Shown: piece after piece, positions 1-45,441 of the stretch
Numbering within the stretch: the stretch's first letter is position 1
Layout of the letters: each line of letters opens with the position of its first letter
Source: Henriciella sp.
GTDB taxonomy: Bacteria > Pseudomonadota > Alphaproteobacteria > Caulobacterales > Hyphomonadaceae
Length of the DNA: 45,441 bases
NCBI GenBank assembly: GCA_013213825.1
Contig: JABSQA010000007.1
Coordinates: forward strand, 1-45,441
Direction of reading: 5' to 3'
Made by a program: the position numbers and the translations under genes
The notes under the pieces: model-generated
What the model saw: the letters and a program-made list of their open reading frames with translations, nothing else
What the model was told of the DNA's origin: nothing
Database searches by the model: none

Positions 1-39
1 GAGCAAATGCGGGCAGGATAATAGACGAGAAGATAATCA

Positions 40-471
40 ATGACGGCAACGCTCGAATCTTTCCGACAAGGCTTCCCAGATTTCCTCATGATGACGGGAA
101 CAGCCGGGCTACTTCTCTTGATTGCAAGCACGATCTACATCTTGCTCACGCCTTGGAAGGAGTTGGCTCTGGTTCGCGGTGGGAATGGCGCCGCAGGGTT
201 GGCTTTGGCTGGTGCAATTGCCGGTCTGGCGATCCCGATCGCCTCCTGTCTTGCGTCCAGTCTCACTCTGGTTGACCTCTTACTTTGGGGTTCGGTCGCT
301 CTGCTCCTACAATTGCTGACCTATCGCATTATCGACATGATTTTGCGCGATATTCCTCAGCGCATTCAAAATGACGAAGCGGGCGCGGCTATTGTGCTGA
401 TCGCTGCGAAAGTTTCCGTTGCGATGCTGCTTGCCGCTGGCTTGTGGGATCCGAATTTGGGTCGCGTTTGA
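40..471 (+). CDS. DUF350-like multi-pass membrane protein
   Basis: 143-aa ORF with about four hydrophobic segments and the two-repeat layout of DUF350 proteins. Confidence 0.6.
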   Translation: MTATLESFRQGFPDFLMMTGTAGLLLLIASTIYILLTPWKELALVRGGNGAAGLALAGAIAGLAIPIASCLASSLTLVDLLLWGSVALLLQLLTYRIIDMILRDIPQRIQNDEAGAAIVLIAAKVSVAMLLAAGLWDPNLGRV

Positions 472-489
472 TAGGAGCCGAGAGCAGAT

Positions 490-1311
490 ATGCGTTGGAT
501 ACCTGACTGGGTCATATATGCACTCGTCTTAGGCGTGGTTTTGTGGGCGGTTTTTTCTGGTGGGTCCGATGACGCGCCACCGCCGCCGCCCGAAGCGATT
601 CAGCAAGAAGGGGCGATGCTGCCGCCGCCCTCTGCGTTTGACGAGCGCGTCTTGGTCCAAGTCACGGCGCCAAAAAGTGGAATCGGGACCGCGTTTGCAA
701 TCAATGGCGAAGGGCAATGGATGACGGCCCGTCACGTTGTTGATGGGTGTAATGAAGTCGCTTTATTGGTCGCTCCAGGGCATTACGCCCCCGCGACACG
801 CGTCATTGTCTCCGAACAATTTGATCTCGCGTTGATAGAAACAGAGACCAGTCCCAATCCCGCCTCACTCAATACGGAAGACGATTTGCGTCTGGGGGCC
901 TAGGGGTTTCACGTCGGCTATCCGCAAGGTCGGCCCGGCGAAGCTGCCTCGCGCCTGCTCTCGCGCTCAAATTTGATTTCTCGCGGACGCCGTAGCAATA
1001 GCGAATCGGTTTTGGCCTGGGCAGAAACCGGACGCACGCGCGGATTGCTGGGCTCACTCGGTGGTCTAAGCGGCGGGCCCGTATATGATGAGAGCGGCAA
1101 TGTCCGGGGCGTCATCGTCGCAGAAAGCGCACGGCGGGGCCGAATCTATACCGCAGCCCCCGAAGCTGTGGCCGAGTTCATCAAAGCCACAGGCGCGGAC
1201 GTGCAGGGCGAGCCACCTGAATCATTCTCAACCGCGAGCTATGGCAACCAAGCCGATCTCGCCCGGCGCAGCCTCCAAGTGGTCAAGGTCGCTTGCAGTG
1301 TGGAAGACTAG
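490..1311 (+). pseudogene. Trypsin-like serine protease interrupted by an in-frame TAG at 901-903
   Basis: ORFs 490-903 and 973-1311 are in the same frame. Reading through the TAG gives continuous protease sequence: TARHVVDGC (His), EQFDLALIE (Asp), GFHVGYPQGRPGE, GLSGGPVYDESG (Ser). N-terminal TM segment. Confidence 0.75.
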
Positions 1312-1314
1312 AGT

Positions 1315-2205
1315 TTGACCTTCGCCGACCGCCTGATTTCAGCGACACGGACGCATGGCCCGCTCTGTGTCGGTATCGACCCGCATGCGGGCCGGATTCC
1401 CGATCTATTTGGCGGCGATACGCCGGAGGGCATTGAAGCCTGGGGTCTCGCCTTGGTGGCTGCAGCCGCGGGCCGGACTGGGATCATCAAACCGCAAGTG
1501 GCTTTGTTTGAACGCCATGGCTGGCAAGGTATGAGAGCTTTGGCGAATATTTGCGGCGCCGCGCGCGAACACGGTCTTCTCATTCTTATGGATGCGAAGC
1601 GCGGCGATATTGGCTCGACCGCAGAAGGCTATGCCGCGGCATATCTGGCCGACACCGCGCCATTTAAGTGCGACGCGCTGACGGTCAATCCGTATATGGG
1701 GCTGGACACGTTAGAACCGCATGTGCGGACCGCTGAGGCCAACGATAAGGGCGTCATCGTCCTGGCACGCACCAGCAATCCTGGCAGTTCGGATTATCAA
1801 GCCAAGGACCTGGAAGGTGCGCCGCTTTATGCGCGAGTGGTGGAAAGCCTCGCGCCAATGATGGACCGACTCAAGGGCGAGTCCGGCTGGTCTGGTTTAA
1901 TGCTTGTCACCGGTGCCACCGGACCGGATGAGGCGCGGCAGCTGCGCGCTCTCGCCCCGGACGCGCTCTTCTTGGTCCCCGGATATGGCGCCCAAGGGGC
2001 CAATGCGGCAGAGGCCATGGCAGGATTCGTCCCAGCGCGGCAGGGAAGCGATCGGTTGGAGGGGGGCTGCGTTAATGCCTCTCGCTCCGTCGGATTTCCA
2101 GAAGGGTCCGCGCAAGCGCCAAACTTGGAAACCTGGCACGCCTTGGTCACCCAGGCGATCGACGCGGCTCAAGCTGATCTCAACCAAGCGGCCAAGACCG
2201 TCTAA
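1315..2205 (+). CDS. pyrF: Orotidine 5'-phosphate decarboxylase, type 2
   Basis: LCVGIDPHAGRIPDLFG, DAKRGDIGSTAEGYA, NPYMGLDTLEPH, LVPGYGAQG motifs; TTG start. Confidence 0.9.
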   Translation: MTFADRLISATRTHGPLCVGIDPHAGRIPDLFGGDTPEGIEAWGLALVAAAAGRTGIIKPQVALFERHGWQGMRALANICGAAREHGLLILMDAKRGDIGSTAEGYAAAYLADTAPFKCDALTVNPYMGLDTLEPHVRTAEANDKGVIVLARTSNPGSSDYQAKDLEGAPLYARVVESLAPMMDRLKGESGWSGLMLVTGATGPDEARQLRALAPDALFLVPGYGAQGANAAEAMAGFVPARQGSDRLEGGCVNASRSVGFPEGSAQAPNLETWHALVTQAIDAAQADLNQAAKTV

Positions 2206-4277
2206 CCTTTCACCAACATGGCAAGATCTTCGGGTTCGCCAATGACCGCGACATGGTCGCCTGGTTGCAAGACCTCTTTCGGTGCGGCGATGATGATATC
2301 GCCATCCCGCTCAATGATCGCGATCAAACAGCTGCCAGGCAGATCGATTTCAGATAAGGGGCGGCCGACATAATCTGGCAATTGCGACAAGTCTGAGATC
2401 GGCGCGTGCAAGAAGTGATCATCACGCATCAGAATCTCATTCATATCCTTATCAGATTTCGCGCTGAGCCAACGCCGCTCGAAATCATAGGCCTGAACAA
2501 CTTCAGCCAAGTGACCGGCTAGACGTAAGTCTAGTCCCGCAGGCTTACGCGGGCAGATCAGCATCATAATCGTGTGGACACCCTCGGCGTCCGGCATTTC
2601 CATGCGAGCTTCATGAGTGAACCTAAAGACCACAAGCTCCGGACTGGAGAGCGCGGCATGACTACGATAGGCGAGGAGGACGTGATCGCTGAGCGGGTGC
2701 AATGTGGCGGCGCCAGAATTGAACACATCCTCCATAATGTCTTCAGCAATGTCATAGGCGCTGTGACCAATATTCTTCACTTCATCGATGAGCATTTCGC
2801 GCGAATATGTGCCGTGTGAATAGGTGTGGACCACACAGCGCGCGATCAGTGCCTCATAGGTCAGATTCTGTTTTTGAGTGCGGTCATGAATGATCGTCAT
2901 CAGCTCGCGCTCTAGGCCTTCATAGCGCATCTGGCCCAGCCGCTCATGAACATGATAGATCGCGCCACGGCGAACCAACTGACCTGAAGCATAGAATTGG
3001 AACCATAGCGCACAGGCAATGGTCAGCATGCCCGTAAAGCCGATGGCGAGAATACCCATTTCCACGATCAGCCAGAACGAGACCAGGATCCCAGCGATTG
3101 GCAGCCAAGGATAGAATGGCAGACGATAGCCAGGTTTATAGGTGGCGATCCGGCTTTCGCGCATCACAATCACGGCGACACTGACCAGACCAAATAGGAA
3201 AAGCTGGAAGGCCGATGCGAGCTTGGCCACCGCTTCAACATTGAACAGCAAGAGGACCGCAATCATCGAAAAGGTCGTCACGGCGATCGAGAAAACCGGC
3301 GTCCCGAACCGACCAATGGCGGCGAAGCGCTCTGGCAATAGCTTGTCTTTCGCCATTGCATAAGGGTAACGACTGGCCGACATGATTCCCGCATTGCCGG
3401 TCGAGGCGAAGGCAGCGATTGCTGACACCACAATAAGAATGACGCCAAGATCAAATGGCCAATCGCCGACAAATTGGCGACCCGCATCCGCCACGGGGGT
3501 TAAGCTGCCATACAGACTTTCAATCGGCAAAATGGCGATGATGACGATCAAGCCAAGCGTATAAATCGCTGTTGCGGTGAGCAGAGAAAGCACCATGCCA
3601 AGCGGAATATTGCGATCGGGGCTTTGCACTTCCTCCGCGACGCTGGCCACTTTGGTCAGGCCGGCATAGGACACGAAGACCAAGCCTATCGTGGCGACAA
3701 AACCGACCGTTCCCGCCGTAAAGAAAGGTTGGGTTTCAGAATTTGGGCGCAATCCGTCAGCAACGCCCGTGTGCGCTAAGCCCAAGATCACGAACCCAGC
3801 CAAGATCACCACCAAAGTCGCGACCAGCAGGCGTTGTAGGAATGTCGTTTCTTTTGCGCCCACGGCATTAATGAGCCCGAAAACAAGGGTCAAAATCACC
3901 GCTAGGACCAGGATTGGAACGTCCAAATATAGGCTCAGATAAGCGCCCATACCGACCAGAGCGAAAGCACTTTTAAAGACCACAGCAACCCAGGACCCCA
4001 AGCCGCCAATCGTGCCAAACAAAGGTCCCAATGCTCGGTCGAGGAAATAGTAGGTCCCGCCCGCCTTCGGCATTGCGGTTGACAGTTCCGCCATACAAAG
4101 CATCGCCGGTATGATTAGGAAGCCTGCAAGCAAATAGGCTAAATAGACAGAATCGCCCGTATAGCTTGCTGCGATGCCCGGCAGAAGAAAGAATCCAGAG
4201 CTAAACATCGCCCCTGTAGAGACGGCATAGACGTCAAACAGAGTCAGGTTCTTTTTGAGCTTTTTTTCGCTCGCCAT
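2202..4277 (-). CDS. APC-family amino acid permease with C-terminal PTS EIIA-like and TrkA-C/RCK_C-like domains
   Basis: 691 aa; about 12 TM APC core (FSSGFFLLPGIAA, PKAGGTYYFLDRALGP) followed by soluble C-terminus ending GDHVAVIGEPEDLAMLVKG. Confidence 0.8.
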   Translation of the reverse strand: MASEKKLKKNLTLFDVYAVSTGAMFSSGFFLLPGIAASYTGDSVYLAYLLAGFLIIPAMLCMAELSTAMPKAGGTYYFLDRALGPLFGTIGGLGSWVAVVFKSAFALVGMGAYLSLYLDVPILVLAVILTLVFGLINAVGAKETTFLQRLLVATLVVILAGFVILGLAHTGVADGLRPNSETQPFFTAGTVGFVATIGLVFVSYAGLTKVASVAEEVQSPDRNIPLGMVLSLLTATAIYTLGLIVIIAILPIESLYGSLTPVADAGRQFVGDWPFDLGVILIVVSAIAAFASTGNAGIMSASRYPYAMAKDKLLPERFAAIGRFGTPVFSIAVTTFSMIAVLLLFNVEAVAKLASAFQLFLFGLVSVAVIVMRESRIATYKPGYRLPFYPWLPIAGILVSFWLIVEMGILAIGFTGMLTIACALWFQFYASGQLVRRGAIYHVHERLGQMRYEGLERELMTIIHDRTQKQNLTYEALIARCVVHTYSHGTYSREMLIDEVKNIGHSAYDIAEDIMEDVFNSGAATLHPLSDHVLLAYRSHAALSSPELVVFRFTHEARMEMPDAEGVHTIMMLICPRKPAGLDLRLAGHLAEVVQAYDFERRWLSAKSDKDMNEILMRDDHFLHAPISDLSQLPDYVGRPLSEIDLPGSCLIAIIERDGDIIIAAPKEVLQPGDHVAVIGEPEDLAMLVKG

Positions 4278-4489
4278 GTCATACCCCGCCGTATCTCGTC
4301 GCCATCAACTGGGGGATATAAGCTGAGTTGGGCTTGGCACCACTCTTTTTACGCGTGTTTCGCATATCTAGGGTTTTCACCCTAACTTTCCCCAGCGTCC
4401 TGTCTCGACACATCAGACAAAACGCCTAGTGTTGGCGCATAATCGGCGCGTCAGACGCCGGTCTGAGAGAGGAAACAAGGAAAGCACAT

Positions 4490-6691
4490 ATGAAACCGCG
4501 TCATTACGCGGCGCTCGCCGCCGCATCTGCTTTTGTCCTGGCCAGTTGTTCAGGGTCTGAAACAAGTGAAACCGCAGCCGTTGAGGCGGAGGCGCCCCCT
4601 GTTGAAGCCGCAGTCTTCGCGGACGTCACAGATGCCCGTCTGGACAATGCGGAGCAAACGCCCGCCGAATGGCTGTCTTACGGATTTGATCGTGAAGAGA
4701 CGCGCCACTCTCCCCTCACGGGTATCTCAACTGAGAATGTCGCAGATCTCGGTGTGGCATGGACCTATGATCTGGCCACCAATCGCGGTGTTGAATCTAC
4801 GCCGATCGTGATTGACGGCACCATGTATGTGACCTCGGCATGGTCCATCGTCTATGCGCTCGATGCTGCGACCGGCGAAGAATTATGGGTCTATGACCCA
4901 GAGGTTGATCGCGCCGTTGGCGTCAATGCCTGCTGTGATGTCGTGAATCGCGGTGTCGCTGTTTACGATGGCAAAGTCTATATTGGGGTCATTGATGGCC
5001 GGGTCGAAGCGTTGGACGCTAAAACCGGCGAAGTTGTCTGGTCGCAAGTGACGGTTGATCAATCGCTACCCTACACGATTACAGGTGCGCCACGTGTGGT
5101 TGATGGAAAAGTCCTGATTGGCAATGGCGGTGCGGAGCTTGGGGTACGCGGCTATCTCAATGCGCTCGACGCGCAAACAGGCGAGCTGATTTGGCGATTC
5201 TACACGGTTCCCAGCCCAGACAAGCAACCAGATGGCGCGGCCTCCGACAGCGCGTTTGAGCAAGTCGGGAATGTCACTTGGGGTGACACAGGCGCCTGGA
5301 CCACCGATGGCGGCGGCGGCACCGTTTGGGATTCCATCATCTATGATGAAGAGAGTGACACCGTAATTTTCGGCGTCGGGAATGGCTCCCCTTGGAACCA
5401 AGCTTTGCGCGACCCGTCTGGTTTGGACAATCTTTTCCTGTCGTCCATCGTCGCAGTCGATGCCGATAGCGGTGCGTATAAGTGGCATTTCCAGACCACA
5501 CCTGGCGACAATTGGGATTATACCGCGACCCAAACCCTGATCATCGCGACTTTGCCCCTTGGCGAAGATGGCGCGGATCGGCGGGTGGTGATGCAGGCCC
5601 CGAAGAATGGTTTCTTCTATGTGATCGACGCCGCCACAGGTGAGTTCATCAATGGCAATAATTATGTGCCGATGAACTGGGCCACAGGTCTGACCGAAGA
5701 AGGCCGCCCCATCGAAGTTCCGGATGCGCGGTATGCAGAGATTCCATATCTGCAAACGCCCGGCCCATTGGGCGGCCACAATTGGCACCCGATGGCGTTT
5801 AATCCAGATGTCGGCTTGGCTTACATTCCGGCCCAAGAGATCCCACAAGCCTATGGCACCGACCCGCGCTTCCAAGATGATTCTACCAAGTGGAACACCG
5901 GCGCTGATTTCGCCGCTGGCGTCCCGCAGGTGATCCCAAGTGAAGTGTTCAAATTCCTCCGGTCTGGACTCAAGGGACGGCTTATCGCTTGGGATCCCGT
6001 TGCCAATGAAGCGCGCTGGACGGTCGAACATGAAGGACCATGGAATGGCGGCGTTCTATCCACGGCAGGCGGAGTCATTTTCCAAGGCAAGCTGAATGGC
6101 GAATTTGTCGCCTATGATGCGGCCACGGGCGAAGCTTTATGGACCCATGATGTGAAGTCAGGGGCAGCATCAGGCCCTGGCACGTTTGAGATTGATGGCG
6201 AACAATATGTCACCATCACCACGGGATGGGGCTCAGCCTATTTGCTCTCCGCCGGCGCGGTCGCGGCACCACAACCCGTTCCGCCTACCGTCGGCAAAGT
6301 TGTCACGTTTAAACTCGGCGGCGACCAAGTGATTGCAGATATCGACATCCCTCTCATCGACCCGACACCCCAAACCGCCGAATTTGGGACGGAGGAGCAA
6401 CTACAACTCGGACTGGTTCAATATGCGCGCAATTGCACAGTCTGCCACGGCCCGTTTGCCGTCAGTGCAGGTGTCTTGCCGGATTTGAGATGGTCGACCT
6501 ACACCGCCAACGCGGAGTCCTGGAAAGGTGTTCTCGTCGATGGCAATTTGCAATCGATTGGCATGGTGTCCTTTGCCGACGTGCTCTCTGAGGAAGAGGT
6601 TGAAGCCATTCGCGCTTATGTGGTCCAACAAGCCTATAATACGGAAGGCATTGATGACGCGATTGCGAGCGAAAGCGGCGGCAGTCAGTAA
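4490..6691 (+). CDS. PQQ-dependent quinohemoprotein alcohol dehydrogenase with C-terminal cytochrome c domain
   Basis: Lipoprotein-like signal (LASCSG), adjacent Cys pair VNACCDVVNRG, PGDNWDYTATQ, APKNGFFYVIDAATG, heme motif CTVCH. Confidence 0.92.
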   Translation: MKPRHYAALAAASAFVLASCSGSETSETAAVEAEAPPVEAAVFADVTDARLDNAEQTPAEWLSYGFDREETRHSPLTGISTENVADLGVAWTYDLATNRGVESTPIVIDGTMYVTSAWSIVYALDAATGEELWVYDPEVDRAVGVNACCDVVNRGVAVYDGKVYIGVIDGRVEALDAKTGEVVWSQVTVDQSLPYTITGAPRVVDGKVLIGNGGAELGVRGYLNALDAQTGELIWRFYTVPSPDKQPDGAASDSAFEQVGNVTWGDTGAWTTDGGGGTVWDSIIYDEESDTVIFGVGNGSPWNQALRDPSGLDNLFLSSIVAVDADSGAYKWHFQTTPGDNWDYTATQTLIIATLPLGEDGADRRVVMQAPKNGFFYVIDAATGEFINGNNYVPMNWATGLTEEGRPIEVPDARYAEIPYLQTPGPLGGHNWHPMAFNPDVGLAYIPAQEIPQAYGTDPRFQDDSTKWNTGADFAAGVPQVIPSEVFKFLRSGLKGRLIAWDPVANEARWTVEHEGPWNGGVLSTAGGVIFQGKLNGEFVAYDAATGEALWTHDVKSGAASGPGTFEIDGEQYVTITTGWGSAYLLSAGAVAAPQPVPPTVGKVVTFKLGGDQVIADIDIPLIDPTPQTAEFGTEEQLQLGLVQYARNCTVCHGPFAVSAGVLPDLRWSTYTANAESWKGVLVDGNLQSIGMVSFADVLSEEEVEAIRAYVVQQAYNTEGIDDAIASESGGSQ

Positions 6692-7057
6692 CTAGCCAAC
6701 AAAAAGACCAAGTTCTTTTTGCTTCTTTTTCGACAAGCCATCGGCAACCAGCCGGTGGCTTGTTTCAATATAGGCTTTGAGGTCATCATCCTTCAGGCCC
6801 GGATCGGCATAGTGCTGAATCCACTTCATTCCGCGGGAGGTCAAATAAGGTGCCGGTCGCAAACCGGGTTGTTCCTGTAGGATCTCATAAGAGAGTGGTG
6901 TGACTTTGAAGGTCACAGCGAAAAAGTCTTCATCGCCCCACCCGGCGATGGCAAAGACTTTGCCGCCCACTTTCCAAACATGGCTACCCCCCCATTGAAC
7001 GACGCGGCTGGTCGCGGTGAGTGCCCCACAAAAGTCATTGTATTCGTCCAAAGTCAT
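6692..7057 (-). CDS. MmcQ/YjbR family protein
   Basis: MTLDEYNDFCGALTATSRVVQWGGSHVWKVGGKVFAIAGW...; start refined to 7057. Confidence 0.75.
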   Translation of the reverse strand: MTLDEYNDFCGALTATSRVVQWGGSHVWKVGGKVFAIAGWGDEDFFAVTFKVTPLSYEILQEQPGLRPAPYLTSRGMKWIQHYADPGLKDDDLKAYIETSHRLVADGLSKKKQKELGLFVG

Positions 7058-7142
7058 AAAAACATGATGACAAGTAATCATCCCGACTTCAATGAAACTC
7101 GAATACAGGTTAGGCTGGCGCAAACCGAAGGGGACCCGATCC

Positions 7143-7679
7143 ATGCACATTGTCGCAATTCTGCTCGGCATTTTGGGCTTCATCGCCGTCTGGTACTGGC
7201 GTCTCCAAGTTTTACGCGATGCCGCTCAAGATGGCCGCAAGGCAATCGAAACCGTTGCTAACTTGCCGCGCAAAATGCGGTTCAAGAATAAGGCGGGCAA
7301 AGGTGGCCTGAGTGTTGTTGATGATCCCCGCGAAGCGGCGGCCATCCTAATGCTCGAGATTGCTCAGGCGCGTGGCACCCTGACAGAGAAACAAGAAGCC
7401 GCCATTCGCGGCGAGATCATGCACCATTTCGAGTTCCCCGAAGGCGATGCAAATGAATTGATCGCGCAGGCCGGTTGGCTCTCGCGAAATGCGGGGGCCA
7501 GTCATGTGGTGATGTCGAGAATGACCGATTTCGTTCGCAAGTGGCCGGGGATGAGCGGCAAGGAATTAGTCGATTTGGATGGCATGCTCGTCACTGTGTC
7601 TGAGGCAGAAGGCAACCCCACCGATAGCCAACTCGATCTGCTGACCATTTATCGCGAGAAGACCGGACTGCGCGTATAG
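7143..7679 (+). CDS. Hypothetical protein with N-terminal TM segment, possibly TerB-like
   Basis: 179-aa ORF; N-terminal hydrophobic helix, then acidic helical domain with LEIAQARGTLTEKQEAAI. Confidence 0.5.
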   Translation: MHIVAILLGILGFIAVWYWRLQVLRDAAQDGRKAIETVANLPRKMRFKNKAGKGGLSVVDDPREAAAILMLEIAQARGTLTEKQEAAIRGEIMHHFEFPEGDANELIAQAGWLSRNAGASHVVMSRMTDFVRKWPGMSGKELVDLDGMLVTVSEAEGNPTDSQLDLLTIYREKTGLRV

Positions 7680-7730
7680 GCTTGCACGCATTCAGATCGC
7701 TCTAGCTCTTATACAAACAGGAGCTTGAAC

Positions 7731-8447
7731 ATGCGCGCAGTCATCATTGGTGCGTCCGGGGGTGTTGGCCGGGCATTGGTCGATCACCTTGCGGCGCGCG
7801 CAAACATTGAGGCGATCCACGCATTCGCACGACAAGAATTGGATTGGGCTCATTCGAAAGTCAGATCAGGGCAGCTGGACCTTTTAGACGAGGCCAGCAT
7901 TGCCAGTGCGGCTGCATCAGTCGCTGATGAAGGCCCACCAGACCTCGTTTTTGTGGCCACCGGCATCCTATCTGAGGGGGCCGAGCTGCAGCCAGAAAAG
8001 TCATTTCGCAAACAAGATCGCGCTGCGTTTGAACGGGTCTTTGCCATCAACACGATTGGCCCCGCATTGATCGCCAAACACTTCATCCCGATCATGCCGC
8101 GCCAGAACAGGGCAGTGTTCGCGGCTTTGTCCGCGCGCGTAGGATCAATCTCAGACAATCGCCTCGGCGGATGGCATGCTTATCGCGCCTCGAAGGCGGC
8201 GCTGAACATGCTGATCAAGAATTACGCGATAGAGCAAAGCCGCCGAAATGAGCAGTTCATCGCGGTGAGTTTGCATCCGGGTACTGTGGACACGGCCTTG
8301 TCTAAGCCATTCCAGGGAAATGTCCCGGACGCGCAATTGTTCACCCCCGAGAAATCCGCAGGCGCGATGCTGGACGTGATCGATCAGCTCACGCCTGCTG
8401 ATTCTGGAAACAGTTTTGATTGGGCCGGTAAACCGATCCCGGCCTAG
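7731..8447 (+). CDS. SDR family oxidoreductase (C-factor-like)
   Basis: N-terminal VIIGASGGVGRALVDHL; YRASKAALNML active-site motif; HPGTVDTALSKPF. Confidence 0.9.
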   Translation: MRAVIIGASGGVGRALVDHLAARANIEAIHAFARQELDWAHSKVRSGQLDLLDEASIASAAASVADEGPPDLVFVATGILSEGAELQPEKSFRKQDRAAFERVFAINTIGPALIAKHFIPIMPRQNRAVFAALSARVGSISDNRLGGWHAYRASKAALNMLIKNYAIEQSRRNEQFIAVSLHPGTVDTALSKPFQGNVPDAQLFTPEKSAGAMLDVIDQLTPADSGNSFDWAGKPIPA

Positions 8448-8923
8448 GCACCGCCAAGATTGGCGAGCACATCTGACGCGTCATAAGCATTCGGATCGTC
8501 CGGCTTCGGTCCGGGCGCGGTGACGATTTCCATCACATGCTCGACCGGGCCAGATGAACCCCCGCCCAGCGGTAGAGAAATCCCAACGCCTAAACCGACA
8601 CTGGACCGACCGCCAGACCCCGTCGCGCCGCCGACGGAGACGGAAGTCCCGCTGCCGCCAGCAAGTTCGCCTGTGTCACTATAAGCCGTGACGATTTGGA
8701 ACCAGTCATCACCTTTCTCTAGCGTGATCTCCGCGGCCCGACGCAATGCACGGCTACGGGCGAGATCCATAGAACTGTCCGTGTACGTGATACGGAACCG
8801 GTTATTCTCAATCGGCAGGACTGTGTAGCCTTTAGCGCCATCATTGGCGGCAGGGCCATACGGGGCGCTGGTGGCGCACGCGCCGAGCAAAACCAGTGCA
8901 GAAGCTGCGAGCCAAGTTTTCAT
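8444..8923 (-). CDS. CC0125/CC1285-like lipoprotein
   Basis: Lipobox LLGACA; YGPAANDGAKGYTVLPIENNRFRITYTDSSMDLARSRALRRAAEITLEKGDDWFQIV. Confidence 0.7.
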   Translation of the reverse strand: MKTWLAASALVLLGACATSAPYGPAANDGAKGYTVLPIENNRFRITYTDSSMDLARSRALRRAAEITLEKGDDWFQIVTAYSDTGELAGGSGTSVSVGGATGSGGRSSVGLGVGISLPLGGGSSGPVEHVMEIVTAPGPKPDDPNAYDASDVLANLGGA

Positions 8924-9216
8924 GATCGTCTCCCTCCTCAGGTTAATCCCATTAAGCCACGTCAGAATGAACCTGAACAGAACACAACTCAGGATGAACG
9001 CCCACCAACACATTACAACGAGTTCATTCAGCTAGGGGTGTTTATGAATGAACACAGGACGGGGGGCAGACATAGTGGTCGCAGCCACTCTCATCTGCAG
9101 GCGTCCGACCGCGAAAACTCAAAGCGCTGGTACGTAGGCGCATTCAGTTTTACGCGCAGGTGCCGCCTCGGTGCGGCACACGAGCGGGCGGCGTCTTAAA
9201 GGGGAGCGTCGCCCGT

Positions 9217-10158
9217 TCAATTCTCTGAATTCGGATCCAATTGACGGCGACCAAAGTCTGCTTCCGCCGTGTCCAGCCCGGCATCAATGATGGCTTCACG
9301 AATGCCGCGCGCGCGCGTGAATTCTCGCATCAGCATCTCACCATCCCCCCAGCGAATCGCGCGCTGCAAGGCCGCGAGATCTTCGCTGAACCGGCCGAGC
9401 GTTTCCAGAACCGCATCCTTGTTGGTCAGAAACACATCTCGCCACATGGTCGGGTCAGAGGCCGCAATCCGGGTAAAGTCGCGGAAGCCGCCGGCGGAAT
9501 ATTTCACCACTTCGCCTTGTTCGACACTTTCCATGTCATACGCCGTGGCAACGATATTATAGGCAATCAAGTGCGGCAGATGCGATGTAATCGCCAACAC
9601 GCGATCATGACGCGCCGCGTCCATCGTCTCGACCCGAGCGCCCAAGCCCTTCCAGAACAGGGTGAGCCGCTCCACCGCTTCGCCATAGGCCGCATCCTGG
9701 TCAGGCAATGGCGTCAGAATATGCCATGCATCCTGGAAGAGAGAGGCAAAACCGGCTTCTGGTCCAGATTTTTCTGTCCCTGCAATGGGATGTCCTGGAA
9801 TGAGATGAACCTGATCCGGACAATGGGCCGCCATGTCTGACGCCGCCTTGGCTTTGACGGATCCGACATCTGTCAAAATTGCACCCGGTTTGAGATTTTG
9901 CCCGATTGCCGCGGTGACCTCACCCAGCGCCCCAACTGGGGTGCATAGGATCACGCAATCGGCGTCCGCAATGGCGGCGTCAGCTGTGTCACAAACGGCG
10001 CCATGAACCACGCGTGCCGCACGATGCCGAACGTCGTCAGAGGCATCCCAAAGCGCCACCTTCGCCGCGCCACCATAGGCATTCGCAGCATGGGCAATTG
10101 AGGAGCCAAGCAGACCGATCCCAATGATCGCAATCTTATCAAAAACGTCTTCACTCAT
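9217..10158 (-). CDS. tyrA: Prephenate/arogenate dehydrogenase family protein
   Basis: IGIGLLGSSIAHA Rossmann motif; PGHPIAGTEKSGPEAG; ITSHLPHLIAY; SAGGFRDFTRIAASDPTMWRDV. Confidence 0.9.
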   Translation of the reverse strand: MSEDVFDKIAIIGIGLLGSSIAHAANAYGGAAKVALWDASDDVRHRAARVVHGAVCDTADAAIADADCVILCTPVGALGEVTAAIGQNLKPGAILTDVGSVKAKAASDMAAHCPDQVHLIPGHPIAGTEKSGPEAGFASLFQDAWHILTPLPDQDAAYGEAVERLTLFWKGLGARVETMDAARHDRVLAITSHLPHLIAYNIVATAYDMESVEQGEVVKYSAGGFRDFTRIAASDPTMWRDVFLTNKDAVLETLGRFSEDLAALQRAIRWGDGEMLMREFTRARGIREAIIDAGLDTAEADFGRRQLDPNSEN

Positions 10159-11237
10159 CAGCTTTTCGAGAAGGCCTCGATCGCGGCAATCAAATCGTCA
10201 TTCTGCGCGACAGTCCCGATCGAAGCGCGCAGACAGGTCGGCAATCCATAGACATTGACGTCACGAATGACGATGCCCTGGTTTCTTAGGAAAGCATCGG
10301 CTTCACCACTCGTCCGACCTTTCTCCTCTGGAAACTCAATAAGCACGAAATTACCCACGCTTGGATAGGTTTTGAAACCGGCTTTCTCGACCGCGTCTTT
10401 CACGCGCAAAAGCTCACTATCATTATGATCCGCGGACCGAGCTTGGAACGCATCATCATTGATCGCCGCAATCCCAGCGGCTTGCGACACCGCACTGACA
10501 TTAAACGGCCCACGCGTGCGGTGCAGCGCATCAATCACGTTTTCCGGTCCATAGGCCCATCCAAGACGCAAAGCCGCCAGCCCATGGATTTTGGAGAATG
10601 TCCGGGTGACCAAAACATTGGCCATTTCACCAGCCAGCTCCATCCCAGCGCTATAGTCATTCTTGCGGACATATTCGGCATAAGCGCCATCGAGCACCAA
10701 CAAGACCTGTTCCGGCAAGTTCGCGTGCAGGCGTTTCACTTCCGAATAAGGAATATAGCTTCCTGTCGGATTGTTCGGATTGGCGAGGAAAACGATTTTC
10801 GTATTCTCATCGACCCGCTCTAACATCGCATCGACATTTGTGGTCAGGTCGGTTTCCGGCGCACTGCGCGTTTCGGCGCCCGCTTGTTGGGCGATGAGAC
10901 GATAGACCAGGAAGCCATGTTGGCTCTGCACAATATTGTCACCCGGCCGCAAATAGGCGCGGCCCAGCAATTGGAATATCTCGTCTGACCCCGCACCGCA
11001 GACGATCCGGTCCGGCTCGATGCCATATTTGGCGCCGATCGCTTCGCGCAGGGCGCTGGCCGAGCCGTCTGGATAGAGTTCCATATGCGTGGCGGCCTCA
11101 ACCACAGCCGCCTGTGCCAGCGGACTACAGCCGAGCGGATTCTCATTGGACGAGAGTTTATGCGCGCCCACGAGCTTTTGCCCGCCTTTATAAGGGGTGA
11201 TTTCGAGAATATTCGGCAGCGCTTTGGGGCCGGTCAT
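10158..11237 (-). CDS. hisC: Histidinol-phosphate aminotransferase
   Basis: LSSNENPLGCSPLA, FLANPNNPTGSYI, VTRTFSKIHGLAALRLGWAYG; overlaps downstream tyrA start. Confidence 0.92.
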   Translation of the reverse strand: MTGPKALPNILEITPYKGGQKLVGAHKLSSNENPLGCSPLAQAAVVEAATHMELYPDGSASALREAIGAKYGIEPDRIVCGAGSDEIFQLLGRAYLRPGDNIVQSQHGFLVYRLIAQQAGAETRSAPETDLTTNVDAMLERVDENTKIVFLANPNNPTGSYIPYSEVKRLHANLPEQVLLVLDGAYAEYVRKNDYSAGMELAGEMANVLVTRTFSKIHGLAALRLGWAYGPENVIDALHRTRGPFNVSAVSQAAGIAAINDDAFQARSADHNDSELLRVKDAVEKAGFKTYPSVGNFVLIEFPEEKGRTSGEADAFLRNQGIVIRDVNVYGLPTCLRASIGTVAQNDDLIAAIEAFSKS

Positions 11238-11287
11238 CAGGGACTCCTATCTTAAGCCTGGTGACCTGCCGGGAACAGCCACGAAAA

Positions 11288-12253
11288 TCAAGCCTTAGAC
11301 ATGGATTGAAATTTTTGAGCCAAGGCGACCGCGCTTTCAAACGCGGCTTCAACCTTGCTCCCCAGACACCAATCGCCGCAAGCGGCTAGTCGCAAATCTG
11401 CGTCGAGCAAAAAGGGCTGACCCGCCGGAACCGGCGTGGACGCATATCGCCAGCGATGCAGCACCTGATGCGTCGCGACCGAAAGATCTGTTCCTGCGAG
11501 CGCGCTTCCAGCGGCGCGTAGAACGGCTTTCACATCTTCTGGATCATCTTCCAAATGCGCTTCCGCCCACGCATTGGACGACTGGATGAGAACACTGCAT
11601 GCGGTGGTTCGTCCAGGCTTCTCTGAATCGACCGCCATCCAACCAACCGGTCCCCCGGCGGACTTTATCGCCTGCCAGTCAAACGCCTGGGGTGAGTCGA
11701 ACCCCAACATCAGGGCGAAACAGCCCTGCATCCTCACTTTGCTCAAGGCCTCGTGATGGCAAAAATTCGAAGGCATCAGCGCCGCGGTCTGAACCGAAGG
11801 TGCCGAGGAAACAACCCAATCGAAGGGACCAATTCGTTCACCCGTATCGGTCTCAAGTTCCCAGAGGTCCCGTGCTTGAATCAGCGCCTGGATTTGGGTT
11901 TGGGTGCGGAGATCAAGATCGCGCGCCAAGTGCTTGCAGATCGCATTCATGCCGGGTTGCGCCACCCATTTTTGGTTTGAGGAGACTTTGGCGCCTTCCG
12001 AAAGCGTGATGTCATTTGGCCAAGGCGCGATACGCTCATCCGCATTCAGCGTGTCGAGAAAGGCCTGAAACTCTGGCGATTGCGCGGTGAAATATTGCGC
12101 GCCATGATCGAAGCCAAAGGGTGAAGCTCGGCGCGTCGACATTCGTCCGCCTGGACCCCGGGCTTTTTCGAATACTGTGACGGTATGTGAACCAGAGAGT
12201 TTTTCAGCCAGCGTTAGACCTGCAAGGCCCGCTCCGATAATTGCAATTCTCAT
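11288..12253 (-). CDS. FAD-dependent oxidoreductase (renalase/amine oxidase-like)
   Basis: IAIIGAGLAGLTLAEKL, KARGPGGRMSTRR, FDHGAQYFTA; C-terminal LAACGDWCLGSKVEAAFESA. Confidence 0.88.
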   Translation of the reverse strand: MRIAIIGAGLAGLTLAEKLSGSHTVTVFEKARGPGGRMSTRRASPFGFDHGAQYFTAQSPEFQAFLDTLNADERIAPWPNDITLSEGAKVSSNQKWVAQPGMNAICKHLARDLDLRTQTQIQALIQARDLWELETDTGERIGPFDWVVSSAPSVQTAALMPSNFCHHEALSKVRMQGCFALMLGFDSPQAFDWQAIKSAGGPVGWMAVDSEKPGRTTACSVLIQSSNAWAEAHLEDDPEDVKAVLRAAGSALAGTDLSVATHQVLHRWRYASTPVPAGQPFLLDADLRLAACGDWCLGSKVEAAFESAVALAQKFQSMSKA

Positions 12254-12336
12254 GAGCCCTCACGCATCAGTCTTGCGCGAGACATAAGCCAACCCGCCTA
12301 GATGCCCAGGCGGGTGACGACATTTTTTTGTTTGAT

Positions 12337-12681
12337 CTAGGTGCCGATCGCTTGTTCGTTGCGTTCGCCAGTCCGGATCCGAACGATAGTCTCCAGATCA
12401 ACGACGAACACCTTACCATCGCCAATGGTTCCGGTATTGGCCGCGCTGGTGATCGCTTCGACCACACGATCCGCTTCTGATGCACCGCATGCGACTTCAA
12501 CTTTCACCTTGGGCAAAAGTCGGACTTCATACTCTGCACCGCGATAGACCTCAGTCTTGCCTTGCTGACGCCCATAGCCGCGGACTTCAGACACGGTGAG
12601 ACCTGAAACATCGGCTTCGCCGAGAGCATCAATGACCGCGTCGAGACGACTTGGTTTGAAGATCGCTGTAACTAATTTCAT
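12337..12681 (-). CDS. P-II family nitrogen regulatory protein
   Basis: VSEVRGYGRQQGKTEVYRGAEYEVRLLPKVKVEV T-loop and GDGKVFVVDLETIVRIRTGE. Confidence 0.92.
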   Translation of the reverse strand: MKLVTAIFKPSRLDAVIDALGEADVSGLTVSEVRGYGRQQGKTEVYRGAEYEVRLLPKVKVEVACGASEADRVVEAITSAANTGTIGDGKVFVVDLETIVRIRTGERNEQAIGT

Positions 12682-13517
12682 TTTGGCCCGCCTCCAATTG
12701 CAGTCTTAACTCTACCCGTATCGGCTTGGATTGTAACGTCAATTGTGGTTTTTTTGCGCGGATCAGCCGGGTCTTGTCCTGCTAGTTTTCTAGGCATAAC
12801 CGGTTTCGGTCTGCTCGCCTTTACAGCTTTTGTCACGGGCGCCGCGGCGCTGCCCCCAGGTTTCGAGTAAAGCCGTTTGACCGCCTCAACCAACACCACG
12901 CCGCCCAGGCCAGGCAGGGCGAACTCACCCGCACGTTCCCAAGAATTGGCGGCACCTGGGATGATTCGCCAATTTAGCGGCGGCATGTGCACGGCGGTTG
13001 TTGACGCTGTGACCTGAAACAGACTGTCATTCAGAAATCGCACCATTTGAGAGCGCGTCCAAGGACGGCCATGTCCAAACGGTTTCGATTCGACGACAGA
13101 CCACATGCTACGACGATTGGTCACCGCGACAACAATTCGACCTTCCGGCGCGAGGATGCGCCATGCCTCGCGCAGCAATTGGCGCGGACTGTCCGCTTCT
13201 TCCAATGCGTGGAGCAGAAAGACCCTGTCGAAAAGCCCCTCCGGAAACGGTAATTTTTGTTCAGGCGAAAGACATAGAGACTGACCCTTGTCGCTCACCA
13301 GCCGTGCTTCACCCAACTCTTCTGGGACCACGCCAATGCATGCTGCGGCCTCATCTTGCCAGAGCGGTAGAAGGGGGTTCGGATAGCCAATGCCCAAAAC
13401 GCGTTGTCCGGCGCATGACCCCCATAAAGCTGTCATCCGTTCTGACATCAACCGCGCTGCAGATTGGCCCAGTCGCGTGGCATAAAAGGCTTCAAGGGTT
13501 GCCGCAGGCTGACGCAT
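12678..13517 (-). CDS. Class I SAM-dependent methyltransferase
   Basis: VLGIGYPNPLLP; FDRVFLLHALEEADSPRQLLREAWRILAPEGRIVVAVTNRRS. Confidence 0.85.
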   Translation of the reverse strand: MRQPAATLEAFYATRLGQSAARLMSERMTALWGSCAGQRVLGIGYPNPLLPLWQDEAAACIGVVPEELGEARLVSDKGQSLCLSPEQKLPFPEGLFDRVFLLHALEEADSPRQLLREAWRILAPEGRIVVAVTNRRSMWSVVESKPFGHGRPWTRSQMVRFLNDSLFQVTASTTAVHMPPLNWRIIPGAANSWERAGEFALPGLGGVVLVEAVKRLYSKPGGSAAAPVTKAVKASRPKPVMPRKLAGQDPADPRKKTTIDVTIQADTGRVKTAIGGGPK

Positions 13518-13561
13518 ATGGCTCTATTCGCTCCAACTTATTCACCCAAAGAGATGGGATC

Positions 13562-14323
13562 ATGCTGACCATACATCAATTCCCCTGCTTGAATGATAAT
13601 TATGGCTATTTAGCCCACGACCCTGCAACGGGCGAAACCGCCGCGATCGATACACCAGATGCAGACGTGTACCTCGCCGAAGCCGCCAAACAGGGTTGGA
13701 CGATTACTGCAATCTGGAACACCCATTGGCATCCGGACCATGCTGGCGGCAATCTCAAGATTAAGGAGGAGACGGGCTGCGAAATCATCGGACCGAAAGG
13801 CGAAGCCGAGAAAATCCCGGGCATAGATCGCCGGGTCGGCGGTGGCGACACGGTCACTTTGGGCGCTATGGAAGCGGAGATTATCGATGTTCCTGGCCAT
13901 ACGCTCGGCCATATCGCGTTTCACATGCCCGAAGCAAAAACCGCCTTTGTGGGTGACGCGGTGTTTGCCCTGGGCTGCGGCCGCGTCTTCGAAGGTGACA
14001 TGCCAATGATGTGGGACTCTATGAAAGCCATTAAGTCATTGCCGCCCGAACCCACCCTATATTGCGCACATGAATACACCCAATCGAACGCGCGCTTTGC
14101 CGAAACGATCGAGACGGATAATGCCGCGTTAATGGCCTATATCGCTGAAATTGATGCGAAAAGAGCCAATGGTGAACGCACCGTTCCAATGCAGCTCGCG
14201 CGGGAATTAGAGACCAATCCCTTTTTGCGCGCAGATATCCCAGACCTTCAAGCTGCGATGGGCCATCCCGGCGATGCGGCAGCGACATTTGGAGAGATTC
14301 GCGGCCGTAAGGACCGCTTTTAA
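13562..14323 (+). CDS. gloB: Hydroxyacylglutathione hydrolase (glyoxalase II)
   Basis: CLNDNYGYLAHD, NTHWHPDHAGGN, VPGHTLGHIAFH, FVGDAVFALGCGRVFEG; start refined to 13562. Confidence 0.93.
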   Translation: MLTIHQFPCLNDNYGYLAHDPATGETAAIDTPDADVYLAEAAKQGWTITAIWNTHWHPDHAGGNLKIKEETGCEIIGPKGEAEKIPGIDRRVGGGDTVTLGAMEAEIIDVPGHTLGHIAFHMPEAKTAFVGDAVFALGCGRVFEGDMPMMWDSMKAIKSLPPEPTLYCAHEYTQSNARFAETIETDNAALMAYIAEIDAKRANGERTVPMQLARELETNPFLRADIPDLQAAMGHPGDAAATFGEIRGRKDRF

Positions 14324-14763
14324 TGCTCGCGCGGTCGGGTGATTTAGGCGCCAAAGAGATTATTCGCCTGCTTGCCATGGAGCCGCACCCTGAAGGTGGT
14401 CATTATGTCGAAACCTATCGCGCCGAAGGCGATGGCCGCGCCCGCTCGACCGCGATTTATTATTTGCTGCAAGCCGATGAAGTGTCTGCTTGGCACCGCG
14501 TCGATGCTGACGAACATTGGCTTTGGCACGCGGGCGGACCGCTTTCGCTAACATTATCGCCGCCGGATGGGAAAGGCGCGACTGCCCATACGCTCGGACC
14601 AGACTTGCGCGCAGGTCATCATCCACAAGTGACCGTGCCCGCCGCACATTGGCAGACGGCGGAGAGTTTAGGCGCTTGGACGCTGGTCTCATGCGTGGTG
14701 GCGCCCGGGTTTGAGTTTACCGGATTCGAACTTGCACCGACGGACTGGCGACCAGAGATATAA
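14323..14763 (+). CDS. Cupin domain protein (DUF985-like)
   Basis: LLAMEPHPEGGHYVETYR, AIYYLLQADEVSAWHRVDADEHWLWHAG, VAPGFEFTGFEL. Confidence 0.85.
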   Translation: MLARSGDLGAKEIIRLLAMEPHPEGGHYVETYRAEGDGRARSTAIYYLLQADEVSAWHRVDADEHWLWHAGGPLSLTLSPPDGKGATAHTLGPDLRAGHHPQVTVPAAHWQTAESLGAWTLVSCVVAPGFEFTGFELAPTDWRPEI

Positions 14764-14781
14764 GATAATGGGAGGGCTGAA

Positions 14782-15909
14782 ATGGTAGCAATTTCACGAC
14801 ATTACGAAGAACGTTTCGCGGGAGTCAAAACCGCGTTCGAGAATAATTTCGAAGCCCAGGATGAGATTGGCGCGAGTGTCGCCATCTCGCTTGAAGGCGA
14901 GATAGTCGTCGACCTTTGGGGCGGCCATTTAAGTCGAGACAAGACTACGCTTTGGACGGAAAACACGATCACCAATGTCTGGTCGAGCACCAAAACCATG
15001 GCGGCGATGTGCCTCTTGGTCCTGGCTGACAAAGGCGAATTGGACCTGCACGCCCCGGTCAGTCGCTATTGGCCAGAATTTGCGGCCGCCGGAAAAGACA
15101 AAGTCGAAGTGCGCCATTTCATGTCCCATATGGCCGGATTGTCAGGCATGGACACGCCGGTTGAGGGCGACGCCATGTATGATTGGGACTGGATGGTGCG
15201 CGAGCTTGCCGCTCAAGCCCCGTGGTGGGAGCCAGGTACCGTATCGGGCTATCACGCGCTGACCCAAGGCCATTTGCTCGGCGAAGTCGTCCGTCGGATC
15301 ACCGGCCAAACACTGGGCGCTTTCTACAAGCAAGAAATCGCTGATCCGCTCGGCGCTGATTTCCACATTGGGACGCCAGACTCAGAATTCTCGCGCATCT
15401 CACCCTTGGAAACACCGAAATCCAGCCCTGCCATTGCGGACGCTGACTCGATTGCGGCGCGAACCTTTAAAAACCCAGCCGTCGACGCCGCTCAGGCCAT
15501 GGATGATGGCTGGCGCAAGGCCGAGATCCCGGCTGCGAATGGCCATGGCAACGCCCGCAGCATTGTTCGAGCGCAGACGCCCATGGCGAATGGCGGCGAA
15601 GCGTTCGGGAAACAAATCCTGTCCGAAGCCGGCACCCGTCGCGTGTTCGAACAGCAAGCCAGCGGAATCGATCTCGTGCTCGGCATACCGCTCGTGCTCG
15701 GCATGGGCTATGGTATCAACAATCCTGATATGCCGCTGGGGCCAAATAAGAATATCGCATTCTGGGGCGGATATGGTGGCTCGATCGTGCTGATCGACCA
15801 GGATGCGAGGCTTTGCATGTCTTATGTGATGAATCGAATGGAACCTGGACTGACCGGGGATTTACGCGGATTCTCTCTGATCATGGCGGCCTATCAGGCC
15901 CTGGCGTAG
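14782..15909 (+). CDS. Serine hydrolase (class C beta-lactamase-like)
   Basis: NVWSSTKTMAAM (SxxK), RHFMSHMAGLSGM, VSGYHALTQGHLLGEV (YxN-like region). Confidence 0.88.
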   Translation: MVAISRHYEERFAGVKTAFENNFEAQDEIGASVAISLEGEIVVDLWGGHLSRDKTTLWTENTITNVWSSTKTMAAMCLLVLADKGELDLHAPVSRYWPEFAAAGKDKVEVRHFMSHMAGLSGMDTPVEGDAMYDWDWMVRELAAQAPWWEPGTVSGYHALTQGHLLGEVVRRITGQTLGAFYKQEIADPLGADFHIGTPDSEFSRISPLETPKSSPAIADADSIAARTFKNPAVDAAQAMDDGWRKAEIPAANGHGNARSIVRAQTPMANGGEAFGKQILSEAGTRRVFEQQASGIDLVLGIPLVLGMGYGINNPDMPLGPNKNIAFWGGYGGSIVLIDQDARLCMSYVMNRMEPGLTGDLRGFSLIMAAYQALA

Positions 15910-15974
15910 CGGTAGATCTTGCTATTTTAGTGTGGCCCGTCAGACTCTCAAAAAAGACTTGGGAGGCTGCCGCG

Positions 15975-17471
15975 ATGATCAAGCGGATATTACTCGGTGC
16001 TGGCGGGGTTCTTATCCTGCTCATCGGCATTATTCTGGTTCGGACCTTCAATTATGGCGGTACACCGCAAGATGTGCGTGAAATCGTCTTGCCGGACGTC
16101 CCCGACTTTGACGCCAATATTGCCGCCCAACATCTGAGCGAGGCCATTCAATTCCAAACCATCACCGTCGCCCCAGGCGACCCTCGGGTTGGCCAGGAGG
16201 GGCCGTGGTTGGACATGCAAGCCTGGATGGAAGAGACCTATCCCGCTTTTCATGCAGCAGCGCAGAAAGAAACCGTGCCGGGCGGGTATACATTGCTCTA
16301 TACCTGGCAAGGTAGCGATGCCGCACTCGATCCACTCTTACTGATGGCACACCAAGACGTGGTGCCAGTAAATATTGGTACGCAGGGCGATTGGGACGCT
16401 CATCCGTTCTCAGGCGCGATTCAAGATGGCTATGTCTATGGCCGCGGGGCGATTGACGATAAGGGGTCGATGGTCGGCTTGTTCGAAGCGCTAAACGCCC
16501 TGGCCGAAGACGGGTTCCAACCGCGGCGAACTATTCATCTGATGCTTGGACATGATGAAGAAGTTTCAGGTTCCGGCGCGAGTTCTGGGGTCGAACTCCT
16601 GAAGTCTCGCCGGGTCTCACCGATCATGGCACTGGATGAAGGCTTTATGGCGGTGGAGAATAATCCTCTGACTGGCGGCACGGTGGCCTTTATCGGAGTC
16701 GCAGAAAAAGGCTATGTCACCTATACGCTGACGGTCACGGCGGAGGGTGGACACTCGTCAACGCCGCCACGCGACAGCGCCACTGTTCGCTTAGCCCGTG
16801 CGCTTGTTGCATTAGATGAAAACCAAATGCCTGCGGATATGGGAAATCCGCTCGTGTCTGGCCTATTCAAAGCCACCGGCCGTGACATGCCTTTCGTTCA
16901 GCGTATGGCCTTTGCCAATCAATGGTTGTTTGGCGGCTATTTGAAAAGCGTTCTGGGCGCTGAACCAGCGGCCAATGCGATGATCCGCACCACGACGGCA
17001 CCGACCATGCTCACGGGTTCAGCCAAGGAAAACGTACTGGCGCAGCGCGCGACGGCAATCATCAATTTCCGCATCCACCCGAAAGACACAGAAGACAGCA
17101 TCCTTGAACATATCAAAGACGTGACCAAAGGCATTGAAGGCCTCGAGGTGACGCTCGGCCGAAGCGGTATTCGAGGGACCGGCGCCTCGCCCGTAAGCCC
17201 AATGGACAATCTTGCCTTTGGCGTCCTGTACGCCGTGGCCGCGGATTCGAGCCAGGCGCCGGTGGCCCCAGGGCTTGTGCTTGGCGCCACTGACGGGCGC
17301 TACGCAACCGCGATCACGGATAGCGTCTACCGCTTTATGCCTGCGGTTATGTCACCTGAGGATCTGACCGGATTTCACGGCACGAATGAGCGGCTAACCG
17401 TGGAGAATATGGGCCGCCTGTCAAAAGGCTATGCTCAGATTATCCTGGCCATGGATGCCAATGACGAATGA
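15975..17471 (+). CDS. M20 family peptidase, membrane anchored
   Basis: LLLMAHQDVVPV, GRGAIDDKGSMVG, LGHDEEVSGSGASSGVELL; start refined to 15975. Confidence 0.9.
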   Translation: MIKRILLGAGGVLILLIGIILVRTFNYGGTPQDVREIVLPDVPDFDANIAAQHLSEAIQFQTITVAPGDPRVGQEGPWLDMQAWMEETYPAFHAAAQKETVPGGYTLLYTWQGSDAALDPLLLMAHQDVVPVNIGTQGDWDAHPFSGAIQDGYVYGRGAIDDKGSMVGLFEALNALAEDGFQPRRTIHLMLGHDEEVSGSGASSGVELLKSRRVSPIMALDEGFMAVENNPLTGGTVAFIGVAEKGYVTYTLTVTAEGGHSSTPPRDSATVRLARALVALDENQMPADMGNPLVSGLFKATGRDMPFVQRMAFANQWLFGGYLKSVLGAEPAANAMIRTTTAPTMLTGSAKENVLAQRATAIINFRIHPKDTEDSILEHIKDVTKGIEGLEVTLGRSGIRGTGASPVSPMDNLAFGVLYAVAADSSQAPVAPGLVLGATDGRYATAITDSVYRFMPAVMSPEDLTGFHGTNERLTVENMGRLSKGYAQIILAMDANDE

Positions 17472-17493
17472 GAGCCTAGGCTATAACCCCGCA

Positions 17494-17515
17494 GATACCT
17501 GCATCGGCAGGTATC
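17494..17515. repeat. Perfect 9-bp palindrome GATACCTGC-ATCG-GCAGGTATC
   Basis: Inverted repeat in intergenic gap between convergent genes. Confidence 0.8.
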
Positions 17516-17561
17516 CAAGGACTTAACGCGCAATCCTGTCAAAACGTGCTTTCCGTCCATG

Positions 17562-17583
17562 GGTTCCTGCCTTCGCAGGAACC
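17562..17583. repeat. Perfect 9-bp palindrome GGTTCCTGC-CTTC-GCAGGAACC
   Basis: Second inverted repeat, shares CCTGC....GCAGG core with the 17494 palindrome. Confidence 0.8.
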
Positions 17584-17599
17584 GTCGGATGATTGAGAA

Positions 17600-18655
17600 C
17601 TAAAGCGCGGCAATCACTGCGTCGCCCATCTCCTTGGTCGACAACGCACCGCCTAAGTCGCCTGTCCGTGCACCGCCCTCTAAGGCCCGCCCGACGGCGG
17701 TGAACAGCTTATCCGCCGCGTCTGGCCGCCCCAAAGACCACCTCAGGGCCATTTCCAAGGACAAGATGGCAGCACAAGGATTGGCCTTGCCTTGCCCGGC
17801 AATATCAGGCGCTGAGCCATGGACTGGCTCATACAAACCTGGCTTGCCTTCATAGCTCAGCGACGCGCTCGGCAACATGCCGATGGAGCCGGTGAGCATC
17901 GCCGCTTCATCTGACAGAATATCGCCAAACAGATTGCCCGCCAGGATGACATCAAACTGTTTCGGATGGCGCACCAATTCCATCGCGCAAGCATCCGCGA
18001 GCACATGCCGCAAAGCGACACCCTCTCCTTCAGCCGCGTGCAGCTCCGTCACGGTCTCGCGCCAGAACTGACCGCTTTCCATCACATTGGACTTCTCAGT
18101 TGAGACAACCTCACCGCGACGTCCGCGAGCGATGTCAAAAGCGACCCGGGCAACACGGTCAATCTCGCCTTTCGTGTAGCGTGACGTCTCATATCCAAAG
18201 CTTTTATCGCCAATCCCGCGCTCAAACCCGCGCGGCTCTCCGAAATAGACGCCAGATGTGAGTTCGCGGACAATCATAATGTCCAGGCCTTCGACCACTT
18301 CTCGTTTCAGGCTCGACGCATCGACTAGAGCTGGAAAACAAAAGGCCGGACGAAGATTGGCAAATGTATCCATACCTTTGCGCAATTGAAGCAGGCCCAT
18401 TTCAGGGCGCAAATGGCGCTCAACCCCAGCCCATTTTGGTCCCCCGACAGCGCCAAGCAGAACTGCATCGCTCGATTTGGCTTTGACCAATGCATCAACC
18501 GTTAGCGGTTCACCATGCACATCAATGGATGCGCCGCCGACGAGGTCTTCGTCAAATTTGAGATCAGGCACGAGCACTTCGGCCACGCGGCGCGCTTGCT
18601 CCGTCACTTCCGGGCCAATGCCGTCACCGGGTAATAAAAGCAGGGTCTGGCTCAT
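17600..18655 (-). CDS. leuB: 3-isopropylmalate dehydrogenase
   Basis: [72 protein letters not shown]. Confidence 0.96.
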
Positions 18656-18750
18656 CTCATCCTCTATCGCGCGAGTTCAGTTTGGCGCCATCGATCAGGT
18701 TGCGCGCGACGAGTCCACTGCGACTCATGGGGCGAATAGAAATGCTCGGC

Positions 18751-19053
18751 TTAGAGCGGGAGCGGTTCGGGCTCCGCCTCATACATGCGGACCTCTAAAT
18801 CTTGCGGTCCAACCTTTGCCAAGGCGCCACGAAACACGGCCATATGTGGCTCGGCAAAATGGCTCACCAGCGCCGCTTTGTCTTTCCAACGCTCGATAAT
18901 GCGCAACAGATTAGGGTCGAGTAGATCTCGGCTATAAGCGTATTCGATACAGCCAGGCTCGGCGCGACTGGCAGTGATCATGGTTTCCATCGCGGCGATG
19001 GCTTGATCCCACTTGTCTTCTGGAATTCGGGCGCTGCCTTCGACGATAATCAT
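18751..19053 (-). CDS. Antibiotic biosynthesis monooxygenase (ABM/YgiN-like)
   Basis: About 100 aa; TASRAEPGCIEYAYSRDLLDPNLLRIIERWKDKAALVSHF. Confidence 0.85.
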   Translation of the reverse strand: MIIVEGSARIPEDKWDQAIAAMETMITASRAEPGCIEYAYSRDLLDPNLLRIIERWKDKAALVSHFAEPHMAVFRGALAKVGPQDLEVRMYEAEPEPLPL

Positions 19054-19475
19054 TCAATCACCTTGATTTTGAGCTTCAGGGTTTCGGCGACATCCTCGGG
19101 CGAGCGCTCATATGACAGGACCAAGGTCGATTTTCCTTTGGCCAGCGCTTCGAAGACGAACATTTGGTGCCCGCCACTGCCGGTAAGGCCTTCGGGTGCC
19201 GGATCCGCGAAATAGCCTTCGCTGAGCTGGTCAATGGTCGAGGCGTCAATATCCTTCAAATACCAATAATAGCCCGTGGTCGGATTGCTATCGAGTTTGA
19301 GTTGAAGCCGTCCTTCAGGTCGCAGTGTAATATCCGTGCCAGACGCCGGGTCGGTAAAAGTCTGCACAGGCGCCGCGCCTTCTAACCCGCGAACCTCGGG
19401 TTCGGTGTTCATGATGTCTGGGATACAGGCGGCCAACAGAGTGGTGCCCAATGCAATAGCGATCACATGTTTCAT
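19050..19475 (-). CDS. Protease inhibitor I42 (chagasin-like) lipoprotein
   Basis: Lipobox-like LLAACI; LKLDSNPTTGYYWYL and GSGGHQMFVFEALAKGKSTLVLSYERS loops. Confidence 0.82.
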   Translation of the reverse strand: MKHVIAIALGTTLLAACIPDIMNTEPEVRGLEGAAPVQTFTDPASGTDITLRPEGRLQLKLDSNPTTGYYWYLKDIDASTIDQLSEGYFADPAPEGLTGSGGHQMFVFEALAKGKSTLVLSYERSPEDVAETLKLKIKVIE

Positions 19476-20101
19476 CAAGCCGTCTCCAACCATGGGGTCG
19501 CCAGTTTCCGCTGGGTTTCGTAAGCGCTAATCGCGTCTTCAGCCTGTAGGCTGAGCGCAATATCGTCGAGACCTTTCAGAAGCTTCTCACGTCGCCCTTC
19601 ATCATAGTCGAAACTATGAGTCTGCCCGTCGGGGGTCGTCACGGTCTTGGTGTCGAGATCAATGTCGAACACGCTATTGCTGCCCCCGGCCTGCGCAGCC
19701 AAGGCGTCGCAAAGCTCGATCGGTAGCGCGATTGCGAGGATGCCATTCTTGCCGCAATTATTGTAAAAGATATCCGCGAAACTTGGCGCAATGACGCAGG
19801 TAATGCCTTGGTCCAGCAAAGCCCATGGCGCGTGCTCACGCGAAGATCCGCAGCCGAAATTTTCCCCCGCGATCAAAACGCCAGCATCTTTGTATTGGGG
19901 TTTGTTCAAAACAAAGTCTGGATTGGGCGATCCGTCTGGCAGAGTTTTCAGCTCATGAAACAGCCCTTCTGAAAGGCCGTCCCGTTCGGTCGTTTTCAGG
20001 AACTGTTTGGGGATGATCATGTCGGTGTCGACATTCACCATCAGCTTGCCCTTGTCCAAGAGTGGGGCGGCGGTCGAGCGGAGTTGAGTAAACGCTTTCA
20101 T
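19475..20101 (-). CDS. leuD: 3-isopropylmalate dehydratase small subunit
   Basis: VDTDMIIPKQFLKTTER, GENFGCGSSREHAPWAL, FADIFYNNCGKNGIL. Confidence 0.95.
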   Translation of the reverse strand: MKAFTQLRSTAAPLLDKGKLMVNVDTDMIIPKQFLKTTERDGLSEGLFHELKTLPDGSPNPDFVLNKPQYKDAGVLIAGENFGCGSSREHAPWALLDQGITCVIAPSFADIFYNNCGKNGILAIALPIELCDALAAQAGGSNSVFDIDLDTKTVTTPDGQTHSFDYDEGRREKLLKGLDDIALSLQAEDAISAYETQRKLATPWLETA

Positions 20102-20110
20102 ATTGAACCT

Positions 20111-20950
20111 TTAACGCGGCGCATGGGCGATGAACAGGGTTGGGACGTTTTGGGTGTGATCCCGCACAGTGAAGACTTCCGAACCCGGCTTGCGACCGGT
20201 TCGAATTTCGCTGACATCGCGGCCCGCGGCGGACAGCCGTTCATGCGCTGCGGTGAGATCATCCGTCTCCCATGTGAGCCCCCAAATCGAGTCATTGGCA
20301 TCGGGGTCATGCGTTTCGCCAAGCCGGTGAATGACTTCCAAGGTCAATCCACCGACGCGAAAGAACAAGAATCGCGTCTTCCATTGCTCGGCCGTCCGAT
20401 CGAGCGCAAACCGCAATCCAAGTCGCGCCCCATAGGTCGCCACAGCACGTTCTGGGTTCGGCGTATTGATGACGAGATGATCGAGCGATGTTGCCGCCCC
20501 CCTCGCAGGTGCCGAAGCGTCTAATGAGGTCTCGGGTTGTAGGATGAACGATTTCACGCCGGCCATTTGTTCATCCGGAATTCGGAACCGAGTCCAATTG
20601 CGTTGCGCGCCCGTTTCGGAATGGACGCTTGTGGTTTCGACGCGCTCACTCGGGGCGAGCCCGCGGCGGGTCATGAGGTGATGATCACCCGCGATATCAT
20701 CGCTGCGATAGACCAAACTGGTGAGCTGACCGCCCTCTTTCGTCATTTCACGTAATTTGTCCGCCACCGCGCCCGTACCCCGCGGCGCCATGAGCTCGAT
20801 CGCAGTATTGCCGACCGCGAACGTGGCCAATTCAGCCCCTTCGCTCTCAGCCCGCCAAGCTGGGTCTCGTCCGAGCAAGAGCGTATAATCAGATACGGCC
20901 TCATCCAGATCTGGGCAGAGCAATACAAAATGATCCAGCGCCGTAATCAT
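20111..20950 (-). CDS. VOC family (glyoxalase-like) protein
   Basis: ALDHFVLLCPDLDEAVSDYTLLLGRDP; second half SLDHLVINTPNPERAVATYGARLGLRFALD. Confidence 0.85.
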   Translation of the reverse strand: MITALDHFVLLCPDLDEAVSDYTLLLGRDPAWRAESEGAELATFAVGNTAIELMAPRGTGAVADKLREMTKEGGQLTSLVYRSDDIAGDHHLMTRRGLAPSERVETTSVHSETGAQRNWTRFRIPDEQMAGVKSFILQPETSLDASAPARGAATSLDHLVINTPNPERAVATYGARLGLRFALDRTAEQWKTRFLFFRVGGLTLEVIHRLGETHDPDANDSIWGLTWETDDLTAAHERLSAAGRDVSEIRTGRKPGSEVFTVRDHTQNVPTLFIAHAPR

Positions 20951-21615
20951 GATCGAAAGCTCTCCAATTTGCGCTTCTGTTCGCCCGCCGCGTCAAAATT
21001 CTTGGGCGCCAGCCACTTTTCGAATGCGGTTTTGAGTCCCGGCCAGTCTTCATTCGTCATTGCAAACCAAGCCGTGTCGCGGTTCTTGCCTTTGACCACC
21101 ATGTCGTTGCGAAACACACCTTCAAAGGCAAAACCGAACCGTTCCGCCGCTCGGCGTGAGGCGGCATTGCCATTATGGCATTTCCATTCATAGCGACGAT
21201 AGCCAAGCTCATCGAACACGTGCGCCGCCATCAGGAACATCGCTTCCGTGGCTTCTGGTGACCGTTTGAGGTCTCTTCCAAACGCCACACAACCAATTTC
21301 AGCGCTGCCATGACCTTCGCGAATACGCATATAACTCGCCATGCCGAGGACTTTGCCGCGATTGCCCTTACGGATGACAAGCGTCTCCCAGCCTTGATTG
21401 ACGCGAACCAGCTCAAAGATCTCTTCAAACTGCGCTTGGTCTTGGAACGGCCCGATCGGCATATAGTCCCAAATATCTTTCACCGTTGGCGCCGCCACCG
21501 CTTGGTAAAGACCTTCGCCATGCGCCGCCCAATCTAGCGGTTCAAGCGCAACACGCGCACCGGTCAACGGCCATTGCCCCGGCCGTTCTCGGCGGGTCCA
21601 ATCGCTCAAATTCAT
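20947..21615 (-). CDS. GNAT family N-acetyltransferase (RimJ/RimL-like)
   Basis: [72 protein letters not shown]. Confidence 0.88.
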
Positions 21616-23012
21616 CCCCCGATGACCCCAGTAATCGCCGCTTTCGCGGCAAGCCTTGGGCTCATCAAATGGGTGCGACCGCCGCGCCCTTGGCGGCCTT
21701 CGAAATTGCGATTCGAGGTCGAGGCGCAGCGTTCACCCGGCGCGAGAATATCTGGGTTCATGCCGAGGCACATGGAACACCCCGGTTCACGCCATTCGAA
21801 GCCAGCGGCTTCAAACACGTCGTCCAGGCCTTCCGATTCAGCTTGCGCGCGCACCAGGCCCGAGCCCGGGACAATCATGGCTCTAACGCCATCCGCCACA
21901 ACTTGGCCCTTTGCGATCTCAGCGACCGCGCGGAGGTCTTCAATGCGCGAATTGGTGCATGAGCCGATGAATACGCGCTGCACCGGCGTTCCCGCCAGCT
22001 TCGCCCCCGCATCCAAACCCATGTATTCTAAGGCCCGCGTCGCGGCCGCTTGCTTGACCGGGTCGCTCATCTGCGCCGGATCAGGAATGGTCGCCGAAAG
22101 CGGAATCGCCTGTTCGGGGCTGGTGCCCCACGTCACGGTTGGCTCGATTTCTGAAGCATCGATATGAATGACCTCGTCCCAAAGGGCGTCAGCATCGGAA
22201 TGCAGGGTTCGCCAATGGCGTTCAGCGATTTCCCAGGCGCCACCTTTCGGCGCCGATGGGCGGCCTTTCATATATTCGAACGTCGTTTCATCCGGCGCGA
22301 TCAAACCTGCCCGAGCACCACCTTCGATCGACAAATTGCATAAGGTCATACGACCTTCCATAGACAAGGCGCGGATCGCCTCGCCGCGATATTCCATCAC
22401 GCTCCCGGTGCCGCCAGCGGTGCCAATTTTGGCGATGAGGTGCAGCGCTAAGTCTTTCGCAGTGACGCCGTCTGGCAATTCGCCCGAGACCTCGACCGCC
22501 ATATTTTTCATCTTGCGGGCGCGTAGGGTTTGTGTCGCCAAAACATGCTCGACTTCCGACGTACCGATACCGTGCGCGAGCGCGCCAAAGGCGCCATGGG
22601 TCGAGGTGTGGCTGTCGCCGCAGACAATGGTCATGCCCGGTTGGGTCCGCCCTTGTTCCGGACCAACCACATGAACAATGCCATTATTGATATGGCCCAT
22701 TGGGAAGAATTCGATGCCGTGGGCTTCGACATTTCGGGTCAGCGCTGCAAGCTGGTTCCGCGCAGCTTCATCTGTGACGCCATCAAGCCCAAGCGCTTGG
22801 CCTTCCGTCGGTGTATTGTGATCGGCCACGGCCAGGGTGAGATCCGGACGACGAACACCACGACCAGCTGATTTCAACCCGGCAAAGGCTTGCGGCGTTG
22901 TGACTTCATGAATGAGGTGGAGATCGATAAAAAGGAGCGCCTCACCTGTATCGGCATCTTCATGCACAACATGTTGGGTCCAAATTTTATCGTAAAGTGT
23001 TTGGCCGGACAT
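21612..23012 (-). CDS. leuC: 3-isopropylmalate dehydratase large subunit
   Basis: [80 protein letters not shown]. Confidence 0.96.
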
Positions 23013-23082
23013 CTCATTCTACCTTTCCAGCCGCGTGTATCAGCATGCAGCGGGCGTTTCTGCAAGCGCTGAACACAAACAA

Positions 23083-23112
23083 AAAGGCGCTGCGGAATGC
23101 CGCAACGCCTTC
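23083..23112 (-). terminator. Candidate intrinsic terminator of the minus-strand repeat-protein gene
   Basis: AAGGCG(C)TGCGG-AATG-CCGCA(A)CGCCTT stem followed on the minus strand by TTTTTGTTTGTG. Confidence 0.7.
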
Positions 23113-23182
23113 TCGTAGCAACCAGCTCCTTTAACAGAGCCTGGAGGAACGAACCGACATGGGTGACGCCGGTCCGAACTGA

Positions 23183-24586
23183 TTACTCGCAGTTACACGA
23201 TTGACCGATGTTCAGAACCACCAAGCTGGCACGCACCGTTTCGTAACGGGTCGGGCTGGTAATGGTCTCAGTCTTCGCATTGATTTTACGAACTTCAATC
23301 GGCTGAACGATGGTGCGTACAACCGGCTGATAGATATCGCGGTGAGTCACGGCTTCGAAATAGGTTTCAGAGCGTTCTTCCTGATACTCTTCCGTCACTT
23401 GCGGGATATAGTTGACGACCGTGTCAGGGACGTGCACACGCTCAACTTTTCCAGCCAGCGTCTCGGTTTCGTAACGCGTGGCGCGGGTTTCGGTTTCAAC
23501 GCGGCCTTTCAGAACCTCATTCACAACCGGCTGGATCGTGGTGACCACAACAGGCTGAACGACATTGCGCGTGACATTGTCGATATAAACGTCTTCGACC
23601 TCTAGAATGGTCCGCTCGGTCAGGCGCGGCGTAATATTCTCAACCACACGCGGAGCTTCTTCAATTTCCAAGCGCTTCGGTAGACGCTCTTCTTCGTAGC
23701 GGGTCGCCTCAGTGATGGTTTCTGTGGTGCCACGCAGAATCTGACGCTCAATCGGTTGGATCGTGGTGATCGTTTTCGGCTTATAGATGTTGCGGGTCGC
23801 GGTGTATGGAATGACCTTTTCCGTCAATTGCTCTTCAGTGATGGTGGTCACGTCTTCCGTCACCGTCTCAACCGTTGCTGGAATGACGACCGTGTTGCGC
23901 TGAACTGGCGCGGTCCGTGTTTCATAGCGAATTTCATTGGTCACAGTTTCCGTCACCGGACGGACAATGCGACGCTGGACCGGAACAACCGTCGTGCGCT
24001 CAATCGGTTGAATGATTTCACGGCGCGTAATCACATCATAATAGGTCTCGGTGACTTCATCACGCGTTTCAGTGGTGACCTGAGGGATGTAATTCTCGAC
24101 CACGGCTGGCACGTCATCACGGACATATTGCGTGTCGAGGCGGCGCGTCTCATAGACCCGATCTTTCGTAATGTCTTCGACCGACCCTTGCAGCACTTCG
24201 CGTGTGATCGGCTGAATCAGTGTCCGCTGCACCGGCTGAGTAATCTCGCGGCGCGTTACGGCGTCGATATATTCGGTGGTTTCTTCAATCTCAGTGCGCG
24301 TCTCAACTTGCTCGTCGACATTCTCACAGCACATGATTGTTTCGATCGCGGTCTGCGAGCCGCCCATATAGCGCACATCTGGATTCGAGCCATCAGCGCC
24401 CGACTGGGCAATGATTTTGCGGATTTCATCATCGGTGAGGGCGCGCTCAGAGGTCGCGGAACCCGAGGCCGAGTAGCGTTCCCCCGCCGCCTGGCCATCC
24501 CAGCTATTTTTATCTCCGTCTGCGAAGGCCGACATCGGCAGCAGCAAGGCGGCCGCACCGATGGTGATCGACTTAGACAATTTCAT
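23183..24586 (-). CDS. Secreted tandem-repeat protein: five ~76-aa Thr/Glu/Val/Arg-rich repeats, Cys-flanked
   Basis: 467 aa from refined start MKLSKSITIGAAALLLPMSAFADGD (signal peptide). Repeats at residues 94-169, 170-245, 246-321, 322-396, 397-467. Cys only at 86, 87, 464, 466. Confidence 0.85.
   Translation of the reverse strand: MKLSKSITIGAAALLLPMSAFADGDKNSWDGQAAGERYSASGSATSERALTDDEIRKIIAQSGADGSNPDVRYMGGSQTAIETIMCCENVDEQVETRTEIEETTEYIDAVTRREITQPVQRTLIQPITREVLQGSVEDITKDRVYETRRLDTQYVRDDVPAVVENYIPQVTTETRDEVTETYYDVITRREIIQPIERTTVVPVQRRIVRPVTETVTNEIRYETRTAPVQRNTVVIPATVETVTEDVTTITEEQLTEKVIPYTATRNIYKPKTITTIQPIERQILRGTTETITEATRYEEERLPKRLEIEEAPRVVENITPRLTERTILEVEDVYIDNVTRNVVQPVVVTTIQPVVNEVLKGRVETETRATRYETETLAGKVERVHVPDTVVNYIPQVTEEYQEERSETYFEAVTHRDIYQPVVRTIVQPIEVRKINAKTETITSPTRYETVRASLVVLNIGQSCNCE
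23186..24307 (-). repeat. Five degenerate in-frame protein repeats (about 228 bp each)
   Basis: Manual alignment: unit lengths 76, 76, 76, 75, 71 aa; (R/V)YE(T/E) at repeat position 51 in four units and 50 in the fifth; recurrent QPxxRTxxQPI. Confidence 0.85.
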
Positions 24587-24836
24587 ATTCTTTACCCCTT
24601 TTAAGCGGCTCTCGAAGCCACTTACTTTTACGCAATGCCAGCCCGCCCGATCTATTTCGGGACAGTTGCACGGCTTGACGCAAATCGCGCGCCATCTGTT
24701 TCGTATATGAAATGAAACACGAGATTCCAATTGGATTCCCGCGACGGGAGAAAAATCCACCGCCTTTTTAGACGGTTAGGGCCTTAAGAGGTTTGCCATG
24801 CCGCGTCCCGCATTTCGGAATTTTTCTTCAGAATAG

Positions 24837-24870
24837 AAAAAAGCCCCGCTCAATGAGCGAGGCTTTTTGA
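24837..24870 (-). terminator. Intrinsic terminator downstream of rplS
   Basis: AAAAAAGCCCCGCTCAATGAGCGAGGCTTTTT; GCCTCGCTC-ATT-GAGCGGGGC stem with T tract on the minus strand. Confidence 0.85.
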
Positions 24871-24891
24871 GATCTGAGTTCAGAAAAGTGA

Positions 24892-25461
24892 CTATGCTTC
24901 TGCATCACCTTCTGGCGCTGCTTCTGCAGCAGCTGCTTCAGCTTCAGCCGCGGCAGCAGCAGCGGCGTCTTCAGCGGCTTTGGCTTTTGCAGCCGCTTCA
25001 CGCTCTTTTGCAGCCTCTTCGCGGCGCGCCACTTTTGCGGCATCGCGCTGACGGCGAAGTTCTGTTTTAGAGGTTGTGATTTCGGTGGTTTCCATACCGT
25101 GTCCGGTGGTCCGCTCCGCAATACGGGCAGATTTACCACGACGATCTCGAAGGTAGTAAAGCTTGGCGCGGCGAACGCGGCCCTTACGCTTCACTTCAAT
25201 GCTTTCAATCATTGGCGACACAACTGGGAAAACCCGCTCAACGCCTTCACCGAACGAAATCTTGCGCACGGTAAAGTTCTCATTGAGGCCTTGTCCGGCG
25301 CGTGCAATGCAAACGCCTTCATAGCGCTGAACGCGCTCACGGTCGCCTTCTTTAATACGCACGTTCACTGACAGCGTATCGCCTGGCGAAAATTCTGGGA
25401 TGGTTTTGCCAGCGGTGACGCGGGCAACTTCTTCAGCTTCAAGCTGTTCAATCATGTTCAT
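24892..25461 (-). CDS. rplS: 50S ribosomal protein L19 with long Ala/Glu/Lys-rich C-terminal extension
   Basis: [82 protein letters not shown], then ...[49 protein letters not shown]. Confidence 0.95.
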
Positions 25462-26176
25462 CGTCCGTCTCCGACGCTCGCAATTTGGGTCCATTTCGGG
25501 AAGCCGACCATAAATCGGGTCGGCGCTGTTTTGTCAATGCCTCACTCTGCTGATTCCTCCACTCAGCAACAGCTTTATGATCACCGGACAAAAGAAGCTC
25601 GGGAGTCTCGCGATTTTCCCAGCTCCGCGGCAAGGTGAAATGGGGATATTCGAGCAAGCCTTGGCTGAAGCTTTCATCCTCTACAGAGGCCTGATTTCCA
25701 GCGACGCCCGGGATCAGTCGAAGCGTGGCCTCAAGCATCGCCATTGCCGCAACCTCGCCGCCCGCCAGAACGAAGTCGCCAACCGACACTTCCTGCATTT
25801 GGCGACCGTCTATGACACGTTGATCCAATCCCTCGAATCGACCGCAGAAAAAGACGAGACCCGGGCCTTGGGCCCAATCTTCTGCCATCTCTTGCGAGAA
25901 TGGCGTTCCTCGCGGGCTCGGATAGATGAGAGGCCGGTCGCCAATTGACACGCTATCGATCGCCGCTGCGGCGACATCCGGCCGCAACACCAGACCCGCG
26001 CCCCCTCCGGCGGGCTTCTCATCCACTTGCCGATGCTTTCCGAGGCCAAACTCACGTAGTTGAACCGTCTCTAGTGACCACCGCTCATCGCGGCGCGCTC
26101 GGTCCAATATGGAAACGCCAAGAGGGCCCGGAAACGCTTCTGGGTAGAGGGTGATGAAAGTCGTCGCGAATGTCAT
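25448..26176 (-). CDS. trmD: tRNA (guanosine(37)-N1)-methyltransferase
   Basis: [58 protein letters not shown]; adjacent to rplS. Confidence 0.95.
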
Positions 26177-26850
26177 GATGGCCCAACCGAAAGCGCCAAT
26201 ACACGCGAGATTACGGCCCTCGGGAGCCCTGACTGTTCGTGCAGGTCAGTCAAAGCAGCATCTACACTTTTTAAGGCCGTCTTGCTCGTTGCGGTCGGCT
26301 TATCAAGCACGCCCTCTCGCACCAAAGCCGCACAAACATCACGCGAAGCAATCCAAGCATCATAGCCAGAGAATCGTAGAAAATATTGCGCCGTGGCACC
26401 GCCTAGTCTTGATCCCTGCTTGCCGAGATAGGCCAAAAGACCGGCTTGATCATCGGCCGGCCAATTCGCAAGAAAGCCACCAAAACTGCCATATTCCTTC
26501 GCCGTTTCGACCATGAATCGCGCATTCGCGATGGTGGCCGTAATCTTCTGTCCGTTGCGTACAATCCCTTTGTCGGAGAGCAATCGATCGAGATCCTCAT
26601 CGGCATAGAAAGCAACACGATTTGGCTGAAAACCATCAAAGGCGGCTTCAAAGCCTGGCCATTTATTCTGGATGACTTTCCAACTGAACCCAGCGCTGAA
26701 GACCGCTTTGCTCATTTCGGAGAGGTAACGATCGTCAGGTGTGGCCGCAAGATCCGAAACGCCATGCGCGTTGGCCGCTAAGTCCAGTACCGCCTCTTCC
26801 GAGCCATGATGCCCAGCCGCTAGGGCGAGAATCTCAGCGAAGGTGCGCAT
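26173..26850 (-). CDS. DNA-3-methyladenine glycosylase I family protein
   Basis: AVFSAGFSWKVIQNKWPGFEAAFDGF, GIVRNGQKITATIANARFM. Confidence 0.75.
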   Translation of the reverse strand: MRTFAEILALAAGHHGSEEAVLDLAANAHGVSDLAATPDDRYLSEMSKAVFSAGFSWKVIQNKWPGFEAAFDGFQPNRVAFYADEDLDRLLSDKGIVRNGQKITATIANARFMVETAKEYGSFGGFLANWPADDQAGLLAYLGKQGSRLGGATAQYFLRFSGYDAWIASRDVCAALVREGVLDKPTATSKTALKSVDAALTDLHEQSGLPRAVISRVLALSVGPS

Positions 26851-26851
26851 C

Positions 26852-28120
26852 TTAGGCGTCCTGTTCTTCGCGCACCGGCATGACTTTCAGGCCCGTGATC
26901 TGGTTCCGGCTCTTGCGAGCAATGTCGAAACGATAACCGTAAAACGCAAAGCGCTGTCCTGGTTCAGGAATGGTTTGCGCCTCATGAATGACCAGACCCG
27001 CGATGGTCACAGCCTCTTCATCCGGCAATTCCCACCCCATGGCGCGGTTCAGGTCGCGAATGGTGACCCCACCCTCGACATAGACAGATCCATCTTCTTG
27101 TGGACGTACGCCGCGCACAACGACGTCATATTCATCGCGAATATCGCCAACGATTTCTTCGAGAATATCCTCAAGGGTAACCAGGCCCTGCAGCGCACCA
27201 TACTCGTCCACAACCAGCGCGAAGTGACTGCGTTTCTTTAGGAAGAGATCGAGTTGATCTTCCGCAGCTGTGGTCTCTGGAATGAACCAAGGGTCGCGGC
27301 AAATATCGAGAATATCCAGGCCTGAGGTCTTACCATTATTGCCAACAATCGCCCGTAACAGGTCTTTGACGTGCAGGATGCCGACAATCTCTTCTTGGTC
27401 GCCTCGGAACAAAGGCAAGCGCGTGTGCGGGCTGGCTAAGGCCTTGCGCACGATCGCATCAGCAGGCTGATCGGCATCGATCATGGTGATGTTCTTACGG
27501 TGAATCATAACCTCTTCGACGGTCATGTCTTTCAGATCGAGGGCGCCGACCAAACGATGACGGTTCTTTGCGTCCAAGCCTTCTTCTGAGTGGTGAAGGT
27601 CAATTGTGCCGCGAATATCATCTTCGGCGGTTACGGCATCACCGGGCTGGCTAACGCCCAAAAGTTTGAGCAATCCGTTGACCAGGACTTGTGCGCCCGC
27701 AACCACCCAACCAATCGCAATAACGACCCAATTGATCGGGGTCGCGACACGCATCGCCATGCTGTCAGGGCGATTAATGGCGTAGGTCTTGGGCGTCATC
27801 TCAGCACAGACGACCACCACCAGGGTCATCACCGCGGTGGCGATAGCGACGCCTAACGGGCCGGGGATCAATTGTCGGAACAATTCGGCTGCCAGGATCG
27901 AGGCAAGAATATTGACGATATTATTGCCGACCAAAATTGCGCCAATCAGTTTCTCTCGGTCAGAGATCAGTTTGTTCACCAGGCCAGCGCGCTTATTGCC
28001 GTCTTTTTCGAGCTGGTGCATGCGAGCACGGCTCGCCGCGGTAAGGGCTGTTTCCGATCCTGAAAAGAATGCTGACATGCAAATCAGAATTATGATGGTC
28101 ACGAGTATGCCGATAATCAT
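26852..28120 (-). CDS. HlyC/CorC family transporter (CNNM, CBS pair, CorC/HlyC domain)
   Basis: SAFFSGSETALTAASRARMH, MTVEEVMIHRKNITMID, FALVVDEYGALQGLVTLEDILEEIVGDIRDEYD. Confidence 0.93.
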   Translation of the reverse strand: MIIGILVTIIILICMSAFFSGSETALTAASRARMHQLEKDGNKRAGLVNKLISDREKLIGAILVGNNIVNILASILAAELFRQLIPGPLGVAIATAVMTLVVVVCAEMTPKTYAINRPDSMAMRVATPINWVVIAIGWVVAGAQVLVNGLLKLLGVSQPGDAVTAEDDIRGTIDLHHSEEGLDAKNRHRLVGALDLKDMTVEEVMIHRKNITMIDADQPADAIVRKALASPHTRLPLFRGDQEEIVGILHVKDLLRAIVGNNGKTSGLDILDICRDPWFIPETTAAEDQLDLFLKKRSHFALVVDEYGALQGLVTLEDILEEIVGDIRDEYDVVVRGVRPQEDGSVYVEGGVTIRDLNRAMGWELPDEEAVTIAGLVIHEAQTIPEPGQRFAFYGYRFDIARKSRNQITGLKVMPVREEQDA

Positions 28121-29253
28121 CAGCTTTTTTGCAGCTCCTCTTGTAAAAATACCTGCACATCGGACAGGTCTGCATCCGGGTAAATAAATGCCTCTCCCAA
28201 GCCTTTGGCCAGGATGAGCGGAACGCGCCCGGCGCGCGCCTTCTTATCTTGCTGCATGGCAGCGACCAGAGCATCCGCCCGATAAGGACCACCGGGCACA
28301 TTAGATAATTCTGTGATGAGTCCTGACTCAGCAATGATCGCGGCGCCACGTTCAGCGTCCTCGCGGCTCATCAGACCGAGCCGCGCTGAGTAGCGCAATG
28401 CCAGGACCATGCCCGTGCCGACGGCTTCGCCATGCAGCAAATTCGCGCGATAACTGTTCTCCGCTTCCAGGGCATGACCGAACGTATGGCCCAGATTGAG
28501 CAAGGCCCGAACACCGCCTTCGCGCTCATCTTGAGCGACAATATCCGCCTTTGATCGGCACGAAATCGCAACGGCTTCTGCGATTGATTCTGGGTCCAGA
28601 GCGAGGACTTTGTTGCCATGATCAGCCAGCCAATCAAAGAACGTCCGGTCGTTGATCAGGCCATATTTCAAGATTTCGGCATAGCCAGCGCGACGCTCAC
28701 GATCGGGCAATGTGCTCAACACATCGGTGTCGGCGAGCACGAGACGCGGCTGATAAAACGCTCCAACCAGGTTCTTACCATGCCGCGCATTCACGGCCGT
28801 CTTACCGCCAACGGAACTGTCGACTTGTGCCAGAAGCGTGGTCGGGATTTGCACGAATTGCATGCCGCGCTTGAGCAGTGACGCAGCGAGGCCGGTCAAA
28901 TCCCCGATAACACCGCCGCCAAAGGCGATGAGTACATCATCGCGGCCGGCGCCGTTTTCCAACAGCCAATCGATGGCGTCGCCGAGTTCGGTCCAGTTTT
29001 TGGTGCCTTCGCCAGCGGGGAGAATTTTCTCGACCGATGCAATATCGCTCGCACTCAACCCCGCTTTCAGAGTCTCACCATGCAAACCCCAAACGGTTTC
29101 ATCACTCAGAATGAAAACCCGCTTCTGTTTCACGAACTCTGACAAATAGGCGCCGGCCTGCGCCAACAATTTGGCGCCAATGAGGATATCATAGCTGCGT
29201 TCGTCCAGCTCAACGCGGACGCGGTTTGGCTCAATTAGGGTTGCGGCGTCCAT
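28120..29253 (-). CDS. aroB: 3-dehydroquinate synthase
   Basis: [62 protein letters not shown]. Confidence 0.96.
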
Positions 29254-29810
29254 GACTCCAGGGCCTTAATAATAGAGGTGACCGTCTTCGAATGCGGTCC
29301 GTCCACGCTGTGGACGGTTAGATCAGCGAGCTCATATATAGGACGACGCTCATCAAACAAGTTCGACAATACTTCTTTCGCATCTGGGCGCCGCAAGAGC
29401 GGACGGTGATTGCGCCGTGAAACCCGTTTCCACAACGTCTCTAAATCTGCATTCAGCCATATGGTCACGGCTTTCTCGCGCATCAAGTCACGGGTTTCTG
29501 GATGCAGATAAGCGCCGCCGCCTGTCGCCAAGACGTGCGGTTTCTCGTCGAGCAAGCGTTTGAGCACTTGATGTTCGCCGCGTCGGAACTCTGCTTCGCC
29601 ATGCAAAGAGAAGATATCCGCGACCGACAATCCCGCCGCTTTTTCAATTTCATCATCGCTGTCAAAGCAAGCGCGGCCTAAGCGCTCCGCCAGTCGCCGC
29701 CCAACCGTGGATTTTCCGGCACCCATTAGCCCGACAAGTGCGACTGTACGATCTGCCCAAGGCGCCTCATTTCTGTCAGGTTTTAAGATACTAGTTCGGT
29801 CTTCAGCCAT
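29235..29810 (-). CDS. aroK: Shikimate kinase
   Basis: [50 protein letters not shown]; overlaps aroB by 19 bp. Confidence 0.95.
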
Positions 29811-29903
29811 GGTCTTTTCGGATCTTCACAACTTGTCCTATACAGACGAAGCGGATCCGGCAATCTCTGACCATCGCGGCAGTATGCGAAAGGCAATTCA
29901 TCC

Positions 29904-30038
29904 ATGCGCAAATGGCTCATCATTTTAGCCCTCATTATCGTCGCCGTTTTGGCGGTGCTCTGGTGGCTCGGAAACTCAGCGAATGCTCATAAACCTGAGG
30001 CGGGTGAGACGCGGATGGAGATTGAGCATGTTCTCTAA
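29904..30038 (+). CDS. Small single-TM protein (44 aa)
   Basis: MRKWLIILALIIVAVLAVLWWLGNSANAHKPEAGETRMEIEHVL*; overlaps start of next CDS by 11 bp; below ORF-track size cutoff. Confidence 0.5.
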   Translation: MRKWLIILALIIVAVLAVLWWLGNSANAHKPEAGETRMEIEHVL

Positions 30039-31635
30039 GAGCGCGCTGTTTAGCGGCGTTTTGATGGGAATAAGCGCAGCCTTCGGCGGCCACGCCCAGA
30101 TCGAGTCTGACAGTATGGATGATCTCGGCGCCTGGGGTCAGCGCTACCTATCTTCGAATGAAACTGAGTTCCCGACGACGCTGTGGCGGAATTCGAATGA
30201 TGAATTTCTGCTTTCGCTGCTTCAATCGGTAACCACCGTAGACCTTGGTCCGGCGGAGCGACGCTTATTGCGACGGATCATTCTCTCCCCAGCAACACCA
30301 CCAAGCGGCGTTCATGCTGAGAGCCTGCTTGCGGAGCGCGCACGTCTGATGCTTGAGCTTGGTGAAGCACGCGCAGCGGCGGCCCTCGTACCCCGTCTTG
30401 AGCAAGCGGCGCCGGGACTCGATGCAGAGACATTGGCTGTCGACCTTGATCTCGCCAGCGGCCAAGAAGCCTCCGCATGCGGAACGCTAAACGGGCCTCC
30501 GAAAGAAGGGGAATATTGGCTCAAACTACGCGCAGTCTGCGCCGTGTTGAGAGACAATTATTCCGGCGCCCAGCTCGCCATTGAAGTAGCAGCGGCGCAA
30601 GGCGTCGATGATCCTTGGATGGTGGAAGCCATATTCGCGGCCTCTGGCGATACGCCAAACCCACCCGGTGCGAAGTTCGATTCAGGCCTGAATATCGCGC
30701 TTTCCTCCAAAGCCGTTCTTGATACCAATCGCGTCACCTTATCGGGCGACCGCCCTTATCTCGCGGCGGCAGCGGCGCTAAGGCCTGGTGTCCCGGCGGA
30801 GCTACGGGCGCGGTTCGCAGAGATTGCGAGCGCGAAGGATCTCATCCATCCAGATGATCGGCGCACAATTTTGCTCGACCGGTTTGAAGACGAAGACTAC
30901 ACACCGACCAACCCGCTCGAACAGGCCTTCGCCACTTTGCGCGACCCGGTTTCCACGGATGCGGCCCGCGCTGAAAGCGTCGCCAGCGTGCTAAGCCTCA
31001 GCACCGAAACGGGTCTCAACGGACTTCGTCCAATCGCACAATTATTTGTTCCGGATCTGGAAACGCTACCTCAATCGATCGAGACGGCGCCTTTCGCGCT
31101 CGATTTTGCGCGCGCTGCCCTCGCGGCTGGCGAGCTTGATCTGGCGCAATCTTGGCTCAGCGCGGCAAGTCTTGAAGGCCTCGAACCCGCCGATGCATAT
31201 GACATTGCACTGACTGAGGCCGTTGCCGCCATCAGTACGCCAGATGTTTCAACAGCCTCTCTGAGGGCCATCGAAAAGCGGCTAACCAGCTCGGTCGATT
31301 CGGAAAGCCGCGAACAGCAGGCGGGCCGCGTGTTCACCGCATGGATTGGGCTCGGATTGCCCTTATCGCCCATCGCGCGGGACTTTGTCGCATCCATTCC
31401 GGATTCCGGTGAACGCATCCCTCAAGGCCAGTTGACGGCGTTGAAAGCCGCCCGCCTCGGCGATGCGATCAGCGAATCGGCATTGATGATCCTGGTCACA
31501 ACAAGAGGGGATGTGGCGCGACTGTCACCCACCGATTTGACGGAAATGCTAGAAGCACTGATTGCCTTGGATGCCGAAGATGTCGCGCGAGAATTGGCGC
31601 TGGAGGCCACGGTATTTTGGGAGGATGTGAATTGA
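30028..31635 (+). CDS. Secreted hypothetical protein, Ala/Leu/Glu-rich, probably helical repeat
   Basis: 536 aa from refined ATG; N-terminal signal MFSKSALFSGVLMGISAAFGGHAQ; no recognised domain. Confidence 0.7.
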   Translation: MFSKSALFSGVLMGISAAFGGHAQIESDSMDDLGAWGQRYLSSNETEFPTTLWRNSNDEFLLSLLQSVTTVDLGPAERRLLRRIILSPATPPSGVHAESLLAERARLMLELGEARAAAALVPRLEQAAPGLDAETLAVDLDLASGQEASACGTLNGPPKEGEYWLKLRAVCAVLRDNYSGAQLAIEVAAAQGVDDPWMVEAIFAASGDTPNPPGAKFDSGLNIALSSKAVLDTNRVTLSGDRPYLAAAAALRPGVPAELRARFAEIASAKDLIHPDDRRTILLDRFEDEDYTPTNPLEQAFATLRDPVSTDAARAESVASVLSLSTETGLNGLRPIAQLFVPDLETLPQSIETAPFALDFARAALAAGELDLAQSWLSAASLEGLEPADAYDIALTEAVAAISTPDVSTASLRAIEKRLTSSVDSESREQQAGRVFTAWIGLGLPLSPIARDFVASIPDSGERIPQGQLTALKAARLGDAISESALMILVTTRGDVARLSPTDLTEMLEALIALDAEDVARELALEATVFWEDVN

Positions 31636-32447
31636 AACGGATCGTCTGGCTTTTCGCTCCAATCCTGATACTGGCCGCCTGTGTGAGCCCGCCTGAAGCC
31701 CCTGTGACGGCTGAAGAAGCGGTTCGCCCACCGCCCGGCTCAAATGAAATGCTTCGCGCGAACCTTACGCATGATCCGCATATCGAAGTAATTATTTCGG
31801 ATGTGGTCATACCAGCAGGCGCGACCGTGCCACGGCATTTTCATCCCGGTGAAGAATTTATCTATGTGATCGAAGGATCCGCTATACATGTTGAGGAGGG
31901 AAAAGCTGACCAAATCCTGCAGGCAGGAGACAGCTATGTTATTCCCCCGGATGCTATTCACGCCCCTCGCGGGGGTCCAGATGGCGCCCGAGCCATCGTT
32001 TTCCGTGTCCATCGGGACGGCCTTCCAGAGCGGATCAATATCGGAGAGAATGGTCCAATTCCGGACGTGAGCGGTCTTACGCTGCGGGTGAATGCTGAGT
32101 CGGTTTCGGAGCTGCAAAGCAAAGTCTCGGGCCGACCGGACGCCAATTGTATTCCCATGGCACGCCGCGCTGTGATGTGCCGCATTTCGGAAGGTCGCGA
32201 GATCTATGTCTTCACCGAAATCGGCGATCCGGCGCACCCATCTGTATTATATCGCGGGTTCTCTGAGTCAGAAACTGGCGTAACCGAACTTGCTGAGCGC
32301 GGTTGGTCCGCAGCGGACGCTGAAAATGCCGCGCGATTCTTTGGATCACTGTCTGTATGGCCGGAAACTGCCGTGCAGCCTAACGGGCCGCATTCAGAGC
32401 ATCATCCGCATTCAGATCACCATCATAAAGCGCCCGGCCAAGAATAG
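31632..32447 (+). CDS. Cupin-domain lipoprotein with His-rich C-terminal tail
   Basis: TTG start at 31632 with upstream GGAGG; lipobox [31 protein letters not shown]...[16 protein letters not shown]; tail [12 protein letters not shown]. Confidence 0.82.
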
Positions 32448-33111
32448 TTCCGGCAATCTCTCGAGCGCCCTTATGCGCGCGTAGATCGTGAATGTCCTGC
32501 ACACTCGCAACGCCGCCACTGGCAATCACTGGGATCGAGACCGCGTCCGCGAGCGCGCCGGTGAAGGCCACATTGACCCCGGTTTTCATGCCGTCACGCG
32601 AAATATCCGTGACGATTAAGGCCGCTACGCCGCACCCCTCAAAAGCCATCGCTAAATCGATGGCGGACATATCTGAAGTTTCCGCCCAGCCTTCGACCGC
32701 GACCATGCCATCTTTAGCATCAATGCCGACCACGATTTGGCCCGGTAGATCACGCGCGGCGGCTTTGACCAGGTCTGGATCACGCAAGGCTGCAGTGCCG
32801 AGTATGACACGGGACAAGCCCGTCTCTAGCCAAGCATCAATCTGCGCACGCGTGCGAATGCCGCCGCCAAGCTGAACCGGCACATCGGTTGCGGCAAGAA
32901 TGGCTTTTACGGCGTCTGTATTCGCACTCGCGCCTTCGAAAGCACCGTTCAAGTCGACCACGTGGAGATATTCGAAACCCATGTCTTTGAACTGGCGGGC
33001 TTGGTCAGCAGGGTCTGGATTATACTGCGTGGCTTGATCCATCTCACCGCGCAGCAAACGCACGCATTGGCCGTCTTTCAAATCAATAGCGGGATAGAGG
33101 GCGAAACTCAT
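32380..33111 (-). CDS. hisA: 1-(5-phosphoribosyl)-5-[(5-phosphoribosylamino)methylideneamino]imidazole-4-carboxamide isomerase
   Basis: [55 protein letters not shown]. Confidence 0.96.
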
Positions 33112-33752
33112 TTCGGCTCCCAAAGGACGAAGTTGGAAAGGATCTGAAGACCGACGCGTTGGCTCTTCTCAGGGTGGAACTGTGTTGCGAAGATATTGTC
33201 GCGCGCGACCGCAGCAATGATCGGCTCGCCATAATGCGTGGTCGCCACGATATCCGTTTGCGCCGGATTTCGGTAGGCATAAGAATGCGTGAAATAGACA
33301 TGTGGATCGTCGCCGAGACCGCTCAATATTGGATGCGTTTGGGTCAATTCCAGCGCGTTCCAGCCCATATGCGGAACCGCCAAGCTGCCGCCCGGCGTGA
33401 TCCGGTCAATATCTCCGGGAATCCAGTCTAGTCCTGGCGTTTCGCCATCTTCTAATCCGCGTGTCGCCAGCAATTGCTGGCCGACGCAAATGCCAAAAAA
33501 CGGGACGCCGCGAGTCATCACGGCCTCATGCAGCGCTTTGACGAGACCATCATGCGCGCGCAAGTTCTGGGCACAATCGGCAAAGTGACCCACGCCAGGC
33601 AAAACAATTCGGTCCGCAAAGGCAATCGCGCTGGGGTCAGCCGTGATGCGAATTTCGCGGGTTTTCTTGGCATTATTCGCTGCGACACGGAGAGCGCGCG
33701 CCGCGCTATGCAAATTCCCGGAGCCGTAATCGATGAGCGCAATGGTCTTCAT
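33108..33752 (-). CDS. hisH: Imidazole glycerol phosphate synthase subunit HisH
   Basis: [53 protein letters not shown]. Confidence 0.95.
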
Positions 33753-33895
33753 GCCTGCGCCCCTAGCGGAGAACCATCAGGAGGAAAAGAGGCGATGCGT
33801 GTCAGGCGCAGTGTCTCGCGACGATAGTCTGGTCAATTTGGGGTGGGCTTGGCAGGAAGACCCAAATCGACACTCGAGCTATTGGAGAATGCCCC

Positions 33896-35035
33896 ATGTC
33901 CTTGCCCGCCTCATATTTGCAAATGGTTTCCACCGTCACCGAAGACGGGACATTGCGCATGGAACTAGTGGAAAAACCTATGCCGGAGCCGAAACCCGGT
34001 CAGATCATTGTTCGTGTCGAAGCCACGCCGATTAATCCGTCTGATCATGGCGTCATGTTTGGCTGGTCTAACATGGCCGCTGCGAGCTCATCTGGGTCTG
34101 GAAAGGACACTGTGCTTACGGCGCCGGTCCCAGATCAGGGTATGCGCGTCATGAAAGCCCGTATTGGGCAAGCGCTTCCGGTCGGCAATGAAGGCGCTGG
34201 AACCGTTGTTGCAGCGGGCGAAGGCGACTATGCCCAAAGCTTGCTGGGTAAGATCGTCGCCGTCATGGGCGGCGGCATGTATGGCGAGTATCGCGCCGTA
34301 GACGCGATGATGGCCCTACCGCTTCATGACGGCCATACGGCTAAGGATGGCGCGTCTTGCTTTGTGAATCCATTAACTGCACTCTGCTTCCTCGAGACCA
34401 TGCGTATGGAAGGGCATACGGCGATTGTTCACTCAGCCGCGGCGTCTAATCTTGGTCAAATGCTCAACCGAATTTGTCAGGCGGATGGCGTTGAATTGGT
34501 CAATATTGTCCGCAAGCCGGAACAAGAAGAGATCCTACGCGGCCTGGGGGCGAAACACATCGTCAATTCGAGCAAAGACAGTTTCATGGCCGATTTGACC
34601 GACGCCATCCACGAAACCGGCGCGACGCTTGGATTTGATGCGACGGGCGGCGGTAAGCTGGCGTCCGACATCTTATCCGGCATGGAGGGCGCTGCCGCGC
34701 GCACGCCTGGGGCCTATAGTATTTACGGCTCCGTCGCACACAAGCAGGTCTATCTCTATGGCGGGCTCGATACCTCGCCGACAGTGCTGTCTCGCGGATA
34801 TGGTATGGCGTGGGGCGTTGGCGGCTGGCTCTTGCCGAACTTCCTCGCCAAAGCCGGACAAGACGTCGCTGTTCGCTTGCGCAAGCGCGTCGCCGATGAA
34901 CTGAAAACGACCTTTGCCAGCCATTACACCGATGAATTGTCGCTGTCAGAAGCGCTACAGGCGGAAAATGTCGCCAAATACAATGCTAAAGTGACCGGGC
35001 AGAAATACCTAATCTGTCCCCAAAAAGCGCTTTAA
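33896..35035 (+). CDS. MDR-family zinc-binding/quinone-type dehydrogenase
   Basis: [58 protein letters not shown]. Confidence 0.85.
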
Positions 35036-35625
35036 AGGCTGCCTTTTGTACTGGCGGGGGCTCCAGCGAGTTTCGCATCTGGGGTCACCGCCATTCGCAA
35101 AGCGCGTGCGACGGCTTTGAAGCAACTTTCAGCAATATGGTGATTGTTCTCGCCATATAGGTTTTCAATGTGCAGGCACATGCCGCCATTTCCCGCCAAA
35201 GCCTGGAAGAATTCCTTGAACAATTCAGTGTCCATATCGCCGATTTTGTCGCGCTGGAAATCGACTTTCCAGACAAAATAAGGGCGTTTACACAAATCCA
35301 CCGCCGCCCGGCTGAGCGTCTCATCCATGGGCAAATAAGCGTGCCCATAACGGGTAATGCCAGCAAAATCGCCTAATGCTTGTTTGATCGCTTGGCCAAT
35401 AACTATGCCGGTGTCTTCGACCGTATGGTGGCCATCAATGTGGAGATCGCCGTCTGCCTTAACCTTCAAATCAATGAAAGAATGGCGTCCTAATGCGTCC
35501 AGCATATGGTCGAAGAACCCAATACCGGTGGCGATATCCGTCTTTCCGGTGCCGTCCAAATTCATGGTCACGGTGATATCGGTTTCTTTGGTTTTACGCG
35601 AAATAGTAGCGATACGGTCTGTCAT
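35032..35625 (-). CDS. hisB: Imidazoleglycerol-phosphate dehydratase
   Basis: [72 protein letters not shown]. Confidence 0.96.
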
Positions 35626-35742
35626 GCGGCTCAAATAGTGTGAAATTTACCTGTCGACTAGCACACATCTGTTCACGACTCCCTAAACAATTCCGGTCAC
35701 AACAGTCGCAGAGGGATGAGTCGGGCATAAAAGGCAGTTGCG

Positions 35743-37728
35743 TTGAAACCTATTCGAGCCTTTTCAAGAACTCTTGCGAGGTCCAGCTTCGCGAGCGTAC
35801 TTTCTATCGCCGCCGCCACGCTAGCGATGACGCTATCGGTGGCCTTCACGATATTCTATTTCTCACAGTCTTGGAACGCTTATCAGTTGAGCGCAAAGGC
35901 CAGCGGCACCGAAGTGGCACAATGGCTCAGCCAAGACTTGATTAGCGGCGACATCGCGGCGGTTGAAACCACATTGGAACAGTCTTTCGCTGATCGTGCA
36001 ATGATTTTAACCCCCAATGGGACTCCTCTGTACGGGACGCTCTCTGAGGAGATGCAAGCGCGCAGCATGGAGTTTGCGCTCACTGAAAACGACCAAACCT
36101 TTGGCACATTGATTTATGCGCCTACCCTTGCTTATCAGCCACCCGTCCCGATTTGGGGTGCGGTGTTGATCTGCTTGGCGGTGACGATGCTATCTTCATT
36201 GATCATGGGCTTCTTTGCCAGCACGGTGGTTGGCTATGTCGGTCAAGTGACCCGTCTGATTGGCGACTATAGTCTGGTCGGTACCAGCCGCCGCAAAGTT
36301 TCAAAATTTGCATTCGCAGAGTTCCGCCAATTGGCGCTCGCGACCACACGGGCGACGCGACGCGTGGCGAAAGAACTCGATCATTTACGGGCAACCGCAC
36401 GTTTGGACGAGCGGACCGGGCTACTCAACGAACCGGCTTTCCATCAGGAAGTGAAGGACTCGGTCCAAACCCTCAACACTGCTTCTCAAGCCGTATTGAT
36501 CACCATCGAATTCCAAGCGCAAAATGCCAGCCAAGAGGGCATGAGCCTGCCGCTCACCAATGATGCCTATATCGAAGCGGCAAATCGGCTGCGCGTCTTC
36601 GCCGAGCAGGCTGTGATGAAGCATGGCTATGAACCGAGCGATTGGGTCTTGGGGAGCCTGTTCTCCGATCAATTCGCGCTGCTGATTAAAGCCAACGCGT
36701 CGCGGGAAGACGTCGCCAATGTTATCCGCGAGCTGCTCGGTGAATTCCGAATCCCGCTGACCTGTCAATCTCAAGCCATCCCTGTCACGCTGAATGGCAG
36801 TATCGTCTTGATCCCACAAGACGGCGACAGTCTGACCAAAATCCTTGAACGTGCACAAGCCACGCTCGAAGATCTGAAAGCCAAATCCCGGACCGGTTTC
36901 GCCTTCTACACGCCCAAACTCGAACGTCAGCGTGATGCGAAAGTCAAACTCGAGTCTGAATTGCGCCAAGCGGTTCAGGAAGATCGCTTCATCCCGCTGT
37001 TTCAACCGAAGATCGACCTCAAGACGGGCCGCATCTCCGGCGCCGAAGCCTTGGCCCGATGGCAGTTGGAAAATGGTCGCCTCGTCTCACCCTCAGTCTT
37101 TATTGAACTCGCTGAAGAGTGCGGCTTAATCGGCCATATCGGGTCACAGATCATGTATAAGGCGTGCGAAGAAGCCGCCAAATGGACGCGAGATGGCAAT
37201 GCGATCAATCTCGCTGTGAATGTCTCTCCGCGCCAATTCGAAGACGAGAATCTCGCTGAGACGATCTTGGATGCTCTGGCAAAATCCGGCCTGTCGCCAC
37301 GCCAATTGGAAGTTGAAATCACCGAGAGCTTGGCGATTCAACAGCCTGATCGCGTCCGCGCCGTGCTCGAACCGCTTCGCCGTCTCGGCATGAAGCTGGC
37401 AATGGATGATTTCGGCACTGGCCACTCAAATCTTGCCGTCCTGACGCAGATTGATTTCGATGTTTTCAAAATTGACCGTCAATTCCTCACCGGCACCCCT
37501 CAAGACGAGCAAGCCAGCGCAATCGTCGACATGATTCTGTCCATGGCGAACTCGCTGAACATGACAATTGTCGGCGAGGGCATAGAGACAGAAGAACAAG
37601 CCGCGTTCTTGACCAATCGTCGCTGTGATATTGGCCAGGGCTTCCTTTATAGCCCTCCAGTTTCAGCAAGTGCATTCAAAGAAATGCTGAAAACTCAACC
37701 CTTTATGACAAAGAAAATGACCGCCTAA
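35743..37728 (+). CDS. Membrane protein with degenerate GGDEF and intact EAL domain
   Basis: Two TM segments; degenerate GGDEF (SDQFALLI); EAL motifs AEALARW, NVSPRQFEDENL, EITESL, DDFGTGHSNLAVL, IDFDVFKIDRQF; TTG start. Confidence 0.9.
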   Translation: MKPIRAFSRTLARSSFASVLSIAAATLAMTLSVAFTIFYFSQSWNAYQLSAKASGTEVAQWLSQDLISGDIAAVETTLEQSFADRAMILTPNGTPLYGTLSEEMQARSMEFALTENDQTFGTLIYAPTLAYQPPVPIWGAVLICLAVTMLSSLIMGFFASTVVGYVGQVTRLIGDYSLVGTSRRKVSKFAFAEFRQLALATTRATRRVAKELDHLRATARLDERTGLLNEPAFHQEVKDSVQTLNTASQAVLITIEFQAQNASQEGMSLPLTNDAYIEAANRLRVFAEQAVMKHGYEPSDWVLGSLFSDQFALLIKANASREDVANVIRELLGEFRIPLTCQSQAIPVTLNGSIVLIPQDGDSLTKILERAQATLEDLKAKSRTGFAFYTPKLERQRDAKVKLESELRQAVQEDRFIPLFQPKIDLKTGRISGAEALARWQLENGRLVSPSVFIELAEECGLIGHIGSQIMYKACEEAAKWTRDGNAINLAVNVSPRQFEDENLAETILDALAKSGLSPRQLEVEITESLAIQQPDRVRAVLEPLRRLGMKLAMDDFGTGHSNLAVLTQIDFDVFKIDRQFLTGTPQDEQASAIVDMILSMANSLNMTIVGEGIETEEQAAFLTNRRCDIGQGFLYSPPVSASAFKEMLKTQPFMTKKMTA

Positions 37729-37750
37729 TCGATCTGAATCCGATCGGGGG

Positions 37751-37779
37751 CTTGATATTTTCAGATTTCTTCGTCATTT
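37751..37779 (+). promoter_or_regulatory. Possible heat-shock (sigma-32-like) promoter upstream of hslV
   Basis: CTTGATA - 14 nt - CGTCATTT just upstream of hslV; approximate match to CTTGAAA/CCCCATnT. Confidence 0.3.
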
Positions 37780-37787
37780 AGAGTTTT

Positions 37788-38348
37788 ATGATAAACGATA
37801 AAAATTCGTCATGGCCGGATTGGCATGGCACGACCATCTTGGCGGTTAGAACCCAAAATCACGTCGCAATGCTGAGCGACGGACAAGTGTCGATGGGCCA
37901 GACGGTCATGAAGGGCAATGCACGCAAAGTTCGCCGTCTCGGCGGCGGTGACATTCTTGCTGGCTTCGCGGGTGCGACCGCCGATGCTTTCACCCTGTTT
38001 GAACGGTTGGAACAAAAGCTCGAGCGGTTTCCGAACCAATTGCAACGCGCCGCGGTCGAGCTGGCCAAAGAATGGCGCACTGAACGGCAATTGCAAAAGC
38101 TCGAAGCGATGTTGATCGTCGCCGACAAAGAAACAACCTTGGTCATCACCGGTGCAGGTGACGTATTGGAACCGGAATATCCGGTCGTTGCTGTCGGGTC
38201 TGGTGGCAATTACGCGCTGTCAGCGGCGCGGGCGTTGATCGATTATGAAAAAGACGCCGAAACCCTCGGACGCAAAGCAATGGAAATTGCCGCCGATATT
38301 TGTGTTTATACCAATTCGCATTTCACCGTGGAGGTACTGGATGTTTGA
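37788..38348 (+). CDS. hslV: ATP-dependent protease subunit HslV
   Basis: [54 protein letters not shown]; followed by hslU. Confidence 0.97.
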
Positions 38349-39462
38349 TCGGACAGACCTACGCGCCGCCGTTGGCGCCAATGTACTCAGTGCAGACCAA
38401 GCCTCGCGCTTGGAAGCGTTTCTGCTATCGCGCAAAGATGATGGCGTTGGCAATGAACAGATCGGCCAGGAGAATCTGCGCTTCCTCGCCAATTTCAACG
38501 ACATCTTCATCACACTCGGCCTGGGAATCCTATTCGTCGGTGTGATCGCTTTGGTCGGGACCATGTCAGCGCCCGCTATGGCGTCTGGAAACTTGCTCGC
38601 GGGCGTGCTGTTCTCCCTCCCGGTCGCCGCCTTTGCCTGGATCCTTATGGAATATTTCTGCGCCCGGCGTCGCCTCTTATTGCCAAGCATGGCGCTGTCT
38701 GTGATCTTCGTCGTGTTTTGCACATCCGCTGCGATGTCGTTTGCGGCAAGCGTGATTGGGGCGGACATTGAGCGGCTCGACTTTAGCGAAATGTATGGCA
38801 CGACTGGCTTGCTCGGCGTGTTCATTTTCCTCTCCGCTTTGGCGGCCTCTATGGCGATATTCTTGCGCTTCCGCTTGCCCTTCTCGCTTGCGCTCAGCGC
38901 GATTTCAGCCGCAGGCGCCGTCTATGTCGGGGCCAGTTTCTTCGGGGACATCTACCAGGTTGTCGGCGGCCCGCTGCTTGTGGCGATGGGGGCTGCAACA
39001 CTCGCCGTGGCGATCTGGTTCGATATGAAAGATCCAGAGCGGATCCGCAAAGCGTCCGACAATGCATTCTGGCTCCACCTAGCCGCAGCCCCGCAATTGA
39101 TTTGGGGCATTAGTGCGCTTGTGACCGGCTCAAACATTTTGGGCGGCTCAACCAGTGGCGCGGATGATGCGTCTCAAGGCATCACACTGCTGATCGTGCT
39201 CCTCACCATCGGAGTGGTTTCATTGGCACTCAACCGCCGGGCTTTGATCGCGGCCAGCCTGCTGACATTCATCGTCACGCTGGTCTTTGTACTCAATCGG
39301 ATCGGATTGGATGGGTTCAATATCTTCATCACTGTGACAATGATCATCGGAACAGGAGTCGTTCTGCTCGGCGCAGGATGGAAGACGGCACGCAGAGCTG
39401 TGCTTGTATTTTTCCCAAAAGGCGGCACATGGAGCCAGGTATTCCCGCCTGAACCAGCTTAA
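38341..39462 (+). CDS. Multi-pass membrane protein (DUF2157-like)
   Basis: 373 aa; about 10 hydrophobic segments after soluble N-terminus; start overlaps hslV stop. Confidence 0.6.
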
Positions 39463-39479
39463 ACCTGCCGGACGAAACT

Positions 39480-40781
39480 ATGACTCAATTGACGCCTGCT
39501 GAGATTGTCTCAGAGCTTGATCGCCACATTGTCGGACAGACAGACGCTAAACGCGCGGTCGCGCTCGCCCTTCGCAATCGCTGGCGGCGCAAGCAGGCGC
39601 CGGATGGCCTGCGCGAAGAGATCACGCCCAAGAATATCTTGATGATTGGACCGACCGGCGTCGGCAAAACGGAAGTGTCTCGCCGCCTCGCCAAACTTGC
39701 CAATGCCCCATTCCTTAAAGTTGAGGCGACGAAGTTTACAGAGGTCGGCTATGTTGGCCGCGATGTTGAGCAAATTGTCCGCGACCTGGTTGAAGCCGCA
39801 ATCAGCATGCTGCGGGACCAGAAACGAAAGACGGTCGAAGATCAGGCCCGCGACACCGCGGAAGAGCGCTTGCTCGATGCGCTTGTCGGCGAAGACGCGC
39901 AATCATCCACGCGGGAAGTCTTCCGTCGCAAGCTTCGCGATGGCGAACTGGATGACAAAGCCGTCGACATAGATTTGGCTGAAACCAACAATCCGATGCA
40001 GATGATGGACATGCCGGGCAGCGGATCGATGAGCATGATCAATCTCGGCGACATGTTGGGCAAAGCCATGGGGCAGCGCACGAAACGCGTTCGCACAACG
40101 GTTCGCGAGGCTTATCAGCCCCTCATCGATGAAGAAGCCGACAAGCTCATCGATGAGGATTCCATCGCGCGGGAAGCGCTAAGGTCTGTGGAAGAAGATG
40201 GCATTGTCTTCCTAGATGAAATTGACAAAGTCGCGGGCGCTTCGGGCCGGTCTGGCGCAGATGTTAGTCGCGAGGGCGTCCAACGCGATCTCCTCCCACT
40301 CATTGAAGGCACAACCGTCTCGACCAAACGTGGGCCGATTAAAACGGACCATATTCTGTTCATTGCGTCTGGGGCATTCCACGTCTCAAAGCCATCAGAC
40401 TTGCTGCCGGAATTGCAGGGCCGCTTGCCCATCCGTGTTGAACTGACCGCCCTGACGCGGGACGATATGCGCCGCATCTTGGTGGAACCGGAAGCCTCTC
40501 TGATCCGCCAACATCAAGCCTTGATGGATGCTGAAGGGGTCACGCTTGAATTTGAAGAAGCTGCCATCGACGCGCTTGCCGACCTGGCTGTGAAGGTGAA
40601 CGACTCGGTCGAGAATATCGGTGCCCGCCGCCTGCACACTGTGATGGAACGCTTGCTCGACGAAATCAGTTTCACCGCTTCGGATCGAAAAGGCGAGACG
40701 GTGACCATCACCGAAGACTATGTCACCGCGCAATTGTCTGACTTGGTCGGCAATGCTGACTTGTCAAAGTTCATTCTATAA
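39480..40781 (+). CDS. hslU: ATP-dependent protease ATPase subunit HslU
   Basis: [82 protein letters not shown]. Confidence 0.97.
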
Positions 40782-41696
40782 CGGCGCACCTTCTGCCTCA
40801 GGCGTTCCGGTATCGCGTTTGCCGCGCTGAGAGATGAAAATCCCAAGCAGGATCAAAAACCCGCCAGCCGCTTGCACCGGCGCCAAGGGTTCGTTGAACA
40901 TTTGCCAAGAAATCGCTGCAGCGACGACCGGTTGCACTAAGATGAGCACGCCGGCAATCGCGGCTGGCGTATGCCCAAGTCCCGTAATGATCAGACCTTG
41001 GCCGCCAATATGCGCAACAATGGCGAGAAAGAGCGGCACCGTGAATCCATGCAGGCTTGCCGGAAAGAAGTCCTCTCGAAAGCCGATCACCATCAAAGCC
41101 GCGACAAAGATCTCAACGGCCGTGAGCCAGAAGATCGTATCGATCCCGCTCAGAGTTCGCCTCGCCACACTTGCAGCGACGATATAGCAAGACACCAAAG
41201 CGGCAGCGGCGAGGGCGATCAAGTCGCCGCGAATATTGCTTTTACCATCTGCCGCGCCCCCGAGCGACAAAGCGCTGGCGCCGATCAACGCGATCATAAC
41301 AGCAATCAACCAGATCAGTGTCGGGCGCTCTTTAAGCACTATCCAAGCGACCAGTCCGGCGCAGATATTGCCTAAGTTCACAATGAAGGTTGCATTCGCC
41401 ACCGTCGTAATGGTCAGCGCCCAATGCCAGAGGCCGATATCCAGTGCAAAGAATGTCCCTGCAATAACAACAAATCGGTTCGGCTTGGCCGGCAAGCGCC
41501 GCTTCGTCGCGATCACGAGAAGAAATAAAAACGGAAGCGCCAAAGTGTAGCGCCAAAACGCGATGGCCTGTGGCCCCAAATCATCTAGGCCGAGCCTCAA
41601 GCCAATCGGCGCCAGACCAATACAAACCCCACCGCCCAAAACGAGCAGCGGGCCATACCAGGCCATGCGCTCGCGCGCGCGTGAGTGATCTGACAT
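40776..41696 (-). CDS. EamA/DMT-family transporter
   Basis: 10-TM duplicated EamA layout; [44 protein letters not shown]. Confidence 0.88.
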
Positions 41697-41697
41697 G

Positions 41698-42519
41698 TTA
41701 CGAAAATCCCAAACGCTGTCGAATTTGATCCGCCGTCATACCGTCCGCACGTAAACTCGCAAGCGGCACGCTCTGTTGGCGCTTAGAGAGTTTCTGACCG
41801 TCTTGGTCCAAGAGCAATGCGTGGTGCTGATAAATGGGTCGCGGCCAGTCGAATAGCGTTTGGAGCAGCGTGTGAATATGCGGCGCTTCGATAAGATCTT
41901 CGCCGCGCACAATATGGGTGACCCCCTGTAGCGCATCATCATGTGTTGCGGCGATGTGATAGGCACTTGGGCTATCCTTTCGCGCAATGACAATATCGCC
42001 GTGACATTCGGGGTCCGCTTGCCGTGTGATGACGCCTTGAGGGGTCTGTTCTTCATAAGAGAGGCTCTCCCATTCCGCCCCGATTTTTTCGCGCGCCGCT
42101 TGCAAAGATAAGCGCCAAGCATATGGGCGGTCTTCATCGAGGAGGGCCGCTTCTTCATCCGGGGCGTGGGCGCCGGGCGTCGCAGGGTTTTGCAGGGCCG
42201 CTAACTCAGCGCGGGTCCGAAAACAGCGATAGGCTAAGCCTTCATCGCACAGTCGAGAGACGCATTGGGCGAAGTCGGGAAAGTGTTCCGATTGCACGCG
42301 CACGGGCTCTGGCCAGGTAAAACCGAGCCATTCAAGATCATCATAAATGGCCTGCGTGTATTCGGGGCGGCAACGCGTTGTGTCGATATCCTCGATCCGC
42401 AGTAGAACTTCGCCACCCGCAATGGCCGCCGCGCGCCAAACGTGAAATGCTGAGAGCGCATGCCCGAGATGTAAATAATACGTCGGAGACGGTGCGAACC
42501 GAGTGCGAAACCTCGCCAA
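41698..42519 (-). CDS. gluQRS: Glutamyl-Q tRNA(Asp) synthetase
   Basis: RTRFAPSPTYYLHLGHALSAFHVWRAA, LRIEDIDTTRCRPEY, QHHALLLDQDGQKLSKRQQSVPL; short, lacks anticodon-binding domain. Confidence 0.9.
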   Translation of the reverse strand: MARFRTRFAPSPTYYLHLGHALSAFHVWRAAAIAGGEVLLRIEDIDTTRCRPEYTQAIYDDLEWLGFTWPEPVRVQSEHFPDFAQCVSRLCDEGLAYRCFRTRAELAALQNPATPGAHAPDEEAALLDEDRPYAWRLSLQAAREKIGAEWESLSYEEQTPQGVITRQADPECHGDIVIARKDSPSAYHIAATHDDALQGVTHIVRGEDLIEAPHIHTLLQTLFDWPRPIYQHHALLLDQDGQKLSKRQQSVPLASLRADGMTADQIRQRLGFS

Positions 42520-42639
42520 GTGTGACCTCCCGACCCTCAGATTGAGTAGATTCTTGACCTAACAGTCATTTTGCATTGCGAAAACGGCTCTCCGTGCGGT
42601 ATTTGGGGAACCCTTTTTTCGTTCCAGGCTCTTTTCGCT

Positions 42640-43746
42640 ATGCCCGCGCAAGTTTCAACATTGATCGAGTGGTTCAACGCCAATATCGCCGGTTCTGCGA
42701 TTTGGAGTGGCCTCGGCCTCGCCACGGCGATTCTTGCCGTCCTGTTTGCCATCTATTTGTTGATCAGAGCTGGCGCTCAATTGGTCGCCCTGGTCTCGAC
42801 AGCCATGGCCAGTCGCAAGCGCCGGTCAACGCAAGGATTTGGGATCGCGATCGCGCCCCTAATGGGGCCTCGCGGCGCGAAACAGACAAAAGCCGTGATC
42901 GCAGCTTTAGAAGACTATCTCGCCCTGTTCACCTTTGGCTCGCCCTTCGAAATTGTGCGCGCACCTCGCATCCGTGCGAAAGGGGCCAAAGGATTACGGT
43001 CATCTGCGACGACGTGGCTGGAAAAATCCTCCACCGATTTGATTCTTTGGGGGCACCGCAAGCGCGGCAAGTCCACACCGACCAAAGTTGAAGTGCTCTC
43101 GCTCGGCGGATCGCTGAAACCAAATGACGCGATGCATTCTGAGGGGTTATTGCCTTTCATTGATAAGGCCAATCCAGAGGCCACCTCAAAAGCAGTCGCC
43201 TATCTTGTCGCGCGGGCACTACAACCAGGCCTCGCAGATGGCACGGCTTTTCGGGCAGAAAAGCTGGAACCGGTCGCGGACATCCTCATGGCCTGTTTGC
43301 AAGAGCGCGACTCTTTGCCAGAGCGCACGCAGCTGACGCTCGAGACGGATTATTGCTCAATGGCGCTAGCGCTTGGAGGCTCCGAACATCTCAGCCGAGT
43401 GATCGAGCTTCGCCGCCGACGCTTGGCCGGCGAGGAGCCCTTATTGCCCGCCTTTGAAGTGCAAGCGCGAATCGACCTTGGACGGGCCTTACTACACCAG
43501 GCTCAATCGAATTTCGACCCGGTGCGCGTGCGCGAAGCCATGGATCACCTCAAACTCGCGGTTGAGCGCTTGAAAGGCGATCCTATTTTGCAACTCGCGC
43601 AAGCCACCAATCAGGCCGTGCAACAGGGTCAGGCCATGCTGGCCAATCGCAAACGCTTCTCTGTCACAGGCGGATCGACGCTTTTATCTAACGCCGTCGC
43701 GCCAGGCATTGGACAGGTCACGCCGGTCCCGCCAATACCGCAATAG
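42640..43746 (+). CDS. Hypothetical membrane-anchored protein with helical C-terminal region
   Basis: 369 aa from refined start; N-terminal TM segment; TPR-like helices near [36 protein letters not shown]. Confidence 0.65.
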
Positions 43747-44339
43747 CCCGCTGGGTGCTTTGCCAGATATTGCTGATGGTAATCCTCGGCCGGATAAAAC
43801 GCGGCGAGCGCTTTGATCTCCGTGGTAATCTCACCCCGCCCCGCGGCGCTAAGCGCGCGATTATAGGCCGCCTGACTCGCTTTCACCGTGGCGAGATCAG
43901 CATCGTCATAGGTATAGATGGCCGAGCGGTATTGGGTGCCGATATCATTGCCTTGGCGCATACCTTGGGTCGGATCATGGCTTTCCCAGAAGAGTTTTAA
44001 GAGCGCATCCAGCGTCATCACGTTCGGATCATAGACCACGCGAACAACTTCTGTATGGCCGGTTTGACCGGAACAGGTCTCTTCATATGTCGGGTTCGGC
44101 GTATAGCCGCCAGCATAGCCAACTTGCGTGACATAGACGCCGTCGGCCTGCCAAAACACCCGTTCAGCGCCCCAGAAACAGCCTAAGGCCAGGACAATTT
44201 CTTTCATCCCATCCGGCGCCGGTGCGTTCAAATCACGGCCATTGACGAAATGCGTGTCCGCCGTCGGAATGGTCATAGCACGGCCTGGCAAAGCCGTGTC
44301 GCGCGTCGGCAGGGCAAGCGGTTTGCGAGAAAAGAGCAT
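43629..44339 (-). CDS. msrA: Peptide-methionine (S)-S-oxide reductase
   Basis: [76 protein letters not shown]. Confidence 0.95.
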
Positions 44340-44442
44340 GATCAGCCTCGTATCTAATTCACCCCCAATATGGGCCATATGCAGCCATCTGCAATGTCAT
44401 GGCTTGCGATATTGGCCACCTCAAGTATACAGCCCGGCTCAC

Positions 44443-44533
44443 GGTGAGGTGGCCGAGTGGTCGAAGGCGCACGCCTGGAACGCGTGTAGGCGGTATCCCC
44501 GTCTCCAGGGTTCGAATCCCTGTCTCACCGCCA
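44443..44533 (+). tRNA. tRNA-Ser (anticodon GGA)
   Basis: GGTGAGGTGGCCGAGTGG ... CTGGAAC anticodon loop ... long variable arm ... GGTTCGAATCC ... TCTCACCGCCA; 7-bp acceptor stem; encoded CCA. Confidence 0.95.
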
Positions 44534-44603
44534 CTTTTCAGACAATCCCTCAGAGCGCTGTAATTATTAGCATTTTTTTGCGCGCGCCACTTTGGCAAAC
44601 TGT

Positions 44604-44625
44604 TTTGTGTGACAATTTGTGTGAC
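44604..44625. repeat. Short direct repeat TTTGTGTGAC x2, 12-bp spacing
   Basis: TTTGTGTGAC at 44604-44613 and 44616-44625, just 3' of tRNA-Ser. Confidence 0.75.
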
Positions 44626-44632
44626 GCAACGA

Positions 44633-45196
44633 TTATTCTTCGCTCGTAGGCGGCGGCGGAAATGGCGATTTCAATGGCAATTTAGTGTCAGTGACAGCCA
44701 GCGTTCTCCGACCAGATAGGAGTTCGTTCAAAAGATGCTGATTGTTTCGATTGAGCGTTGCGTCGTTTTCCCACCCTGCTGGCGAGTATGACAAACGGTT
44801 CAAATCCATCTTGTCGAAATTGTACCCTAGATGCTCACCCATGTGCTTTAGCATCTCGGCAAAGTCTTCTCCGCGCTTGTTCCAGAAATTTGAATTCTCA
44901 GCCGGATCGCTAGGCGCTTTTTCATAGAGGCGTTCTATGTATTGGGAGTACGCGTTGATGACCGGCTCTATCCCGTAAAATTCGACTTCCACCAAATTGA
45001 GCGCTGCCACGTGCTCGTAGGCAAGACGCTCTCGCCTGGTCTTCATCAACGCTCTGAATATTTCCATCTTCCGAGCTGTCGCGGCACGCCGATCATCAAT
45101 CTCGCGTGTGATCCTAACAGCTGCAATTGGACCAATAATGATCGCTGCGATCGTTATAACGGCAATAGCGATGTCGAAGTAATCTCGGGATTCCAT
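44633..45196 (-). CDS. Hypothetical membrane-anchored protein (possibly DUF6680-like)
   Basis: 187 aa; N-terminal TM IAIAVITIAAIIIGPIAAV; ERLYEKAPSDPAENSNFWNKRGEDFAEMLKHMGEHLGYNFDKMDLNRLSYSP. Confidence 0.6.
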   Translation of the reverse strand: MESRDYFDIAIAVITIAAIIIGPIAAVRITREIDDRRAATARKMEIFRALMKTRRERLAYEHVAALNLVEVEFYGIEPVINAYSQYIERLYEKAPSDPAENSNFWNKRGEDFAEMLKHMGEHLGYNFDKMDLNRLSYSPAGWENDATLNRNNQHLLNELLSGRRTLAVTDTKLPLKSPFPPPPTSEE

Positions 45197-45441
45197 TACA
45201 TATCTCTGACTTTTTCGAAGCGAGCATTGATGGCGCCAATCGGTGTCTCAAGCCTATGAACTTCTAGAGGATCAATTTCGTTAGGGAGCGAGAGTTTCAT
45301 CTCGACCTTGACGGGTTCAGCCTCAGCCTCTTCCCCCGTAATACTCCTACTGCCGGTCGCCATGGTGAAAACTATCTCAACCTCGGTGAGTCCGCTGTGC
45401 AGCTCGGTAGAATTCCCACCATCGTAGCCCCCGCCGCCGAT
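45196..45441 (-). CDS. Partial CDS, C-terminal 81 aa of an uncharacterised protein running off the window
   Basis: Open to window edge: IGGGGYDGGNSTELHSGLTEVEIVFTMATGSRSITGEEAEAEPVKVEMKLSLPNEIDPLEVHRLETPIGAINARFEKVRDM*; stop overlaps next start (TAATG). Confidence 0.6.
   Translation of the reverse strand: MGGGGYDGGNSTELHSGLTEVEIVFTMATGSRSITGEEAEAEPVKVEMKLSLPNEIDPLEVHRLETPIGAINARFEKVRDM

What the first reader, a model, noticed from the sequence alone, without database searches (positions are those of the whole stretch)
23183..24586. Secreted protein made of five ~76-aa repeats: possible bacterial alveolin/CRM-like filament protein
Seen: a signal peptide, a ~70-aa linker, then five tandem repeats of 76, 76, 76, 75 and 71 aa filling the rest of the protein. 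The shared pattern is roughly VTExxxEExxExYxDxVTRRxIxQPVxRTxIQPIxREVLxGxxExITxxTRYETExLxxxxxxxxVPxVVENYIPQ. It is very rich in T/E/V/R, with Pro about every 10-12 residues in the core. Knowledge: alveolins and charged-repeat-motif proteins of eukaryotic pellicles are built from comparable charged/V/P repeats, and bacterial CRM-like proteins have been proposed. Inference: a periplasmic or surface structural protein, possibly a coat, stalk or matrix element.
Basis: partly seen in the sequence, partly recalled or inferred. Interest (0 to 1): 0.75.

Follow-up and report, generated by a model that had tools for sequence, protein, structure and literature searches.

The report
Secreted five-repeat protein with cysteine caps
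A marine bacterium (Henriciella and near relatives) makes an uncharacterised exported protein of five near-identical-length repeats with a pair of cysteines at each end of the array, most likely a rod- or fibre-like envelope component; it is not detectably related to the alveolins of eukaryotes.

Summary
On the minus strand, 23183-24586 encodes a 467-aa protein with a Sec signal peptide, a 70-aa linker and five tandem repeats (76, 76, 75, 76, 72 aa). The repeat signal is far above shuffles. The gene is single-copy, between rplS and leuC, under strong purifying selection. As far as sampled it is confined to Hyphomonadaceae: Henriciella (19 of 29 genomes), Ponticaulis, and one genome in each of two other genera. 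It matches no Pfam, NCBIfam, PHROG or PDB entry.

New here: a CC just before the array and a CxC just after it are invariant, with no cysteine between them in any ortholog. Their spacing is exactly 378 residues in 26 of 28 distinct orthologs, 379 in one, and 302 (one 76-aa repeat less) in a four-repeat variant. Inside the repeat the sub-period is 8, with hydrophobic residues every 4.

Membership in alveolins/articulins is not supported: no IMCp match, no 12-aa period, no profile similarity to Caulobacter articulin-like proteins. Best guess: a disulfide-capped, length-defined fibrous envelope protein. Structure prediction was not robust (pLDDT 76.5 for this protein, 35 for the four-repeat ortholog), so the fold remains open.

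The parts
23183..24586 (-). whole gene, 467-aa exported repeat protein (P0001)
   Evidence: ORF; dN/dS well below 1; orthologs
24595..24600 (-). ribosome-binding-site-like AAGGGG upstream of the ATG
   Evidence: sequence
24521..24586 (-). Sec-type signal peptide, residues 1-22 (cut inferred after AFA)
   Evidence: sequence; conserved in orthologs; no signal-peptide program was available
24311..24520 (-). linker, residues 23-92, ending in the CC(E)NVEEQ cap
24326..24331 (-). invariant vicinal cysteines C86-C87
   Evidence: invariant in alignments A1 and A2
24083..24310 (-). repeat 1 (76 aa)
   Evidence: repeat profile match
23855..24082 (-). repeat 2 (76 aa)
23630..23854 (-). repeat 3 (75 aa)
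23402..23629 (-). repeat 4 (76 aa)
23186..23401 (-). repeat 5 (72 aa), its last part replaced by the conserved RASLVVLN(I/V)GxxCxC cap
23189..23197 (-). C-terminal CxC, C464 and C466
   Evidence: invariant
24838..24868 (-). terminator-like hairpin after rplS, upstream of this gene
   Evidence: 14-pair stem plus T-run
23079..23116 (-). terminator-like hairpin after this gene, before leuC
   Evidence: 17-pair stem plus T-run

Best explanation
A secreted, non-enzymatic structural protein. Shown: a signal peptide, five repeats, an invariant CC before the array and CxC after it, no other cysteines in between, and an array length that stays constant between genera. The gene is accessory, because close relatives lack it, so it gives a conditional rather than essential envelope or matrix property.
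For: Signal peptide conserved in orthologs. Four cysteines flanking the array and none inside it in every ortholog. CC-to-CxC distance 378 in 26 of 28 distinct orthologs down to about 50% identity, and 302 = 378 - 76 in the four-repeat variant, so length changes by whole repeats and small indels in the array are almost absent, as expected of a register-dependent fold. Each repeat keeps its positional identity: 60 of 60 best matches outside the own protein are to the same position, and 31 of 35 between genera. Hydrophobicity period of exactly 4.0 and lag-8 sub-repeats. dN 0.12-0.20 with dS near saturation, or 0.009 against 0.27 in a close pair. Terminator-like hairpin on each side. No enzyme family match. 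AlphaFold2 of the window protein: strand-rich, one about 54-residue strand per repeat, mean pLDDT 76.5.
Against: The structure prediction is weak: pTM 0.36, and the four-repeat ortholog gave mean pLDDT 35 and did not reproduce the long strands; only a short hairpin near repeat positions 52-64 appears in both. Foldseek finds nothing credible. Disulfides, polymerisation and localisation are untested. CC and CxC could equally bind a metal or close the molecule on itself. No assembly or secretion gene was seen next to it, and the neighbourhood differs between genera.
Confidence: 0.45

Rival explanations
1. A monomeric periplasmic protein whose N and C caps are joined in the same molecule by CC-CxC disulfides, or jointly bind a soft metal (Cu, Zn, Hg); the repeats are a spacer or scaffold rather than a polymer subunit.
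For: Same cysteine conservation. CC and CxC are common metal-ligand motifs (general knowledge). Fixed spacing also suits an intramolecular link.
Against: The four-repeat variant keeps both caps despite losing one repeat, which an exact intramolecular geometry might not tolerate. No metal-handling neighbours seen.
Confidence: 0.25
2. A surface adhesin or biofilm-matrix protein in which the repeats carry ligand-binding faces.
For: Exported repeat protein in marine Hyphomonadaceae, a family of often surface-associated bacteria (general knowledge); accessory distribution.
Against: No adhesin family match, no anchor or outer-membrane translocation domain found, and a constant repeat number, whereas surface adhesin repeats usually vary in number.
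Confidence: 0.15
3. A bacterial member of the alveolin/articulin/epiplastin superfamily, built from charged V/P repeats, acquired from or ancestral to the eukaryotic proteins.
For: Charged V/E/R/P-rich, probably beta-rich repeats; articulin-like proteins have been reported in Caulobacter of the same order (PMC6212826, PMC4303705); some alveolins have cysteine motifs at both ends (PMC5223771).
Against: No IMCp match, period 8/76 instead of 12, no profile similarity to the Caulobacter proteins, exported location.
Confidence: 0.04
4. A disordered, highly charged envelope stress or spacer protein without a defined fold.
For: Low-complexity T/E/V/R composition; AlphaFold2 fails on the four-repeat ortholog.
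Against: Near-absence of indels over 378 residues, strong purifying selection, and V/I/Y content and period-4 pattern are unlike disordered spacers.
Confidence: 0.11

Closest known systems
Alveolins / articulins / epiplastins (Pfam IMCp, PF12314)
   Same: Charged, V/E/R(K)/P-rich tandem repeats, probably beta or extended; some apicomplexan alveolins also carry cysteine motifs at both ends (PMC5223771)
   Different: 76-aa units with 8-aa sub-period instead of 12-aa; no IMCp match; exported with a bacterial signal peptide; restricted to Hyphomonadaceae in the genomes sampled
Caulobacter articulin-like proteins (L057, L058; IMCp-positive)
   Same: Same order Caulobacterales, signal-peptide-like N terminus, charged V-rich repeats, cysteines towards the C terminus
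   Different: VEKxVYVDRPV-type repeats, glycine- and cysteine-rich tail, no 76-aa unit, no significant alignment
Curli CsgA and Fap FapC functional amyloids
   Same: Exported tandem-repeat beta proteins; among the top Foldseek rows, though insignificant
   Different: E 0.02-0.07 with TM-score <= 0.08, other composition (Q/N/G-rich, general knowledge), linked secretion genes not seen next to this gene

Membership tests
Alveolin/articulin (IMCp, PF12314) | match to the IMCp profile | tested here: not met
   no match in own genome at E <= 10, not among the families listed for 22 orthologs at E <= 1; the model does hit Caulobacterales proteins, so the test works
Alveolin/articulin (IMCp, PF12314) | tandem repeats of 12-residue periodicity (PMC4303705) | tested here: not met
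   lag 12 z = 0.2 (profile) and 1.5 (sequence); lag 8 z = 4.6 and 5.0; lag 76 z = 13
Alveolin/articulin (IMCp, PF12314) | charged, V/P-rich composition | tested here: met
   E 12.4, V 12.0, R 9.2, P 5.1%; shared by composition only
Alveolin/articulin (IMCp, PF12314) | membrane-skeleton location beneath a membrane | not testable with these tools
   signal peptide points to export; plateins of ciliates also have signal peptides (PMC4303705)
Caulobacter articulin-like proteins | sequence or profile similarity | tested here: not met
   BLASTP 20.8 bits; hhalign probability 2.4% over the signal peptide only and 0.1% for the repeat; only two Caulobacterales sequences were in that profile
Functional amyloid (curli/Fap) | structural similarity to CsgA/FapC | tested here: inconclusive
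   Foldseek probability <= 0.03, TM-score <= 0.08, but the model itself is of limited confidence
Functional amyloid (curli/Fap) | fibre formation | not testable with these tools
   needs purified protein

The most novel reading that the evidence does not exclude
An undescribed class of bacterial envelope fibre in which a rod of fixed length (378 residues between cysteine pairs, changing only by whole 76-aa repeats) is joined end to end by double disulfides between a CC cap and a CxC cap, a bacterial convergent analogue of the alveolin-type meshwork.
Probability: 0.2. Interest if true: 0.7.

Novelty: new variant of a known kind. Interest (0 to 1): 0.42.

Why it matters
If the inferred mechanism is right, this is a simple, single-gene, length-defined disulfide-linked fibre that could be expressed in a laboratory strain and used to study how repeat rods set a distance in the Gram-negative envelope. 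It also bears on the claim that alveolin-like proteins occur in bacteria of this order: here a look-alike by composition fails the sequence tests, and the Caulobacterales articulin-like proteins examined carry signal-peptide-like N termini, so neither needs to be a cytoplasmic membrane skeleton.

Tried and rejected
Alveolin membership. Pfam hits of single orthologs (AceK_regulatory, WH_DRP at 3.3e-6, Ribosomal_L9_C): mutually unrelated families, none reaching its cut-off in the window protein; treated as composition artefacts. Phylum-wide repeat hit G732: a 36-aa match in a 346-aa protein with an IVQPVVQTIVQPVVEPVVEPV stretch, low complexity, rejected. Link to the stalk (prosthecae): no usable evidence found in the papers. 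Operon partner: none, as neighbours differ between Henriciella (rplS/leuC), Ponticaulis and others and terminator-like hairpins flank the gene. Mobile element: no match in plasmids or phages; the viral-contig scan failed twice with a machine error, so that collection was not searched. Three-repeat alignment A5 for folding was dropped because the aligner shifted the rows by one repeat.

Full report
Observation. The ORF lies on the minus strand at exactly 23183-24586 and encodes 467 aa. It begins with a typical Sec signal peptide and has an AAGGGG ribosome-binding-like site. After a 70-aa linker come five repeats of 76, 76, 75, 76 and 72 aa. Self-comparison peaks at lags 76 and 227, with means 0.97 and 1.59 against a shuffle maximum of 0.07.

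Origin and distribution. Named relatives place the genome in or beside Henriciella, family Hyphomonadaceae. Orthologs occur once per genome in 19 of 29 genomes of the genus, in 28 of 105 genomes and 4 of 10 genera of the family, and in only 2 of 54 genera in a sample of the order. A class-wide sample of 338 genomes and a phylum-wide sample of 399 gave no believable match outside the family. These were samples, so rarer distant relatives are not excluded. In the ten Henriciella genomes without the gene, rplS is still present; in several of them rplS is followed almost directly by leuC, in others by unrelated ORFs, and five of them have an rplS product 98-99% identical to the window's. The gene is therefore accessory. 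It sits between rplS and leuC in the Henriciella loci examined, but elsewhere in Ponticaulis and others. Terminator-like hairpins lie on both sides, so it is probably its own transcription unit. No plasmid or phage record matched.

Selection. Amino-acid changes are rare relative to silent changes (dN 0.009 against dS 0.27 in one close pair; dN 0.12-0.20 with dS near saturation against the window), so the protein is very likely made and kept by selection in its carriers.

All orthologs have a CC just before the array and a CxC just after it, with no cysteine between; a few carry an extra cysteine in the signal peptide or after the CxC. The distance CC to CxC is 378 in 26 of 28 distinct sequences, 379 in one, and 302 in the four-repeat variant, that is, exactly one 76-aa repeat less. 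The linker and the tail do vary in length. Repeats match the same position in other species: 60 of 60 overall, 31 of 35 between Henriciella and Ponticaulis. So the five-repeat array was probably fixed before these genera split and has not been homogenised since. Within the repeat, hydrophobic residues recur every 4.0 residues (no permutation of 2000 reached it; amplitude 0.81 against a shuffle maximum of 0.55) and QP motifs every 8 (lag-8 z about 5).

Structure. AlphaFold2 with 21 orthologs gave mean pLDDT 76.5, pTM 0.36, with one about 54-residue strand per repeat and a short hairpin after it. A replicate with the four-repeat ortholog as query failed: mean pLDDT 35.2, pTM 0.19, long strands mostly absent, the short hairpin retained. 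The long-strand picture is therefore a lead, not a result. Foldseek against PDB and viral libraries gave no significant match.

Known families. No match in Pfam, NCBIfam, PHROGs or PDB sequences for the window protein, none in PDB for the repeat profile. For the alveolin idea I tested the IMCp profile directly: nothing in the genome, not listed for 22 orthologs, while the same profile does hit Caulobacterales articulin-like proteins. Such proteins were reported before in Caulobacter (Al-Khattaf et al., PMC4303705; Goodenough et al., PMC6212826). Their sequence does not align with ours. The double-ended cysteine motif recalls Plasmodium IMC1a (PMC5223771), where it is thought to be palmitoylated; an exported bacterial protein would instead meet an oxidising periplasm, so I read this as analogy only.

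Mechanism. Shown: export signal, repeat array, cysteine caps, fixed spacing, constraint, accessory single gene. Inferred: extended beta-rich rod, disulfide joining of caps, fibre or mesh in the envelope. I put 0.45 on the structural disulfide-capped reading, 0.25 on an intramolecular or metal-binding variant, 0.15 on an adhesin or matrix role, 0.11 on a disordered spacer and 0.04 on true alveolin kinship.

Novelty and interest. The family appears undescribed in the libraries searched, but the kind (lineage-specific exported repeat protein, probably structural) is common. The exact cysteine-to-cysteine ruler is the unusual and testable part.

Noticed in passing
L057:991-2088 (-), L058:1144-2199 (+): Caulobacterales articulin-like (IMCp-matching) proteins begin with a signal-peptide-like stretch (MISxKTLCRLGAATLAALSLSAAPxLADG) and have a Gly/Cys-rich tail; if exported they cannot be a cytoplasmic membrane skeleton as proposed by analogy with eukaryotes.
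   Followed up: partly
L046:6001-7173 (same gene as L020-L023): Natural four-repeat ortholog: one whole 76-aa repeat missing, both cysteine caps kept.
   Followed up: yes
L101-L110 (rplS-leuC interval in genomes lacking the gene): The rplS-leuC gap is variable: nearly empty in several genomes, holding an AraC-like regulator ORF in L102 (by reading) and other small ORFs elsewhere.
   Followed up: partly
window 4490-6691 (+): Secreted quinoprotein-dehydrogenase-like protein with a C-terminal CxxCH cytochrome motif, by reading of the translation.
   Followed up: no
window 8444-9013 (-): Small predicted lipoprotein (LLGACATS lipobox) without a Pfam match; a similar-looking lipoprotein lies in the Ponticaulis loci L038 (11604-12125) and L042 (11612-12127).
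   Followed up: no
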